A program made the translations under genes and the position numbers. From the NCBI RefSeq assembly GCF_000327065.1, contig NC_019936.1, positions 3,190,001 to 3,254,000 of the forward strand: a stretch of 64,000 nt of DNA, read 5' to 3'. The notes under the pieces were generated by a model. It made no database searches. It was not told the DNA's origin and worked only from the letters and a program-made list of their open reading frames with translations. The stretch comes from Stutzerimonas stutzeri RCH2. GTDB taxonomy: Bacteria; Pseudomonadota; Gammaproteobacteria; Pseudomonadales; Pseudomonadaceae. Shown one piece after another: positions 1 through 64,000 of this stretch (its first letter is position 1; every line of letters begins with the position of its first letter).

Positions 1-663
1 GACCTGGCAGCAATCTGGCTGACCTTCAAACTGGCCAGCGTGACCACGCTGATCCTGCTGCTGATCGGCACCCCCATCGCCTGGTGGCTGGCGCGCACTA
101 CCTCGCGCATGAAGGGACCGATCGGTGCCGTAGTCGCACTGCCGCTGGTACTGCCACCCACGGTGCTGGGCTTCTACCTGCTGGTGGCCATGGGGCCCAA
201 CGGTTTCATCGGCCAGTTCACCCAGAGCCTTGGCTTGGGCACCCTGCCTTTCACCTTTGCCGGGTTGGTGGTCGGCTCGGTGTTCTACTCGCTGCCGTTC
301 GTGGTGCAGCCCTTGCAGAATGCGTTCGAATCCATTGGCGAGCGGCCCCTGGAAGCCGCCGCCACACTACGCGCCAGTCCCTGGGACACCTTCTTTAGCG
401 TGGTTCTGCCACTCGCCCGCCCCGGCTTCATCACGGCTAGCATCCTCGGCTTTGCCCATACCGTCGGCGAGTTCGGCGTGGTGCTGATGATCGGCGGCAA
501 CATTCCGGGGCAGACGCGCGTGGTGTCAGTGCAGATCTACGACCATGTCGAGGCCATGGAGTACGCACAAGCGCACTGGCTGGCCGGCGGCATGCTGCTG
601 TTCTCCTTCCTGGTGTTGCTGGTGCTGTATGGCAGCCGGCTGAAGCAAGGGTGGCGCGGATGA
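1..663 (+). CDS. modB: Molybdate ABC transporter permease ModB (5' end cut by window)
   Basis: Inner-membrane permease of the ModABC molybdate importer. The frame is open from base 1 ([13 protein letters not shown]...), so the true start lies a few residues before the window. The visible protein has the typical alternating membrane segments, the family sequence [18 protein letters not shown], and the cytoplasmic EAA coupling loop ([20 protein letters not shown]) that docks on the ATPase. [17 protein letters not shown] near the C-terminus is also characteristic of ModB. The stop overlaps the start of modC by an ATGA junction, so the two are translationally coupled. modA is presumably just upstream, outside the window. 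Confidence 0.93.
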
Positions 664-1757
664 ACGACGCTGCAACCCACAGCGGAATCCAGGCACGTTT
701 TCGCCTCGACTATGCCGACTTCAGCCTGGATGTCGACCTGCAGCTGCCCGGCCGCGGAGTGACCGCGCTGTTCGGTCACTCCGGCTCAGGCAAGACCACC
801 CTGCTGCGCTGCGTGGCGGGCCTGGAGCGCTCAGACCAGGGCGAGCTGACCGTCAATGGTGAACGTTGGCAGAACAGTGCGCAGAACCTGTTCGTACCAC
901 CACACCGTCGCCCCATTGGTTACGTGTTTCAGGAGGCCAACCTGTTCACGCACCTTTCCGTGCGACGCAATCTGGAATTCGGCATGCGCCGAGTACCGGC
1001 ACCACAGCGCCGCGTAGCGCTGGAGCAAGCGGTGGAACTGCTGGGTATCGACCATCTGCTCGAGCGCATGCCGGACCGACTGTCCGGCGGCGAACGCCAG
1101 CGCGTTGGCATTGCCCGCGCACTGCTGACCAGCCCGCGCCTGCTGCTGATGGACGAACCGCTGGCCGCGCTCGACCTCAAGCGCAAGAGTGAGATCCTGC
1201 CTTATCTGGAACGCCTGCATGACGAGCTGGATATCCCCGTGCTCTACGTCAGCCACTCGCCGGACGAAGTGGCGCGGCTGGCCGACCACGTGGTGCTGCT
1301 GGAGCAGGGCCGCGCCATCGCCCAGGGCGAACTGCGCGAGACGCTGGCGCGACTGGACCTGCCGACCGCCTTCAGCGATGACGCCGGTGTGGTGATCGAA
1401 GGCGAGATTGCCGGACATGATGCTGAGTACCACCTGACCCGGCTGAGCTTTCCCGGCGGAGAAGTACTGGTCTCGCAGCGTCCGGAAGCCCTGGGCCAGC
1501 GCCTGCGTTTTCGTGTGCACGCCCGCGACGTGAGCCTGGCGCTGCAGCGCGCCGAAGGCAGCAGCATCACCAACCTCCTGCCGGCCCGGGTCGAAGCCAT
1601 GGTCGCGGCCGATACCCCCGCGCACGTGCTGGTGCGCCTTGATGCCGGCGGCACGCCGCTGCTGGCACGCATCACCCGGCGCTCGGCCGATCAGCTGGCC
1701 ATTACGCCCGGTCAGGCGCTTTGGGCGCAGATCAAGACTGTGGCGCTGCTGGGCTGA
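660..1757 (+). CDS. modC: Molybdate ABC transporter ATP-binding protein ModC
   Basis: ATPase of the molybdate importer, 365 residues, the usual ModC length. Walker A is GHSGSGKT at residues 39-46. The ABC signature [15 protein letters not shown] is followed by Walker [13 protein letters not shown] and the H-loop histidine in YVSHS. The C-terminal third (about 230-365) is the TOBE/Mop molybdate-binding region ([14 protein letters not shown]...). I chose the ATG at 660, which overlaps the modB stop as ATGA. A GTG at 651 is in frame but lacks that coupling. Molybdate uptake fits with the molybdenum enzyme NapA encoded later in the window. Confidence 0.95.
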
Positions 1758-1763
1758 GCCGAA

Positions 1764-2168
1764 TCAAGCCTCGGCCGGTTCCGGCAGCTTGGCGATCACC
1801 TTGATCTCGAACTGGAAGCCGTACAGCCAGGTAACCCCGACCGCGGTCAGCGTCGGATGCGGCGCAGCGCCCCAGTATTCAGGAACAACGCTCCAGACCC
1901 GCTCAAAGATCGATTGCGGATCGACCATGAACACGGTGACATCGATGACGTCGTCAAAGGTGCAGCCAGCCGCCTGCAGGATCGCGTTCAGGCTATTGAA
2001 GGCGCGCCGGACCTGCGCCTCCAGCTCCGGTTCGGGTGAGCCGTCCTCACGACTGCCGACCTGTCCAGAGACGAACAACAAACCATTGGCACGAATGGCC
2101 GGGGAATAGCGATTGCGCTCGTAAAGCGCTTGGCGTCCTGGCGGAAAAACAACGTCACGCGGTGTCAT
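1764..2168 (-). CDS. Rid (YjgF/YER057c/UK114) family protein
   Basis: A 134-residue protein with the Rid fold signature (LLFVSGQVG, AFNSLNAILQAAGCTFDDVIDVTVFM). Classical RidA hydrolyses reactive enamine/imine intermediates using a conserved arginine in a P-x-R-S motif near the C-terminus. Here the equivalent stretch reads HPTLTAVGV and I see no arginine, so this is probably one of the divergent Rid subgroups whose substrate I cannot name. I chose the ATG at 2168 because GGAGG lies six bases upstream. It is divergent from the LysR gene at 2299 and may be its target. It converges on modC with six bases between the stops. Confidence 0.85.
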   Translation of the reverse strand: MTPRDVVFPPGRQALYERNRYSPAIRANGLLFVSGQVGSREDGSPEPELEAQVRRAFNSLNAILQAAGCTFDDVIDVTVFMVDPQSIFERVWSVVPEYWGAAPHPTLTAVGVTWLYGFQFEIKVIAKLPEPAEA

Positions 2169-2298
2169 GTGCAACCTCCAGCAAGGGTCGGAGCGACCCG
2201 TTGAATGAAGGCCTCACTGTAGAAGGCGCATAGCGCTGGATAAACGCGCCAGGTCGCTCAACACTATTTGCATAATCCAAGCAATCCGCGGAGTTCAG

Positions 2299-3234
2299 AT
2301 GGACCGTTTCGATGCGATGCAGGCTTTCGTTCGTGTGGTGGAGACCGGCAGTTTCACCAAGGCCGCCGAGACCCTGCGCATCAGCAAGACCAGCGTCACC
2401 CAGCAGGTCCAGCAACTCGAGGCGCGGCTCCGCGTCAGGCTGCTCAACCGCACCACGCGCAAGGTCAACGTCACCGCCGACGGTGCGGCCTATTACGAGC
2501 GCGCCCTGCACCTTCTGGCCGATCTGGACGACACCGAAACAAGCCTGTCCGCCGCAGCAGCAGTGCCCCGAGGACGCTTGCGCGTGGACGTCCCCAGCCC
2601 ACTGGCGCGGATGATCCTGATTCCGGCATTACCGGCCTTCTATGCGAAGTATCCGGACATCCAGCTGGACATGGGCGTCAGTGATCGGCGGGTGGACCTG
2701 ATCGGGGAGAACGTGGACTGCGTCGTGCGCGGTGGGGAAATCACCGACCAGTCACTCATCGCCCGTCACGTCGGCGACCTGCGCCTGGGCGTCTATGCGG
2801 CACCAAGCTACCTGGCGCGCAGCGGCGTGCCAGCCCATCCGAGTGAACTGGAAAACAGCTACCACCGCGTTGTCGGCTTTCTCTGGGCGCGCACCGGCAA
2901 ACCCACACCGTACGTCATGCAGCGGCAAGAAGAGCAGGTTCAAGTACACGGCCGCTATGTGCTTGCCGTGGATGATGGCAACGCCTGCCTCGCTGCGGGC
3001 CTGGCCGGGCTGGGTGTCATCTGGCTGCCGGAGTACATGGTCAGAACGCACCTGGCGAACGGCGAGCTGTTGGCACTGCTGGAAGATTGGCGACTCGATG
3101 AAATGCCGCTGTATCTGGCGTTCCCGCCGAATCGACATGTCAGCGCCAAGCTGCGCGTGTTCATCGACTGGGTCATCGAACTGATGGCGCAGCATGCGCC
3201 CGTGCTCGACCGCCGACCGGTTGCCGACCGCTAG
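2299..3234 (+). CDS. LysR-family transcriptional regulator
   Basis: 311 residues with the N-terminal winged helix-turn-helix of LysR proteins (about residues 3-62: FVRVVETGSFTKAAETLRISKTSVTQQVQQLE) and a C-terminal effector-binding domain (about 90-300). The C-terminal domain resembles the group with the IDLIGENVDCVVRGG motif. It is divergently transcribed from the Rid-family gene, with about 130 bp between the starts, which is the standard arrangement for a LysR regulator and its target. The effector is not evident. Its TAG stop shares the four bases CTAG with the stop of cobS on the other strand. Confidence 0.9.
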   Translation: MDRFDAMQAFVRVVETGSFTKAAETLRISKTSVTQQVQQLEARLRVRLLNRTTRKVNVTADGAAYYERALHLLADLDDTETSLSAAAAVPRGRLRVDVPSPLARMILIPALPAFYAKYPDIQLDMGVSDRRVDLIGENVDCVVRGGEITDQSLIARHVGDLRLGVYAAPSYLARSGVPAHPSELENSYHRVVGFLWARTGKPTPYVMQRQEEQVQVHGRYVLAVDDGNACLAAGLAGLGVIWLPEYMVRTHLANGELLALLEDWRLDEMPLYLAFPPNRHVSAKLRVFIDWVIELMAQHAPVLDRRPVADR

Positions 3235-3962
3235 AGCTGCAGCGCCAGTCCCACCAGCACCGCACACTCCACCAGCTCCAGCAGCGCACCGGCGGTGTCG
3301 CCGGTGGTGCCGCCGAGGCGACGCAGCATGGCGCGCCGCGCCAGCAGGAACGTCACCACAGCCAATGCCAGAGCGATCAGCCCGCTGCTGCCGAACAGCA
3401 GGCATCCGATTGCTACCAAGAGCAGAACGCCCTTCGCCCCGGTGCGCGGCAGATTCGTTGCCAAAGCATGGCCAAGGCCATTAGGCCGCACGTACGGCGT
3501 GCCAAGAAACAGCGCCAGCAGCGCCGCGCGACCCAACAGGGGCGCCAACAGAAGCGCCACATAGTGCTGGGCCTGCAACAAAGCCAGCAGCGCCGCTAAC
3601 TTGAGTAGCAACAACAGCACCAGGACCACCACGGCCACCGGGCCGCTGCGCGGGTCCTTCATGATCTGCAGTGTGCGCTCGCGGTCGCCGAAGCCACCCA
3701 GCCAGGCGTCGGCGCTGTCGGCCAGGCCATCGAGGTGTAGGCCGCCGGTTAGCGCGGCCCAGAGGGTGAGCAGCAAGGCCGCCTGTAACAGCGGCGGCGC
3801 CCCATCCAGCACAAACGCGGCCAGACAGAGCAACGCGCCGAGCAACAGACCGACCACGGGGTAATACAGCAATGAGCGCCCCTGCTGCTCGGGCTCCGGC
3901 ATTGCCGGCAAGCGGATCGGCAGGCTGGTGAGAAATTGTAGGGCGATCAATAGCGGCAGCAT
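3231..3962 (-). CDS. cobS: Adenosylcobinamide-GDP ribazoletransferase (cobalamin synthase)
   Basis: Last step of nucleotide-loop assembly: joins adenosylcobinamide-GDP and alpha-ribazole (or its phosphate) in the membrane. 243 residues, mostly hydrophobic helices, with the family motifs FLTSLPIRLP at the N-terminus and GGLHLDGLADSADAWLGG around residue 80, an acidic motif thought to hold the metal. The start is the ATG at 3962, giving the normal N-terminus MLPLLIALQFLTSLP and leaving ten bases after the cobC stop. It is the last gene of the leftward cobalamin run. Confidence 0.95.
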   Translation of the reverse strand: MLPLLIALQFLTSLPIRLPAMPEPEQQGRSLLYYPVVGLLLGALLCLAAFVLDGAPPLLQAALLLTLWAALTGGLHLDGLADSADAWLGGFGDRERTLQIMKDPRSGPVAVVVLVLLLLLKLAALLALLQAQHYVALLLAPLLGRAALLALFLGTPYVRPNGLGHALATNLPRTGAKGVLLLVAIGCLLFGSSGLIALALAVVTFLLARRAMLRRLGGTTGDTAGALLELVECAVLVGLALQL

Positions 3963-3972
3963 CGGCACGTCC

Positions 3973-4551
3973 CTATTCGCCAACGGCGGTGAGTTCGCCC
4001 GCCGGAAAAGGGCTGAGCGGAAGCAGCTCACCGTGGGCGACTACCACCTCCAGCAGCTGCTCCCGTGGCAAGCCGCGCGCGCGCGCCAGCAGCAGGCGCA
4101 TCACGCCGGCATGCCCGACGATCAGCACGCGCTGCCCGGCGAAGCGTTGCTGCAGCCGGGTCATGGCAGACAGAACCCTCGCCTCGAACTGCACCAGCGG
4201 CTCACCACCAGGCGGCGTAAATCCATAGGGATCGGCCCAGAACAGGCCGAGCGCCTCAGCGCTGTCCTGCATCAACTCTGCGGCGCTACGGCCTTCCCAG
4301 TCGCCGAAATGCAGCTCGCGCAGATCTGGCTCCAGCCGCAGCGGCACGTCGTGCTGCGCGGCGAGCTCGTGAGCGAACGCGGCACAGCGCTGCAACGGCG
4401 AGCTGACCAGCACGTCCCAAGGCCCAGCATGGCCTACGGCATCATGCATTTGCTGCCAACCACGCTCAGTCAGCGCATCGTCGAGGCTGCCGCGAAAGCC
4501 GCCGCCCTGCTCGGTCTCGCCGTGGCGCAGCAGGTCGATGCGGGTCGTCAC
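3973..4551 (-). CDS. cobC: Alpha-ribazole phosphatase, histidine phosphatase family
   Basis: Predicted to remove the phosphate from alpha-ribazole-5'-phosphate or adenosylcobalamin phosphate. 192 residues starting at GTG 4551, which overlaps the cobT stop as GTGA. The catalytic RHG motif is at residues 8-10 (LLRHGETEQ), the proton-donor region is [11 protein letters not shown], and the second catalytic histidine lies in VGHAGVMR. Its place between cobT and cobS supports the cobalamin role rather than another phosphoglycerate-mutase-like activity. Confidence 0.88.
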
Positions 4552-5600
4552 GCCGACTGACCCGAAACCGCCGCCTCGGCGAAGGTGGCCATCTCGTTGT
4601 GCAACGCGCAGGCCTGCTGCAGCAGCGGCACCGCCAGCGCCGCACCGCTGCCCTCGCCGAGGCGCAGGCCGAGGTCGAGCAGCGGCGTCGCCTCGAGCGC
4701 CTCCAGCAACGCCAGGTGGCCGGGCTCGGCGGAGCGATGGGCGAACAGCAGCCAGGGCCGGGACGCCGGATTCAGGCGAACCGCGCACAGCGCGGCGGCG
4801 CTGCAGATGAAGCCATCGACCAGCACCGGGACACCGAGCTGCGCACAGCCCAGATAGGCTCCGGTCAACGCCGCCACTTCGAAGCCGCCAAGTCGGCGCA
4901 GGGCTTCCAGTGGCGCGCCGCAGTGCGCGGCATGCAACCGCACGGCGCTCTGGATGACCTGTTCCTTGTGTCGAACGCCGGGTACATCCAATCCTGTCCC
5001 CGGCCCGACCAAGGTTAGCGGTGAACGCGGCAGCAGCACGGCCGCCAGCGCGGCGGCACTGCTGGTGTTGCCGATACCCATCTCGCCGCCGATGAATAGC
5101 TGCGCCCCGCCGGCTGCCGCGCGCTGCGCAGCTTCCCGCCCAGCCGCCAGCGCCTGCCACAACTGCTGCTCGCTCATCGCCGGCTGCCGCATGAAGTTGG
5201 CCGTACCCGGACCGAGCCGCAGATGGCTGACGCCGTCCAGCTGCAACGGCTCGACCGTGCCCAGATCGATCACTTCCAGCGGCGCAGCCAGCCGGCGTGC
5301 CAGCACGCTGAGTGCCGCGCCGCCAGCGACGAAGTTGCGCAGCATCTGCCCGGTCACCGCCTGCGGGAAGGCCGAAACGCCCTCCTCCATCACCCCGTGA
5401 TCGCCGGCGAACACGCTGATATGTACGCGCTCCGCCTGCGGTCGTTCGCAGCCCTGCAGGGCTGCCAGCTCGACCGCCAGCTGCTCCAGCCGCCCGAGCG
5501 CGCCCTGCGGCTTGGTCAGCTGGTCCTGCCGGGCCAGTGCGCGCTCGCGCATCACCGCATCCAGTGGCTGGCATGCTCCATTCCACCATTCGTCCATCAT
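4548..5600 (-). CDS. cobT: Nicotinate-nucleotide--dimethylbenzimidazole phosphoribosyltransferase
   Basis: Activates the lower ligand 5,6-dimethylbenzimidazole with nicotinate mononucleotide to form alpha-ribazole phosphate. 350 residues, normal for CobT. Family motifs include [11 protein letters not shown] near residue 30, [20 protein letters not shown] near 65-85, and [15 protein letters not shown] near 170. The ATG at 5600 has AAAGGAG upstream and overlaps the cobU stop as ATGA. Its substrate is presumably supplied by bluB in the same cluster. Confidence 0.96.
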
Positions 5601-6115
5601 GTCGCTCCTTTGAGAATCATCGGCAGCCCGGCGACCATGAAGGTCACCCGCTGCGCCCGTTCCGCCACGGCCTGGTGCAGCCAGCCGGCTTCGTCCACAT
5701 AACGCCGGGTCAGCTCACCCAGCGGCACCACGCCGAGGCCGGTCTCGTTGCTGACCAGCAGAATGCGGCCCGGCAACTCGACCAGGCATTCGAGCAAGGC
5801 ATCGCGCTCTTCGGCAAGGCGCGGCGGATCGTCGAGCATCAGCAGATTGGTCAGCCAGAGGGTCAGGCAATCGACTAGCAGGCAGCGCTCTGCGCCGGCC
5901 TGCTCGCGCAGCACCCGGGCCAGCTGCAGCGGCTCCTCAACCATCGCCCAGTGCGCCGGGCGCCGCTCACGGTGATGGGCGATGCGCTCGGCCATCTCGC
6001 CATCCAGCGCCTGGCTGGTGGCGATATAGGTAACGGCGAGGCCGCTCTCCAGGGCTTGCCGCTCGGCAAAACGACTCTTGCCCGAGCGGGCGCCGCCAAG
6101 AATCAGTTCCCGCAT
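5597..6115 (-). CDS. cobU: Adenosylcobinamide kinase / adenosylcobinamide-phosphate guanylyltransferase
   Basis: Bifunctional enzyme that phosphorylates adenosylcobinamide and then adds GMP to give adenosylcobinamide-GDP, the substrate of CobS. 172 residues from ATG 6115. P-loop GGARSGKS is at residues 6-13, followed by the family motifs [22 protein letters not shown] (containing the GMP-accepting histidine) and [13 protein letters not shown]. Two bases separate it from the cobQ stop. Also called cobP in pseudomonads. Confidence 0.95.
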
Positions 6116-6117
6116 GC

Positions 6118-7575
6118 TCAGCCTCCAAGCCCGCAAAGCGCGCGTAATCGCGGTGTATCCAGATGCATCTCGACCAGATCGGCCAGGCGCTCAATGTCGC
6201 GTTCGCGCAGCGCGTGGTAGTCGACGGTATGCACCGCGTCGAGCCCGGCCCAGCGCAGCAGCGCCGCACAGGCCTCGGGCCCTTCGAACAGGCCGTGCAG
6301 ATAGGTGCCGAGAATCTGTCCATCGGCACTGATGGCGCCATCGCAGCGCCCGTCGTCCAGTCGCACCGCTGGCTGCTCGAGGGCCGGGCCACTGCTGACG
6401 CCGGCATGGATTTCGTAGCCGGTAACGCAGGCGCCGCCCGGCAGCAACCGGCCGGTGACGTTGCGCAGCTGTTTTTCAGCCTCGAGCACGGTGGCGATAT
6501 CCAGCAGGCCGAGCCCTGCGCTTTCGCCCGCCGCGCCTTCCAGCCCGAGAGGATCGGCAATGCGCGTGCCGAGCATCTGCAAGCCACCGCAGATGCCCAG
6601 CAGCTTGCCGCCATAGCGCAGGTGCTTGCGGATGGCCGTCTCCCAACCATTGGCACGCAGCCAGGTGAGGTCGGCGCGCACGCTTTTCGAGCCGGGCAGG
6701 ATGATCAGATCGGCGGCGGGAATCGGATGGCCGGGACCGACGAATTGCAGGTCTACCTGCGGGTGCAGGCGCAGCGGATCGAAATCGGTGTGATTGCTGA
6801 TGCGCGGCAATACTGGCACCACCACCTTCAGCGCCTCGCCGGTCTTGCCGGACTGGCGCACGTCGATGGCATCCTCCGCCTCCAGATGGAAATCCATCAG
6901 GTACGGCAGCACGCCCAGTACCGGCTTGCCGGTGCGTTGCTCCAGCCAGTCGAGGCCGGGCTGCAACAGCGCGATATCGCCACGGAAACGGTTGATGACG
7001 AAGCCCTGCACCCGCGCCTGCTCGCTTTCCGAGAGCAACGCCAGGGTGCCGACCAGATGGGCGAACACACCACCCTTGTCGATATCGGCGATCAGGATCA
7101 CCGGGCACTCCACCGCCTCGGCGAAGCCCATGTTGGCGATGTCGCCGGCGCGCAGGTTGATCTCGGCGGGCGAGCCGGCGCCCTCGACCATCACCACGCG
7201 ATACCCCGCGGACAGCCGCCGATGCGAGTCGAGCACCGCCTGCATCGCCACACGCTTGTAGTCGTGGTAGGCGGCGGCATCCATGCTGGTCACCGCGCGG
7301 CCGTGGATGATCACCTGAGCACCGATGTCGCTGTTGGGCTTCAACAGCACCGGGTTCATGTCGGTGTGCGGCGCGAGATTCGCCGCCTGCGCCTGCACCG
7401 CCTGAGCCCTGCCGATTTCGCCGCCATCGGCGGTCACTGCGCTGTTGAGTGCCATGTTCTGCGGTTTGAACGGCACCACCGAGACACCCTGGCGTGCCAG
7501 CCAGCGGCACAGCGCAGTCACCAGCGTGCTCTTGCCGGCATCCGAGGTGGTGCCCTGCACCATCAGCGTGGTCAT
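6118..7575 (-). CDS. cobQ: Cobyric acid synthase (glutamine-hydrolysing)
   Basis: Amidates four side chains of adenosylcobyrinate a,c-diamide using glutamine and ATP. 485 residues. The N-terminal dethiobiotin-synthase-like ATPase domain begins [20 protein letters not shown]. The C-terminal class I glutaminase domain has the nucleophile cysteine in [10 protein letters not shown] and the catalytic histidine in YLHGLFE. The start at 7575 overlaps the preceding decarboxylase stop as ATGA. Also called cbiP. Confidence 0.96.
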
Positions 7576-8561
7576 GGATGTTGCTCCCTGAAGGATTGCA
7601 GCGCCTGATCCAGGCGCGCCCAGCCGACATCGGTCGGCAGGCCGAAGCGCAGGCTGGAAGGCTGAGCGAAAAGCCGGGTGAGAATGCCGCGACGGGCGAG
7701 AAAGTCATGCAAGAGCGCGGCGTCGGCGCTCACCCACCACTGGAACAGTGCGCAGCCACCGAGCGGCGCCAGCTCGTGGCGCCGCAGCAGATCAACCAGA
7801 CGCTGGCCGTCGCAGTGCAGGCATTCGCGCTGACGCTGTTGAGCGGACTGATCAGCCAGCAGCTCGGCAGCGAGCTGCCGTGTCGGGCCATTCACCGTCC
7901 AGGGCCCGAGCAGCCTGGCGAGGGACCGCAGCAGGCCGGCATGAGCCAGGACGAAGCCCAGTCGCGCGCCGGCCAGGCCGAAGAACTTGCCAAACGAGCG
8001 CAACACGATCAGCCCCGGCAGGTGGCTGTGCGCAGCCAGGCTGTGCTCGGGCGTGCAGTCCATGAACGCCTCGTCCACCACCAGCCAGCCGCCGTAGGCT
8101 GCCAGGTCGCTGCGCCATTCGAGCAGCCGTTGCGGTGCGACCAGCTGACCGGTGGGGTTGTTCGGGTTGACCACCACCAGCACGTCGAGCTGGTCCAGGG
8201 CACGCGGTACGCTGGCCTCGCAGAGCTCGACCACGCGATGACCGGCGCGGCGCCAGGCCTCGGCGTGCTCGGCATAACAGGGAGAGATGATGCCGACTCG
8301 TGCCGAACCGCGCAGGCGCGGCAAGGCCTGAATCGCACTCTGCGAACCAGCCACTGGCAACAGCGCACGCGCGCCATAGCACTGTCGGGCCGCCGCTTCC
8401 AGGCCATCGTCGGGCTCCGGCAGGCGTGTCCAGGCGCCGCTGGAAATGCTCGGCAACGGCGGATGATAAGGGGCGATACCAGTGGAAAGGTCGAGCCAAT
8501 CCGAAAGCGGAATGCCATAGCGCTGCGCGGCTGCGCGTAGACGTCCACCGTGCTCAAGCAT
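7572..8561 (-). CDS. L-threonine-O-3-phosphate decarboxylase (PLP enzyme)
   Basis: Class I/II aminotransferase-fold PLP enzyme that makes (R)-1-amino-2-propanol O-phosphate, the linker between corrin ring and lower ligand. It corresponds to cobC of the aerobic nomenclature and cobD of Salmonella, so I leave the symbol blank. 329 residues. The PLP lysine is in [17 protein letters not shown], and [10 protein letters not shown] is the usual substrate/phosphate loop. ATG 8561 gives the family N-terminus MLEHGGRL and overlaps the end of cbiB by eight bases. Confidence 0.93.
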
Positions 8562-9465
8562 AGAGCCAGCCACCGAACAGCAGCGCCAGCAGCCAGACGC
8601 CGACGCCCGCCCAGACCAGATCCAGCGCATGCTCGATATGCCGCGCCTGCGGAGCCTTGCCCCGCCCCAGCTCGGGCCGCGCATGCACTTCACCGTGATA
8701 AATGGCGGAGCCGCCCAACACCACACCCAACGCTCCAGCCCCGGACGCCATCACCGGGCCGGCGTTGGGGCTGTCCCACAGCGGCGCCTGGGTGCGCCAG
8801 CAGCGCAGCGCGCGCCGGGTTCGCCCAAGCAATGCATAGGTCAGCGCAACCAGCCGCGCCGGCAGGTAGTTGAGCAGGTCGTCGATGCGCGCCGCAGCCC
8901 AGCCGAAGCGCTCGAAGCGCGCGTTGCGATAGCCCCACATGGCATCCAGCGTATTGCTCAGGCGGTACAGCACCACACCCGGCGCACCAGCGACGATAAA
9001 CCAGAACAGCGCGGCGAACACCGCGTCGCTGCCGTTCTCCAGCACCGACTCGGTGGCCGCGCGGGCCACGCCCTCCTCGTCCAGTTGCGTGGTGTCCCGG
9101 CTGACGATCCAACCTACGCGGCGTCGCGCCTCTGACAGGTCGTTTCGCCACAGCGCCTGCGCCACCGGCAGTGCATGCTCGCCCAGGCTGCGCAAACCCA
9201 GGGCCAGATAGAGCAGCACGATCTCCACCAGCCAGCCGACACTCGGTAACAGGCTTAGCAGCCAGGCCAGCAAGGTCAGTGGTAGCACCGCCAGGCACCA
9301 GGCGGTCACCCCGTGGCTGCGCCAGCCGCGCGCCGCAGCCCCGTTGAAATGCTGTTCCAGGCGATCGGCCAGGCGACCGAACGCCACGAGTGGATGCGCC
9401 CGCTTCGGCTCGCCAAGCAACGCATCCAGCAGCAGCGCCGCGCTAACGCTGAGGAAAAGACTCAC
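8554..9465 (-). CDS. cbiB: Adenosylcobinamide-phosphate synthase CbiB (integral membrane)
   Basis: Attaches aminopropanol (phosphate) to adenosylcobyric acid, giving adenosylcobinamide phosphate. Called cobD in aerobic nomenclature. 303 residues from GTG 9465, with several membrane helices. Recognisable family motifs are [20 protein letters not shown] near the N-terminus, [38 protein letters not shown] around residue 115-155, and [11 protein letters not shown]. The start overlaps the upstream stop as GTGA, so it is coupled to the BtuF-like gene. Confidence 0.93.
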
Positions 9466-10262
9466 TCGGCCCTCTGCGCGCAGGCACTGATCAGCGCATG
9501 CAGCTGGCGTACGCCATCGGTCAGCACCGCCGGGCCGGGGTTGAGGATGTCCGGCGACTTGATCTCGTGCAGCTGGCCCGTGCGCACCGCCGGAATCGCC
9601 TGCCAGCCCGGCCGGGCGGCAACCTGCTCCGGCCGGAAGCGGCGCCCGCACCAGGAGCCGACGATCAGCTCCGGCGCGCGGCGCACCACTTCCTGCGGGT
9701 CCTCGATGACCCGGTCCTTGGCGCGCTTGCATGGGGCCAGCTCGGCGAAGCAGTCCTCGCCACCGGCCAGTTCGATCAGCTCGCTGACCCAGGCGATGCC
9801 GGAGATCAGCGGCTCGTTCCATTCCTCGAAATACACCCGCGGCCGGCGCGGCAAGGCGGCGGCGCTGGCGCGAATGACGTCCAGCCCCGCCTGCAGTTCA
9901 GTGGCCAACGCCCGCGCGCGCTCGCCGGCGTGCACCAGCGCACCCAGGGTCTCGATCATGCGCAGGATGCCGGCGATATCGCGCTGATTGAACAGGTGCA
10001 CTTCCAGCCCTTCGCGCGCCAGCTCGGCGAGCATGTCGCCCTGCAGGTCGCTGTAGCCGAGCACCAGGTCCGGTTCCAAGGCGAGAATCTGCTCATGCTT
10101 GACGCTGGTGAAACCGCTGACCTTGGGCTTCTCCTTACGCGCCTGCGGCGGGCGCACGGTGAAGCCGGAGATGCCGACGATGCGCGCCTGCTCGCCCAGC
10201 AGGTACAGCGTTTCGCAGGTCTCGGTGGACAGGCAGACGATGCGCTGCGGCCCCTTGCTCAT
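9462..10262 (-). CDS. BtuF-like cobalamin/corrinoid-binding protein without a signal peptide
   Basis: 266 residues with the fold and motifs of class III periplasmic corrinoid/siderophore-binding proteins ([94 protein letters not shown]). The N-terminus is [12 protein letters not shown] with no hydrophobic signal segment. The start is fixed by an ATGA overlap with the bluB stop, so a missed signal sequence is unlikely. No btuCD genes are visible next to it. It probably binds a corrinoid in the cytoplasm, or uses another export route. The role is inference. Confidence 0.8.
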
Positions 10263-10906
10263 TTCGCCTCCCAGGCATTCTCAAAAACCAGTTCGTGCAG
10301 CGGTCGTGGCGTGGTCCAGCCTTCCAGTGCCAGCATCGGTGCCGGGTAGAACTCATGAACCGGCCCGAGGCAAAGGATCGCCACCGGCTTGGCACCATCC
10401 GGCATGCCGAGCAAGGCAGCCAGCGCGGCGGGATCGAACAGTGACACCCAGCCCATGCCCAGACCTTCCGCCCGCGCCGTGAGCCAGAGGTTCTGGATCG
10501 CGCAGGCCAGCGAGGCGAGGTCCATCTCCGGCAGCGTGCGGCGGCCGAAGATATGTTGCTCGCGGCCATCCATCAACGCGGCAACCAGCAGCTCGGCACA
10601 ATCCTCGATGCCCTCGACTTTGAGCCGCATGAACTCGGCGGAACGTTCGCCGAGCGCCTCGGCCGTGCGCTGGCGCTCCTCACCGACCAGATCGGCGATG
10701 GCCGTGCGCAACTCGGCGCGGGTAATGCGGATCAAGCGCCACGGCTGCATCAGGCCGACGCTGGGCGCCTGATGCGCGGCCAGCAGCAGCCGCGACAGCA
10801 ACTCCGGCGCCACCTCGCCGCCGGCGAAATGGCGCATGTCGCGGCGCTCACCGATGGCGCGATAGACCGCCGCGCGCTCCTGCTGGCTGAAGGCATGCGC
10901 GCTCAT
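10259..10906 (-). CDS. bluB: 5,6-dimethylbenzimidazole synthase (BluB)
   Basis: Flavin-dependent enzyme of the nitroreductase fold that converts FMNH2 plus oxygen into the lower ligand 5,6-dimethylbenzimidazole. 215 residues from ATG 10906. Family motifs are AIGERRDMRHFAGGEV, LLAAHQAPSVGLMQPWRLIRI and AEGLGMGWVSLFDPAALAALLGMPDGAKPVAILCLG. The ATGA overlap with the cobB stop supports the start. An oxygen-dependent ligand synthesis fits an aerobically capable organism. Confidence 0.94.
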   Translation of the reverse strand: MSAHAFSQQERAAVYRAIGERRDMRHFAGGEVAPELLSRLLLAAHQAPSVGLMQPWRLIRITRAELRTAIADLVGEERQRTAEALGERSAEFMRLKVEGIEDCAELLVAALMDGREQHIFGRRTLPEMDLASLACAIQNLWLTARAEGLGMGWVSLFDPAALAALLGMPDGAKPVAILCLGPVHEFYPAPMLALEGWTTPRPLHELVFENAWEAK

Positions 10907-12195
10907 GGCTTGAGCAGCGCCGAGGCCGCCACCGGATCGGACGGCAGGTAGAAGTGGATATAGGAGGCCGTCAGCCGGCCATCTCGATAAACCGCTTCGG
11001 CTGTGCGCTTGTAGTTCGGACACTCGCCGCGAGCCAGCGGCTCGAGTGGCGACTCCAGCGCGGAATGATGGAACGTGTGGCCGCGCAGACGCCCTTCCGG
11101 CAGCTCAACTTCCTGCAACGCCAGCGCAGTCAGACGCTTCTGCATGCGCGCCTCGCCGGGCAGCAGGCCGAGCATCTGCGCGCGCTCGTCGCCGCGGTCG
11201 GTCAATCCGTCGAGCAGGTAGAGCATGCCGCCGCACTCGGCGAGGATCGGTTTGCCAGCCGCATGGTGCGCGCGAATCGCCTCGACCATCGGCCCGTTGC
11301 GCGACAGTGCGCGCAGATGCAATTCGGGATAACCGCCCGGCAGGTACAGGCTGTCCACGGCCGGCAAGCGGGCGAAGCGCAGCGGCGAGAAGAACAGCAG
11401 CTCGGCACCCAACGCCTGCAGCAGGTCGAGATTGGCCTGGTAGAGAAAGGCAAAGGCGGCATCGCGTGCAACGCCGATGCGCACACCCGCGAGCAGCGGT
11501 TCGAGCGGCGCACTGGCCGGCGCGGCGAAGCTGACCGGGGCAGGCAACTCGGTGTCCGCACTGAGCGCCAGGGCATTGGCCGCCGCATCCAGACGGGCGT
11601 CCAGATCAGCCAGTTCCTCGGCCTGCACCAGGCCCAGGTGTCGGCTTGGCAGCTCCACCTCGGCGCTGCGCGGCAGGGCGCCGTACCAGCGGATCGCCTG
11701 CGGCAGGCTGTCGCGCAGAATCTCGCCGTGCCGGGCGCTGCCGACCCGATTGGCCAGCACGCCATCGAACGGCAGGTTCGGCTGGAAGCTGCTCAGCCCA
11801 TGCGCCATGGCGCCGAAGGTCTGCGCCATGGCCGAGCCGTCGATCACCGCCAGCACCGGTACACCGAAGCGCCGTGCCAGATCGGCCGCCGAGGGCGAAC
11901 CATCGAACAGGCCCATCACCCCTTCGATCAGGATCAGGTCGGCCTCGCCCGCCGCTTCCCAGAGCAGGCGCCGCGACTCCTCTTCGCCGACCATCCACAG
12001 ATCGAGCTGATAGACCGGCTTGCCGCTGGCACGGGCGAGGATCATCGGGTCGAGGAAGTCCGGCCCGCATTTGAACACCCGCACGCGCTTACCCTGCCGC
12101 GCATGCAGCCGCGCCAGAGCGGCAGTGACGGTGGTCTTGCCCTGGCCGGAAGCAGGTGCGGCGATCAACAGCGCCGGGCAGTTTCTACTGGTCAT
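10903..12195 (-). CDS. cobB: Cobyrinate / hydrogenobyrinate a,c-diamide synthase
   Basis: Amidates side chains a and c of (hydrogeno)cobyrinic acid with glutamine and ATP. Also called cbiA. 430 residues. P-loop near the N-terminus (IAAPASGQGKTTVTAALARL). The C-terminal class I glutaminase domain has the nucleophile in LAECGGMLYLLDGL and a later histidine in RGHTFHHS. Unrelated to the sirtuin gene at 19451, which is sometimes also called cobB. The upstream gap to cobO holds an inverted repeat (12217-12286), so this gene may start a sub-transcript. Confidence 0.95.
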   Translation of the reverse strand: MTSRNCPALLIAAPASGQGKTTVTAALARLHARQGKRVRVFKCGPDFLDPMILARASGKPVYQLDLWMVGEEESRRLLWEAAGEADLILIEGVMGLFDGSPSAADLARRFGVPVLAVIDGSAMAQTFGAMAHGLSSFQPNLPFDGVLANRVGSARHGEILRDSLPQAIRWYGALPRSAEVELPSRHLGLVQAEELADLDARLDAAANALALSADTELPAPVSFAAPASAPLEPLLAGVRIGVARDAAFAFLYQANLDLLQALGAELLFFSPLRFARLPAVDSLYLPGGYPELHLRALSRNGPMVEAIRAHHAAGKPILAECGGMLYLLDGLTDRGDERAQMLGLLPGEARMQKRLTALALQEVELPEGRLRGHTFHHSALESPLEPLARGECPNYKRTAEAVYRDGRLTASYIHFYLPSDPVAASALLKP

Positions 12196-12216
12196 CGCGG
12201 TCTCTCATCAGCATCG

Positions 12217-12286
12217 TAGGGTGGATGACGCTTCACCCATCCACCGACCACGCCGATGGTGGATGAAACAGACGTCATCCACCCTA
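12217..12286. repeat. Nested inverted repeat between cobO and cobB (REP/MITE-like)
   Basis: Outer arms TAGGGTGGATGACG (12217-12230) and its exact complement (12273-12286) enclose inner arms CATCCACC (12238-12245) and GGTGGATG (12258-12265). The result is a four-part palindromic element of about 70 bp. It sits in the only sizeable intergenic gap inside the cobalamin run and has no T-tract, so it is not an obvious terminator. It resembles dispersed palindromic elements of pseudomonads, but a genome copy count cannot be made from here. Confidence 0.75.
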
Positions 12287-12319
12287 TGCAACGGTCCGTG
12301 AATGTCTTGAGCGCTGGCA

Positions 12320-12931
12320 TCAAAATTCGACGCCTTTCTGCGCCTTAACACCCGCCTTGAACGCATGCTTGACCAACGCCATCTCGGTGACGGTGTCCGC
12401 CGCCTCGACCAGACCCGGCGGGGCGCCGCGGCCGGTGACCACCACGTGCTGCAGCAGCGGCCGCGACTCGATGTCGGCGAGCACCGGCGCCAGCTCCAGG
12501 TAGCCGTACTTCAGCGCGATGTTCAGTTCGTCGAGCACCACCAGGCCGATCTCGGGATCGGCCAGCAGCTCGGCTGCGACCGCCCAGGCTTCGCGGGCCT
12601 TGGCGATGTCCCGCTGGCGATCCTGGGTTTCCCAGGTGAAGCCCTCGCCCATCACGTGGTAGCGCACCTCGTCCGGGAAGCGCCGGAAGAATGCCTCCTC
12701 GCCGGTGCTGGCTGCGCCCTTGATGAATTGCACCACGCCGACCTTGATGCCGTGGCCGAGCGCACGCGCCACCATGCCGAAAGCCGAACTGCTCTTGCCC
12801 TTGCCATTACCGGTGTGCACCAGCAGCAGGCCGTACTCGTCCTGCGCCTCGGCAATCTTCTCGTCGATCAGCGCCTTCTTGCGCTGCATGCGTGCCTTGT
12901 GGCGATCGTCGCGTTCGCTGGACTCGCTCAT
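12320..12931 (-). CDS. cobO: Cob(I)yrinic acid a,c-diamide adenosyltransferase
   Basis: ATP:corrinoid adenosyltransferase of the CobA/CobO/BtuR type, 203 residues. P-loop VHTGNGKGKSSSAFGM at about residues 38-53, then VVQFIKGAASTGEE and VVLDELNIALKYG, all family hallmarks. It adds the upper adenosyl ligand. It overlaps the end of the BtuM-like gene by four bases (ATGA), coupling transport to adenosylation. Confidence 0.96.
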   Translation of the reverse strand: MSESSERDDRHKARMQRKKALIDEKIAEAQDEYGLLLVHTGNGKGKSSSAFGMVARALGHGIKVGVVQFIKGAASTGEEAFFRRFPDEVRYHVMGEGFTWETQDRQRDIAKAREAWAVAAELLADPEIGLVVLDELNIALKYGYLELAPVLADIESRPLLQHVVVTGRGAPPGLVEAADTVTEMALVKHAFKAGVKAQKGVEF

Positions 12932-13497
12932 GCGCGGGCCTCGTCACGCTGCCCGGCCCAGGCGCGCAGGCCGACGAACAGCAGCGCGGCGACGCCGACA
13001 TACAGCGCGAGGGTCGACAGGTAGCGCGGGTAGTAAGTAGCGATGCGCTCGGCCAGCAGCGCCAGCGTCGGCTCGGGATAGCGCCCGGAGAAATAGAGGA
13101 AGCCGCCGCCGGAGAACAGGTAGCAAACGAAGGCGCTCGCCATCACGCACAGCGCCAGGGTCGCCAGGCTACTGAAATGGTCACGATGCAGACGTGCATA
13201 GAGTCGACCGCCCAGCCACAGCGAACCGTATGCCGGCACGAGCATCCAGTACGCCGGCGACATGCACCAGTCGCTGACACCGGCCCACTGGATGGCGGCG
13301 AAATCCAGCAGCGAAGCCTCGAGAAACAGTGCCGGAAACACCCACTTCGGCCGCACCAGCACGCCGGCGAGGAAGAACACCGCCCAGGACGCGCTGGGCA
13401 GGTTCACGCTGGCGAAGTGCTGTCCGCGGGTCATGGCCAGCAGCGCGGCAAGCGCGAGGCCGACCAGCAGCTGGTATCTCGGGGCAAGCTTGATCAT
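12928..13497 (-). CDS. btuM: BtuM-like cobalamin transport membrane protein
   Basis: 189-residue integral membrane protein with about six hydrophobic segments, starting at ATG 13497 behind GAGGAG. It lies between btuB and cobO. Length, topology, location, and a cysteine in a loop (C78 in GVSDWCMSP) match what is known of BtuM, a solitary ECF S-component-like vitamin B12 transporter in Gram-negative bacteria that ligates cobalt through a conserved cysteine near residue 80. I did not align it. The family assignment is from these features, and a generic ECF-like membrane protein is the alternative. Confidence 0.7.
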   Translation of the reverse strand: MIKLAPRYQLLVGLALAALLAMTRGQHFASVNLPSASWAVFFLAGVLVRPKWVFPALFLEASLLDFAAIQWAGVSDWCMSPAYWMLVPAYGSLWLGGRLYARLHRDHFSSLATLALCVMASAFVCYLFSGGGFLYFSGRYPEPTLALLAERIATYYPRYLSTLALYVGVAALLFVGLRAWAGQRDEARA

Positions 13498-13543
13498 TGC
13501 AATCTCCTCTGGTGGGCGCGGGCGACATGCCCGCGCCGCGGTC

Positions 13544-15397
13544 TTACAGCGCCTGGTAGCGCACGGTCAGGTAAGCGGCCTGGCCGGGCTGGTTGTAGCC
13601 CTCGGCGGTTTCGTAGTCGGCGTCCAGCAGGTTGGCGACGCGCGCCTGCAGACGCCACTCCGGGGTGATGCGGTATTCGCCACGCAGGTCGAGGGTGGCG
13701 TAGCCGGACAGCTCGCGGGTGTTGGCCAGGTCGTCGTAACGCTGCCCCTCGGCGTGCAGGCTGGCGCCAACGCTGAAGGCACCGAGCCGGCGGTCGAGGT
13801 CAAGGTTGAACAGCTGCTTGGCCCGGCGCGCCAGCTCGTTGCCGCGGTTGGCGCCGGCGGAGCGGTTCTCCGGCTCCAGCAGGCTGTAGTTGGCGTTCCA
13901 GTCCCAACCGAGCAATTGGCTGCCGAGCACCAGCTCGACCCCGCGGATACGCGCTTCCTGCACGTTGGCCGGCGCGGAAATGCTGGCGTCATAGGCGATG
14001 AGGTCATCGACCACGGTGCGATAGGCATTCACCGCCCAGTGGCCCCAGCCATGCTGCCCGGCAAGGCCGACTTCGAGGCTCTCGGAGGTTTCCGCGTCCA
14101 GCTCGGGATTGCCGTAGTCGGGGAAATACAGCTCGTTGAAGGTCGGCGCCTTGAATGCCGTGCCATAGCTGATGGTGCCGCGCAACCAGTCGGTCAGCGC
14201 ATAGCCGTAGCCGATATTGCCGGTGTCGTGCTGGCCGAACTGCTCGTTATCATCACGTCGCAGCGACAGCTGCCAGTCATGGCGACCGACCTCGCCCAGG
14301 TACTGCGCGAAATAGCCGTCGTTGTCCCGGGAATCCTCGGCATACACCGTGGTGCCGTTGACCTCGTCGCGCTGGTGGTCGGCACCCAGAATCAGCGTAT
14401 GCCCCGCGGCCAGCTCGATATCGTTCTGCCAGCTGAGCGTGTCGCGACGGCTGTCGAAGCGTGAATAGAACTGCCCGTCCTGATAGGCATCGGATTTGTC
14501 TTCGCTGCGCCCGGCCTGCAGCGTCACCAGCCAGGGTTCCAGCGGACTGAAGCGCGCACGGGTGCCGAAGACCCTCGACTCACCATCGGCATTGGCGCCG
14601 AAACCGGACGTGCGGGCGCGGTTTACGCTGTCGTAGTCGTTATGGGATTTGGCCTGCAGCAGGTTGGCGTCCAGCTCCAGGCCGTTGTCGAAGCGGTAGC
14701 CGGCGCTCAGCGTCGCGGACAGGTTGCGATAGCCATCGGCATCACGTTCGTAGCCGCTGGTGTCCGCCGACTTGACGTTGATGCCGTCGGTGTCCGAGCC
14801 ACTGACGCCCAGGCTGTACCAGCCACGACCGTCACCACCGGAAACGCCGGCGCTGCCCGTGTAGGTGTCATGGGTGCCGTAGCCGGCCGAGAAGAACGGC
14901 TTGACGCCCTGCCCCTGGCCCTTGCGGGTGAAGATCTGGATCACCCCGCCGATGGCCTCCGAGCCGTACAGACTGGAGCGTGGACCGCGGACCACCTCGA
15001 TGCGCTCGATCAGCTCCAGCGGCAGATCCTGCAGGGCCGCGCCGCCGCCCGAGACCGAGCCGATCTTGATGCCATCGATCATCACCAGCACATGATCGGA
15101 TTCGGTGCCGCGCATGAACAGCGAGGTGGACTTGCCGGGCCCGCCGTTGTTGGCCAGCGAAACGCCAGGCACCTGCTTGAGCAGCTCGGGCAGCGAACTC
15201 GCCTGGCTGCGTTCGATCCGCTCGCGGTCTATCACGGTCACCGCGGCCAGGCTCTGCTGAGCCGTCTGCGCGGTGCGGGTGGCGGTCACCACCTGTTGCT
15301 GGAGATCCAGCGGGGCTGCGGCCAGCTGGCCAATGGAAAGGGGAAAACTGCCGAGCAGCACATAGGCCGCTGGCTTGAAACGGGGCTTGCAAGTCAA
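13544..15397 (-). CDS. btuB: TonB-dependent outer-membrane cobalamin receptor BtuB
   Basis: 617 residues. Signal peptide (KPRFKPAAYVLLGSFPLSIGQLAAA), a TonB box region (LDLQQQVVTATR), a plug domain (VTVIDRERIERSQASSLPELLKQVPGVS... VMIDGIKIGSVSGG... IERIEVVRGPRSSLYGSEAIGGVIQIFT), then the beta-barrel ending in the aromatic YLTVRYQAL expected for barrel insertion. The start is probably the TTG at 15397, with GGAG nine bases upstream. No ATG gives a better N-terminus. It is preceded by the cobalamin riboswitch. Confidence 0.93.
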   Translation of the reverse strand: MTCKPRFKPAAYVLLGSFPLSIGQLAAAPLDLQQQVVTATRTAQTAQQSLAAVTVIDRERIERSQASSLPELLKQVPGVSLANNGGPGKSTSLFMRGTESDHVLVMIDGIKIGSVSGGGAALQDLPLELIERIEVVRGPRSSLYGSEAIGGVIQIFTRKGQGQGVKPFFSAGYGTHDTYTGSAGVSGGDGRGWYSLGVSGSDTDGINVKSADTSGYERDADGYRNLSATLSAGYRFDNGLELDANLLQAKSHNDYDSVNRARTSGFGANADGESRVFGTRARFSPLEPWLVTLQAGRSEDKSDAYQDGQFYSRFDSRRDTLSWQNDIELAAGHTLILGADHQRDEVNGTTVYAEDSRDNDGYFAQYLGEVGRHDWQLSLRRDDNEQFGQHDTGNIGYGYALTDWLRGTISYGTAFKAPTFNELYFPDYGNPELDAETSESLEVGLAGQHGWGHWAVNAYRTVVDDLIAYDASISAPANVQEARIRGVELVLGSQLLGWDWNANYSLLEPENRSAGANRGNELARRAKQLFNLDLDRRLGAFSVGASLHAEGQRYDDLANTRELSGYATLDLRGEYRITPEWRLQARVANLLDADYETAEGYNQPGQAAYLTVRYQAL

Positions 15398-15528
15398 GGT
15401 ACAGGTCTCCGTCGTGCCCACCCGCACGACTGAAAGTCGACGAAGACAGACGGAGGAACCGCAAAAGGAAGTGAATACCGCGAGGGATATGCACCCGCCC
15501 AGCGCCCGCCGCACTGTCAGTGAAATGC

Positions 15529-15725
15529 GACAGGCCGGTCTCCGGGCTTGCGAGCGTACGCCTTGCGGCGTCCCGAAACCGCGCCTTCCCATGCGTTGAG
15601 CACAGTGGCTATTAGGGTTTCTCGACTCGCCTACCGTTGCGGGGGCAGCGCCGGAATCTTCGTGAGAATGGACCGGCTTCCCTGTTTCACCCCCTCGCTG
15701 AAGAGGGGGCACCTGAGGCGACGCG
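15529..15725 (-). promoter_or_regulatory. Cobalamin (AdoCbl) riboswitch upstream of btuB
   Basis: Read on the minus strand, this stretch contains in order the conserved elements of the cobalamin riboswitch: a GGGAAGCCGG paired element, GCTGCCCCCGCAACGGTA, the B12 box AGCCACTG, a GGGAAGG element and the closing AGCCCGGAGACCGGCC. It lies about 130 bases ahead of the btuB start. High adenosylcobalamin should repress btuB and probably the whole downstream run by read-through. The exact 5' boundary is approximate. Confidence 0.95.
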
Positions 15726-15876
15726 GAGGTTAGTCCAAGGCCGGGCTTGGCGCAACCGCGGGGTTGTCGCAGCGCCCTGCAATTTCCGCTTGCATCTCGG
15801 CGCTCGGAACGGCGGACGGCAAAAGGCTTCGAATGCAACAATGCCAGCAATCAGCCAGGACCCATATCCGACGCCC

Positions 15877-16680
15877 ATGACCAGCATCGTGCAGATTTCC
15901 GACACCCATTTCGGTACCGAACAACCTTCCGTGGTCCAGGCCCTGGAGGACCATGTACGCGAACACCAGGCCGACCTGCTGGTGTTCTCCGGCGACATCA
16001 CCCAGCGTGCCCGTCGCGGGCAGTTCGCCAGTGCCGCCGCCTTCGTGCGCCGCGTGCAGGCCGATGGCGTCGGCGAGACGCTGGTGATTCCGGGCAATCA
16101 CGACATCCCGCTGTACAACCTCTTCGCCCGCCTGTTCACGCCGTACGGCAACTACCGGCGACACTTCGGCGATGAGCTGGAGCCGGTATTCGAGAACGAC
16201 GACATGCTGGTGATCGGGCTCAATACCACCCATCCGCGCCGGCACAAGGACGGCGTGGTGACGGGGCGACAAGTGGAGCGGGTGGCGCAGCGGCTGGCCG
16301 ATGGCAACCCGCACAAGATTCGCATCGTGGTGGCCCACCAGCCATTCGGCGCGATGGTGCCGAGCGATCTGAGCAACCTGCAGCACGGCGCCGAACCCGC
16401 GCTGCAGCGCTGGGCCGAGCACGGGCTGGACCTGGTCATGGGCGGGCACATCCACCTGCCATACGTGCTGCCGTTGTCCAAGCAGTACAGCGGCCTCGCG
16501 CGGGAGATCTGGATGGTGCAGGCCGGCACCACGCTCTCGACCCGCCTGCGTGGCACCTCGCCAAACTCCTTCAACCGGCTGAAGCTGCATCCCGGCGAAC
16601 AGAAGAAGGTCTGCGTCGAGCGCTGGGACCTGCTCGACGGTCGCTTCGTGCTGGGTTCGCACTTCAACCTGAGCTGGTGA
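15877..16680 (+). CDS. Metallophosphoesterase
   Basis: 267-residue calcineurin-like phosphoesterase with all metal-site motifs: DTH (QISDTHFG, residues 8-11), SGDI, PGNHD, VAHQP and GGHIHLP. The set resembles the 3',5'-cyclic-nucleotide phosphodiesterase (CpdA/Icc) class, but the substrate cannot be told from sequence alone. Start uncertain: ATG 15877 gives the compact N-terminus MTSIVQISDTHFG, while ATG 15841 would add twelve residues. Neither has a strong ribosome site. Divergent from the btuB riboswitch. Confidence 0.85.
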   Translation: MTSIVQISDTHFGTEQPSVVQALEDHVREHQADLLVFSGDITQRARRGQFASAAAFVRRVQADGVGETLVIPGNHDIPLYNLFARLFTPYGNYRRHFGDELEPVFENDDMLVIGLNTTHPRRHKDGVVTGRQVERVAQRLADGNPHKIRIVVAHQPFGAMVPSDLSNLQHGAEPALQRWAEHGLDLVMGGHIHLPYVLPLSKQYSGLAREIWMVQAGTTLSTRLRGTSPNSFNRLKLHPGEQKKVCVERWDLLDGRFVLGSHFNLSW

Positions 16681-16704
16681 CCCGCGCTCGCACGCAAACC
16701 GCGG

Positions 16705-17958
16705 TCAGCCCACCGACAGGCCGACCAGATAGACACCGGCGAAGCCGATGTTGAAGGCGATGAACAGGTAGAGCATGTAGCGCAGGTAGCTGCCGAAGGT
16801 CAGCCCCGGCACCTTGCTCATGGCGACGATGCCCGACGCCGAACCAATCACCAGCAGCGAGCCGCCGACACCGACCGCATAGGTCAGCACCATCCATTCG
16901 GCGACACCCATTTCCAGCCCGGATTTCAGCAGCGCTGCGGTCAGCGGCACGTTGTCGATGGCCGCCGACATTACGCCCATCAGGTAGTTGGCCATCACTG
17001 CCGGCACCTGGTCATAGATGTGCACCAGCCCGTCCAGCACGCGAATCTCCTTGAGCATGCCGACCAGCAGGAGGATGCCGAGGAAGAAGAACAGCGTCTC
17101 GAACTCCACCTGGCGCACGTATTCGAGAATCGGATCGGAGTCGTTGTCGTCACTGAAGAAGCGCGCAACCAGGAACATCACCGAGAGGCCGGCGAGGAAG
17201 GTCAGCACCGGCGGGATCTGGAACAGGAAGTTGCCGACAATGGTGCTGAGGATGGTGCACAGGAAGATCAGTGCAATCGCCACGTCGACACCGCGCACAT
17301 CGTTGCGCTGGCCCTGTACCACCACCTCGCCCTTCATGCCGATCGACAGCATGGCGGCCAGCACCATCACCGCGACGAATGCCGGCACGGCCAGTGCCAG
17401 CAGCTGGAGGATCGCCACCTTGCCAGCGAGGAAGATCATCAGCGTGGTGACGTCGCCGGTAATCAGCGCGACGCCGCCGGAGTTAACGGCAAACACCACC
17501 AGCGTGGCGAACTTGATGGTTTTCGCCCGATCCAGCTGCAGCGACAGGATCAACGTGATGGAGACCAGCGTCGCGGTGATGTTGTCGGCGAGCGACGAGA
17601 ACACGAAGCAGAAGGTCGCTGTGAGAAACAGCAAGGCCCGCTCGCTGATCCGCTTGGGCAACACCAGATAGATCAGGTTCTCGATCATGCCCTTCTTGTT
17701 CAGGTAGGCAACGAAGGTCATGGCCGCCACCAGGAAGATCCACAAGCCGGCGATCTCGGCGATGTTCTCGTTGAGGCTTTCCAGCACGGTTTCGCGCGCC
17801 TCGCCCACCGGTGTGAAGATGAACAAGAGCAGCCAGGCCAGGGTGCCGAAGAACAGCGTCACCTTGGCCTTGTTCACGTGGGTAATTTCTTCGAGCACGA
17901 CGCCAAGCAGCGCCGCGACCGCCAGTGCAATCAGCACGTACGTCAGCAATTCAGGCAT
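16705..17958 (-). CDS. nhaD: Na+/H+ antiporter, NhaD type
   Basis: 417 residues with about a dozen hydrophobic helices. The sequence FSSLADNITATLVSITL and the later AIDNVPLTAALLKSG are the two repeat motifs with buried acidic residues typical of NhaD and the wider ion transporter superfamily. Exports sodium (or lithium) in exchange for protons at alkaline pH, which fits salt-tolerant pseudomonads. Stands alone, with a 190-base gap on its 5' side. Confidence 0.88.
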   Translation of the reverse strand: MPELLTYVLIALAVAALLGVVLEEITHVNKAKVTLFFGTLAWLLLFIFTPVGEARETVLESLNENIAEIAGLWIFLVAAMTFVAYLNKKGMIENLIYLVLPKRISERALLFLTATFCFVFSSLADNITATLVSITLILSLQLDRAKTIKFATLVVFAVNSGGVALITGDVTTLMIFLAGKVAILQLLALAVPAFVAVMVLAAMLSIGMKGEVVVQGQRNDVRGVDVAIALIFLCTILSTIVGNFLFQIPPVLTFLAGLSVMFLVARFFSDDNDSDPILEYVRQVEFETLFFFLGILLLVGMLKEIRVLDGLVHIYDQVPAVMANYLMGVMSAAIDNVPLTAALLKSGLEMGVAEWMVLTYAVGVGGSLLVIGSASGIVAMSKVPGLTFGSYLRYMLYLFIAFNIGFAGVYLVGLSVG

Positions 17959-18149
17959 ATCTCACCTAATGGGAAGTGGGGAAAAAGGGCTGTGCGCGAC
18001 CGAACGACGCACGGGGAGGAATTGGGGATGCGCATGGTAGCCAAAGCGCCAGGCGAGCGAAATCACCGCATGTCAAACGGGGAATGTTTCAGCATGTGAG
18101 TACGACTAAAGACAGGACGTCTACAACGGGGGTTCTATGCGGATGACGC

Positions 18150-18674
18150 TCAGGGGTTGCGGGCCAGTTGCTCCTGGTCGAGCACGCGCTTGGCGCCCAG
18201 ATAACTCTTATGCCAGTAGCCGGCGGTAAGACTGTCCAGGCGTACCATGCCGCCAGAAGATGGCGCGTGAACGAAGCGGTCTTCACCAACGTAGATGCCC
18301 GCGTGGCTGACCCGGCGCCCACCGCTGGTAGCGAAGAACACCAGATCACCAGGCTGCAGGGCATGGCGTCGTACGGCTGGGCCGCGCAGATTGCTCATTT
18401 CCTGAGTGGTGCGAGGAAGGTTGATGCCGGCAGCCCCGCGATAGACATAGCCGATCAGGCCGCTGCAATCGAAGCCACTGTCAGGTGTATTGCCACCCCA
18501 GCGATAAGGCGTGCCGACCAGGCCGAGCGCACTGAACAGCACATCCGCGGCAACACCCGGCATGGGGTGAGAGGTAGCGGATTCCTGAACGACTGGCGGA
18601 GCCGATGGCTGACCGGCACAGGCGGCCAGCAGCGCAAACAGAACGACAAGCGTGAGGCGGGCCAGGTAGTGCAT
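18150..18674 (-). CDS. NlpC/P60 family peptidoglycan endopeptidase lipoprotein
   Basis: 174 residues. Lipoprotein signal peptide with lipobox LLAAC (cysteine about residue 19). NlpC/P60 domain from about 48: catalytic cysteine in GFDCSGLIGYVY, histidine in RRVSHAGIYVG, and a third polar residue in FVHAPS. Such enzymes cut the D-Glu-mesoDAP bond of stem peptides. A paralogue lies directly upstream (18751-19383). Both resemble the Spr/MepS group. Confidence 0.92.
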   Translation of the reverse strand: MHYLARLTLVVLFALLAACAGQPSAPPVVQESATSHPMPGVAADVLFSALGLVGTPYRWGGNTPDSGFDCSGLIGYVYRGAAGINLPRTTQEMSNLRGPAVRRHALQPGDLVFFATSGGRRVSHAGIYVGEDRFVHAPSSGGMVRLDSLTAGYWHKSYLGAKRVLDQEQLARNP

Positions 18675-18750
18675 CGCAGAGCGGTCCAGGCAAATGAGCC
18701 ATCACTCTGCCGGCATGCGGGGCGAGACGCAACCCCCGCAAGTCGCCGAA

Positions 18751-19383
18751 TCAGCGTTGAACCGTGTGCGGCTCCAGGTCGGTAGCCAGTGCCAGGACGC
18801 GTTTGGCTTCCATGTAGCTGGCGCGCCAATACTTGTCATCGAGACTGTCGACCCGAACCCCGCCACTGCGACTGCTGGAGGCATGGATGAATTGGTCATC
18901 GCCGATGTAGATGCCGGCGTGGCTGACGCGACCGCGGCCGCGGTTGTTGAAGAACACCACGTCACCCGGCTCCAGCTCGTTACGCTTGACCACCGGCGCG
19001 TCGAGATTGATCAACTCGCGGGTGGAACGTGGCAGCTCGAGGCCGGCCTCCTTGCGGAACAGAAAGCCGACGAAGCCGCTGCAGTCGAAGCCGGTCTTCA
19101 CCGAACTGCCGCCGAAGCGATAAGGCGTGCCGACCAGCGTGAAGCCGCGCTCCAGAATGCTGTCAGCCAGCTCCGGCAGCTGGTATTCGTGCTCGTCGGT
19201 GAGCTCGGCCAGCGATTCTTCTTCGCTCTTGTCGAGCGCAGCGAAGTCGAAACCAGCCAGGGGATGATTGTGCGACAGCCGAGGCGATGTGATCTGCTGC
19301 TCGGTCTGTACGGGCTGGCCGGCACATGCGGTCAGCAGGGCGATAAGTGCGAGAGGCACGAGGGGTGCGAAGCGTTGGCGCAT
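18751..19383 (-). CDS. NlpC/P60 family peptidoglycan endopeptidase lipoprotein (paralogue)
   Basis: 210 residues from ATG 19383. Signal peptide with lipobox LLTAC (about residue 20), then a 60-residue linker, then the NlpC/P60 domain with catalytic GFDCSGFVGFLF, RVSHAGIYIG and FIHASS. Same domain order and same C-terminal pattern (DSLDDKYWRASYMEAKRVL) as its downstream neighbour, so the pair is a tandem duplication. The longer linker is the main difference. Presumed outer-membrane attached and active in the periplasm. Confidence 0.92.
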   Translation of the reverse strand: MRQRFAPLVPLALIALLTACAGQPVQTEQQITSPRLSHNHPLAGFDFAALDKSEEESLAELTDEHEYQLPELADSILERGFTLVGTPYRFGGSSVKTGFDCSGFVGFLFRKEAGLELPRSTRELINLDAPVVKRNELEPGDVVFFNNRGRGRVSHAGIYIGDDQFIHASSSRSGGVRVDSLDDKYWRASYMEAKRVLALATDLEPHTVQR

Positions 19384-19450
19384 GGGCACGACCGTGTCGG
19401 TGATTTCAAAGTGCCGGCGACTATGCCTTCTATCGCTTCGATGATCAAAT

Positions 19451-20215
19451 TTAATCGGACGAAATGTGACGGATTAAATGCGACAAAACGTCTACGGCCC
19501 TTCCTTCCAGCCGCACGTCGGCGAACGGACTGATATCGGTCGGCTGTAGATTTACCTCGCCGACGAAGCCCCCGCTCTGCCGGGCTTGCCAGACCGGTTC
19601 GAGGATGTAGCCGAAGCTCGCCGTAGTGCCGACTACCAGCACGGCATCAAAGCCGATACGCGATTGCTCCTGCAACCTAGCCAGAGCGTTCGCCGGCAGC
19701 ATTTCCTCGAACAGCACCACCGCCGGACGCAGCACGCCTGCGCAGCCCTGGCAACGAGGCGGCAACGGCTCATGCAAAAGCGACCCCAGCGGCCGCACAT
19801 CGGTTTTGCCGCATGCCATGCAGGACAGCGGTGCCAGCTGGCCGTGAATCTCGATCAAGCGTTCCGGCGGACTGCCGGCGCGGCGGTGAAAGCCATCGAT
19901 GTTCTGCGTCAGCACCCAGGTGCCCGGCTTGCGCCGCTGCAGCGCGGCGATGGCGAAGTGGCCCGCGTTGGGTTCGGCCGCCAGGCAGGCACGCCCGATC
20001 TCGGCGAGATACTTCCAGCACAGCGCCGGATCGCGCTGCAAGGTCGGCCCGGACAGCGCGACCTCGATTGGCAGGCCGTCCTCGGTCGCTCCGTTGTACA
20101 AGCCGCCCAGACCGCGATAAGTCGGCAGCCCCGAATCGGCGGAAAGCCCGGCCCCGGTGATGATCAGCAGGCGTTCAGCAGCGCCCAGCGCCTGGGCAAC
20201 CTTGTCGATATTCAT
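19451..20215 (-). CDS. NAD-dependent protein deacylase, sirtuin family
   Basis: 254 residues from ATG 20215. NAD-binding motifs ITGAGLSADSGLPTYRG and LTQNIDGFHRRAG, catalytic histidine in EIHGQ, zinc site formed by CMAC...CQGCAG, and VVGTTASFGYI. Removes acyl groups from lysines using NAD. Called cobB in E. coli, but given no symbol here to avoid confusion with the cobyrinate a,c-diamide synthase gene nearby. Confidence 0.93.
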   Translation of the reverse strand: MNIDKVAQALGAAERLLIITGAGLSADSGLPTYRGLGGLYNGATEDGLPIEVALSGPTLQRDPALCWKYLAEIGRACLAAEPNAGHFAIAALQRRKPGTWVLTQNIDGFHRRAGSPPERLIEIHGQLAPLSCMACGKTDVRPLGSLLHEPLPPRCQGCAGVLRPAVVLFEEMLPANALARLQEQSRIGFDAVLVVGTTASFGYILEPVWQARQSGGFVGEVNLQPTDISPFADVRLEGRAVDVLSHLIRHISSD

Positions 20216-20349
20216 GAACAGCGGTCGGCTCGAGTCGACTGAAGAAGGCCGCAAGCTGGTGCTAGCGGTGCTCGATGGCCGCGCCGCGGCCACGACTTCA
20301 GACTACGGAAGCCGACTCATGACTGCAAAGCGGAACGCCCGCAGCCGAT

Positions 20350-20640
20350 CTACATGCCCAGCGACATATCGAAAAGCACCGCATAGCCCATGGCACAGAA
20401 CAACCATGCCGGCAGAGGCCCAAGCAACCAGCGCCAGCCCCACCACTGCGGCACGAAACCGACACCATGTACGAAGCCGGCGGAAATGCCCCACATCACC
20501 AGCATCAGCTGCGGATGACTGTAGCCGCCCTGCCCGTCCAGCATCGCGGCCGGATGGATCAGCAGCACCAGCGCCAGCGGCGAAGCCAGCAGCAGCGAGA
20601 GCAGCCGCCCGCCCGCGCCGTAAGCGCTTCTTGCCGCCAT
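20350..20640 (-). CDS. ybgE: YbgE-like cyd-operon membrane protein
   Basis: 96 residues, about three hydrophobic segments, containing HPAAMLDGQGGYSHPQLMLVMWGISAGFVHGVGF. Position after cydX at the end of a cydAB operon, length and topology match the YbgE/CydE family of cyd-operon proteins, whose function is unclear. The start at 20640 lies five bases past the cydX stop. Confidence 0.78.
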   Translation of the reverse strand: MAARSAYGAGGRLLSLLLASPLALVLLIHPAAMLDGQGGYSHPQLMLVMWGISAGFVHGVGFVPQWWGWRWLLGPLPAWLFCAMGYAVLFDMSLGM

Positions 20641-20645
20641 GCTGC

Positions 20646-20750
20646 TCACGGCTCGGCGTCCAGGTCCTGCGTGGCTTCCAGCCACAGCGCATTGATGATG
20701 CCGAAGCTGCAGGCCAGCAGCACACCGAGAATCCAGGTGAAGTACCACAT
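20646..20750 (-). CDS. cydX: Cytochrome bd oxidase small subunit CydX
   Basis: 34 residues beginning MWYFTWILGVLLACSFGI and ending DLDAEP. One membrane helix. CydX proteins begin MWYF.WILG and stabilise the haem b595/d site of CydAB. Found by reading the gap between cydB and ybgE. Confidence 0.95.
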   Translation of the reverse strand: MWYFTWILGVLLACSFGIINALWLEATQDLDAEP

Positions 20751-20798
20751 AAGTCGTTTCTCCTTGGCTGGGCGAGCACAGGGGCCCGCCCTGCTCAG

Positions 20799-21941
20799 TC
20801 AGTACAGGCCGTGGGGATTGGCTTCGATGGTTTTCTGATTGAGTCGGCCCCACATCCGCACGTAGCTCCACAGCGTGTAGCAGAGAATCAGCGGCACGAA
20901 GATGCAGGCCACGACGAACATGATGCCCAGGGTCTTCTTACTCGACACCGCATCCCAGATGGTCAGGCTCGACGCCGGATCGAGGCTGGACGGGAAAACG
21001 AACGGGAACAGCGCGAAGCCGGCGGTACAGATGCTGCCGACGATCATCAGGCTGGTGCCGACGAAGCTCGCACCACCGCTGTTGCGACTGGAACCGAGCA
21101 GCGCCAGCAACGCACCGAGAATGCCCGCGACCGGAGCGATCAGCGTGATCGGATAGCGACCATAGTTGCCCAGCCAACCCGCATTGTCCTGTACCACCTG
21201 CTTATCCAGCAGCGGATTGAGCGCGGCCCCCGGATCGGTCACTGACAGTTGGGTAAAGCCCTGGACACCAAGCATCAGCCACAACCCGGCAGCGAGGAAA
21301 CCAACCAGAAATACCAGTGCACACAGGCGTGTCGCCTGCCGCGAACGCTCGGCCAGGGCGCCATCGGTGCGCAACATCAACCAGGCGCCACCGTGAGCGC
21401 TGAGCATGCTCAGGCTGACGATGCCGCAGAGCAACGCAAAGGGGTTGAGCAGCGCGAAGAACGAGCCCTGGTAGGTCGAGCGCATCAGCTCGTCGAGCTG
21501 GAACGGCAGACCGAGGAACAGGTTGCCGAAGGCCACGCCGAAGACCAATGCCGGCACCGCACCGCCGACGAACAGTGCCCAGTCCCAGGCGCTGCGCCAG
21601 CGTGGGTCTTCCACCTTGCTGCGGTAGTCGAAGCCCACCGGCCGGCAGAACAGCGCGAACAGCACCAGCAGCATCGCCCAGTACAGTCCGGAGAACGCGA
21701 CCGCGTAGACCATCGGCCAGGCAGCGAACAGCGCACCGCCCGCAGTGATGAACCACACCTGGTTGCCATCCCAGTGCGGCGCGATGGTGTTGATCGCCAC
21801 GCGCCGCTCGTTGTCGGTCTTGCCGACGAAGGGCATCAGCGCCATGGCGCCCATGTCGAAGCCATCGGTCAGGGCGAAGCCGATCAGCAGCACGCCGATC
21901 AGCACCCACCAGACGAGTTTGAGAACCTCGTAATCGAACAT
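20799..21941 (-). CDS. cydB: Cytochrome bd ubiquinol oxidase subunit II
   Basis: 380 residues from ATG 21941 (MFDYEVLKLVWWVLIGVLLIGFALTDGFDMG), the standard CydB N-terminus and length. Multiple membrane helices. Family motifs include PHWDGNQVWFITAGGALFAAWP and YSGLYWAML. Structural partner of CydA. Ten bases separate its start from the cydA stop. Confidence 0.96.
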   Translation of the reverse strand: MFDYEVLKLVWWVLIGVLLIGFALTDGFDMGAMALMPFVGKTDNERRVAINTIAPHWDGNQVWFITAGGALFAAWPMVYAVAFSGLYWAMLLVLFALFCRPVGFDYRSKVEDPRWRSAWDWALFVGGAVPALVFGVAFGNLFLGLPFQLDELMRSTYQGSFFALLNPFALLCGIVSLSMLSAHGGAWLMLRTDGALAERSRQATRLCALVFLVGFLAAGLWLMLGVQGFTQLSVTDPGAALNPLLDKQVVQDNAGWLGNYGRYPITLIAPVAGILGALLALLGSSRNSGGASFVGTSLMIVGSICTAGFALFPFVFPSSLDPASSLTIWDAVSSKKTLGIMFVVACIFVPLILCYTLWSYVRMWGRLNQKTIEANPHGLY

Positions 21942-21951
21942 CTCGTTTACC

Positions 21952-23592
21952 TCACACTGCGGTAGGTTCGGGGGGCACATCCTTCGCGACAGTCGGCGCG
22001 GCGACCGCGTCGCGCCGCCGCTGCACCTGGCTGGCGGCGATAGCCTCAAGCTCGAAGTGGTAGCGTCCGGTATGCAGACTGCTCGGCCCGAGACGGGCGA
22101 AGCGGATCATCAGGAACATCTCGATCACCAGCAGCAGGCTGTAGAACGCCACCAGGGCGATCAGCGAGCCCCAGATATCCCCCGCGGCCAGCGTCGAAGT
22201 GGACAGATGGGTCGGCAGCACCTCGGCGATCGACCAGGGCTGACGGCCATGCTCGGCGACATACCAGCCGGTCTGCGCAGCGATCCACGGCAGCGGCAGG
22301 CTGAACAGCGCGAACCTGAGCAACCAGGGTTTGCTCTCCGCATCGCGCTTGATCGATGCCCAGCTCGCCAGGGCGAACAGCAGCAACATCAGGAAGCCAG
22401 CGGCGACCATCACCCGGAAGGTCCAGAACAAGCTGAACACGTTGGGAATGGTGTCCAGCGCAGCAAGCTTGATCTGCTCCTCGCTGGCATCGACCACATC
22501 CGCGGTGTACTTCTTCAGCAGCAACCCGTAACCCAGGTCGTGCTTGACCTCATTGAAGGCGGCGATGGCCTCGGCCGACTTGTCGCCGCTACGTAGCACC
22601 TGCAGCCGCTCGTAGGCGAGCATGCCGTTGCGGATGCGCAGCTCATGCTCGGCAACCAGCTGCTTGATGCCCTTGATTTCCTCGTCCACCGAACGAGTAG
22701 CAATCAGGCCGAGTGCGTAGGGAATCTTCACTTCGTAATCGGTGCGCATCTCCTGCTGGTTGGGCAGGCCGAACAGGGTGAAGCCGGCCGGCGCCGGGTG
22801 GGTGTCCCACTCGGCCTCGATGGCGGCCAGCTTGACCTTCTGCACGTCACCGATTTCGTAGCCGGACTCGTCGCCGAGGATGATCACCGAGATCGTCGAA
22901 GCCAGGCCGAACACCGCGGCGATGGCGAACGAACGGCGAGCGAAGCCCAGGTCGCGCTTCTTCAATAGATAGAAGGAAGAAATCGCCAGCACGAAGATCG
23001 CCCCGGTGACGTAGCCGGCCGAGACGGTATGCACGAACTTGACCTGCGCCACCGGGTTGAACAGCAGCGCGCCGAAGTCCACCAGCTCCATGCGCATGGT
23101 CTCGAAGTTGAACTCCGAGCCGACCGGGTTCTGCATCCAGCCGTTGGCGATGAGAATCCATAGCGCCGAGAGGTTCGAGCCCAACGCCACCAACCAGGTC
23201 ACCGCCAGGTGCTGCACCTTGCTGAGGCGATCCCAGCCGAAGAAGAACAGACCGATAAAGGTCGATTCGAGGAAGAACGCCATCAGCCCCTCGATGGCCA
23301 GCGGCGCACCGAAGATGTCACCGACGTAGTGGCTGTAGTAGGCCCAGTTGGTGCCGAACTGGAACTCCATGGTCAGCCCGGTGGTGACGCCCAGGGCGAA
23401 GTTGATGCCGAACAGCTTGCCCCAAAACTGGGTCATGTCCTTATAGACCTGCTTGCCGGTCATCACATAGACCGACTCCATGATCGCCAGCAGGAACGCC
23501 AGCCCCAGGGTCAGTGGCACGAAGAGAAAGTGATACATCGCCGTCATGGCGAATTGCAGGCGTGAAAGATCTACAACGCTTTCCGAGATCAT
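21952..23592 (-). CDS. cydA: Cytochrome bd ubiquinol oxidase subunit I (long Q-loop type)
   Basis: 546 residues. It carries the haem-bearing subunit motifs: [22 protein letters not shown] with the haem ligand histidine, [47 protein letters not shown] (quinol site) and [12 protein letters not shown]. The region between about residues 250 and 390 is long, as in the E. coli bd-I type, rather than the short-loop CioA common in Pseudomonas. A high-affinity oxidase for low-oxygen growth. Confidence 0.96.
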
Positions 23593-23768
23593 CTCGGCCC
23601 TCCCTCGGGATTGGCATCCCGTTTATCAAGCAAATGTTCGGCAACACGTACCGAACCGTTCTCGGGAATGCTGGGAGCATCGAACCAGACGTTTTTTATG
23701 GTTATGAGGATCGCGACCTTGACCAGCAGCACCAGCACGATGTCCCGCCTGAGCGATGACTTGAACAT
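23589..23768 (-). CDS. cydP: CydP-like small subunit of cytochrome bd
   Basis: 59 residues from ATG 23768 behind GGAGG. One N-terminal membrane helix after a basic start ([29 protein letters not shown]). The R-R-[DE]-I-x-x-V-L-L-V-K-[VL] pattern and its position immediately upstream of cydA fit the putative cytochrome oxidase small subunit CydP. Its stop overlaps the cydA start by ATGA. Confidence 0.8.
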
Positions 23769-24096
23769 GCCTACCTCCTTGCTCGCCCGCCCCGGCGCAT
23801 TGCGCCAGGACAGCATGCTGCGATTGAAGGCCCCCTTTGGGGTCGGGAGCCGAAACCTGAACGCAGCAGTCCAGGCTCAATCGCGGCGCCCCGGTCCCAC
23901 CCGTGGAAGCAGTGCTCGGGCTCGGGGCACGCAAAGTGTCCTGCCGCCCCCTTGCCGCCACAACTGCGACAGCCTGCCTCACCTGTGCGGGGCCGCTGCG
24001 CTTCGCGTGCCGCTTCGCTTGAAAAGCATAGACGCACGGGTTGGCGATATGGGGCAGCGCGGTACCGAAACACCGCCATGCGGCATCCTGTCGCGC
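23769..24096. other. Gap upstream of the cyd operon
   Basis: About 330 bases between the cyd operon and the next gene. No convincing coding frame. A short inverted repeat (GGCCCC/GGGGTC around 23830-23846) could form a hairpin but has no T-tract. It must hold the cyd promoter. I looked for an ANR/FNR-type TTGAT-N4-ATCAA site and did not find a clear one. Confidence 0.5.
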
Positions 24097-24681
24097 TCAT
24101 GGCACGCGCAACCAGCGGCGAAAGCCATTGCCAGCAGTGGTCGATAACGGGCTCCAGGCGAAATCCCATGGCGCCGGGGGCAGCTCTTCCTCTTCCGCAG
24201 CAAGCAGACGCGTGCCTGGTCGCACCCGTGGTTTCCAATCGAAGACGTGCTCGCTGCCGCCGCGCCAGCCGAGCACTATGCCTATAGCCGGGCTGTCATC
24301 GCTGGCGACCCAGCGTGCGGCGGCGGCAAGCATCATGGCCTCGATATGCTCCGGCTCGACCAGCTCGCGATAATCTGATGCCAGCAGCCAGCGGCAGACG
24401 CCGAGGTGGAAGGTCCAGTCCAACGCCAGCTGGCAGCCGTAGGCCCAGGTCATGAACTGGCGAAAGATCTCCAGCCCCTCGGGTGGGTCAAGCTTGAGCA
24501 GCCGCGGGCAGACATCGAACAGCGCATGCCAGTACGGCAGCAACTTGGCATCCAGATGCACGAAACTACGGGCGTTGCTGGGGTAATCGGGAAAAGGCAG
24601 CCGATAGCTGACGCGGCTGTCGGCGCGGGTGAATCGTTCCATCATGGTCATGCTGAAAGCCCCTGAATCTGACAGTGCCAT
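24097..24681 (-). CDS. Hypothetical protein, not recognised
   Basis: 194 residues, soluble, rich in tryptophan and aromatic residues (DWTFHLGVCRWLLASDYRELVEPEHIEAMMLAAAARWVASDD). No motif I can assign to a function. Codon use matches neighbouring genes, which supports a real gene. Start uncertain: ATG 24681 has CGGAG upstream and ATG 24651 has AGGGG upstream. Confidence 0.65.
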   Translation of the reverse strand: MALSDSGAFSMTMMERFTRADSRVSYRLPFPDYPSNARSFVHLDAKLLPYWHALFDVCPRLLKLDPPEGLEIFRQFMTWAYGCQLALDWTFHLGVCRWLLASDYRELVEPEHIEAMMLAAAARWVASDDSPAIGIVLGWRGGSEHVFDWKPRVRPGTRLLAAEEEELPPAPWDFAWSPLSTTAGNGFRRWLRVP

Positions 24682-24759
24682 CGGAAAACTCCGACAGTGA
24701 TCCGTCCATTTCGCCGCTACACAGCGGCCGAAGGACGGGCGGAACTCGTCAGTGGGGTT

Positions 24760-25125
24760 TCAGGGCGCGCGGGGATTCAGCGCCGGCCAGTGATGCCGCG
24801 CTCCGCACCACGCTCGCTGCGGCAAGGGTGTCGCGCCTGCTCCGCGGCGGCCAAGCCAGGCCAACGCGAACAGCGCGACGGTCGCGAACAGAACCGAACT
24901 GCACAACGGGCAGTCCAGCGCATGCTGAGACAGGTCATGCACATCGGTGGGAAGTGAAACGGGGCCAGCCGACTTATCGCCAGTGACGCAGAAAGCGTCC
25001 TGCCCCATGGCCAGCCCAAAGCCCACATGAGTGGCGTGGTTCAGGCTGCAGACAAATGCATTGAGCAGGATGCAGGTGAGGAGCACCCATAGGATCTGCG
25101 CACGCTTGTCTTTGACGATGGTCAT
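24760..25125 (-). CDS. DUF2946-type protein
   Basis: 121 residues: an N-terminal hydrophobic signal/anchor (QILWVLLTCILLNAFVCSLNHA), a short periplasmic segment, then DCPLCSSVLFATVALFALAWL. The C-P-x-C motif followed by a hydrophobic helix and the overall arrangement match DUF2946, a family often found near copper or cobalt transport genes. No such partner is adjacent here. Function unknown. Confidence 0.65.
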   Translation of the reverse strand: MTIVKDKRAQILWVLLTCILLNAFVCSLNHATHVGFGLAMGQDAFCVTGDKSAGPVSLPTDVHDLSQHALDCPLCSSVLFATVALFALAWLGRRGAGATPLPQRAWCGARHHWPALNPRAP

Positions 25126-25183
25126 GTTTCGACTTTACACCGCCCGCGTCACGACGGCGCTGCGCTAAACCGTCGCAGCCTCG

Positions 25184-25855
25184 TCAGTGGTTGACGGTGA
25201 ATGCCAGCATCGCCGATAGCTGGCACAACGGACGGCCGCTGTCTGCCTGCCACTGATTGAATGCAGCCTGCACCGCGGCTTGGTCGCGCTGACTGCTGGG
25301 CACCTTGTCGACAATCTGCTGTGCCTTGAGTGCTGCGACAACATCATTGCTGGGAACGAACGTGTCCTTGCCGGCCATGCGCAACAGCCGCGGAGCCGAC
25401 AACCCGCCGAGTTGGCTGCCGTGCTTGGTCAGGTAACGCCAGAGACCGACGATATCGCTGCTTGGCCAGTCGGCCAGCAGATTGCCGAAACTGCCCTTCT
25501 CCTTCGCCACGTCGAGCACAAACTGGGCGTTGCGCGGCACGCTCTTGAGCTTGCCCAAATGACGAATCAGCCGGGCGTCCTGCATCAGCCGCTCGATGTG
25601 CTCGCCACCCATCAGCACTACCTTTTCCGGATCGAAACCGAAGAAAGCCTGCTCGAAGGCCGGCCACTTGGCGTCCACCAGGCTGTGCTTGAGGCCGGCG
25701 CGAAAGATGCGCAGGCTGATCAGCGAAAGGTAGCGATCATCCGACACGCCGCGCAGTTCATCGGCACTGCGCGGTTGCGGCAGGCGCGCCTCCAACGCCG
25801 CGGCCGAGCCGAAGCGATTGAGGCAGTATTCGTGCAGCCATTTGTAGTCTTGCAT
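25184..25855 (-). CDS. DNA-3-methyladenine glycosylase I-like protein
   Basis: 223 residues from ATG 25855 (MQDYKWLHEYCLNRFGSAAALE). Mainly helical, with YLSLISLRIFRAGLKHSLVDAKWPAFEQAFFGFDPEKV and an aromatic/acidic pattern of the Tag base-excision glycosylase family, which removes 3-methyladenine from DNA. The canonical Tag zinc-binding cysteines are not obvious, so this may be a divergent homologue. Confidence 0.7.
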   Translation of the reverse strand: MQDYKWLHEYCLNRFGSAAALEARLPQPRSADELRGVSDDRYLSLISLRIFRAGLKHSLVDAKWPAFEQAFFGFDPEKVVLMGGEHIERLMQDARLIRHLGKLKSVPRNAQFVLDVAKEKGSFGNLLADWPSSDIVGLWRYLTKHGSQLGGLSAPRLLRMAGKDTFVPSNDVVAALKAQQIVDKVPSSQRDQAAVQAAFNQWQADSGRPLCQLSAMLAFTVNH

Positions 25856-25931
25856 GGGTGGGATCCGGTGGTGACGGCAGCGGCACAGGGTGCCGACGAC
25901 GGGCCCGTCCCGCAAGCCCGTCGCCCTCAGC

Positions 25932-27005
25932 TCAACCCCGTAACCGATGTGCCGCGTCACGCAGCATCTGCTCGGTTGCCGTCCAGCCCAGGCAGCCATC
26001 GGTAATGGACACGCCATAGCGCAACGCAGCGGAAAGCGGCTGACAGCCATCGAAAAGATGACTTTCGAGCATCACACCACGCAGGCTCGCGTCGCCGGCC
26101 AGGCGCTGTGCGATTACCGATTCCAGCACTTCTGGCTGGCGCAAAGGGTTCTTGCCGCTATTGGCATGGCTGCAATCGACCATGATCCGCGGCGCGATGC
26201 CTTGCTTCTCCAGCGCCCGGCGAGCGACAGCGACACTGGCCGCGTCGTAGTTGGGCGCGCCATGTCCGCCACGCAGCACCAGGTGGGTATCCGGATTGCC
26301 GCGCGTCTGCAGCAGCGCCGGATGGCCGAGATCATCGATACCGAAATGCTGATGCGGATGCTCGGCCGACCGCATTGCGTCACAGGCGATGCCCAGACTG
26401 CCGTCGGTGCCGTTCTTGAAGCCCACTGGCAGGTCCAGCCCACTGACCAGCTCGCGATGAATCTGCGATTCACTGGTACGTGCACCAATCGCCGCCCAGC
26501 CGAGCAGGTCGTCGAAGTATCCGGCCGCCAGCGGCTGCAGCAGCTCGGTGGCAATCGGCAGACCAGTCTCCAGAATATCCAGTATCAGCCGCCGCGACAG
26601 GTGCAGCCCTTCGGCCATGTTGCCACTGCCGTCCAGATGCGGGTCGTAGACCAGCCCTTTCCAGCCGACGGTGGTGCGCGGCTTTTCCACATAGGCGCGC
26701 ATCACCAGCAGCAGCTGATCGCTGACTTCGGGCGCGAGCGCGGCCAGGCGCTCGGCGTACTCCAGCGCGGCGACAGGATCGTGCAGGGAACAGGGTCCGA
26801 CGACGACCAGCAGGCGCGGATCGCGACCGTCGAGCACGGTGCGGATGGCGTTGCGGTCGTTGTCGATGCGTGCAGCAAGGGCGTCGCTCAAGGGCAGACG
26901 CTGGCGTAGAACGGCAGGGCTTGGCAGCGGCTGCGCGCTGCGACGGGCGACGCTGGCTTCGGCGGTAGCGGGTTGTTTGGCAAGTACGGTGGCGGATGCA
27001 TTCAT
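25932..27005 (-). CDS. 3-deoxy-7-phosphoheptulonate (DAHP) synthase, class I
   Basis: 357 residues. First step of the shikimate pathway, condensing phosphoenolpyruvate and erythrose 4-phosphate. Recognisable AroF/G/H motifs: VVVGPCSLHDPVAALEYAERL, RAYVEKPRTTVGWKGLVYDPHLDGS, GFKNGTDG, LRGGHGAPNYDA and VDCSHANSGK. Which aromatic amino acid inhibits it cannot be read with confidence, so no symbol is given. It is preceded by two aromatic-rich leader peptides and an intrinsic terminator, indicating attenuation by aromatic amino acid supply. Confidence 0.94.
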   Translation of the reverse strand: MNASATVLAKQPATAEASVARRSAQPLPSPAVLRQRLPLSDALAARIDNDRNAIRTVLDGRDPRLLVVVGPCSLHDPVAALEYAERLAALAPEVSDQLLLVMRAYVEKPRTTVGWKGLVYDPHLDGSGNMAEGLHLSRRLILDILETGLPIATELLQPLAAGYFDDLLGWAAIGARTSESQIHRELVSGLDLPVGFKNGTDGSLGIACDAMRSAEHPHQHFGIDDLGHPALLQTRGNPDTHLVLRGGHGAPNYDAASVAVARRALEKQGIAPRIMVDCSHANSGKNPLRQPEVLESVIAQRLAGDASLRGVMLESHLFDGCQPLSAALRYGVSITDGCLGWTATEQMLRDAAHRLRG

Positions 27006-27049
27006 GATCTGGCGGTTCCTTCTGCCGGCGCGGGTGGTCCGCGGCGGCG

Positions 27050-27145
27050 CTAGTCGGGTGTTCGTTCGCGAGCTGTCTGTTGGGCGTCGAAGCGGCTAAA
27101 TCGCCAGTCGTAGCGGTAATAACGGTCGGTGCGGTAGGTGGTCAT
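27050..27145 (-). CDS. Aromatic-rich leader peptide 2 of the DAHP synthase gene
   Basis: 31 residues with a strong ribosome site (GAGGAA six bases before the ATG). The segment YRTDRYYRYDWRFSRF contains four tyrosines, one tryptophan and two phenylalanines. It ends 44 bases before the DAHP synthase start and lies downstream of the terminator, so it could act on translation or coupling rather than on termination. Interpretation as a regulatory leader is inference. Confidence 0.75.
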   Translation of the reverse strand: MTTYRTDRYYRYDWRFSRFDAQQTARERTPD

Positions 27146-27182
27146 GGCGTGTTCCTCGTTGCGTTGGGCCATCAGGTGGCCG

Positions 27183-27219
27183 AAAAAACAAAACCCCCGG
27201 TCGGGTGGCCGACCGGGGG
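27183..27219 (-). terminator. Intrinsic terminator (attenuator) ahead of the DAHP synthase
   Basis: Perfect 11-bp stem CCCCCGGTCGG/CCGACCGGGGG with a four-base loop. On the minus strand it is followed by a T-rich tract interrupted by one G (TTTTGTTTTTT). It lies 51 bases after the stop of leader peptide 1 and before leader peptide 2, the position expected for a transcription attenuator. Confidence 0.85.
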
Positions 27220-27270
27220 TTCGAAAACTGCTCTGGTGGCGACCCTGCTTGCTAGGGCGCCTGTGGGGTA

Positions 27271-27399
27271 TCAGGCGCGCCTGTGGCTAAACCAATACCC
27301 AAAGTAATAACCAGCGGCGGCAACCTGCTGCCCACGAACGACCACGGTGCGAATGGCACCGGCATCGACAACGTTGAGGGCTACAGGGTTCAGGGACAT
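27271..27399 (-). CDS. Aromatic-rich leader peptide 1 of the DAHP synthase gene
   Basis: 42 residues with GGAG six bases upstream of ATG 27399. The C-terminal segment GYYFGYWFSHRRA packs three tyrosines, two phenylalanines and one tryptophan into seven positions just before the stop. The stop codon lies inside a potential hairpin (GGCGCGCCTG/CAGGCGCC) and is followed by the terminator. This is the classical layout of amino-acid attenuation. I did not recognise the peptide from a named family. Confidence 0.8.
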   Translation of the reverse strand: MSLNPVALNVVDAGAIRTVVVRGQQVAAAGYYFGYWFSHRRA

Positions 27400-27494
27400 G
27401 CTGATCTCCAGAAGATGACCGAACCATACTCCGCCGGGGCTGCGCCTTTCAACCGGCACGGCAAAGAAAGTGACTGATTCGGCTGAGGGCCTGG

Positions 27495-28319
27495 TTACAG
27501 ACTCATCACATCGACGAAGCGCGGCGTGGCACTGTCGTCGATACGCAGGCTCTTGAAATCGAACAGGTTGCGGTCGGCCAGTTGCGAAGGCACCACATTC
27601 TGCAACGCGCGGAACATGATCTCGGTGCGGCCCGGCGACTTGCGCTCCCATTCCTGCAGCATTTCCTTGACCACCTGGCGCTGCAGGTTCTCCTGCGAGC
27701 CACAGAGGTTGCACGGGATGATGGGAAATTCCTTCATCTTCGAGTACGCCTCGATGTCCGCCTCGTTGCAGTAGGCCAGCGGACGAATCACCACGTTGCG
27801 CCCATCGTCGGAGAGCAGCTTGGGCGGCATGGCCTTCAGCGTGCCGCCGTAGAACATGTTGAGGAAGAAGGTCTCCAGAATGTCGTCGCGATGATGCCCG
27901 AGCGCCATCTTGGTCGCGCCGATCTCGTCGGCGAAGGTGTACAGCGTGCCGCGGCGCAGGCGCGAGCACAGCGAGCAGGTGGTCTTGCCTTCCGGGATCT
28001 TCTCCTTCACCACCGAGTAGGTATCTTTCTCGATGATGTGATACTCAACGCCGATGGACTTCAGATACTCGGGCAGCACGTGCTCGGGAAAGCCCGGCTG
28101 CTTCTGGTCCATGTTCACGGCAACGATCTCGAACTTGATCGGCGCGACCTTCTGCAGATAGAGCAGCACGTCGAGCATGGTGTAGCTGTCCTTGCCGCCA
28201 GACAGGCAGACCATGACCTTGTCGCCATCCTCGATCATGTTGAAGTCGGTGACGGCCTCGCCGGCCAGGCGGCGCAGGCGCTTCTGCAGTTTGTTCTGGT
28301 TGACCGAGAGGTTGCCCAT
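27495..28319 (-). CDS. ttcA: tRNA 2-thiocytidine(32) synthetase TtcA
   Basis: 274 residues. Thiolates cytidine 32 in certain tRNAs using ATP and an iron-sulfur cluster. PP-loop ATPase motif [15 protein letters not shown], then the two CxxC pairs that hold the cluster ([10 protein letters not shown] and CNLCGSQ). Single-gene unit. Confidence 0.96.
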
Positions 28320-28452
28320 GTCAGGTGTCCGGGTGAGATGCGAAAGGCGCGCATTTTACGCGCAAACGGTCACCGGCCCCAGCCCGTTCGCCGTTTGCCC
28401 ATTGTGAACCAGCCACGTTCGAGCGCCTCGGGTGCTGTGCTAGGCTCGGCCG

Positions 28453-29046
28453 ATGGACGACCTCTCCCCCGCACTGGATCTGCCAGACCACCTGCTCATA
28501 TTGCTGCAGGACCAACCCGAAGGCTGCAGCGAATACGCGCTGATTCAACAGCTCAAGCGCCGGCACAGCACGCACATCCCCAATCTGCCGCTGACCGACA
28601 AGCTGGTGCTGTTTCGCACGCACTTTCTGGTCTTCAACGCACTTTATCTGTTGCGCGACCGCCTCTGGGCCGAGGCCAGCGGCCACCTGCAGATCAGTCC
28701 GCTGCACATCCAGTTACTGCCTTATACGAGTGCCAGCGCCGGACTCAGCGAGCAGGACGCCTTGCGCGAGTACTATCTGGATCTGTCCAATCTGAAAGAC
28801 ACCGACGAAGACGACGTCGAGCGCCTGCTGGCGAGCTTCTGGACGCGCATGCAAGGCAGCGATGAGAAGCGCGCAGCACTAGAACTGTTCGAGCTAGATC
28901 GCTCCACACAACCGCTTACGCTCGACGTCATCAAGCGGCGTTATCGTCAGTTGGTGGGGCTGCATCACCCTGATCGAGGCGGCAGCACGCAGCGTTTGCA
29001 ATCGATCAATCTGGCGATGGAAATACTCCAGCGCTATTACCGATGA
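28453..29046 (+). CDS. J-domain protein (DnaJ-related)
   Basis: 197 residues. The N-terminal 150 residues form a helical domain seen in gamma-proteobacterial DnaJ-related proteins (LQDQPEGCSEYALIQQLKRR...). The C-terminus carries a short J-domain with HPD (RRYRQLVGLHHPDRGG) that should stimulate an Hsp70 partner. Partner and substrate are unknown. Divergent from ttcA. Confidence 0.85.
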   Translation: MDDLSPALDLPDHLLILLQDQPEGCSEYALIQQLKRRHSTHIPNLPLTDKLVLFRTHFLVFNALYLLRDRLWAEASGHLQISPLHIQLLPYTSASAGLSEQDALREYYLDLSNLKDTDEDDVERLLASFWTRMQGSDEKRAALELFELDRSTQPLTLDVIKRRYRQLVGLHHPDRGGSTQRLQSINLAMEILQRYYR

Positions 29047-29185
29047 CGCGATAGCTTCGAAACGCTCTAACCCCGCTGATGCATCGGCGATTGGCATTCC
29101 TATACTGCGACATAAGGTCGCACGCGCCGTCCTCGATGACGACCGCCAGGCGAAGCGACCCTCCATAAACAGAGGAGACGCTGGC

Positions 29186-29785
29186 ATGATCAATCACGTT
29201 TGGGGTTTGTTCACTCACCCTGGCCAGGAGTGGACCGAAATCCGCGGCGAGGAAGAAACCGTCAGCCACATGTACCTGACGCACGTGCTGCTGCTCGCGG
29301 CAATCCCGGCCGTGTCGGCTTACATAGGCGCCACGCAGGTGGGCTGGAGCATCGGCGGTGGAGAGCCGGTCAAGCTGACGCAAGCCAGTTGCATGCAGCT
29401 GGCGATACTTTCCTACTTCGCCATGCTGGCTGGCGTTGCTGTGATGGGGGGCTTCATCCACTGGATGGCGCGCACCTACGACGCCAACCCGACACTTACC
29501 CAATGCATCGTCTTCGCCGCTTACACCGCAACTCCACTTTTCATCGGCGGGCTTGCCGGACTCTACCCCCACCTGTGGCTCGGCATGCTGGTCGGTACGG
29601 CGGCGGTCTGCTACACGGCCTACCTGCTTTATGTGGGGCTACCGAAGTTCATGAACATCCCCGAGGACGAGGGATTCATGTTCTCCAGCTCCGTACTTGC
29701 CGTGGGGCTGGTGGTGCTGGTGGCGATCATCGCGCTGTCGGTGATTACCTGGGGCATGGGCATCGGCCCGGTATACGTGCGCTAA
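29186..29785 (+). CDS. Yip1-family membrane protein
   Basis: 199 residues, about five membrane helices. Begins MINHVWGLFTHPGQEWTEIRGEEETVSHMYLTHVLLLAAIPAVSAYIG and ends in a hydrophobic helix. The pattern WGLFTHPGQEW followed by P-x-x-x-x-I-G is characteristic of bacterial Yip1-domain proteins of unknown function. A paralogue follows after a terminator. Confidence 0.85.
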   Translation: MINHVWGLFTHPGQEWTEIRGEEETVSHMYLTHVLLLAAIPAVSAYIGATQVGWSIGGGEPVKLTQASCMQLAILSYFAMLAGVAVMGGFIHWMARTYDANPTLTQCIVFAAYTATPLFIGGLAGLYPHLWLGMLVGTAAVCYTAYLLYVGLPKFMNIPEDEGFMFSSSVLAVGLVVLVAIIALSVITWGMGIGPVYVR

Positions 29786-29804
29786 CTAACTGCAATCTTC
29801 AGCC

Positions 29805-29827
29805 AGGCCGCCTTCGGGCGGCCTTTT
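29805..29827 (+). terminator. Intrinsic terminator after first Yip1 gene
   Basis: AGGCCGCC TTCG GGCGGCCT stem with a stable tetraloop followed by TTTT. Confidence 0.85.
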
Positions 29828-29972
29828 CGTTTGCCCAGCAGGCCCCGCATCGTGTCCCGTGACGAAACGCTCGAGCTGAACAGGGAAACCCTCACCGCAT
29901 CTGCCGTTCTAAAGCCATAACGCCGCTGCCGACTTTTTCTCCAGCGGCCCTCAAGGCAGACGGAGACTCGGT

Positions 29973-30674
29973 ATGATCCCGCACTTAGTAACTTTGCTCA
30001 CCCGCCCCGATCAGGCGTGGGCCGACATTCGCCGCGACGAAGAGAAGAACAGCTCCAACTACCTTGTCCACTTGCTGCTCTGGGCCCTGTTGCCGGCGAT
30101 CTGCATGTTCATCGGTACACGCTACGTGGGCTGGAGCCTGGTAGAGGACGAGCGAATCTGGCTCGATACCCGCAGTGCCTTTCAGCTCAGCGCGCTGATC
30201 TACATCACCATCATTGTAGGCACCTTCATCATGGGGTTCTTCCTGCGCTGGATGTCGCGAACCTTCGACGCTCGACCGACGTTCAATCAGTGCGTGGGCT
30301 TCGTTGCCTATGTCATCACCCCGTTCTTCCTCGCCGGGCTTGGCGCGCTTTACCCGACACGCTGGATTGCGATCCTCGTGCTGGTAGCCGCCGGCGCCTA
30401 CTCGACCTACCTGCTGTTCGTCGGCCTGCCGAAGTTCATGCGCATCGACAACCGCAACACCTTCCTCTACGGCGCATGCACTTGGGGCGTTGGCTTGCTG
30501 GTATTGGTCAACCTTAAAGTGCCGATGATCCTGTTCTGGATGCTCGCGCTGGACCCGACCTACGAGCGCGATGCTCCCCAGAATCAGAGCTATGGCTTCG
30601 AGGAAAACCGCCCGCAAGAGGAACCGGGCGGCGTGGATAACGAACGTCGTTTCAATGAACGCCCCACCGAGTGA
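29973..30674 (+). CDS. Yip1-family membrane protein (paralogue)
   Basis: 233 residues, about five membrane helices, same N-terminal pattern as the preceding gene (MIPHLVTLLTRPDQAWADIRRDEEKNSSNYLVHLLLWALLPAICMFIGTRYVGWSL) and the shared TYLLFVGLPKFM motif. It differs in a hydrophilic C-terminal tail of about 35 residues. The two genes are tandem duplicates separated by a terminator, so they are probably expressed independently. Confidence 0.85.
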   Translation: MIPHLVTLLTRPDQAWADIRRDEEKNSSNYLVHLLLWALLPAICMFIGTRYVGWSLVEDERIWLDTRSAFQLSALIYITIIVGTFIMGFFLRWMSRTFDARPTFNQCVGFVAYVITPFFLAGLGALYPTRWIAILVLVAAGAYSTYLLFVGLPKFMRIDNRNTFLYGACTWGVGLLVLVNLKVPMILFWMLALDPTYERDAPQNQSYGFEENRPQEEPGGVDNERRFNERPTE

Positions 30675-30735
30675 CGAGCGATACTGCTCGGCCCGGGATG
30701 GTTTGGCATAATGCGGCGCTCTCAGGAGTTGCCCA

Positions 30736-31230
30736 ATGCCCGAGCGTCTCAATGCCCGTGTCGAAGCCTGCTATGCGCTGGCCGAGCAGTTTTTCAACCG
30801 ACGCTTCCCGCGTCCCGAAGTGAGCTTCAAGCTGCGCGGCCAGAAGGCGGGTGTGGCTCACCTGCAGCAGAACCTGCTGCGCTTCAATGAACAGCTGTAC
30901 CGGGAAAACACCGAGCACTTCCTGCGCCAGACCGTCGCCCATGAGGTGGCGCATCTGGTGGCCCATCAGATGTTCGGCTCACGCATTCAACCTCACGGTG
31001 AGGAGTGGCAATTGATTATGCGTGGCGTGTACGAACTGCCGCCGGATCGCTGCCATACCTACGCTGTCCGCCGTCGCGCCGGCACTCGCTATGTCTACCG
31101 TTGCAGTTGCGTGGATCAGGACTTCGACTTCACCGCCCAACGCCACGCGCTCGTGGCCAAGGGCCGTCGCTATTACTGTCGACGCTGCAAGACAACGCTG
31201 ACATTCACTGGCGAGCAGCGCCGCGAATAA
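30736..31230 (+). CDS. sprT: SprT-family zinc metalloprotease-like protein
   Basis: 164 residues. Zinc-dependent protease signature HEVAHLVAH (HExxH) in the middle, followed by a C-terminal zinc-ribbon (YRCSC...YYCRRCKTTLTF). Bacterial SprT resembles the catalytic domain of eukaryotic Spartan. Its substrate in bacteria is not established. Confidence 0.92.
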   Translation: MPERLNARVEACYALAEQFFNRRFPRPEVSFKLRGQKAGVAHLQQNLLRFNEQLYRENTEHFLRQTVAHEVAHLVAHQMFGSRIQPHGEEWQLIMRGVYELPPDRCHTYAVRRRAGTRYVYRCSCVDQDFDFTAQRHALVAKGRRYYCRRCKTTLTFTGEQRRE

Positions 31231-31246
31231 AGCCGCCCTGGCCTTG

Positions 31247-32425
31247 CTAAAGCGCTCTGGCCCGCCAGCCGGCAATGACGAACAGCGCCGCCAGCAACGC
31301 CATCAGCGGCAGCCAGCCGGCATGATCCCAGACGTAGCCTGCGCCATAGCCGACCACACTCGACCCCAGGTAATAGGCGCACAGATACAGTGCCGAAGCC
31401 TGGGCCCGCGCCTGCTTGGCGTGGCTGCCGACCTGCCCGCTGGCCACCGCATGTGCGGCGAAAAAGCCGAGGGTGAACAGCCCAAGCCCGAGCACGATTG
31501 CCGCCAGCCAGGGTGTCGCACACAGGCCGACGCCGAGCAGCATCAACACCACGCCACCACGTAGCACCTGTCGTGCGCCAAAGCGAGGTACCAGACGTCC
31601 GGCCCAGCCGGCGCTGAAGATGCCGCCGAGGTAGACCACGAACAGCAAGCCGATCAACGTCGAGGACAGCCCAAACGGCTCACCAGCCAGACGAAAGCCG
31701 ATGTAGTTGAACAACGCGACGAAGCCGCCCATCAGCAGGAAGCCCTGCAGGAACAAGCTGCGCAGCGTGGGGTTGCGCAGATGCAGGCGAAAATTCGCCA
31801 ACAGGTTACGTAGCGAGAGTGGCTGCGCCTTGAAATGCCGCGACGCCGGCAACAGCCAGACGAACAACGCCAGCGCCAGCAGGCCCAGCGACGCGATACC
31901 GCCAAGGGCCAGCTGCCAGCCGCCCAGATCGCTCAGCAGACCGGACAGCAGACGCCCAAGCATTCCGCCCAGAGCCGTGCCGCCGATATACAGCCCCATC
32001 GCGGCCGGCAGCGACTGCGGCTCGAACTCCTCGCCAACGTATGCCATTGCCAGCGCCGGCAACCCACTGAGCGCCAGCCCCAGCAATGCGCGCAGCGCCA
32101 GCAGCAGCTGCCAGGAGTCGACCAGAACGCTGGCCAGCCCGAGCAGACTGGCCAAACCAAGCGCAGCAGCCATCACCGGTTTGCGCCCCCAGCTTTCAGC
32201 AAGCGCACCCGAAATAAGCAAACAGAGCGCGAGCGACAGGGTCGTCAGCGACAGCGCCAGGCTACTGCTGGCGGCGGACACCGAAAAGTGTGCGGCCAGC
32301 ATCGGCAGCAACGGCTGAATGCAATACAGCAAGGCGAAAGTGGCGAACCCGGCGCAGAAAAGCGCCAACGTGGCACGCCGATAGGCAGGCGTACCGCGTC
32401 TGAGGTGAGCGCTATCGTCAATCAT
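31247..32425 (-). CDS. MFS transporter
   Basis: 392 residues from ATG 32425, with AGAGG upstream. Twelve membrane helices, with the MFS loop motif SGALAESWGRKPVMAAALGL between helices 2 and 3. Its overall pattern resembles the YnfM-like drug/arabinose efflux group. Substrate unknown. Divergent from the nap operon. Confidence 0.88.
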   Translation of the reverse strand: MIDDSAHLRRGTPAYRRATLALFCAGFATFALLYCIQPLLPMLAAHFSVSAASSSLALSLTTLSLALCLLISGALAESWGRKPVMAAALGLASLLGLASVLVDSWQLLLALRALLGLALSGLPALAMAYVGEEFEPQSLPAAMGLYIGGTALGGMLGRLLSGLLSDLGGWQLALGGIASLGLLALALFVWLLPASRHFKAQPLSLRNLLANFRLHLRNPTLRSLFLQGFLLMGGFVALFNYIGFRLAGEPFGLSSTLIGLLFVVYLGGIFSAGWAGRLVPRFGARQVLRGGVVLMLLGVGLCATPWLAAIVLGLGLFTLGFFAAHAVASGQVGSHAKQARAQASALYLCAYYLGSSVVGYGAGYVWDHAGWLPLMALLAALFVIAGWRARAL

Positions 32426-32623
32426 CAGAACCTCTTCGCGAGCACCGACCGCCCGCAAAAAAGCCGCGCAGGCTAGCACAACCTCGCGCGATAGCGCATA
32501 CCAGAGCGCCCGAAGCGAGCCGCTGATCGCCAATAAAGAGCGAATCCGTGTCAACGGTCGAAACGAACTTTGCCCTACGCGGGTCTCTGACTAGACTCCC
32601 CATATGCCAGTCGGAGTAAAACA

Positions 32624-32803
32624 ATGACAGTAACGCCGAATGACACCCGCCCCACCCCTACTTCGATCAAGCGGGATGAAACCCGCCTCTTCGTTTTTCT
32701 GATCGTCTTCCTGTTTCCCATCCTCAGCGTCGTGCTGGTGAGTGGCTACGGCTTCATCGTCTGGATCGTGCAGATGATCTTCGGGCCGCCAGGCCCGGCG
32801 TAA
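32624..32803 (+). CDS. napE: NapE membrane protein
   Basis: 59 residues with one membrane helix (RLFVFLIVFLFPILSVVLVSGYGFIVWIVQMIFG) and a short cytoplasmic N-terminus (IKRDETRLF). This matches NapE of denitrifying pseudomonads and Paracoccus, a small protein of unknown function at the head of napEDABC. Confidence 0.92.
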   Translation: MTVTPNDTRPTPTSIKRDETRLFVFLIVFLFPILSVVLVSGYGFIVWIVQMIFGPPGPA

Positions 32804-32852
32804 ACCGATCGCTGCCGTCATCGCCCTGCCCCCAATAAAAACGGAATAACTG

Positions 32853-33107
32853 ATGGGTACCCCCCTGCAAATCGCCAGTCTGCTGGTGCACTGCCGCCCT
32901 GAGTGGCTGGCCGCGGTAAAAGCCAACCTGCAACTATTGCCCGGCCTCGAGCTGCACCAGGAGAACACCAACGGCAAGCTGGTGGTGGTCCTGGAAGCCG
33001 AACACGAGTCACGCATCCTTGCCGCGATCGACCACATCCAGCAATTGCCTGGCGTGCTTAATGCCGCATTGATCTATCACGAAGAACTCCTCGAAGGAGA
33101 CGCCTGA
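32853..33107 (+). CDS. napD: Nitrate reductase maturation chaperone NapD
   Basis: 84 residues. Binds the twin-arginine signal of NapA and holds it back until the cofactor is loaded. Ferredoxin-like fold sequence ([29 protein letters not shown]... VVVLEAEHE... [10 protein letters not shown]). The stop overlaps the napA start by one base. Confidence 0.95.
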
Positions 33108-35611
33108 TGAGCCTTACCCGACGCCAATTCGCCAAGGCCAACGCCGCTGCTATAGCAGCAACGGTTGCCGGCATGCCCATCGCTTCGACCGCGAGCAATC
33201 TCGTAACCGAAGCGGACGCCACCAACCTGAAGTGGGACAAGGCCCCCTGCCGCTTCTGCGGTACCGGCTGTGGTGTCATGGTGGCGACTCGAGAGGGTCG
33301 CGTCGTCGCCACCCATGGTGACGTCAAAGCGGAGGTCAACCGCGGCATCAACTGCGTCAAAGGATACTTCCTGTCGAAGATCATGTACGGCTCGGATCGC
33401 CTGACCCAGCCACTGCTACGCATGAAGGACGGCAAGTTCGACAAGCAGGGCGAGTTCCAGCCGATTACCTGGGACCAGGCCTTCGACATCATGGAGGAGA
33501 AGTACAAGGCCGCGCTCAAGCAAGGTGGCCCGGAAGCCATCGGCATGTTCGGTTCCGGCCAGTGGACAATCTGGGAAGGCTACGCCGCGAACAAGCTGAT
33601 GAAGGCGGGCTTTCGCTCGAACAACATCGACCCCAACGCCCGCCACTGCATGGCCTCGGCCGCGTTCGGCTTCATGCGCACCTTCGGCATGGACGAGCCC
33701 ATGGGCTGCTATGAGGACATCGAAGCGGCAGATGCTTTCGTGCTCTGGGGCTCGAACATGGCGGAGATGCACCCGGTACTCTGGACCCGCGTGACAGACC
33801 GCCGCCTCAGTGCGCCGAACGTCAAGGTTGCGGTCATGTCGACGTTCGAGCATCGCAGCTTCGAGCTGGCCGACATCCCGATGATCTTCAATCCGCAGAC
33901 TGACCTGGTCATCCTCAACTACATCGCCAACCACATCATCCAGAGCGGTGCGGTAAACAAGGACTTCATCGAGAAGCACACCAAGTTCGCCAAAGGCGCG
34001 ACGAACATCGGCTACGGCCTGCGTCCGACCGACCCGCTCGAACTCAAAGCCGAAAACGCTGCGGTGGCCAACACCTGGAGTGACATCAGCTTCGAGGACT
34101 ACGCCGAGTTCCTGAAAACCTACACGCTGGAATACGCAGCGAAGGAATCCGGCGTGCCGGCCGAGCGGCTCCAGGCGCTGGCCGAGCTCTATGCCGACCC
34201 GAAGGTGAAGGTCATGTCGTTCTGGACCATGGGCTTCAACCAGCACACCCGCGGTGTCTGGGCGAACAACATGATCTACAACATCCACCTGCTCACCGGA
34301 AAAATCAGCGAGCCGGGCAACAGTCCTTTCTCGCTCACCGGCCAGCCTTCGGCGTGCGGCACCGCGCGCGAGGTCGGTACTTTCTCCCACCGCCTGCCGG
34401 CGGACATGGCGGTCGCCAATCCCAAGCACCGCGCCATCGCCGAAAAGATCTGGAAACTGCCGGAAGGCACCATTCAGGAGAAGCCCGGATTCCACGCAGT
34501 GGAGCAGAGCCGCAAGCTCAAGGATGGCGTATTGAAGGTCTACTGGACTCAGGTGACCAACAACATGCAGGCCGGCCCCAACGTCATGCAGGAAATCCTG
34601 CCAGGCTGGCGCAATCCGGAAACCTTCATCATCGTTTCCGACGTCTACCCTACCGTCTCCGCGCAGGCAGCGGACCTCATCCTGCCCAGCGCCATGTGGG
34701 TGGAAAAGGAAGGCGCCTACGGCAACGCCGAGCGCCGCACCCAGTTCTGGCATCAGCTGGTCACCGCGCCAGGCGAAGCACGTTCGGACCTCTGGCAGCT
34801 GGTCGAATTCTCCAAGCGCTTCAACGTCGACGAAGTATGGCCGGCCGAGCTGCTCAGCAAAGCACCCGAACTGAAGGGCAAAACGCTGTACGACGTCCTG
34901 TTCAAGAATGGCCAAGTCGACAAGTTTCCCAGTGACGAGATCACGAAGGGCTACGCCAATCAGGAAGCCGAAGCCTTTGGGTTCTACCTGCAGAAAGGTC
35001 TGTTCGAGGAATACGCCGAATTCGGCCGCGGCCATGCCCATGATCTGGCGTCTTTCGAGACTTACCACGAGACCCGCGGTTTGCGTTGGCCTGTGGTCGA
35101 CGGCAAGGAAACCCAATGGCGCTACCGCGAAGGCTACGACCCCTACGTCGAGGCCGGCAGCGAGGTGCAGTTCTACGGCTACGGCGACAAGAAGGCGATC
35201 ATCTTCGCGCTGCCCTATGACGTGCCGGCCGAAGTGCCGGATAAGGACTACCCCTTCTGGCTCAGCACCGGACGGGTTCTCGAGCATTGGCACACCGGCA
35301 GCATGACCCAGCGGGTCGACGAACTGCACCAGGCGGTGCCCGATGCGCTCGTCTACATGCACCCGGAGGACGCGCGCAAGCTCAATGCCCGGCGAGGCAG
35401 CGTGGTGAAGGTCATCAGCCGGCGCGGAGAAATGCAGGCACGGATCGAGACTCGCGGTCGTAACAAGCCACCGATGGGCCTGGTCTTCGTACCGTTCTTC
35501 GACGCCAACAAGCTGATCAACAAAGTCACCCTCGACGCCACCGACCCGATCTCCAAGCAGACCGATTACAAGAAATGCGCCGTGAAGATCGAAGTGGTCA
35601 GCATCGCCTGA
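33107..35611 (+). CDS. napA: Periplasmic nitrate reductase catalytic subunit NapA
   Basis: 834 residues. Twin-arginine signal ([20 protein letters not shown]). [4Fe-4S] cluster cysteines CRFCGTGC...INCVKG just after the signal peptide, molybdenum-ligand cysteine in [12 protein letters not shown], then the Mo-bis-MGD domains, including [13 protein letters not shown] and the C-terminal [34 protein letters not shown]. Reduces nitrate to nitrite in the periplasm. The molybdenum requirement connects to modBC at the window start. Confidence 0.98.
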
Positions 35612-35624
35612 GAGGAGAGTCGCC

Positions 35625-36113
35625 ATGAAATTTCGTTTACTGCCGCTGACTCTGCTTGCGGTGTTCGGCCTGGCCATCGCTGCCGAAACCAACTATCCGC
35701 TGGACGCTCCGGCCCCGGACGGACGCCGCCCAGGCGGGACCATCACCCAGGAGTTCACCCCACCGAAGCTGCATGACGAGGAGAACAAGGACATCCGGCG
35801 CGAGCGCAACTATCCGGAGCAACCGCCGACCATCCCGCACAGCATCCGCGGTTATCACGTCGACAAGAATGCCAACAAATGCCTGAGCTGCCACAGCAGG
35901 GCCAACAGCGCACGCGCCCAGGCGCCGATGATCAGCATCACCCACTACACCGACCGCGACCAGCAGACCCTGGCAGCCGTCGCACCGCGGCGCTATTTCT
36001 GCACGCAATGTCACGTGCCACAGCATGATGTGAAGCCGCTGGTGGAAAACCGCTTCAAGAACATCGACGAGCTGCTGTACCGGGAAACCTCACCATCCAC
36101 CAGCGGAAACTGA
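35625..36113 (+). CDS. napB: Periplasmic nitrate reductase dihaem cytochrome NapB
   Basis: 162 residues. Signal peptide ([17 protein letters not shown]), then two c-type haem sites CLSCHS and CTQCHV, the normal count for NapB. Passes electrons from NapC to NapA. Thirteen bases after napA, with GAGGAGAG upstream. Confidence 0.97.
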
Positions 36114-36123
36114 GGGGGCCTGG

Positions 36124-36720
36124 ATGAAGTCGATCAAGTCGTTTTTCAAACGCTACTGGGGCGTTCTACGCCGACCCAGCGTCCATTACAGCCTGGGCGC
36201 GCTGACGCTCGGTGGTTTCATCGCCGGGATCATCTTCTGGGGCGGTTTCAACACCGCGCTGGAAGCCACTAACACGGAGGCCTTCTGCATTTCTTGTCAC
36301 GAGATGGAAGACAACGTGTACATGGAGATCAAGGACACCATTCACTACAGCAACCGCTCGGGCGTACGGGCAACCTGTCCGGACTGCCACGTACCGCACA
36401 AGTGGACCGACAAGATCGCGCGCAAGATGCAGGCCTCCAAGGAGGTCTGGGGCACGATTTTCGGCACCATCAACACGCGCGAGAAATTCCTCGACAAGCG
36501 TCGGGAGCTGGCAGAGCACGAGTGGGCGCGCCTGAAGGCCAACGATTCGCTGGAATGCCGCAACTGCCATGACTTCGGCTTCATGGACTTCACCCGGCAA
36601 GGCAAGCGGGCATCGGAGTTCCACTCCACCGCCCTGGCCAATGGCGAAGCGACCTGCATCGATTGCCACAAGGGCATCGCGCACAAGCTGCCCGATATGC
36701 GGGGAGTGCCGGGCTGGTGA
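36124..36720 (+). CDS. napC: Tetrahaem quinol dehydrogenase NapC
   Basis: 198 residues. One N-terminal membrane anchor ([21 protein letters not shown]), then four haem sites CISCH, CPDCH, CRNCH and CIDCH, as expected for NapC/NirT. Oxidises quinol in the membrane and feeds NapB. The final gene of napEDABC. No napF, napG or napH is present. Confidence 0.97.
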
Positions 36721-36733
36721 TAGCGAGATAGGT

Positions 36734-36763
36734 GCCACGCCGCCTCGCGGCGTGGCGTCTTTT
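36734..36763 (+). terminator. Intrinsic terminator after napC
   Basis: GCCACGCCGC CTC GCGGCGTGGC, a perfect ten-pair stem followed by GTCTTTT. Confidence 0.88.
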
Positions 36764-36776
36764 CCAGAGCAGCAAC

Positions 36777-36808
36777 AAAAAAGCCCTGACCGATGGCCAG
36801 GGCTTTTT
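36777..36808. terminator. Bidirectional terminator between napC and dcd
   Basis: AAAAAAGCCCTG...CCAGGGCTTTTT stem flanked by A-tract and T-tract, so it can stop transcription from both the nap operon and the opposing dcd gene. Confidence 0.88.
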
Positions 36809-36822
36809 CATGCGTAGCGTAA

Positions 36823-37389
36823 TCAGGCCTTGGGCAGCGTCACGCCGCGCTGGCCCTGGTATTTGCCGCCGCGATCGCGGTAGGACACTTCACACTCTTC
36901 GTCAGATTCAAGAAACAGCATCTGCGCCACGCCTTCGTTCGCATAGATCTTCGCCGGCAGCGTGGTGGTGTTGGAAAATTCCAGCGTCACGTGCCCTTCC
37001 CACTCAGGCTCCAGCGGCGTGACGTTGACGATGATGCCGCAGCGCGCGTAGGTGCTCTTGCCAAGGCAGATGGTCAGCACATTGCGCGGAATGCGGAAGT
37101 ACTCGACGGTACGCGCCAAGGCGAAGGAGTTCGGCGGAATGATGCAGACGTCGCTCTTGATGTCGACGAAGCTTTTCTCGTCGAAGTTCTTCGGGTCGAC
37201 CGTCGCTGAGTTGATGTTGGTGAACACCTTGAATTCATCGGCGCAGCGCACATCGTAGCCGTAGCTCGAGACACCGTAGGAAATCAGCCGATCATTGCCT
37301 TCGGTGCGCACCTGGCGCTCGACGAAGGGCTCGATCATGCCGTGTTCCTGGGCCATGCGGCGAATCCACTTGTCCGATTTGATGCTCAT
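36823..37389 (-). CDS. dcd: dCTP deaminase
   Basis: 188 residues from ATG 37389 ([22 protein letters not shown]), the standard length. Converts dCTP to dUTP for thymidylate synthesis. Motifs [40 protein letters not shown] and [35 protein letters not shown] are diagnostic, including the catalytic glutamate in VTLEFSN. Confidence 0.97.
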
Positions 37390-37719
37390 GGCTGGCGTCC
37401 TGAATAGCTGAAGTTGGGCGTGCGAAGACGCGCATCTTACCGAGCCTCGTGCGCGTGTTAAAGCATAGCCACCATGCGCAGCGTAGAGCTCGTCACACCC
37501 GGGCAACGCCGCTTGGCGAAGAAATTCAAAATAAAGCTCGCTTTGCTCCAGAAAAAAGGTATTGTTACTGGGCTGCTGCTGCATGTGTCACCGTGAATCG
37601 CTACATGTTTAGATTTCGATCCAAATATCGATACGACTCCTATCTCCTTGCACACAGTGATGTTCGGACCCTTTCAGTCCGCACTTTATTTTCAAAAACT
37701 TGGTTCAAGGAGACATCAA
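37390..37719 (+). promoter_or_regulatory. Long leader of the cold-shock gene and dcd upstream region
   Basis: 330 bases with no convincing coding frame, AT-rich in the part nearest the cold-shock gene. Cold-shock genes usually have long structured 5' leaders, so this probably holds that leader and promoter as well as the divergent dcd promoter. No specific transcription start can be assigned. Confidence 0.5.
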
Positions 37720-37929
37720 ATGTCCAATCGCCAAACCGGTACCGTTAAGTGGTTCAACGATGAGAAAGGCTTCGGCTTCATCACTCCGCAATCCGGTGAC
37801 GACCTCTTCGTACACTTCCGCGCCATCCAGGGCGACGGTTTCAAGAGCCTGAAAGAAGGCCAGCAAGTTTCCTTCGTCGCTACCCGCGGCCAGAAGGGCA
37901 TGCAAGCTGAGGAAGTTCAGGTTATCTAA
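37720..37929 (+). CDS. Cold-shock domain protein (CspA family)
   Basis: 69 residues from ATG 37720 behind AAGGAGA. A single cold-shock domain with RNP1 (KGFGFITP) and RNP2 (DLFVHF) motifs that bind single-stranded RNA/DNA. Acts as an RNA chaperone or antiterminator. Whether it is cold-induced cannot be read directly. Confidence 0.96.
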
Positions 37930-37944
37930 CCTGAGTCTTCTCTG

Positions 37945-37973
37945 AAAAAGCCCCGCTTCGGCGGGGCTTTTTT
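37945..37973 (+). terminator. Intrinsic terminator after the cold-shock gene
   Basis: AAAAAGCCCCGC TTCG GCGGGGCTTTTTT, a textbook hairpin with a stable loop and a T-tract. The A-tract on the other side could also serve mrp from the opposite strand. Confidence 0.92.
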
Positions 37974-38033
37974 ATTCCTGCGATTTATCACCCGGACGCA
38001 GGCGGTGACGCTTGGCGCCACCGCCGCTACTGT

Positions 38034-39128
38034 TCAGTCCTCGGAAATCACGATCTTTGGCATCGACTGGGCGATGATCTGCCCGCTCTGCGCAATCCGA
38101 GCACCGACGGTACGCGCCACTTCCTGGTAGATCATCGCGATCTGGCTTTCCGGGTCGGCGATCACCGTCGGTTTGCCTGCATCCGCCTGGCTGCGGATCG
38201 CCATCGACAGCGGCAGCGATGCCAGCAGATCGACGTTGTACTGCGCTGCCAGCTTCTCACCACCACCCTCGCCGAACAGATGCTCCGCATGGCCGCAATT
38301 GGAGCAGATATGGATGGCCATGTTCTCCACCACACCAAGCACCGGAATGTTCACCTTGCGGAACATCTCTACGCCCTTCTTCGCGTCGAGCAGCGCTAGA
38401 TCCTGCGGCGTGGTTACGATCACCGCACCGGCCACCGGGACCTTCTGCGCCAGCGTCAGCTGGATGTCGCCCGTTCCCGGCGGCATGTCCACCACCAGGT
38501 AATCGAGATCGTTCCAGGCAGTCTGGGTAATCAACTGCAGCAGCGCCCCGGACACCATCGGTCCGCGCCAGACCATCGGAGTCTTGTCGTCAGACAGGAA
38601 CGCCATCGACATGACCTGCACGCCATGGGCTTCCAGCGGAATGAATGCCTTGCCATCGCGAATCTCTGGGCGAGTGCCCTCGGCAATGCCAAACATGATG
38701 CCCTGGCTCGGGCCATAGATATCGGCGTCCAGCACCCCCACCCGCGCACCTTCCCGCGCCAGCGCCAAAGCAAGATTGGCCGCCGTGGTGGATTTGCCGA
38801 CGCCACCCTTACCCGATGCCACTGCGATGATGTTCTTCACATTCGCCAACGCGGGCACCTGATCCTGCGCTTTGTGCGCTCGGACTACGCAGTCGACCTG
38901 TACATCCGCGCGGCTTACACCTTCCAGCTGCTCGATTGCCATCGCCAACAGCTGCGCCCAGCCGCTGCGAAACAACCCAGCGGCATAACCCAACTCCAGC
39001 TGCACGCTGACCCGATCACCCTGTACGTCAATTGAACGCACGCAACCGGCGCTTACCGGATCCTGATTCAAATGGGGATCGGTGTACTGACGCAGTACGG
39101 TTTCCACAGCTTCACGGGTGACGGACAT
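38034..39128 (-). CDS. Mrp/ApbC/NBP35-family iron-sulfur carrier ATPase
   Basis: 364 residues. N-terminal MIP18/DUF59-like domain (about 1-85), then a P-loop ATPase (AVASGKGGVGKSTTAANLALALA), the cluster-binding CxxC (HICSNCGHAEHLFG) and Mrp motifs (DLDYLVVDMPPGTGDIQLTLAQ). Delivers iron-sulfur clusters to apo-proteins. Divergent from metG, the common arrangement in gamma-proteobacteria. Confidence 0.95.
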   Translation of the reverse strand: MSVTREAVETVLRQYTDPHLNQDPVSAGCVRSIDVQGDRVSVQLELGYAAGLFRSGWAQLLAMAIEQLEGVSRADVQVDCVVRAHKAQDQVPALANVKNIIAVASGKGGVGKSTTAANLALALAREGARVGVLDADIYGPSQGIMFGIAEGTRPEIRDGKAFIPLEAHGVQVMSMAFLSDDKTPMVWRGPMVSGALLQLITQTAWNDLDYLVVDMPPGTGDIQLTLAQKVPVAGAVIVTTPQDLALLDAKKGVEMFRKVNIPVLGVVENMAIHICSNCGHAEHLFGEGGGEKLAAQYNVDLLASLPLSMAIRSQADAGKPTVIADPESQIAMIYQEVARTVGARIAQSGQIIAQSMPKIVISED

Positions 39129-39307
39129 GGTTACTCCTAGAAAGACCGAGCAAATCAGACAGGCATCTTACCCCGCCCGCGAGTTCCGAGCCCACCGACG
39201 ACCGGACGACACTGCTATAGCGGGGCGATCGGGCAGCGCGGATGAAAAATGCGCGCCGGACCTTTATAGTTGCAGACTTTCCTTCGCAATTCCGACTGCA
39301 GATTCCC

Positions 39308-41350
39308 ATGTCCGAAGCTCGCCAGATTCTCGTTACCAGCGCCCTGCCCTACGCCAACGGTTCGATCCACCTCGGCCACATGCTCGAGTACATCCAGACC
39401 GACATGTGGGTGCGCTTCCAGAAGCTGCGCGGCAACCAGTGCATCTACGTCTGCGCCGACGACGCACATGGCTCGGCGATCATGCTGCGCGCTGAAAAGG
39501 AAGGCATAACGCCCGAACAACTGATCGCCAACGTGCAGGCCGAACACAGTGGCGACTTTGCCGACTTCCTGGTGGATTTCGACAACTTCCACTCCACCCA
39601 TTCGGAAGAAAACCGCGAGCTGGCCGAGCTGATCTATACCCGCCTGCGCGACGTTGGCCACATCGCCACCCGCTCGGTGACCCAGTATTTCGACCCCGAG
39701 AAAGGCATGTTCCTCGCCGACCGTTTCATCAAGGGCACCTGCCCGAAGTGCGCGGCCGAGGACCAGTACGGCGACAACTGCGAGAAATGCGGCGCGACCT
39801 ACGAGCCGACCGAGCTGAAACATCCGCGCTCGGCGATTTCCGGCGCCACGCCGGTGCTCAAGGACTCCAAGCACTTCTTCTTCAAGCTGCCGGACTTCGA
39901 GGCCATGCTCAAGCAATGGACCCGCGGCGGCGCGCTGCAGGAGTCGGTTGCCAACAAGATCGCCGAATGGCTCGACGGCGGGCTGCAAGAATGGGATATC
40001 TCCCGCGACGCGCCTTATTTCGGCTTTGAGATTCCGGGTGAGCCAGGCAAATACTTCTACGTCTGGCTGGACGCGCCGATCGGCTACATGGCCAGCTTCG
40101 AGAACCTGTGCAAGCGCCGCCCCGAGCTGAGCTTCGACACCTTCTGGAGCAAGGACTCGACTGCCGAGCTGTACCACTTCATCGGCAAGGACATCATCAA
40201 CTTCCACACCCTGTTCTGGCCCGCCATGCTCGAAGGCGCCGGTTTCCGCAAGCCCACCGCCGTCAATGTCCACGGCTACCTGACCGTGAATGGGCAGAAG
40301 ATGTCCAAGTCCCGTGGCACCTTCATCAAGGCGCGCACCTACCTCGACCATCTCAATCCCGAGTACCTGCGCTACTACTATGCGTCCAAGCTCGGCCGTG
40401 GCGTCGACGATCTCGACCTGAATCTCGAGGACTTCGTGCAGAAGGTCAATTCCGACCTGGTCGGCAAGGTGGTCAACATCGCCAGCCGCTGCGCGGGCTT
40501 CATCCACAAGGGTAATGGCGGAGTGATGGTCGATGCCAACCCTGAGCCCGAACTCTGGGCCGCCTTCCAGGAAGCTGCACCAGGTATCGCCGAGGCCTAT
40601 GAAGCACGCGACTTCGCCCGCGCCATGCGCGAAATCATGGCGCTCGCTGACCGTGCCAACGCCTGGATCGCCGACAAGGCGCCCTGGGCTCTAAACAAGG
40701 TCGAAGGCAAGCAGGCCGAGGTGCAGGAAATCTGCGCCTTCGGTGTCAACCTGTTCCGCCAGCTGGTTATCTTCCTCAAGCCGGTGCTACCGAACCTTGC
40801 CGCCGCTGCCGAGCAGTTCCTCAATGTTAAGCCGCTGCGCTGGAACGATCACGCAACGCTGCTGGCCAATCACCAACTCAACGCCTTCACCCCACTGATG
40901 ACTCGTATCGAGCCGGCGAAGATCGAAGCCATGATCGAAGCTTCCAAAGAAGACCTCGCCTCCAGCGAAGCCTCAGCTGCCCCGGCAGGCAATGGCGAAC
41001 TAACCAAGCAACCGATCGCCACGGAAATCAACTTCGATGCGTTCGCCGCGGTCGATCTGCGTATTGCCCTGATCGAAAAGGCCGAGTTCGTCGAAGGCGC
41101 CGACAAGCTGCTACGCCTGACGCTGGACATCGGTGATGCCAAGCGCAACGTGTTCTCTGGCATCAAGAGCGCCTATCCAGATCCGGGCAAATTGGAAGGT
41201 CGTCTGACTCTCTACGTTGCCAACCTGGCGCCACGCAAGATGAAGTTCGGCATGTCCGAAGGCATGGTCCTGGCGGCGGGCCCTGGCGGCAGCGAGATCT
41301 ACCTGCTGAGCCCCGATAACGGCGCCAAGCCGGGCCAACGCGTCATGTAA
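39308..41350 (+). CDS. metG: Methionyl-tRNA synthetase
   Basis: 680 residues from ATG 39308. Class I signature in [15 protein letters not shown] and KMSKSRGTF, the zinc knuckle CPKC...CEKC of the type-1 enzyme (about residues 145-162), and a C-terminal tRNA-binding EMAP-like domain (about 575-680, [21 protein letters not shown]...). Normal length for the dimeric form. Confidence 0.98.
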
Positions 41351-41353
41351 ACC

Positions 41354-41393
41354 GGCTATTGCGTGCCGGCCTCGCGACCGGCACGCAATAGCC
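41354..41393. repeat. Perfect 16-bp inverted repeat after metG
   Basis: Arms GGCTATTGCGTGCCGG (41354-41369) and exact complement (41378-41393), eight-base loop, no T-tract. A strong hairpin that may protect the metG mRNA end or act as a non-canonical terminator before the next gene. Confidence 0.85.
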
Positions 41394-41413
41394 CGACGCT
41401 TAACGGAAACGCC

Positions 41414-41626
41414 ATGAGCGAGCCTGTAGATTCTTCCCGCTGCCCACTCTGCGGCCAGCCCAACCAGTGCGGCGAATGCAACCCGACCGCGGCTCAGCCG
41501 TGCTGGTGCTTCAGCGCAGATATTGCCGACGATGCACTTGAGCGCATTCCTGCAGCCCTGCGGAACCGCGCCTGCATCTGCCCCCGCTGCGCCCGCGGCG
41601 AAACCGCAAACCCCGATGCGCCTTGA
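41414..41626 (+). CDS. Cysteine-rich CWC family protein
   Basis: 70 residues from ATG 41414. Cysteine motifs CPLCGQPNQCGEC, PCWC and CICPRC make a compact zinc-binding protein, and the CWCF segment identifies the cysteine-rich CWC family (function unknown). Its end overlaps the rsuA start by eleven bases in another frame, so the two are likely co-translated. Confidence 0.85.
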   Translation: MSEPVDSSRCPLCGQPNQCGECNPTAAQPCWCFSADIADDALERIPAALRNRACICPRCARGETANPDAP

Positions 41627-42308
41627 CCGCTACCTCGGCAACCGCGCGCGCTTAAGCCGTCAGGATGTCCGGCGCCTAGTGGCCGACGGCCGAGTGATGG
41701 TCAACGGCAAAGTCAGCCAGGCCATGGACCAGGAAATTCGTGTCTTTGATCGCATCGAGCTGGAGGGAGAATCGCTGCAGGCCGGAAAGGCGGCCCGTTA
41801 CCTGATGCTGCATAAGCCGGCAGGCTGCGTCAGCGCTACCCAGGATACGGCGCATCGCACCGTGCTGGACCTGATCGACGAACCGGACAAGCAGGACCTG
41901 CACATCGCCGGCCGTCTCGACTTCAATACCACCGGCCTTATGCTGCTCACCAACGACGGTCAGTGGTCCCGCCGCCTGACTCAACCAACCAGCCTGCAGG
42001 GCAAGGTCTACCTGGTTGAAACCGAAAACGAAATTGACCCAGCGTGCGTCGACGTTTTTGCCCGAGGCATGTACTTCCGTTTCGAAAACCTCACCACCCT
42101 TCCCGCCGAACTCGTGATACTCGCTTCAGACAAGGCCCGCCTCACCCTGCACGAGGGCCGCTACCATCAGGTCAAGCGCATGTTTGGCCACTTCAACAAC
42201 AAGGTTACCGCCCTGCACCGCGAAAGCATGGGCCCTCTGATGCTGGACCCAGCACTTGAGCCGGGCCGGTATCGATCGCTGACTGACCACGAGATCGCGC
42301 AAATCTAG
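41616..42308 (+). CDS. rsuA: 16S rRNA pseudouridine(516) synthase RsuA
   Basis: 230 residues from ATG 41616. N-terminal S4 RNA-binding domain (MRLDRYLGNRARLSRQDVRRLVADGRVMVNGK), then the catalytic domain with the active aspartate in IAGRLDFNTTGLMLLTNDG. Motif and length fit RsuA rather than RluB/RluE. Confidence 0.9.
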   Translation: MRLDRYLGNRARLSRQDVRRLVADGRVMVNGKVSQAMDQEIRVFDRIELEGESLQAGKAARYLMLHKPAGCVSATQDTAHRTVLDLIDEPDKQDLHIAGRLDFNTTGLMLLTNDGQWSRRLTQPTSLQGKVYLVETENEIDPACVDVFARGMYFRFENLTTLPAELVILASDKARLTLHEGRYHQVKRMFGHFNNKVTALHRESMGPLMLDPALEPGRYRSLTDHEIAQI

Positions 42309-42388
42309 GCCGTTTTCGCCTGCCAGCCAGAAAAACCCGGGGTCGCCCTTCATTTCACCCAAACCTTCTGGTACAAAGGCACCCCTGA

Positions 42389-42462
42389 GCGGGCGTCGTA
42401 TAATGGCATTACCTGAGCTTCCCAAGCTCATGACGAGGGTTCGATTCCCTTCGCCCGCTCCA
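42389..42462 (+). tRNA. tRNA-Gly (anticodon CCC), with encoded CCA
   Basis: 74 bases that fold as a cloverleaf: acceptor GCGGGCG/CGCCCGC, anticodon stem TGAGC/GCTCA with loop TTCCCAA (anticodon CCC), T-loop GTTCGATTC and encoded CCA. Its 3' part doubles as the prophage attachment site and is left intact by integration. Confidence 0.96.
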
Positions 42463-42463
42463 G
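42436..42463 (+). other. attL core: left copy of the 28-bp prophage attachment repeat
   Basis: The tRNA-Gly 3' end from the T-arm to one base past CCA. Identical over 28 bases to 55043-55070. Confidence 0.93.
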
Positions 42464-42478
42464 ACACCTATCGTTAAG

Positions 42479-42502
42479 GCCCTGTTTTTACAGGGCTTTT
42501 TC
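42479..42502 (+). terminator. Phage-borne terminator just inside attL
   Basis: GCCCTGT TTTT ACAGGGC stem followed by TTTTT, 17 bases after the tRNA end. It replaces the chromosomal terminator that integration displaced to the attR side (55079-55104). Confidence 0.85.
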
Positions 42503-42520
42503 GTTTCTGGCTTTTGGTGG

Positions 42521-42539
42521 TGTCGAAAAAGTGTCGAAA
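42521..42539 (+). repeat. Left copy of the 19-bp putative integrase arm-site repeat
   Basis: TGTCGAAAAAGTGTCGAAA, itself two copies of TGTCGAAA, 58 bases inside attL. The same 19 bases recur in the same orientation at 54932-54950 near attR. Probable arm-type integrase or excisionase sites. Confidence 0.75.
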
Positions 42540-42557
42540 GCAGCATACAACCCTGCC

Positions 42558-43229
42558 TTAAGACGCAACCATTTCAGGAATTCTGGGAAAGACTTCCTGC
42601 CCCTGCGACCAAGCACTGAGCGCGCCCTCATCCGTCAATGCCACAAGCAATGCCTGCCCGAACTCGTGCGGAATGGATGAAAGACCCTTACCTTCGTACG
42701 CCAACCCGACACTATGGCCGATAGCCGCAGTCATCGTCACTAGGGCGTCAGCCTCGGGAATTGATGCGAGGTGTTCTTTACATGGCTCAATATCTATCGA
42801 GTTGAACTTGCGACACATGAACGGTCGGTAACTGTAAATTGAGCAAATGCCATCCTTCAGCAACGGACATGGGATTTTGTAATCCTCCATCCGCACCCCG
42901 TAGGCCTTTACCGCATGATGCTCAAGCGCCTCAATTAGCTGCGGCAAATCGTCAGGCTTGTTTTCTTTCAATTTCTTCGCAATATAAAAAGCTTCAGCCG
43001 GCAAAACCTCCACCCTGGTAGAGCAACAGTGGTTGCATCCCTTGCCGCAAGCGAACCTTACTCCCTGCCTCTTGACGTCATCGACAGCGTCTTCCGCATC
43101 ACGATGTAGAGTCGCCACCAAATTTACGGCAAAGATAAGGCTCCCGTTCTCGCGAAGCTTCTTCTTGTATTTCTTGAGCGTTGCTTTTTCGTACTTTTGA
43201 AAAAGCATGGCCCTTTGCATCTCGTTCAT
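42558..43229 (-). CDS. YkgJ-family cysteine-cluster protein (prophage cargo)
   Basis: 223 residues from ATG 43229 (AAAGGG upstream). Contains the CxxxCxxCC cluster CGKGCNHCC and a second set CPLLKDGICSIYSYRPFMCRKF, the pattern of YkgJ/Fli-B-like cysteine-cluster proteins, which probably bind zinc or an iron-sulfur cluster. Located between the integrase and attL, outside the conserved phage module. Biochemical role unknown. Confidence 0.8.
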   Translation of the reverse strand: MNEMQRAMLFQKYEKATLKKYKKKLRENGSLIFAVNLVATLHRDAEDAVDDVKRQGVRFACGKGCNHCCSTRVEVLPAEAFYIAKKLKENKPDDLPQLIEALEHHAVKAYGVRMEDYKIPCPLLKDGICSIYSYRPFMCRKFNSIDIEPCKEHLASIPEADALVTMTAAIGHSVGLAYEGKGLSSIPHEFGQALLVALTDEGALSAWSQGQEVFPRIPEMVAS

Positions 43230-43291
43230 AAATTTCCCTTTCGTTAATGATCGAACCTGACCAACAGCGGATAAGGTAAAGCGAAACGCCA

Positions 43292-44281
43292 TTACTGCAA
43301 CCCACCCAAGGGGCTCAGCCTAATGGCGTCGCTCAAATGCTCAGGCGCAAGGTGTGCATAGCGCATTGTCATGTTCAGCGACGCATGGCCCAGGATCTCC
43401 TTCAGCGTCACGATATGGCCACCGCCCATGATGAAGTGAGCCGCGAAGGTGTGGCGCAGGATGTGGCTTGCCTGTCCGCGTGGTGGCTTGATCGAGGTCG
43501 AGAGCAGGACCAGCCGAAACACGCCAATGCAGTTGGTGAACGGCCCGTAGGTTTGCCAGTGCTTCTTGATCGCCGCCGCCAGCTCGGGCGTAACCGGGAC
43601 CATCCGCACCCGTTTCGACTTCGTATTGGCGAACACCAAGGCGTTGCCTCTGATCCGCTCCAGTCGCAGCGCTTGAGCCTCACCCCACCTCGCCCCGGTC
43701 GCCAAGCAGATACGCGCCACCATCGCCGGGTGCGGAGACGTGGTCCGCGCCTGGAGTGCATCGAGCAGCTCGGAGATCTGCGGCTTGGTCAGGTAGGCCA
43801 AGGGGCGCTCCTGCAACCGAACCGGACGAATACGGGTGAAAGGACAGGGATAGTCGATCACGTCGAGTTTATGCAGCTCGTTGTAAACGGCTTTCAGGTA
43901 GCCAAGGCGATTGTTCGCCGTCTTGCCGGTGACGCCAGCTAACATCCAACGCGCGCGTGTGGCGGCGATCTTCGCGCCATCCACCATACGAGCTATCGGA
44001 TCGCCCATCGCCTTTGCACACGCTCGCAGGATCGCCACACGACGAACGCCATCGGAGAGCGAGACGCCGTGAAGGTCGAACCATAGCTCGACCAGCTCTG
44101 ACAGCCTGCGCTTGTCCTTTGGCCGCGGTGCCCAATCGTTCGATTCGCTGCACTTGGCGCGACAGGTCGCCTCGAAGCGCATTGCCTCGGCCTTGGTCTT
44201 CAGCGTCTTGCGGAAGCGCTTGCCTTTGACCGGCTCAACATCGACCCGCCAGCGACCATCTGAGAGCTGCTGAATCGCCAT
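43292..44281 (-). CDS. Tyrosine-type site-specific integrase of the prophage
   Basis: 329 residues from ATG 44281, overlapping the rep stop by one base. N-terminal DNA-binding half, then the catalytic domain with the R-K-H-R-H/W-Y residues: ATGARWGEAQAL (Arg I), HILRHTFAAHFI (His-x-x-Arg), LGHASLNMTMRYAHL (His and nucleophile tyrosine). Carries out integration into tRNA-Gly. Confidence 0.95.
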   Translation of the reverse strand: MAIQQLSDGRWRVDVEPVKGKRFRKTLKTKAEAMRFEATCRAKCSESNDWAPRPKDKRRLSELVELWFDLHGVSLSDGVRRVAILRACAKAMGDPIARMVDGAKIAATRARWMLAGVTGKTANNRLGYLKAVYNELHKLDVIDYPCPFTRIRPVRLQERPLAYLTKPQISELLDALQARTTSPHPAMVARICLATGARWGEAQALRLERIRGNALVFANTKSKRVRMVPVTPELAAAIKKHWQTYGPFTNCIGVFRLVLLSTSIKPPRGQASHILRHTFAAHFIMGGGHIVTLKEILGHASLNMTMRYAHLAPEHLSDAIRLSPLGGLQ

Positions 44282-45558
44282 CAGACCGCTCTGCCCCATC
44301 GAACGTGGCGTTCTTGAAGCAACGTCTTGATGTGCTTGTACAGATCACGCTCGCTCATGTCCTTGGCGGCGTAGTGGTCACGAATGACCGGCCAGCATTC
44401 CCACTCCTTCAGTCGATCAAATGCGGTTTTAGCGCCCACTCGCTCCCGTGCCAGCAGGCTTACGAAGTTTCCCAGGAATAGCTCCACGTTCTTGCCCGAG
44501 AAGCCCCGTGAGGTCTTGTAGTAGCGCTTGTATTCCGTTTCATCGACCAGGGAATCGACCGCCACGTCGACCCGCACGTCATCACGCATCAGCGTCCAGA
44601 TCGGTTCGTATTGCCCTGGGCGATGCAGCAACTTGAACTGGCACAGCCCGTAGCGCCACAGGCCGTCCAAATGGGCGGAGAACGCCGCAAACGAATCCGT
44701 TTCAATGGCCTCGCCGGTCTTGGCACTGATCGACCCGCTGGCGAACTGCTGGATGACCGAATGGTGATAGCGCAGCTCGACCCGCCACACGTCCGCCTCG
44801 GGATCGTAGTTATCAGGATCGGCCGTATCGAACGAATCCCGGCGACGCCAGACGCTTTCCCAGAAGTCGAGCTTATCGGTTGCGCGGGCCTGTTCGGTTT
44901 TGTTGTAGATGCAGAGCTGAACGCCACCGGCTGAGCCGAACATGGACGTTTCGCCACGACCGTAGACGCTGGACTTGGTCGCCCAGTTGATCTCGTTGAT
45001 CCCCGAGATATCCCGGTGCGTCCGCGCACGACAGTGCAGGCGTGCCACCAGATCCACCGGAGGCTTCCAGCCCTGGAGATCCAACGCCAGATGGACAGCG
45101 CACTGGTTTCGTTCGCGGTGCGTCATCACGGCTGCGGCGTAGTAGTCCATGCGCTCTTGCAGGCGCTCAGGCGACAGAGCGTCGATGGCGTGCGGCGACA
45201 CCTCGATTTTCAGGTGCGGCCCGATGTTCTCCAGCTTGGCGTTGAAGTTCTTGATCAGCAGAATGAAGCCAAGGTCGGCGTTCTGCAGCTTGTACTGGTA
45301 ACCCGAGTCCCGCCCTACCCGTCCCGCGTGCCAGAACTCTCCAGCGAATTCGACCATGACGCCCGGTTTCTCGAACAGCGCCATGATCTCCGGACGGATC
45401 AGCCCGCGATACAGCTGGCGGACCGTATCGACGCCGCAACGCAGCAAGCGAACGCCCGACAGGTCAGTCAGCTTGGCCGAATGGCTATCGAAGAACAGTC
45501 GCCCGGCTGGGGTTTCCTGAAAGTTCTGATCAACACGAATTTGGTCTTTAACGCTCAT
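44281..45558 (-). CDS. Filamentous phage replication initiator (Pf1 Rep-like)
   Basis: 425 residues from ATG 45558. Related in length and position to the replication initiation protein of Pf phages (gene II/X type family), which nicks the plus strand for rolling-circle replication. Characteristic segments include RMDYYAAAVMTHRERNQCAVHLALDLQGWKPP and VWRVELRYHHSVIQQF. Sits directly downstream of the inverted-repeat intergenic region that may be its origin. Confidence 0.85.
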   Translation of the reverse strand: MSVKDQIRVDQNFQETPAGRLFFDSHSAKLTDLSGVRLLRCGVDTVRQLYRGLIRPEIMALFEKPGVMVEFAGEFWHAGRVGRDSGYQYKLQNADLGFILLIKNFNAKLENIGPHLKIEVSPHAIDALSPERLQERMDYYAAAVMTHRERNQCAVHLALDLQGWKPPVDLVARLHCRARTHRDISGINEINWATKSSVYGRGETSMFGSAGGVQLCIYNKTEQARATDKLDFWESVWRRRDSFDTADPDNYDPEADVWRVELRYHHSVIQQFASGSISAKTGEAIETDSFAAFSAHLDGLWRYGLCQFKLLHRPGQYEPIWTLMRDDVRVDVAVDSLVDETEYKRYYKTSRGFSGKNVELFLGNFVSLLARERVGAKTAFDRLKEWECWPVIRDHYAAKDMSERDLYKHIKTLLQERHVRWGRAV

Positions 45559-45625
45559 CTTCTTCTGCTCCAAATTGCAACGAATTGACACTGTTCAGTT
45601 GGGTTTATCTGACGTGTTACAGGGA

Positions 45626-45701
45626 CGTCAGCGCGCGCGTTTGCACGCCGGCTCGTGCCTCGCCGCGCGTGCAAAGAGCGCGGAGCGCACGCGCGCTGAC
45701 G
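45626..45701. other. Inverted-repeat region between zot and rep (candidate origin / packaging signal)
   Basis: Outer arms CGTCAGCGCGCGT (45626-45638) and exact complement (45689-45701), inner arms TTTGCACG (45640-45647) and CGTGCAAA (45668-45675). A double-palindromic, GC-rich structure in the only long non-coding gap of the structural module, just upstream of rep. This is where a rolling-circle origin or packaging hairpin of a filamentous phage would be expected. Function is inference. Confidence 0.65.
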
Positions 45702-45705
45702 GTCA

Positions 45706-46890
45706 TCACCACAGGAATTGCCCCTTCTGGTACGGCACGACGGTCATGTTCGCGCCACCAGCGGGTTGCGCTGCTCCAGGGCGCGGCTCATGCATTGCCG
45801 GAGACTGGTTGTTCTGGACTTGCTGGGTTCGCTCGCCGGTGGAGCGATCAGGAAGGGTCGGATCGAAGAAGCCGTTTTCGACCACGCGCATGCAGAAGGC
45901 GAAGTCGGTTTCGACCCGCGTGCTCTGCTGCGTGTAGCACTGGCAGACGGTGGGTGTGCCGTTGACTACGGCATGCGCCATTCGCCCGAACTCGCGGGCA
46001 TAGGTCGCAGGGTCGGTGCTGGACATGCAGTAGAGCCTGGGAAACGACACGGGCCGCGTCAGCTCGTCGTAGATCGGCGCCGACGATGGGACCTGTGGTA
46101 TTCGAGGCACGCGCCGTCCGATGTAGCTGGCGACGCTTTCAGGCGCATCGGTCTTCGCTTCGCCCACCGGCTTGATGAACGCCCCGACCGTATCGCGTAC
46201 CTGATCGACCATGCTGCCGGCCGGCGCGCTGGTAGCCGTCGCGGCTTGAGCTTTTTCGGCTGCATAGCGTTCATAGGCGCGATAAACGAGGATGCCGGCA
46301 CCGACCAGCACGCAGATGGCCAAGACGAACTTGGTCGGCACCTTGGCCTGAAAGTGGTGCTTGGCGTTGCTGCTGGTGTAGGCACCGAAGTAGCGCTTAT
46401 CCAGCCGCAGCGACTTCTTGTCGGCATCCTTGAAACTGGTTTTCAGCTCAACCTTCTCTACGACGACTTCAGATTCGAAGCGCAGTAGCTGGGCGGACTT
46501 GAAGACGCGCCAGTAGTGGATGTGCGTGTTGCACAGCCGACGAAGGTGCACATCGAGATAGCGCGGGTCCTGAGTGACGAGGTGCACCTCATGGCCCTGG
46601 TGGCGCATGGTCTCGAAGCGGGTGATGTGCTCCGGTGGCCGCGCCCTGGGATCGCGTGAGCCGAACCAGCCCTGCGCTTCGTCGACGACGATGATCGAGT
46701 CATTGGGCAGCTCAAACCATTTTTCAGGATCTTCGAACTCGAACCACTGCGCTTGCAGCTGATCGGGCTTGAGACCGTTGATGTTGTGGAAGTAGACGAC
46801 GCGGCCTTCGGCGTGGGCCTTCTGGTCGACCTCGCGGATGGTGTTCAGGGTCTTGCCATGGCCGGGCTTGCCGGTGCGGATAACGAGCAT
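45706..46890 (-). CDS. Zonular occludens toxin-like (pI) phage assembly ATPase
   Basis: 394 residues. N-terminal P-loop ATPase (VIRTGKPGHGKTLNTIREVD, Walker B SIIVVDEAQGWFGSRD), a single membrane helix about residues 188-206 and a periplasmic C-terminal part rich in polar residues. Inner-membrane motor for extrusion of the filament, homologous to pI of Ff phages and the Zot toxin of CTX phage. Confidence 0.93.
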   Translation of the reverse strand: MLVIRTGKPGHGKTLNTIREVDQKAHAEGRVVYFHNINGLKPDQLQAQWFEFEDPEKWFELPNDSIIVVDEAQGWFGSRDPRARPPEHITRFETMRHQGHEVHLVTQDPRYLDVHLRRLCNTHIHYWRVFKSAQLLRFESEVVVEKVELKTSFKDADKKSLRLDKRYFGAYTSSNAKHHFQAKVPTKFVLAICVLVGAGILVYRAYERYAAEKAQAATATSAPAGSMVDQVRDTVGAFIKPVGEAKTDAPESVASYIGRRVPRIPQVPSSAPIYDELTRPVSFPRLYCMSSTDPATYAREFGRMAHAVVNGTPTVCQCYTQQSTRVETDFAFCMRVVENGFFDPTLPDRSTGERTQQVQNNQSPAMHEPRPGAAQPAGGANMTVVPYQKGQFLW

Positions 46891-46902
46891 GACGGCGCCT
46901 CC

Positions 46903-47232
46903 TTATGCGTCGATAGAGGTGCCGCCCGGCTTATGCCAGACCTGATTACGTTTGCGGTCGGTGGCCTTGTCGATGCCGGCGAGGATGAAGCGCGTGGAGA
47001 TCGCGGCGAAATACAGGTTCACCACCACATCGAACTTCGCCAGTCCGAGAATCCCTTGGATGACCGGCCCGACATCGCCCATCAGCCCGAACAGGTAGTC
47101 CTGCGCCTGGCCAATGATGAGGTTGAAGCCCATGTAGGAGACGAAGCCGAAACCGATCATCTTCAGCACCATCTTCACCAGCGGCCCGACGATGATCACG
47201 AGCATCTGGACGATGAATAGAAACTGCATCAT
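46903..47232 (-). CDS. pVI-like minor coat protein (DUF2523 type)
   Basis: 109 residues, about three hydrophobic segments (FLFIVQMLVIIVGPLVKMVLKMIGFGFVSYMGFNLIIGQAQDYLF...). Position between the pIII-like and Zot genes and the topology match the DUF2523/pVI family of filamentous phages. Four-base overlap with the upstream gene. Confidence 0.8.
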   Translation of the reverse strand: MMQFLFIVQMLVIIVGPLVKMVLKMIGFGFVSYMGFNLIIGQAQDYLFGLMGDVGPVIQGILGLAKFDVVVNLYFAAISTRFILAGIDKATDRKRNQVWHKPGGTSIDA

Positions 47233-48722
47233 TGACCTCCTACGGCGCGGCCCACATACAGGGCGGCAAGAACGGTGGCCACGGCCACGAAGAGGCCGCT
47301 CAGGTCACTGGCGGCGCGGCATAGCGGTTCGTAGCTGAGCTGGAAAGTGCGACCGCCTGCTGTGGTCAGGCTGAAGCTCTCGGCGGCGGGACAGGCAGAC
47401 GGCAGAAAGCGGGTGCCCTGGTTGATGAACGAAGGCACGTCGATGACGCCGTTACCTTCATCCAGCTGGAATCGGTCACCGGTAACAGCCGCCTCGATGG
47501 CGGACTGCTGTTTGGGGAAATCGGCCATTTCCTCAGCGAGGCACAGCTGTTCCTTCTGCTGCCGCAGGACTTCGCAATCAATCGGGTCACCACTGCACGA
47601 GAACGCCGCATCGCAGGAGCCGGCCGAGGCCAAACGCTCCGGGCCTTCTTCGCCTTCGCCTTCACCTTCCTGGCTTTCCTTACAACCAGACCCTTTGCAT
47701 TCCTTGCTCTCATCGCCCGGGGTGCCATCAGGGTTGGTGCCAGAGGTGGCTTTTTCTTCGGCCGTGGTGGAGGTACAGGGCTTGGTGCCAACGCAGACGG
47801 TCTTGTCGGTGGTGGTGTTGGTTTCCGTCTTGGTGGAGCCGTCCGGGTTGGTGGTCTTGGTGGTTTCTTCGGTTTTCGTGGTGTCCTCAAGCCGTGGCGC
47901 AGGCTTGCCAGTGGTGCAGTGCAGGTAATCCCCGGCGTTGTCGCAATTGAGCTGGCCGGGTTCTTTCAGCTTTTCGCTACTGGTGCAGTTGCGCGATTGG
48001 GAGCCGTCCGGATTGGTGACCCAGTCACCGCATTGGCTTTCGCTGGTGAACTGCGGTGTGCTGTCGGCCGGGGGCTTGGACGGTGGCTGATCAAAGACAC
48101 TGCCGGGAGGTGGGTTGTTTGAAGTGCATTGCGAGCCGGCGCCCTGGTAAAAAACCTTGCAATAAACGGAGTTCAGGTCCTTGCCGGTGGTGTCTTCCAG
48201 AAAGCGATTGCAGCCTTTGACCGTGGCGGTGCGGCTGTAGAGGCAGCCGCTTTCGCAGATCGAGGACGGCGGCAGAGAAGGCGGCACGGACGGGTCCAGG
48301 GAGCCGGCGTTGTACTCGTGGACGAACTCGCCGGTTGCGGTGGCGCACTGGTCGGGTTCAGGGGCGACACACTCGCCAGTCGAAGGGTCGTAAGTGGAAT
48401 CAGGAGCGCAAGAATCGCCGCGTCTAGCTGCTGCGTTGTACCAAGAACCGTAACGCTCAAGCTTCCCGGAATAGGGATTGATATTTAATCCATATGTACG
48501 ACAGGTAAAAGACGCTGTACCTTTTTCAATCTCCTGCTCAAACGAAACATATTGCCCGGAGTTTAATTGCTTGTAGTAGGCATGGTTTGCATTACAGGCG
48601 GCGACACCGCTGGAATATCTTATTAGCGGGTCCGGAAATTGAATGGTCCAATAATAATCTTCGGCGCTAGCGGGCAAGTGCCAGAGCAGCAAAGCCAAAA
48701 AAGCCCCAAAAATCCTTTTCAT
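47229..48722 (-). CDS. Receptor-binding minor coat protein (pIII-like adsorption protein)
   Basis: 497 residues from ATG 48722. Signal peptide (KRIFGAFLALLLWHLPASA), a cysteine-rich N-terminal part, a low-complexity middle of Thr, Lys, Glu and NPDG repeats (about 230-350), a cysteine-containing domain, and a C-terminal membrane helix (SGLFVAVATVLAALYVGRAV). This plan is that of pIII/CoaA, which sits at the virion tip, binds the pilus receptor and mediates release. The repeats probably form the flexible linkers. Confidence 0.87.
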   Translation of the reverse strand: MKRIFGAFLALLLWHLPASAEDYYWTIQFPDPLIRYSSGVAACNANHAYYKQLNSGQYVSFEQEIEKGTASFTCRTYGLNINPYSGKLERYGSWYNAAARRGDSCAPDSTYDPSTGECVAPEPDQCATATGEFVHEYNAGSLDPSVPPSLPPSSICESGCLYSRTATVKGCNRFLEDTTGKDLNSVYCKVFYQGAGSQCTSNNPPPGSVFDQPPSKPPADSTPQFTSESQCGDWVTNPDGSQSRNCTSSEKLKEPGQLNCDNAGDYLHCTTGKPAPRLEDTTKTEETTKTTNPDGSTKTETNTTTDKTVCVGTKPCTSTTAEEKATSGTNPDGTPGDESKECKGSGCKESQEGEGEGEEGPERLASAGSCDAAFSCSGDPIDCEVLRQQKEQLCLAEEMADFPKQQSAIEAAVTGDRFQLDEGNGVIDVPSFINQGTRFLPSACPAAESFSLTTAGGRTFQLSYEPLCRAASDLSGLFVAVATVLAALYVGRAVGGQ

Positions 48723-48724
48723 AA

Positions 48725-48796
48725 TCACACCCGCCCAAAAAACACGAGATAAAACGCCAGGGTGGTGAGGATCAGGACGTACAGTTCGTAGCTCAT
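48725..48796 (-). CDS. Very small membrane protein, candidate pVII/pIX-like tip protein
   Basis: 23 residues (MSYELYVLILTTLAFYLVFFGRV) made of one hydrophobic helix, preceded by AGGGA. It ends two bases before the pIII-like start, in the same direction, between the coat terminator and pIII. pVII and pIX of Ff phages are 32-33-residue hydrophobic peptides in the same kind of location. Assignment is inference. Confidence 0.6.
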   Translation of the reverse strand: MSYELYVLILTTLAFYLVFFGRV

Positions 48797-48814
48797 GGCG
48801 TTTCCCTGGAAGAG

Positions 48815-48837
48815 AAAACCCCGCCGGAGCGGGGTTT
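48815..48837 (-). terminator. Terminator below the major coat gene
   Basis: On the minus strand AAACCCCGCTCCGGCGGGGTTTT. A terminator directly after the coat gene lets coat mRNA exceed that of the downstream genes, as in other filamentous phages. Confidence 0.8.
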
Positions 48838-48872
48838 GTTTGCTTCGGCACATGCAGTGCGCAATACCTTGG

Positions 48873-49082
48873 TTACAGGGCGCGGCGCATGTACTTGAAC
48901 GCCATCGCGGCGATGATCACCGCGAACACCGCCCAGCCGATGGTTCCAACGTCAGTGCCGGCGGTATCCAGCGCCGCGGTAGCTTCAGCCGGGACGGCGG
49001 CGTAGACGGAGCCGGCCAGGGTGGACAGCGCGACAGCAGCGCCAACGCCGATTTTCTTGATGAATTGCTTGTTCAGTTGCAT
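48873..49082 (-). CDS. Major coat protein (pVIII/CoaB-like)
   Basis: 69-residue precursor. Signal peptide with positive N-terminus and AxA site (KKIGVGAAVALSTLAGSVYA), mature protein of about 41 residues: acidic N-terminus (AVPAEATAALDTAGTDVG), hydrophobic helix and basic C-terminus (KYMRR) that contacts the DNA. Canonical filamentous major coat architecture. Confidence 0.93.
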   Translation of the reverse strand: MQLNKQFIKKIGVGAAVALSTLAGSVYAAVPAEATAALDTAGTDVGTIGWAVFAVIIAAMAFKYMRRAL

Positions 49083-49092
49083 GGGTGATACC

Positions 49093-49308
49093 TCACTGTT
49101 TCAGGGCTTTTTTGAGGACCAGGAAGCCGAACACGGTGGCGAACAGAACAATCGCTTCGCCTTGCAGCTCGGAGACTTGGTCCCAGGTCAGTGCAGAGCC
49201 GTAGAGGCTTTGCATTTCCTCGACCGTGAGGGCGACCAGCGAGCCGGAGCAGATGGGCGAGCCGTCGGCGCCTTGCAGCCAGTCACCGTCACAGGCGAGG
49301 AAATTCAT
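49093..49308 (-). CDS. Small phage membrane protein, probable minor coat component
   Basis: 71 residues: hydrophilic N-terminal half with two cysteines (FLACDGDWLQ, SPICSGSL) and one C-terminal membrane helix ending in basic residues (VLFATVFGFLVLKKALKQ). Between the major coat gene and the small zinc-binding protein, where Pf phages carry uncharacterised coat-related proteins. No assigned function. Confidence 0.7.
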   Translation of the reverse strand: MNFLACDGDWLQGADGSPICSGSLVALTVEEMQSLYGSALTWDQVSELQGEAIVLFATVFGFLVLKKALKQ

Positions 49309-49484
49309 TCGCCGGCCTGCTCGAGGTCGGCGGGTTGTTCGGAGGGTTCGCAGTCGGGGCAGACGGCGAAATGGGGCGGCAGGCTGAGGTCGGGCAGCAG
49401 GTCGCTTTGCGGCGCGGGCAGCGCCATGAGCTTGCCCATGTCGTTTCCGCAGCAGTCGCAGTACACCCGGTCATCAATCAGCAT
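49305..49484 (-). CDS. Small putative zinc-binding phage protein
   Basis: 59 residues from ATG 49484. Cysteine pairs YCDCCGNDMG and VCPDCEPS suggest a zinc knuckle joined by a proline-rich linker. Overlaps the next start by ATGA. Too short and divergent for me to name. Confidence 0.7.
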   Translation of the reverse strand: MLIDDRVYCDCCGNDMGKLMALPAPQSDLLPDLSLPPHFAVCPDCEPSEQPADLEQAGE

Positions 49485-49499
49485 GGCCGCCCCTCCCGG

Positions 49500-49859
49500 T
49501 TAGTTGGCTTTGGCCGGGTCGCCGGCTTTGGCCTGGGGTTGAGCTGGGGTGCGCGGGGTATCGGCTGCGGCGCGGGTCTGGACGGCTTCGAGCTGGAGCG
49601 CCAGATTCTTGCCCTTGTTCTGGCCACCCCGGGCAATCTCGAAGTGAATGCGCACCAGTTGCAGCGGCTCGAACTTAGCGCCGGCTGCGAATATCTCGTC
49701 GGCTACTTCGTCTGCTGCTGCCATGCCGATGATCGACAGGCCGTGTTCGGTCTTGCCGTCCGGCTCGTCGCCGTAGAAGACTTTGATGTACTTCTGGCCC
49801 GCTTCACCGTCGAAGCGTTGAGTGCCGAGAAATGCAACTTCCATAGTCGAACGTGCCAT
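49500..49859 (-). CDS. Probable single-stranded-DNA-binding protein (DUF1293/gene V-like)
   Basis: 119 residues from ATG 49859 behind GAGGAA. Beta-rich N-terminal 85 residues (MEVAFLGTQRF... YIKVFYGD... LVRIHFEIARGGQNKGKNLALQLEAVQ) and a flexible, Ala/Pro-rich tail. First gene of the structural operon and same size and position as the helix-destabilising protein of Pf phages, which coats the ssDNA genome before packaging. Assignment rests on position and shape. Confidence 0.65.
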   Translation of the reverse strand: MARSTMEVAFLGTQRFDGEAGQKYIKVFYGDEPDGKTEHGLSIIGMAAADEVADEIFAAGAKFEPLQLVRIHFEIARGGQNKGKNLALQLEAVQTRAAADTPRTPAQPQAKAGDPAKAN

Positions 49860-50151
49860 TTGTGTTTCCTCTTTCTAGTTGCGCTTAATTGCGCTGCTTT
49901 GCTTTCTGCAGGCCGAGCGATCCCGAGCGAGTGAAAAAGTAATTTCACTGCGACCGGCTTGTTACTTGGCTTGCGGGTTATCTATAGCTGTATTTGAACG
50001 CTCTTGGAACAACTATTTAGCAAGTATTAAAACAATCAATACTTCATTTTTTAATGAGACGAATAGTGCTGAATTGACACTTTCCATCTGAGCAAACATT
50101 AATTTAATTAATCATCCGCAACGCTGTTTAACACCAAGGGCTCTGCCCTTG
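49860..50151 (-). promoter_or_regulatory. AT-rich regulatory gap upstream of the phage structural operon
   Basis: About 290 bases without a coding frame, visibly AT-rich in the middle. On the minus strand a candidate promoter (TTGATT with TAAATA further on) lies near 50030, and a near-palindrome ATTAATTTAATTAAT lies at 50098-50112. A hairpin CAAGGGC/GCCCTTG (50136-50152) follows the stop of the upstream gene and may terminate the early operon. Confidence 0.55.
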
Positions 50152-50529
50152 TCATCCCGCTCTTGCCGCCGAGGGCTCGGGAGCGCGGGAGGGAAAAGCG
50201 CTCCCGCACTCACGAGCGGAGGCTGTTTCAGTTCGTGCAGGGTCAAGGGTGCGCTCCGCCCGTGCTTCCGTTCGCCGGATCGGTGAAGCGTGATCCGACG
50301 AGCCGGGAGCGCGGCCCCTGACCTGTTCGGCCACGCGCTCAGCCTGATAACGCTCAGCGACATAGCGACGCAGCTCGACGAGAGACCGGTGTTTCGTTGG
50401 CTCGCTACCGTCCAACGGAATGAACAGAGGAACGTCGCGGCGATAGGTAACGTGCCCATACAGCTCCCCGCCTACGGTCAGCTCCCGCCCGATCTCATGC
50501 CAGTTAGGCGACGCGATACGAACCTGCAT
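50152..50529 (-). CDS. Prophage hypothetical protein
   Basis: 125 residues from ATG 50529, twelve bases after the preceding stop. N-terminal 60-70 residues look folded ([41 protein letters not shown]), the rest is Arg/Ala/Pro-rich and probably disordered. Not recognised. The frame continues open further upstream, but there it overlaps other better-supported genes, so I used the internal ATG. Confidence 0.55.
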
Positions 50530-50540
50530 CCGCTTACGCC

Positions 50541-50879
50541 CTACCCCACCAGCTCGAACGGTTCGTGAATCGGCACGTAGGGCGTTGGCTTGCCCGAGTC
50601 GTAGATAATGCTCCACCACTTCGCGGGGCGCTCGGGTGGCGTGTGCTTCTCGCAGATATAGGCCGGTTCCACTGTCCAGTCCGAGAGCAGAGGCTTCCAG
50701 ATTCCACCAACGCACCCCATTTGCAGTGTGCGAATCGGCCGCGCATAGGCGGGGCGGCATTGGGCGCATGGTGTGGACCGGGAGGGATCGGATTTCGCCA
50801 TTTCGCGTCTGGACCAGCAGACAGAGCAGTCGCAGTCCTGGGCGTGCGGAAGGCGTTGATAGCTGGCCGGCTTCTGCAT
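50541..50879 (-). CDS. Prophage cysteine-rich hypothetical protein
   Basis: 112 residues from ATG 50879, with GGGGAGGGG upstream. Several cysteine motifs (CDCSVC, CAQC, later single cysteines) suggest zinc binding, followed by a tryptophan-rich C-terminal part (WKPLLSDWTVEPAYICEKH... WWSIIYDSGK). No known function. Confidence 0.65.
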   Translation of the reverse strand: MQKPASYQRLPHAQDCDCSVCWSRREMAKSDPSRSTPCAQCRPAYARPIRTLQMGCVGGIWKPLLSDWTVEPAYICEKHTPPERPAKWWSIIYDSGKPTPYVPIHEPFELVG

Positions 50880-50937
50880 AGGCCATCCCCTCCCCTGGCT
50901 TTCCGTAGACGGCGCGGATCATGCGGAGCGCTCCTGT

Positions 50938-51081
50938 TCATTGGTGCTGGGCGAAGGACGCTTCCAGGCGGATGACGATTTCGGCGTTCAGGGAGCGGCG
51001 TGCAGCCCAAGCGGACCGTTCGACCTGGGCGCGGAGTGCCGCAGGCATGCGCAGCTTGAATTGCGGGTCTGTGCGGCTCAT
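50938..51081 (-). CDS. Arc/ribbon-helix-helix-type DNA-binding protein
   Basis: 47 residues (MSRTDPQFKLRMPAALRAQVERSAWAARRSLNAEIVIRLEASF): a beta-strand KLRMP followed by two helices with RSLNAEIVIRLE, the Arc-repressor pattern. Member of the early regulatory operon next to the excisionase-like genes. Confidence 0.85.
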   Translation of the reverse strand: MSRTDPQFKLRMPAALRAQVERSAWAARRSLNAEIVIRLEASFAQHQ

Positions 51082-51085
51082 TGGT

Positions 51086-51229
51086 TCACCCCCCCGGAAA
51101 ACGCACCAAACGGGTTTTGCCCAGCTTCACGCTCTCGACAGCGCCAGTCCTGACCCAGCCAGCGACCATATCCACGGGCACACCGGCCAGAGCGGCGAAT
51201 GCGGCTTGCGTATAGAAAGGAGGATTCAT
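51086..51229 (-). CDS. Small helix-turn-helix protein (excisionase-like)
   Basis: 47 residues. A single winged helix-turn-helix (FAALAGVPVDMVAGWVRTGAVESVKLGKTRLVRF). Starts by overlapping the previous stop as ATGA, and ends four bases before the Arc-like start. The VKLGK motif is shared with the upstream 71-residue protein, suggesting a duplication. Confidence 0.8.
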   Translation of the reverse strand: MNPPFYTQAAFAALAGVPVDMVAGWVRTGAVESVKLGKTRLVRFPGG

Positions 51230-51441
51230 GCGGTCCACTCCTGTTCCAGCAGCCAGCTACGCAGCAGCGCGCTGTTAATCATGCGGCGCTTGCCGAGCTT
51301 TACGGTGGGGAGTACGCCCCGGTAGACCCAGGCGCGGGCCATGGAACACGTCAGACCGTTACGTTCCGCCCAGGCTTCGACGGTTTCCACGTCCTGCTGT
51401 GGGGCGATCAGCTTTGAAGGTTCTAGCTCTTCCAGTTCCAT
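51226..51441 (-). CDS. Excisionase / early-regulator helix-turn-helix protein
   Basis: 71 residues with an N-terminal acidic stretch and a MerR/excisionase-type winged helix-turn-helix (VEAWAERNGLTCSMARAWVYRGVLPTVKLGKRRMINSALLRSWL). It is the first gene of the leftward phage operon, opposite the repressor, the place of XisF in Pf4, where the protein drives excision and early expression. Confidence 0.82.
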   Translation of the reverse strand: MELEELEPSKLIAPQQDVETVEAWAERNGLTCSMARAWVYRGVLPTVKLGKRRMINSALLRSWLLEQEWTA

Positions 51442-51487
51442 GCTCGTTCCGTCACTATTCGTGGCAATGCCAGTTATTCAGCACTGC

Positions 51488-51544
51488 GTTATCCATAACG
51501 GATAACCTCGAAACGGATAATGCCATTGCTAATCCAAATTGGAT
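51488..51544. promoter_or_regulatory. Palindromic operators between repressor and excisionase genes
   Basis: GTTATCC ATAAC GGATAAC (51488-51506, seven-base arms) and ATCCAA A TTGGAT (51532-51544, six-base arms), plus a single half-site GGATAA near 51515-51520. They share the GGAT core, in keeping with several sites for one repressor controlling both promoters. Confidence 0.7.
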
Positions 51545-51568
51545 ACATCACATATAGATCAAGTAGCT

Positions 51569-51844
51569 ATGATTAAAGAGCGCGTTATAACTATTCTGAA
51601 AAGCTCAGGTATTCGGCTGCCCGAGCTGGAAGAGCGCACTGGCATCAGTCGATATACCTGGAACAACCTGAAGAACACAGCGCGAAAGCGCGAGATTAAG
51701 GCTGAGGAGATCGAAGCTATCGTTAAGCTCTTTCCTCAATATGCCTTATGGGTCGTCAGCGGAGAGATAGCGCCAGAAGCGGGGCAGATTAGCCCTGATT
51801 ACGCTATTGCCGATTCAAACTTGCCGAGTCAAAGCGCGGGATAG
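51569..51844 (+). CDS. Prophage repressor (Pf4r/CI-like)
   Basis: 91 residues from ATG 51569. N-terminal helix-turn-helix (RLPELEERTGISRYTWNNLKNTARKREIKAEEIEAIVKLFP), a C-terminal segment with ALWVVSGEIAPEAGQ. The only early gene transcribed rightward, facing the excisionase gene across the operators. It probably holds the lysogenic state, as Pf4r does. The longer frame beginning at a TTG 51539 lacks a ribosome site. Confidence 0.82.
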   Translation: MIKERVITILKSSGIRLPELEERTGISRYTWNNLKNTARKREIKAEEIEAIVKLFPQYALWVVSGEIAPEAGQISPDYAIADSNLPSQSAG

Positions 51845-51920
51845 CGATCACAACGGAAGTGACTAGGCGCTGGTATGCCCGCTTAAGACGTTAGAACAGC
51901 TTTTTGGAGCAGTATTAAGA

Positions 51921-52961
51921 ATGGGAATCTTCGCAGAAAATTTAAATGATATTGAATCCTACTGCGCCAAGCTAGAAATGCTTTTATCGAAGCAAGAACT
52001 TATAGATCAGCGTGTCTCTTTATGCGTGCCCATGCTGAAGAAAATTTCAGATGAACCTGACGCTTATGATAAATCAGCAAGATTAAATGCTCAGTGGATC
52101 GGCGGAGAGTTACTTAGCATTATTGCCAACCGAAGAACCGACGATAGCTCACTGCAAGAATTAACACGTTACCTGGCTCGAATAGCAAGAGAAACCACAC
52201 TTCGAACCCCTTACATACCAAAAACACCTGAAAAAGAGCTTCTTGATTTTTTCGACTATTCAAAAAATCATGAAACAACCGAAGACAAGGAAACTTCAGA
52301 TCTTATTTGGGCCTCCATTCCAAAATACATAGTAAGGGAGCATCTAGATGAAGTTTCTAAAAAAGAGGATGATGTAACCAACCAGGTTAAAAGCTGGGAA
52401 GACCAACTCAAAACATATAAAGTAACCATAGACTCATATATCAGCGAACTTAAAGAGCAACAAGGAAAATTCAACTTCGTTCGACTATCAAAAGCCTTTC
52501 ACGAAATGCACAAGAATAAGCAAAAGGAGCTTAAATCAAACTTTATCGCTTTGATTTCTCTAGGCGCTTTAGTGCTTTCCCCACTAATTTTTCAATTTGC
52601 AGTAAAGACACTCACGAACACAGACACCACACTCAACACCCTGAGCACGACGGAAGCATGGAAGCTAATATCTTTAGTTGGCTTAGAAGTGGCTCTACTT
52701 TATTTCTTTAGAATTGCACTGAAAAGCTACTACTCAACCAAAGCTCAACTTCTGCAAATTGAACTCAGGCTTTCATTATGCGCATTTATAGAAAGTTATG
52801 CGGACTTTGCAAAATCAAGAAAAACGAAAGACGCTGACCCCTTACTTAAGTTTGAATCAATAATTTTTTCCGGCATTACACCTGACGATAACAATGTTCC
52901 CAGCACCTTTGACGGCATAGATCAGATTTTCCGATTAGCAAAAGAACTTAAAGGAAAGTGA
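51921..52961 (+). CDS. Unrecognised membrane protein A (AT-rich prophage cargo)
   Basis: 346 residues. N-terminal half is helical and soluble. A predicted coiled-coil lies about 136-182 (EHLDEVSKKEDDVTNQVKSWEDQLKTYK...). Two membrane helices about 207-229 and 246-268, close together, leave both ends on the same side, probably cytoplasmic. The C-terminal 70 residues are amphipathic and end FSGITPDDNNVPSTFDGIDQIF. No catalytic motif was seen. Base composition differs clearly from the phage core, so it was acquired separately. Function unknown; membrane effector or exclusion protein is a guess. Confidence 0.8.
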   Translation: MGIFAENLNDIESYCAKLEMLLSKQELIDQRVSLCVPMLKKISDEPDAYDKSARLNAQWIGGELLSIIANRRTDDSSLQELTRYLARIARETTLRTPYIPKTPEKELLDFFDYSKNHETTEDKETSDLIWASIPKYIVREHLDEVSKKEDDVTNQVKSWEDQLKTYKVTIDSYISELKEQQGKFNFVRLSKAFHEMHKNKQKELKSNFIALISLGALVLSPLIFQFAVKTLTNTDTTLNTLSTTEAWKLISLVGLEVALLYFFRIALKSYYSTKAQLLQIELRLSLCAFIESYADFAKSRKTKDADPLLKFESIIFSGITPDDNNVPSTFDGIDQIFRLAKELKGK

Positions 52962-53002
52962 TCACCGGCAACCTCCATTGACTCAAGTGCACGGAAGCAA
53001 AC

Positions 53003-53713
53003 ATGAAATCAGATTGGGATGATGCACCGAAATATCTACGCAACAGAAAGCAACCTAGCCCCTGGCGCTTCCTAGCGATCCTCGGCATCGGTTCAGTGTT
53101 GCTTTCAGGACTTGCGTTTACGTTCGGCAAGCCGGTCGTACTGGACGTAAACCAGATCAAGCAAGGCATTCATATTGGCGGCAACCCTTGGTTTAACCAA
53201 GAGCCAGAGCAGCCCATACAGCTTGCTAGCCAGCCTTCCATTGCAAGCTACGAAGCCCCAGAAGCAGAACCGACACCAGCTCCTCAGCAACGCCCGTTGA
53301 CCCAGGAAGAAATCGAATGGTTCGAAGAAGGCACCGCCCGAGCGCTTCAGCAGCGTCAAACATCGTTCAACGATAGCAACTACACGCCACGCCCCTTCGC
53401 CAACACGATACAGCCACCACCGGCCCGCTACTACGCAGCCAACTCCACCAGCAGCACTCAGAAGCGCTCCGTTACCCGCCAGACTCACCTCAGCAACTGG
53501 AGCTGGGAGAATGGCCACAACAAACAGCGCATCAGCGGTCAGTTTGAGTGGACAGCGGTAAACGGCCAGATCGACTACAACAGCGTGTGCCAAAACTACA
53601 AACGAGGCTCGCTGATCTACCGCGACTGCCGAAAAGGGGCGAAGGTTGCGTTCAAGAAAATATGCAGCCGATACGAGCCAGCGTGCGCTGCCGAAAATAA
53701 TTTTTTGCCCTAA
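53003..53713 (+). CDS. Unrecognised single-pass membrane protein B (prophage cargo)
   Basis: 236 residues. One N-terminal membrane helix (about 22-42, WRFLAILGIGSVLLSGLAFTF), a proline-rich linker (about 60-150), and a C-terminal domain with four cysteines (NSVCQNY, YRDCRKG, KICSRYEPACAAE) that may form disulfides if outside the cytoplasm. Sits 41 bases after gene A. Base composition is intermediate between the phage core and its neighbours. Not recognised. Confidence 0.75.
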   Translation: MKSDWDDAPKYLRNRKQPSPWRFLAILGIGSVLLSGLAFTFGKPVVLDVNQIKQGIHIGGNPWFNQEPEQPIQLASQPSIASYEAPEAEPTPAPQQRPLTQEEIEWFEEGTARALQQRQTSFNDSNYTPRPFANTIQPPPARYYAANSTSSTQKRSVTRQTHLSNWSWENGHNKQRISGQFEWTAVNGQIDYNSVCQNYKRGSLIYRDCRKGAKVAFKKICSRYEPACAAENNFLP

Positions 53714-53827
53714 ATCTTGACAATGCTTATGGTAAATTACAAATAGTCGGATATGTATTCAGCATCGTCATCAGTAAGTCCGTATTGCCACAGCAACCAA
53801 ATAAAAAATTTAGCCCGGAGATCAATC

Positions 53828-54793
53828 ATGTGGCAGCTACTCAACAGAGCAATTATTCAGCCAGCAAAACAATATATTCCCTTTCTACTCTTAACCAGTG
53901 GGATTTTCTTAATTACTGCTGGCTCCATCTTCGGAGGCTATATAGACGGCCTGCCTTTAATACCGCATGGCACCGGAGAAGTCATGTCGAAAGCGGGCGG
54001 TGGTATCTTAGGTGCTGGAGTTTTTGCCGTAATCATGAAGTCCGCCCAATTCACAGAATATTTCCAGCGCAACATACATGATGTATTTTACAGACCTGAC
54101 TCACTCGACAGCGTTGAATCCACACGATACAAGTGGGAAAAAATAACAAAGCACTTACTAAAAGATACCTTACCAGCATCACACCAAGATGCAACTTCCG
54201 TCATAATGAAGAAATTCTTCGACAACGAACTTGCGTTTCACTTTGAGAGATTCGAAGCAGCATACGACATAAGTCTTTCAGAAGATAAAAGATACGCCAA
54301 TATAACCCATACAATAAAAGCCGATGTTGTGATTTCTCCAGGGCATGAAAGCGTCGAAATCAATCAACAAATATCTACTGACGGCAGCCTCAAGCTCACT
54401 TCGCTAGTCATTGACAATAAGCCAGTTGATATTGCAGCACATTTATCTAAGGATTGTGACAATGATGGCTTTTATAATTTCAGCGTAACCGTTCGTCCTT
54501 CTACCTCAAGTTGCCAGCCAGCGTCAGACCGACGAGTGACTATTGAAAGAAGCTATGAACACGTGCAGGATTTGGAAAAAGAGCCATATCTGATGGCCGC
54601 ATTTGTACGTTACGTAAAAGGTTTTGTCCTGCAAGCAAAATGCCATAATTGCAACGTATTTTTTAGTACCACCGGAACCATAGATGACCCAGAAATGTCG
54701 ATGGATGCACAAGGCAACATGCGATGGGTGCTAGCCGATAGGGATACCTTGCTTCTGCCCGGCGAAGGGTATATCTTCATCATCACAGTCTAA
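53828..54793 (+). CDS. Unrecognised 2-TM protein C with a beta-rich cytosolic domain (prophage cargo)
   Basis: 321 residues from ATG 53828 behind CGGAG. Two N-terminal membrane helices (about 17-37 and 51-71) are followed by a soluble domain of about 250 residues, with a helical linker (YFQRNIHDVFYRP) then a beta-rich part and cysteines KCHNC. It ends in LLPGEGYIFIITV. The shape (two N-terminal helices plus a sensor-like domain) recalls membrane effectors of bacterial anti-phage systems, but no nucleotide cyclase or other partner gene is adjacent, and I found no named family. Confidence 0.75.
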   Translation: MWQLLNRAIIQPAKQYIPFLLLTSGIFLITAGSIFGGYIDGLPLIPHGTGEVMSKAGGGILGAGVFAVIMKSAQFTEYFQRNIHDVFYRPDSLDSVESTRYKWEKITKHLLKDTLPASHQDATSVIMKKFFDNELAFHFERFEAAYDISLSEDKRYANITHTIKADVVISPGHESVEINQQISTDGSLKLTSLVIDNKPVDIAAHLSKDCDNDGFYNFSVTVRPSTSSCQPASDRRVTIERSYEHVQDLEKEPYLMAAFVRYVKGFVLQAKCHNCNVFFSTTGTIDDPEMSMDAQGNMRWVLADRDTLLLPGEGYIFIITV

Positions 54794-54862
54794 TTGGAGG
54801 GGTGTCATGCTTCAGTCGAAGGAAACCATCTGATAGAGCGAAGCTCTAGGCTATCTAATCCC

Positions 54863-54893
54863 AAGCCCGCATTCGAAAGAATGTGGGCTTTTT
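54863..54893 (+). terminator. Terminator after the cargo genes
   Basis: AGCCCGCATTC GAAA GAATGTGGGCT with one G-T pair, followed by eight Ts. Shows that transcription of the three-gene cargo ends inside the prophage. Confidence 0.9.
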
Positions 54894-54931
54894 TTTAGGC
54901 CTAAAGGTGCCGTTCAAGCTTACGCGCGAAA

Positions 54932-54950
54932 TGTCGAAAAAGTGTCGAAA
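54932..54950 (+). repeat. Right copy of the 19-bp putative integrase arm-site repeat
   Basis: Identical to 42521-42539 in sequence and orientation, 92 bases inside attR. Related motifs GTGCCGAA occur twice just after it (54956-54973). Confidence 0.75.
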
Positions 54951-55042
54951 ACACTGTGCCGAATTGTGCCGAAACGAGCAGACGGATCAGCCCGGAAACC
55001 GCATAACGACACGCTTTGCGACGGAACGACACACTAAGCAAA

Positions 55043-55070
55043 AGGGTTCGATTCCCTTCGCCCGCTCCAG
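55043..55070 (+). other. attR core: right copy of the 28-bp prophage attachment repeat
   Basis: Identical over 28 bases to the tRNA-Gly 3' end at 42436-42463. It lacks the rest of the tRNA, so it is a remnant created by integration. Confidence 0.93.
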
Positions 55071-55078
55071 TCATCGAA

Positions 55079-55104
55079 GGCCCTGCTTATGCGCGGGGCC
55101 TTTT
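55079..55104 (+). terminator. Displaced original terminator of tRNA-Gly
   Basis: GGCCC...GGGGCC hairpin and TTTT, right after attR. Before integration it would have followed the tRNA gene. Confidence 0.7.
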
Positions 55105-55175
55105 CATTTGTGCCGGCGGATAGGCTGAGTTCGGCTACGAAGGGGCTTCATCGTCAGGTTGCTCTATCACCGTAC

Positions 55176-55964
55176 TCAGCCGCGCAAGAACGTCAGCACT
55201 CGCTGTGTAAAGGCATCGCCAGCTTCGACGTTGGATAGGTGCGCAGCCTCGAAGGCGACGAGTTCGGCGCCGGGGATATTGGCCTGGATGAACTCGCCGT
55301 GCTCGACGGTCGTCACCGGGTCTTTGGCGCCGCAAACGATCAATGTCGGTGTCTTGATCGTGGCAAGCTGCTCACGATAGTCGGCGTCTCGCACCGCCGC
55401 GCAATTGGCGGCGTAGCCGTCCGGTGAGGTGCTGGCGATCATGTCGGTGATGCGTGCCGCAACCGCCGGGTTGGCCTGAGCGAAATCTGCGGTGAACCAG
55501 CGCGCGATGGACGCATCACGCATGTCGCGCATGGTCTGTTCGCGGCCGGCCAGGACGCTGTCTATCCGCGTGTTCCATACCTCGTCGGTACCGATCTTTG
55601 CTCCGGTGTTGCACAACACCAGACGCTGTAGACGCTCGCCAGCGTGGATGCCCAGCCACTGGCCGATCAGCCCGCCCATGGACAGACCGCAGAAAGCAAA
55701 ACGCTCGATACCGAACGCATCGAGCATGCCGAGCACGTCCTGGCCCAGCTGTTCGATGCTGTAGGGACCAGGCGTCACGCCGGAGCCGCCGTGTCCGCGA
55801 GTGTCATAGCGCAGCACGCGAAAATGCTCGGCAAACGCCGCAATCTGGTCGTCCCACATCTGCAGGTCGGTGCCCAGTGAATTGGAGAGCACCAGTACGG
55901 GCGCATTTTCCGCGCCATCGAATCGATAGTTCAGGCTGACATCAGCCAGTTTTACGCTCGGCAT
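55176..55964 (-). CDS. pcaD: 3-oxoadipate enol-lactone hydrolase PcaD
   Basis: 262 residues from ATG 55964 (GAGAAG upstream). Alpha/beta hydrolase with nucleophile elbow GLSMGG (serine), a downstream acid in GAKDPVTT and histidine in AAHLSN. Hydrolyses 3-oxoadipate enol-lactone to 3-oxoadipate in the protocatechuate branch. 212 bases separate it from pcaF, so it may have its own promoter. Confidence 0.93.
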   Translation of the reverse strand: MPSVKLADVSLNYRFDGAENAPVLVLSNSLGTDLQMWDDQIAAFAEHFRVLRYDTRGHGGSGVTPGPYSIEQLGQDVLGMLDAFGIERFAFCGLSMGGLIGQWLGIHAGERLQRLVLCNTGAKIGTDEVWNTRIDSVLAGREQTMRDMRDASIARWFTADFAQANPAVAARITDMIASTSPDGYAANCAAVRDADYREQLATIKTPTLIVCGAKDPVTTVEHGEFIQANIPGAELVAFEAAHLSNVEAGDAFTQRVLTFLRG

Positions 55965-56175
55965 TGTTCTTCTCACTTTGCGTTATGTTCGGCAGGCCGC
56001 TCTCTCAAGAGCCGTGCTCTCACCAAGTGTGGGCCAATCACGCAGGCCGCTTGATACGCGCTTGCATGTCGAGCGGGTGGAGCTCAATCCGCCTGCGCAC
56101 ATGGCCCAGCCGCCACTACAACCTGCTTGCGCGCGCGCAAAACTGCTCCCGCGCGCAACCGGTACTGCTTCGCTG

Positions 56176-57381
56176 TCAGACCCGCTCCACGACCAGCGCC
56201 AGCCCCTGCCCCACGCCGACGCACATGGTCGCCAGACCGAGACGGCCACCGGTTTTCTCCAATTGATGGACTGCCGTCAGCACCAGTCGCGCGCCGCTCA
56301 TGCCCAGTGGATGGCCGAGCGCGATGGCACCGCCGTTGGGATTCACTTTCGGGCTGTCGTCGGGCACGCCGAGGTCGCGGGTCACGGCCAACCCTTGCGC
56401 GGCAAAGGCTTCGTTGAGTTCGATCACGTCAAAATCACTCACCGCGATGTTCAGCCGCTCACACAGCTTGCGTACTGCCGGCACCGGACCATAGCCCATG
56501 ATGCGCGGCGCAACGCCTGCGCTGGCCATGCCGAGCACCTTGGCGCGCGGCTTCAGTCCGTACTTCTGCACGGCTTCGGCGCTGGCGAGAATCATTGCCG
56601 CAGCACCATCGTTGACGCCCGACGCGTTGCCGGCGGTGACAGTCTTGTCCGGGCCGTTGACCGGCTTGAGCTTGGCCAGCGCCTCGGCGGTGGTGTCGGC
56701 GCGCGGGTGCTCGTCAGTGTCGACGACCGTTTCGCCTTTCTTGCCCCTGATCACCACCGGGACGATTTCCTCGGCAAAGAAGCCGGCTTGCTGCGCGGCC
56801 GCGGCTCGCTGTTGGCTGCGCAGGGCAAAGGCATCCTGATCGGCACGGCCGACCTGCCATTCATCGGCGACGTTGTCGGCCGTCTGCGGCATGGCGTCAA
56901 CGCCGTAGAGCTCCTTCATCTTCGGGTTGATAAAGCGCCAGCCGATGGTGGTGTCCTCGATCTTCTGAATGCGACCGAAGGCCGTATCAGCCTTGCCCAT
57001 CACGTAGGGCGCCCGGGACATCGACTCGACGCCCCCGGCAATCGCCAGCTCCAGCTCGCCGCTGGAAATGGCACGGAAGGCGGTGCCGACCGCGTCCATG
57101 CCCGAGGCGCAGAGGCGGTTGAGCGTCACGCCCGGAACCGTCTCCGGCAGACCGGCAAGCAGCAAAGCCATGCGCGCGACGTTGCGGTTATCCTCGCCGG
57201 CCTGGTTGGCGCTGCCCATGAAGACCTCATCGACCGCTGCCGGGTCAAGGCCCGGGTTGCGCTCGAGCAATGCACGCAGCGGAATCGCCGCCAGATCGTC
57301 GGCGCGCACTGCAGCCAGCGCACCGCCGAAGCGGCCGATGGGCGTGCGCACGGCATCACAGATAAATACGTCGCGACTCAT
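56176..57381 (-). CDS. pcaF: Beta-ketoadipyl-CoA thiolase PcaF
   Basis: 401 residues. Splits 3-oxoadipyl-CoA to succinyl-CoA and acetyl-CoA. Nucleophile cysteine in [13 protein letters not shown], histidine in [16 protein letters not shown] and second cysteine in [11 protein letters not shown]. Start overlaps the pcaJ stop by ATGA. Confidence 0.95.
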
Positions 57382-58175
57382 TCCTCACCTCCCAACTGAC
57401 CATGAGCAGCAGCCGTGCGTGCTTCCAGGGCGCGCAGCGCCACCAACTCCTCGGCACGTGGCGCCTCGGTGACGGCCACATTGTCGGCAAAACGGATCTG
57501 CCAACCGGTGTTCTCGATCACCTGCTCACGCGCAACACCCGGGTGCAACGAAGTGACCACGAATTCATTGGTGCCTTCTTCCGGCTCCATGATGCACAGA
57601 TCGGTGATGATCGCCACCGGGCCTGCCCCTGGCAGACCGAGCTGCTTGCGGTGCTCACCGCCCTCGCCATGCCCGACCGAGGTGATGAAGGCGAGCTTTT
57701 CGACGAAGGTGCGATGGGACTGCTTGAGGATGATCAGCACCTTCTTCGCACTGCCGGCGATTTCCGGCGCACCACCGGCACCCGGCAGGCGCACCTTGGG
57801 CTTGTGATAATCGCCGATCACCGTGGTGTTGATATTGCCGTACTTGTCCACCTGCGCAGCACCGAGGAAGCCGACGTCGATGCGCCCGCCCTGCAGCCAG
57901 TAGCGAAAGATTTCGCCGGTCGGAACCACGGTGTCGGCGGTTTCGGCCAGCTCGCCATCGCCGATGGACAATGGCAGCACCGACGGCTTGGCGCCGATCG
58001 GGCCGGATTCGTAGATCAGCACCACTTCCGGTGCATGGGTCAAGCGGGCCAGATTGGCGGCCTTGGACGGCAGTCCGATGCCGACGAAACACACGCTGCC
58101 GTTGCCCAGATTGCGCGCCGCGGCCACCGTCATCATTTCGTTGGTGCTGTAGTCATTGCTGAGATGAGCGCTCAT
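57378..58175 (-). CDS. pcaJ: 3-oxoadipate CoA-transferase subunit B PcaJ
   Basis: 265 residues. Forms a heterodimer with PcaI and transfers CoA from succinyl-CoA to 3-oxoadipate. Glutamate nucleophile of class I CoA transferases in LIYESGPIG; other family motifs are [14 protein letters not shown] and [20 protein letters not shown]. Overlaps the pcaI stop by one base. Confidence 0.95.
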
Positions 58176-59032
58176 CAGTTGGCCTCCTGCTGCTGGGCAA
58201 TCTTCGCGCGGTAGGCGGCGAAATCGGTGGTGCCGCGAATATAGGTATCAATCCAGGCGGTGAACGCGTCGCGGTCACGGGCGATCGGGTCCCAAGCCTG
58301 GTAGAAACGGTTGTCGCGCTCGTAGTAGCCATGCGCGTATGACGGATGAGCGCCGCCTGGCACCAGGCACACGGCGGTCAGAGCCCAGGTCGGCAGCACG
58401 CAGGCATTCATCGGCGCTTCGAGGTCGTCGACGATTTCCTCGACGGTGACGATGCACCGCTTCGCCGCCAATGCCGCTTCCTTCTGCACGCCGAGGATGC
58501 CGCGGATCAGCACGTTGCCCTTGCGATCAGCCCTCTGCGCATGGATGACGGTGACGTCCGGACGCACGCTCGGCACGGCGGCCAGTACCTCACCGGTGAA
58601 GGGACAGGTAACCGACTTGATCAGCGGGTTGACCTTTGGCAGATCGGAGCCGGCGTAGGCACGCAGCACCGCAAACGGCAGACCGGACGCTCCGGCGACA
58701 TAGGCATTGGCGAGATCCGCGTGGCTGTGTTCCTCGATCTCGAGGGCCTGCGGCCAGCCCTTCTCCACCGCATCGCGCAGGCGATGCAGCGAACCGACAC
58801 CAGGATTGCCACCCCAGGAAAAGATCAATTTCTTCGCACAGCCGGCGCCGATAAGCAGGTCATAAACCAGGTCGGGCGTCATGCGCACCAGCGTCAGGTC
58901 CTGCTTGTTCTGGCGGACGATTTCATGAGCGGCAGCCGTGGGGATCAGGTGAGTAAAGCCTTCCAGCGCGACGGTGTCGCCGTTCTGGACGAAGCGCTCG
59001 ACGGCGTCGCGGAGCGAGAGAAATTCAGCCAT
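58175..59032 (-). CDS. pcaI: 3-oxoadipate CoA-transferase subunit A PcaI
   Basis: 285 residues. Contains the subunit A motif GDTVALEGFTHLIPTAAAHEIVRQ, the loop SWGGNPGVGSLHRLRDA and IHAQRADRKGNVLIRGILG. First gene of the pca operon, headed by a PcaR-type operator. Confidence 0.95.
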   Translation of the reverse strand: MAEFLSLRDAVERFVQNGDTVALEGFTHLIPTAAAHEIVRQNKQDLTLVRMTPDLVYDLLIGAGCAKKLIFSWGGNPGVGSLHRLRDAVEKGWPQALEIEEHSHADLANAYVAGASGLPFAVLRAYAGSDLPKVNPLIKSVTCPFTGEVLAAVPSVRPDVTVIHAQRADRKGNVLIRGILGVQKEAALAAKRCIVTVEEIVDDLEAPMNACVLPTWALTAVCLVPGGAHPSYAHGYYERDNRFYQAWDPIARDRDAFTAWIDTYIRGTTDFAAYRAKIAQQQEAN

Positions 59033-59110
59033 GAGTCGGATCTCGAGTTGTTTTCAGTACGCTGATTGCGTTGGGGAAAACGTTAACGGTCCGACCACGG
59101 CGCCACAATC

Positions 59111-59141
59111 CGATAATCGACATACTGTTCGATTATCGAAC
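59111..59141. promoter_or_regulatory. PcaR-type operator of the pcaIJF operon
   Basis: Two CGATWATCG palindromes (59111-59119 and 59130-59138) with starts 19 bases apart. The second is extended to GTTCGATAATCGAAC on the minus strand (59127-59141), which differs by one base from the published PcaR site of Pseudomonas putida as I recall it. Confidence 0.8.
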
Positions 59142-59272
59142 AGATACCTGACCAACTTCGAACGCTACGCTAATAGCGTGAAACGGCCCCGGCAAAAAGG
59201 TGCCGGCGCGCGTGTTGTAGGCGCGCCAATTGTCCGAGACAGCCGTGAAACAAGGCCTAGCCACCTTCGCGG

Positions 59273-60115
59273 TCAATGGAACAACCGCGTGCTGAGTTCA
59301 CGACTGGCCTCCAATAGCACCGGCAGGAAGCGGGTTTCCAGCTCTTGGCGCGAAACGCGTCCGGCATGGGTCCCAACGTTGAGCGCAGCCAGAACCTGGC
59401 CGGCGGAGTCCTTGAGCGGCACCGCCAGCGAGCGCAATCCTACTTCCAGCTCTTGATCGATGATGACCCAGCCCTGACGACGGATATCGTCGATGCTGCT
59501 GCGCAGCGCTTCCGGTGTATGCAAAGTGCGACTGGTCTTGATCTGCAGGTCGGCGCGGGCGAGATAGTCGTCCAGCGCCGCGTCATCCAGCGCCGCCAGG
59601 AGGATGCGGCCCATGGACGTACAGTAGGCCGGCAGCCGGCTGCCCACCGACAGATCCACCGAGATCAACCGTTGCGGCGTCGCCGAGCGCGCCACGTAGA
59701 GCACCTCGTCGCCCTCCAGCGCCGCCATCGAGCAGGCCTCGTGCAGCTGCTCGCTGAGCCGGTCGAGGATCGGTTGCGCGGTCACCGCCAGCGGGGTCGA
59801 CGAGAGATAGGCGTGACCAAGCGTCAGCACCTTCGGCAGCAGCGAGTAGGTACGCCCATCGGTGGTGACGTAACCCAGTTTCATCAGCGTGTGCAGGCAG
59901 CGGCGCACGGCTGCCCGGGGAATCTCGGTGCGATGGCTGATCTGCGCGATGGTGAGGTGGCGCTTGCGCTCCTGAAACGCATGGATCACCGCCAGGCCAC
60001 GTGCCAAGGACGTCATGAAGTTGGGATCACCTGTCAGTGCGTCGATGCGCTTGGCTGGCGAGGCGATGATGGGTGGTGCCATCGGGGGAAAGTGGACGCG
60101 CTGGTCGTCAGTCAT
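59273..60115 (-). CDS. pcaR: IclR-family regulator of the pca regulon, PcaR
   Basis: 280 residues from ATG 60115. N-terminal winged helix-turn-helix (FMTSLARGLAVIHAFQERKRHLTIAQISHRTEIPRAAVRRCLHTLMKLGYV) and the C-terminal IclR effector domain (VDLSVGSRLPAYCTSMGRILLAALDD). Activates pca genes in response to beta-ketoadipate in pseudomonads. Palindromes in its own upstream region suggest autoregulation. Confidence 0.93.
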   Translation of the reverse strand: MTDDQRVHFPPMAPPIIASPAKRIDALTGDPNFMTSLARGLAVIHAFQERKRHLTIAQISHRTEIPRAAVRRCLHTLMKLGYVTTDGRTYSLLPKVLTLGHAYLSSTPLAVTAQPILDRLSEQLHEACSMAALEGDEVLYVARSATPQRLISVDLSVGSRLPAYCTSMGRILLAALDDAALDDYLARADLQIKTSRTLHTPEALRSSIDDIRRQGWVIIDQELEVGLRSLAVPLKDSAGQVLAALNVGTHAGRVSRQELETRFLPVLLEASRELSTRLFH

Positions 60116-60143
60116 GGCAGTAACTCTGAGCTGGCAGTTCGGG

Positions 60144-60171
60144 CGATTATCGGCACAGCGACCGATTATCG
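60144..60171. promoter_or_regulatory. PcaR-type paired palindromes upstream of pcaR
   Basis: CGATTATCG at 60144-60152 and again at 60163-60171, starts 19 bases apart, exactly the spacing seen in the pcaI promoter. Likely autoregulatory operator of pcaR. Confidence 0.75.
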
Positions 60172-60321
60172 CCAGCACCGGCGCAGGGCCGGTGTCAGCA
60201 CTCCCGGACCATCATGGCCGTAGCGAGTGAACCCATATCCGAACCGAGCCGCGCGCCGGACGTCTACTGAACAGGCGGCCGAGACGGGGCCACTCTCTCT
60301 TGGCGCAATGGAGGATGGTGG

Positions 60322-61137
60322 ATGAACGTAACCCGCGGGGTGATCTGGCTGGCACGCAGCGGCTATGCGGCAAGAGGCGTGGTGTACGTGATCATTGGAT
60401 TTTTCGCGATCATGGCCGCGATCGGCGCAGGAAAGACTGTAGATACCAAAGGCGCAGTCCAGCAGCTGCTCGGGCAACCCTTCGGGAGCATGCTGCTCTG
60501 GCTGGTGGTGATCGGCCTGCTCGCGCATGTGGCCTGGCGATTGACTCAGGGTATCGGCGATACCGATAGGCACGGTCACGACGCCAAGGGCGTATTGGTA
60601 CGTACTGGCCTGGTGAGCAGCGGCATAGTCAACCTGCTGCTCGCGCTGTTCACCCTGAGCCTGTTGGTGAGCGGGCTGGATCGTTTCTCCGAGGGTGGCG
60701 GCGGCTCTGGCAGTGACAAGACCGATAGCCTGATGCGCCTGCTGGGCCTGGAGCATTCCCACTGGCTGATCTGGACGATCGCGCTTATTCCACTGGGGGT
60801 TGGCATTGCGCACCTGATCAAGGCCTGGCGCGCGCATTTCGAACGCTACTTCCAGTGCGATGAACGCACCATGCGCCTGGTCAGTCCCGTTTCCCGTGTT
60901 GGGCTGGCTGCCCGGGGCTGTTCATTCCTGATCATCGCCGGACTGCTGTTCATGGGTGGCAGCCGCTACGAGCCCACCGATCCACCGGGCCTCAAGGAAG
61001 CACTGGAAGCCCTTCAGGGTCTGCCCGCAGGCGGCGTGCTACTGCTGGCAATTGGTGTCGGCATGCTCGCCTTCGCCGTGTACAGCTTCGCGGAAGCGCG
61101 CTGGCGGCGGATCGACCTTTCGGAAGTGACGGATTGA
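60322..61137 (+). CDS. DUF1206 multipass membrane protein
   Basis: 271 residues with about six membrane helices arranged in three similar pairs. Each pair begins with a [AS]R.G..ARG pattern (LARSGYAARGVVYVIIGFFAI; VRTGLVSSGIVNLLLALF; VSRVGLAARGCSFLIIAG), the hallmark of DUF1206. Function unknown. Divergent from pcaR. Confidence 0.88.
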   Translation: MNVTRGVIWLARSGYAARGVVYVIIGFFAIMAAIGAGKTVDTKGAVQQLLGQPFGSMLLWLVVIGLLAHVAWRLTQGIGDTDRHGHDAKGVLVRTGLVSSGIVNLLLALFTLSLLVSGLDRFSEGGGGSGSDKTDSLMRLLGLEHSHWLIWTIALIPLGVGIAHLIKAWRAHFERYFQCDERTMRLVSPVSRVGLAARGCSFLIIAGLLFMGGSRYEPTDPPGLKEALEALQGLPAGGVLLLAIGVGMLAFAVYSFAEARWRRIDLSEVTD

Positions 61138-61239
61138 AGCCTGGCGGCCGAAGAGGTAGCCAAGTAGAGACGATGCGCTGAGCGGACTGGCGAAGGCGCC
61201 GTGCAGGTCGAGCAGCCACGCTCGACCTGCACTGTCTGA

Positions 61240-62724
61240 TCAACCGGCGTGATAATCCGCGTCGGCTTCCTCGAAGCGCTTGACGATGCTCGGGGCCGGC
61301 TCGGCGCCCAGCTTGCTCACCACGAAGATGGCGATGCTGGCGAGGATGAAGCCAGGGATGATCTCGTACAGGCCCAGACCGATGAATTCCTTCCACACCA
61401 CCACGGTGACCGCACCAACCAGCATGCCGACCAGCGCGCCGTTGCGGGTCATGCGCTTCCACAGCAGCGAGATCAGCACCACCGGACCGAACGCCGCGCC
61501 GAAGCCGGCCCACGCGTAGGACACCAGCCCCAGCACCTTGCTGTCCGGGTTGGAAGCGATGCCGATGGCGATCAGTGCGATCAACAGCACCATGCCGCGG
61601 CCGACCCAGACCAGCTCGGTCTGCGAGGCGTTCTTGCGCAGCATGGCCTTGTAGAAGTCCTGCGTCAGCGCACTGGAGCTGACCAGCAGCTGCGCACTGA
61701 GCGTACTCATCACCGCCGCCAGTACGCCGGACAGAATGATGCCCGCAACCCAGGGGTTGAACAGGATCTTCACCAGCTCCATGAACACCCGCTCGCCGTT
61801 CTGGCTGACCGCACCAGCCTGCTCCGGATGGTCGGCGAAGTAGGCGATGCCGAGGAAGCCCACCGCGACGGCGCCCGCCAGAGTCAGGATCATCCAGGTC
61901 ATGCCGATGCGGCGGGCGTTGGGGATGGTCTTGATCGAGTCGGCGGCCATGAAGCGCACCAGGATGTGCGGCTGGCCGAAGTAACCCAGGCCCCACGCCA
62001 GCAGCGAGACGATCGCGACAAAGGACAGCCCGCGGAACATGTCGAAGTTGGCCGGGTTCTGCGCCTCGATAGTGGCCATCGCAGTGCCCATATCGCCGAG
62101 GGCGAGGATGACGAACACCGGAGTGACCAGCAGCGCGAAGATCATCAGCGTGGCCTGCACGGTGTCGGTCCAGCTCACCGCGAGGAAACCGCCAATGAAC
62201 ACATAGAGGATGGTCGCCGCTGCACCGACCCACAGTGCGTATTCGTACGGCATGCCAAAGGTGGACTCGAACAGGCGCGCACCAGCGACCACGCCTGAGG
62301 CGCAGTAAATCGTGAAAAACACCAGGATTACCAGCGCGGAGAAGATCCGCAGCATGCGGCTCTCGTCCTCAAAACGGTGCGAGAAGTAGTCCGGCAATGT
62401 GAGGGCGTTGTGGTTGTGCTCGGTGTGCACGCGCAGACGGCCGGCGACGAACAGCCAGTTGAGCCAGGCGCCGACGATCAGGCCGATGGCGATCCAGCTT
62501 TCCGACAGGCCGGCGACGAAGATCGCGCCGGGCAGGCCCATCAGCAGCCAGCCGCTCATGTCCGAGGCACCGGCCGACAGCGCGGTGACGAAACTGCCGA
62601 GGCTGCGGCCGCCGAGGATGTAGTCAGAGAAATTCTTGGTAGCGCGGTAGGCAATGAAGCCGATCAGGATCATCGCCGCAATGTAGATCACGAAGGTGAT
62701 CAGAGTGGGAGTGCTGACGTTCAT
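61240..62724 (-). CDS. putP: Sodium/proline symporter PutP
   Basis: 494 residues, about thirteen membrane helices, SSS family. Diagnostic motifs FVTALSAGASDMSGWLLMGLPGA (helix 2, sodium site), FAGRL-type loop RLRVHTEHNHNALTLPDYFSHRFED, and SILAAVMSTLSAQLLVSSSALTQDFYK-like region near residue 330. Takes up proline for use as nutrient and osmoprotectant. Confidence 0.94.
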   Translation of the reverse strand: MNVSTPTLITFVIYIAAMILIGFIAYRATKNFSDYILGGRSLGSFVTALSAGASDMSGWLLMGLPGAIFVAGLSESWIAIGLIVGAWLNWLFVAGRLRVHTEHNHNALTLPDYFSHRFEDESRMLRIFSALVILVFFTIYCASGVVAGARLFESTFGMPYEYALWVGAAATILYVFIGGFLAVSWTDTVQATLMIFALLVTPVFVILALGDMGTAMATIEAQNPANFDMFRGLSFVAIVSLLAWGLGYFGQPHILVRFMAADSIKTIPNARRIGMTWMILTLAGAVAVGFLGIAYFADHPEQAGAVSQNGERVFMELVKILFNPWVAGIILSGVLAAVMSTLSAQLLVSSSALTQDFYKAMLRKNASQTELVWVGRGMVLLIALIAIGIASNPDSKVLGLVSYAWAGFGAAFGPVVLISLLWKRMTRNGALVGMLVGAVTVVVWKEFIGLGLYEIIPGFILASIAIFVVSKLGAEPAPSIVKRFEEADADYHAG

Positions 62725-62882
62725 GGGACTTGTTTTCCTTGTTGGTCCTGACGCTCCGCCACAGCCCGGGATGCGACCGGCACCCGTAACGGAGCAATCG
62801 AGGAGCGCAAGGATAGCGCGTCGCTGCCATCCGCGCCCGTGGCTGCGAAGGTCCCTAACGCAGGGTCTGGCCTCTGCAAACG

Positions 62883-62912
62883 AAAAAGGGCCGGCAACCG
62901 GTGCCGACCCTT
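62883..62912 (-). terminator. Terminator after the TonB-dependent receptor gene
   Basis: On the minus strand AAGGGTCGGCA/TTGCCGGCCCTT stem followed by TTTTT, 22 bases after the receptor stop. Confidence 0.85.
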
Positions 62913-62933
62913 GCGCTGTGACAATCAGCCTTA

Positions 62934-64000
62934 TCAGAACGCCAGGCGCATGCCTACGGTCAGGTTACGTCCGGGCAGCAACACGTCGTCCTTGATGAAG
63001 GAGGTGTGCTGGCGGGCCTTCTCATCCAGCAGGTTATTGGCCTTGAGGTAGAGCAGGTAGTCGGTCTGGTTCAGCGAGCCGCTGTAACCCAGGCTGGCAC
63101 CGAGCATGTTGTAGCCACCGGTTTCACTCTCGTAATCGGCCAGCTCGTCCTGACGCTGCACGCGATAGAACTCCAGCTGACCATTGAGCGCCGGGGTAAA
63201 GCTCTGATCCAGCCGCACGCCCAGGCGATCGGCCGGGATGCGCGGCAGGTCGCCACCACCGTCGCGCAACTTGCCACGCACATGGTCGCCGAACAGGGTG
63301 AAGGCGGTGGCGTCGGTGGCCTGGAAGCGCACCTCTCCTTCGGCGCCAGTGAGCACGGCATCCTGCTGGCGGTATTCGATCTCGCGGTAGCCACCACCGA
63401 TGTCGTTGCCGGTGTCAGCGGCATAGATGAAGTCATCCACCTCGTTGCGGAAAACGCTGAGGCTGAAGGTGGTACGGCCGGCGAACTTGCGCAGGGTGAT
63501 CTCGGCGTTGTGCGAGGTTTCTTCTTCCAGATCGACATTGCCCAGCTCAACGGTACGGGTCGCCGCATGTGGGCCGTTGGCGTAGAGCTCCTCGGCACTG
63601 GGCAGGCGCTGCGAGCGCGTCAGCGAGAAGCCCAGCGAGTACTGCGGCGCGAAGGTCCAGACCGCACCAGCGGACATCGAAGTGCCGCTGTGATCGGTAT
63701 CCGGACGGCCATCGGCATCGATGTCCTGCCATTCGTGGCGCAGGCCGAGTTCGTAGCGCCAGGCGCCGGCGGTGTACTCCTCAAGCAGGAACAGGCCGTG
63801 GTTGCGCGTCAGCGTCTGCGGCACGTAGGCCTCCTCGCCGAGGGCTTCGAAGTCGCGACGCAGGGTCTGCGCGCCGAGCACACCGCGCCAGCCGAACAGA
63901 GGCTGATGGGTCAGTTCCAGACGCGCGTCGGTGGCGTCGTTGTTGAAGCGGGTGCCCACTTCGCCGCCTTCGATTTCCTTGTGCTGATAGTCGCTGTGGC
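62934..64000 (-). CDS. TonB-dependent receptor, ZnuD-like (5' part beyond window)
   Basis: C-terminal 355 codons of an outer-membrane receptor. The frame runs off the right edge (HSDYQHKEIEGGEVGTRFNND...). Repeated aromatic beta-strands, LTRSQRLPSAEELYANGPHAATRTVELGN and a C-terminal aromatic strand (NLTVGMRLAF) show a TonB-dependent barrel. The SDYQHKEIEG and NPHAAT-like segments resemble ZnuD zinc receptors. Plug domain, TonB box and any regulatory site (for example a Zur box) lie outside. Confidence 0.75.
   Translation of the reverse strand, partial: HSDYQHKEIEGGEVGTRFNNDATDARLELTHQPLFGWRGVLGAQTLRRDFEALGEEAYVPQTLTRNHGLFLLEEYTAGAWRYELGLRHEWQDIDADGRPDTDHSGTSMSAGAVWTFAPQYSLGFSLTRSQRLPSAEELYANGPHAATRTVELGNVDLEEETSHNAEITLRKFAGRTTFSLSVFRNEVDDFIYAADTGNDIGGGYREIEYRQQDAVLTGAEGEVRFQATDATAFTLFGDHVRGKLRDGGGDLPRIPADRLGVRLDQSFTPALNGQLEFYRVQRQDELADYESETGGYNMLGASLGYSGSLNQTDYLLYLKANNLLDEKARQHTSFIKDDVLLPGRNLTVGMRLAF

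Follow-up and report, generated by a model that had tools for sequence, protein, structure and literature searches.

Two conserved aromatic-rich leader frames ahead of a DAHP synthase gene in Stutzerimonas stutzeri: a probable two-stage sensor of aromatic aminoacyl-tRNA supply

The window, by which is meant the whole stretch of 64,000 nucleotides of Stutzerimonas stutzeri RCH2 DNA analysed here (NC_019936.1, positions 3,190,001 to 3,254,000), carries on its minus strand a DAHP synthase gene together with the whole of a leader that precedes it. From 5' to 3' the order is a weak promoter match, a short frame (peptide 1), strands capable of alternative pairing, an intrinsic terminator, a second short frame (peptide 2), a hairpin, the Shine-Dalgarno (SD) sequence and the AUG of the enzyme. 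A first-pass annotation had described two aromatic-rich frames flanking a terminator before DAHP synthase, and all of these elements were located on this strand, as follows (positions are those of the window).

27495..28319, minus (same strand as the leader): ttcA (tRNA 2-thiocytidine synthetase), the upstream neighbour
27423..27452, minus: possible sigma-70-like promoter, TTGAAA, 18 nt, TATGGT, 23 bases 5' of the peptide 1 ATG
27271..27399, minus: leader peptide 1, an ATG frame of 42 aa, MSLNPVALNVVDAGAIRTVVVRGQQVAAAGYYFGYWFSHRRA, with the end YYFGYWFSHRRA and a TGA stop
27194..27313, minus: Rfam RF00627 'Pseudomonas sRNA P15', 115.2 bits against a cut-off of 70
27286..27300, minus: nearly invariant Gly-Tyr-Trp-Phe-Ser codons GGG TAT TGG TTT AGC
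27300-27295, minus: GGGUAU, able to pair with AUACCC at 27271-27266
27272..27278, minus: strand a, GCGCCUG (end and stop of peptide 1), pairable with strand b, CAGGCGC, at 27263-27257
27255..27261, minus: strand b', GGCGCCC, pairable with strand c
27238..27245, minus: strand c, GGGUCGCC, candidate antiterminator strand, GGGU against ACCC of the terminator 5' arm
27191..27222, minus: intrinsic terminator stem-loop (14 pairs by the scan's count), then TGTTTTTT
27172, minus: in-frame ATG, an alternative start that would give a peptide 2 of 40 aa
27050..27145, minus: leader peptide 2, ATG at 27145, stop at 27050, 31 aa, MTTYRTDRYYRYDWRFSRFDAQQTARERTPD
27102..27109, minus: Trp-codon strand GACUGGCG, complementary to CGCCAG(A)UC of the DAHP synthase ribosome binding site (RBS)
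27097..27106, minus: nucleotide-conserved core TGGCGATTTA of peptide 2, the Trp-Arg-Phe codons and the first Ser base
27058..27064, minus: second conserved patch, CGAACAC, directly 5' of the peptide 2 stop
27024..27049, minus: hairpin between the peptide 2 stop and the DAHP synthase SD
27017..27021, minus: DAHP synthase SD, AAGGA
27006..27014, minus: CGCCAGAUC, the SD-to-AUG stretch, predicted to be masked by GACUGGCG
25932..27005, minus: DAHP synthase gene, type I, AroFGH/PRK12755, 357 aa

The enzyme is well matched by the NCBIfam profiles TIGR00034 (437.9 bits) and NF009395 (514.8 bits), and neither window peptide has a Pfam or NCBIfam match at E up to 10; where databases name the two peptides at all the name is nearly always 'hypothetical protein'. 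Each frame has its ribosome site as had been claimed, GGAG before the ATG of peptide 1 and GAGGA before that of peptide 2. The promoter candidate agrees with the consensus at nine of twelve positions and is weak taken alone, since one such match was found where 0.7 would be expected. Terminator-like sites between 26000 and 29000 number five against 2.0 expected, the other four having only 5-7 pairs, and the stem of the one in the leader starts 48 bases after the peptide 1 stop codon, so that the 51 bases given earlier hold as the distance to the C-run and not to the stem. Elsewhere in the window two Yip1-domain genes (PF04893) lie side by side on the plus strand at 29186-29785 (E 4.3e-47) and 29973-30674 (E 9.8e-41), and are perhaps a tandem duplication.

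The leader is real and widely conserved. DAHP synthase relatives were chosen blind to the leader as the best 80 loci, all close orthologues, with L094 dropped for having no upstream DNA, and at 79 of the 79 that remain the gene is preceded by a peptide 1 relative with a Tyr/Phe/Trp cluster at its end. Peptide 2 is found at 75 of these same 79 (74 by motif and the 75th, L107, by inspection), in genera that include Stutzerimonas, Pseudomonas, Halopseudomonas, Denitrificimonas, Halomonas, Chromohalobacter and Salinicola, among others. A wider scan of 110 entries covers 109 loci, the window and L007 being one locus, and has a peptide 1 relative at all 109; thirty of them were fetched through P15 and so are not independent for peptide 1. 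The ATG, the SD and an open frame with Trp-Arg-Phe are kept for peptide 2 in 102 of the 109, and the peptide 2 frames of L014 and L027 have diverged. Nor do 109 loci amount to 109 independent genomes, because the collections overlap (L004 and L073, and likewise L021 and L038, have identical peptides). The window's own genome has one other close DAHP synthase relative (L141, 51% identity), and in the 500 nt upstream of it no aromatic-rich frame closes. All four leader-blind loci without peptide 2 are Salinicola (L096, L099, L100, L101), and in the three Salinicola loci examined the gene comes straight after a terminator-like hairpin; these loci look like a natural single-stage version in which peptide 1 is kept and the peptide 2 module is absent.

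Both frames appear to be translated ones, as judged from their substitutions. A rough dN/dS-like ratio is 0.50 in frame for peptide 1 (326 gapless pairs) and 0.39 for peptide 2 (785 gapless pairs) against 0.70-1.19 in the two other frames of either peptide, the pairs being compared within equal lengths and, as they share ancestry, not being independent of one another. Conservation among relatives had been named earlier as a check on the two frames, and both do recur in many named genera with coding-type substitutions. In peptide 1 aromatic residues make up 76% of an eight-residue core against 1.6% of what comes before it (103 distinct peptides).

From peptide 1 to the terminator the window leader folds far better than its shuffles (z -4.55), and the minimum-energy fold pairs GCGCCUG at the end of peptide 1 with CAGGCGC. 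Among 41 leaders out of 107 regions that could be brought into one alignment, 98.3% of cells in the terminator are paired and five of its pairs have changed on both sides; the covariation score of the terminator taken with the b:c strands is 0.073 against 0.030 when shuffled, a value that none of 500 shuffles reached. In the same alignment strand b' (GGCGCCC) pairs with c (GGGUCGCC) in 92.0% of cells and the GGGUAU of the Gly-Tyr codons pairs with AUACCC in 94.2%, and neither pairing has any change on both sides. When a ribosome was held at the Trp codon or at the stop in the folding of 91 leaders, pairing between c and the terminator arm went up in 17 and down in 30, which is no consistent antiterminator switch. 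An attenuator is accepted here but no single wiring for it, because the partner strands pair without changes on both sides. That peptide 1 and the terminator make a ribosome-mediated transcription attenuator, as the first-pass annotation had it, is well supported by the conserved aromatic codons, the covarying terminator and the conserved partner strands; the antiterminator, for which strand c is a candidate, is not, given the ribosome-placed folding.

The first half of the leader turns out to be a catalogued RNA, which had been overlooked, as had the nucleotide-level conservation in peptide 2 described below. The RF00627 match is full length (model positions 1-119 of 119) and runs from the aromatic codons of peptide 1 to the terminator. 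Rfam enters this family as type Gene under the name 'Pseudomonas sRNA P15', and the original P15 paper is reportedly Livny 2006. PMC2375449 credits its detection to Livny et al., and PMC2527527 suggests a riboswitch role for it. P15 is best read as a terminated leader, because it begins within the peptide 1 frame and finishes with the DAHP synthase terminator. Genomes of the family match in 113 of 148 cases, 110 of them above the cut-off, which none of 14 control genomes passes. One genome of the same genus, G143, listed as 100% complete, gave no P15 match under strict filters. A Halomonas leader (L103, 1648-1783) looks P15-like and scores 26.6 bits against the cut-off of 70, so the Rfam model may under-report the family.

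Some smaller regularities of codon use can be set beside these. The codon after Trp-Phe in peptide 1 (27291-27286 in the window) begins with A in 106 of 106 distinct frames while the residue itself varies (Ser, Arg, Ile, Thr), the leading A echoing the UUUA of peptide 2. Tyr and Phe codons ending in T outnumber the others by 468 to 103 in peptide 1 (107 distinct frames), the figures for peptide 2 being 230 to 305 (99 frames), and the speed of decoding may differ between the two frames because the T-ending codons dominate in peptide 1 only.

Peptide 2 has most of its aromatic residues before its Trp, where they are 32.4% of residues against 1.4% after Trp-Arg-Phe (92 distinct peptides); among the 1208 residues in front of the Trp are 342 Tyr, 40 Phe and 3 Trp. 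Lineages differ in where the Tyr codons stand and the number stays high, the length ranges from 29 to 55 aa, and the residues other than Trp-Arg-Phe and a core of the long forms (below) are variable. What is kept is kept at the level of nucleotides. The core UGGCGAUUUA reads TGG CGA TTT in 98 of 99 distinct frames with Trp-Arg-Phe, although within the opening 300 codons of the DAHP synthase genes at these loci CGA accounts for 3.0% of the codons for Arg and TTT for 6.0% of those for Phe, and the base that follows is A in all 99, a constancy which is partly selected for because the search motif demanded S, T or N after W..RF (L014 carries TGC there). Of the 99 frames, 89 also have a second patch, CGAAC. 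Its longer form CGAACAC (27064-27058, minus) keeps the CGA and ACA codons even in short-peptide clades with no visible partner strand. The nucleotide-level conservation of the core points to an RNA role beyond sensing. As causes of the conserved patches, cleavage by RNase E, a bound protein or slow decoding of CGA are no more than ideas. UGGCGAUUUASC as the mark of a genome-wide regulon was also considered and is unsupported: there are 43 matches in 29 genomes against 11 for a reversed-pattern control, and of the 30 inspected 13 lie beside DAHP synthase, the remaining 17 having by eye no comparable aromatic-rich short frame.

As to structure in the second half, the window's peptide 2 region folds no better than shuffles (z 0.36), and no Rfam family scores above cut-off over the peptide 2 element in the window, L068 or L103. 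Where the peptide 2 stop lies 37-50 nt from the AUG, the stretch from there to the SD contains a hairpin of 5 pairs or more in 79 of 79 distinct regions, with a mean z of -2.89 over 76 distinct regions; the consensus fold of the aligned hairpin regions came out empty and covariation was thus not seen.

Between SD and AUG, the DAHP synthase mRNA of the window's clade has a stretch, CGCCAG(A)UC, to which the Trp-codon strand GACUGGCG is complementary. When peptide 2 was scanned against the RBS in 39 short-type sequences, the Trp-Arg-Phe windows alone stood out, with a mean z of -2.45 and 72% of the sequences below -1.5, other windows lying between -0.14 and 0.89. The pairing sequence itself differs by locus (CUGGCGAUU with AAUCGCCAG in L012, AUGACUGGCG with CGCCAGUCAU in L041), and some long forms have core-RBS complementarity as well (UGGCGAUUU with AAAUCGCCA in L057, CAUGGCG with CGCCAUG in L050 and L098). 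Over 71 distinct pairs the longest Watson-Crick stem that the core can make with the DAHP synthase RBS averages 4.39 against 3.67 for shuffles, the same core giving 3.52 and 3.61 against the RBSs of peptides 1 and 2. With start sites clustered, all 24 clusters give a combined p of 0.012 and the 11 short ones a p of 0.004, the former being the fairer figure because the short/long split was drawn after the pattern was visible and clusters were labelled by one member; five control windows gave p 0.23-1.0 over the 24 clusters. As a universal feature the core-RBS pairing is unsupported, the 13 long clusters giving p 0.31.

Folding with a placed ribosome, carried out on 26 hand-picked loci with 40 codon shuffles each, predicts that a ribosome on the Trp codon raises the openness of the window's RBS from 0.47 to 0.69, the free state being matched in closure by 4 of the 40 shuffles; at 12 of these 26 loci no more than 2 shuffles in 40 are as closed. 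The effect is not general. L052 is reversed (0.71 free, 0.58 with a ribosome), L003, L068, L063, L089 and L103 change by 0.05 or less, fluorescens-type loci barely change, and L097 goes from 0.54 to 0.68 but has a free state no more closed than its shuffles. In a separate calculation, which carried no shuffle control, mean predicted openness is 0.47 free, 0.57 with the ribosome at the stop and 0.54 with it at Trp. For the window, complementarity and modelling together make translational attenuation the preferred reading, one that seems clade-dependent. The suggestion in the first-pass annotation that peptide 2 forms a second, translational layer is in this way favoured by the complementarity in the window's own clade, support that does not extend to all clades; for the peptide-level coupling offered beside it no evidence came to light, and it is at most a possibility. 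For the second layer a sign opposite to that of a stalling switch, that of translational coupling, is possible. In L072 and L104 a small hairpin (GGGGGU..ACCCCC and GGGCGA..UCGCCC) seems by eye to hold the DAHP synthase SD in its loop, possibly a lineage-specific masking of the start site.

The long forms of peptide 2 carry another arrangement downstream of Trp-Arg-Phe. An alignment of 33 of the 40 distinct long forms has two stems, CCGNUCGG with CCGAYCGG and GCCRCC with GGUGGC, which start five bases after the Ser/Thr codon and are interleaved, and so should be capable of forming an H-type pseudoknot or two mutually exclusive hairpins. Paired cells are 93.1% of the total and nine cells have changed on both sides; the covariation score is 0.102 against 0.061 shuffled with none of 500 shuffles as high, and the three pairs changed on both sides are equalled in 59 of 500 shuffles. 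In 23 of the 33 sequences one inner pair of the first stem is broken, and nowhere in this alignment has a pair of the second stem changed on both sides. Sliding the partners by +3 gives a score of 0.088 and 51.9% paired, and RNAalifold favours a different partner for GGUGGC, for which GGCGAUU is possible. A model of the element finds one match in each of 8 of 244 genomes of the order, all eight beside DAHP synthase, none in the window's own genome (which has the short form) and none in 229 genomes of the class, in a search without a positive control. Between strand 1 of the long-form hairpin and the RBS there is a hint of complementarity (p 0.22, 14 clusters). Short-peptide clades, the window included, lack the long-form structure and keep the frame. 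Programmed frameshifting from peptide 2 into DAHP synthase, which the spacing of core and pseudoknot had suggested, is rejected as the frame offset is not constant modulo 3 (start offsets such as -201, -200, -199, -198, -140).

The reading preferred here, with a rough probability of 0.58, is that the leader ahead of DAHP synthase senses the supply of aromatic aminoacyl-tRNA in two stages, of which stage 1 would govern termination and stage 2, on the best reading, translation of the read-through message. Peptide 1 would be translated while RNA polymerase is still in the leader. With charged Tyr, Phe or Trp tRNA plentiful the ribosome would reach the stop and the terminator would form, leaving P15 as a short RNA, whereas a ribosome slowed at the aromatic codons is predicted to allow an alternative pairing, and the polymerase would then read through. 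Peptide 2 would be present on read-through messages only. In the window's clade GACUGGCG is predicted to pair with the SD-to-AUG stretch, and a ribosome held on the Tyr/Trp codons of peptide 2 would cover GACUGGCG, leave the start site free and so allow more enzyme to be made. What the sequences show directly is the anatomy, its conservation, the coding-type substitutions, the covariation of the terminator and of the long-form hairpin, and the complementarity in the window's clade; the stalling itself, the sign of both switches and the antiterminator actually used are what we infer. In the long-peptide relatives some of this work may fall to the conserved pseudoknot-capable structure just 3' of Trp-Arg-Phe. 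Since UGGCGAUUUA persists where neither RBS pairing nor pseudoknot exists, the core seems to have a role outside this model too. A bolder version, tentative and on the whole doubtful, would have an unrecorded kind of frame-embedded RNA switch, in which the UGGCGAUUUA core 7 nt 5' of an H-type pseudoknot is read by a Tyr/Trp-slowed ribosome (possibly with a bound factor) and gates translation after an upstream transcription attenuator, the pseudoknot having then been swapped for direct pairing of Trp codon and start site in several Pseudomonas lineages.

Peptide 2 could instead be a translational coupler, starvation control being left to stage 1 only and the ribosomes that finish peptide 2 opening or reaching the DAHP synthase start, in which case stalling on peptide 2 would lower expression, because it is the finishing ribosomes that open the start site. 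Five loci (L102, L103, L106, L109, L110) whose peptide 2 stop comes 4-11 nt ahead of the AUG, the hairpin seen in all 79 distinct regions with the stop 37-50 nt upstream, and the rise in mean predicted RBS openness (0.47 to 0.57, no shuffle control) when a ribosome sits at the stop would all suit this, but it leaves unexplained the aromatic content, the conserved core and, in the window's clade, a complementarity confined to the Trp-codon strand, and we regard it as unlikely though to be taken seriously. That the region is mainly an RNA element, be it a protein- or metabolite-binding structure or a processing site, with the frame secondary, is suggested by the conservation of UGGCGAUUUA and CGAACAC to the nucleotide with rare codons, by the pseudoknot-capable conserved structure of the long forms, and by the riboswitch suggested in PMC2527527 for P15, the other half of the leader. 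The retention of ATG, SD and the Trp-Arg-Phe frame in 102 of 109 loci, the coding-type substitutions, an aromatic richness that moves position, and short-peptide clades, the window among them, that have the frame and no structure all argue against this, and make it distinctly unlikely.

Two further accounts concern the products rather than the switch. P15 might act in trans as a small RNA on targets of its own, the DAHP synthase leader being merely its source. Its Rfam entry as a Gene under the name of an sRNA would then be apt, but P15 in the window ends at the terminator of the peptide 1 leader, and the peptide 1 frame precedes DAHP synthase in 79 of 79 leader-blind loci from the best 80, so that this is very improbable, though a trans role in company with the leader role is possible. 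A functional microprotein, for instance one that binds DAHP synthase, is hardly to be expected of peptide 2: it is entered in Pseudomonas records as a 'hypothetical protein', but its sequence is variable except at Trp-Arg-Phe and the long-form core, it may be anything from 29 to 55 aa long, the four Salinicola loci do without it, and the window peptide matches no Pfam or NCBIfam family.

Attenuators of the trpL and pheL type have a short frame with regulatory codons, alternative strands and an intrinsic terminator before a biosynthetic gene. The two-stage leader preferred here is like them in having a short frame with regulatory codons, alternatively pairing strands and such a terminator, and unlike them in its mixed Tyr, Phe and Trp codons, in preceding an enzyme of the common pathway and in its second frame past the terminator. 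Its first stage matches P15 over full length (27313-27194), the differences being that Rfam lists an sRNA gene where here there is the 3' half of a peptide-encoding leader ending in the DAHP synthase terminator, and that peptide 2 and its element fall outside P15.

Of the published leaders that we found, the one nearest to this is the uORFC-13-1 motif ahead of aroF in Acholeplasma, for which the part of PMC8632094 consulted describes a frame with one or more Phe codons and a terminator before the DAHP synthase gene and proposes attenuation; as described there, and compared by that description, it is confined to Acholeplasma and unassigned environmental sequences and has one frame and no second stage. 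ErmB shares with the leader two leader frames and translational attenuation of a downstream gene, but its induction is by drug-induced stalling and concerns a resistance gene and not amino acid supply or a pathway enzyme, with no terminator stage mentioned in the available portion of PMC8274638. The tandem attenuators of Salmonella mgtCBR likewise place two short frames in one leader, both acting, according to the accessible part of PMC3641672, through stem-loops that control transcription, and ahead of something other than an amino acid pathway enzyme. The main text of a premature-terminator survey (PMC2965389) mentions no DAHP, aroF or P15, and in the open-licence literature that was searched we found no description of a leader peptide in P15, no peptide 2 and no two-stage DAHP synthase leader.

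Stage 1 would then be a known type of attenuator under an old RNA name, and what appears new is the second frame with its conserved core. It seems that the leader senses the same shortage at transcription and then at translation, through a mixed first frame and a Tyr-rich second one. The natural variants, with a pseudoknot, with RBS pairing, with a stop beside the start codon, or as in Salinicola without the second stage, offer a way to learn what the second stage adds. DAHP synthase is a usual control point in Pseudomonas strains that overproduce aromatics, and P15, so far a catalogued RNA, gains a concrete and testable role.
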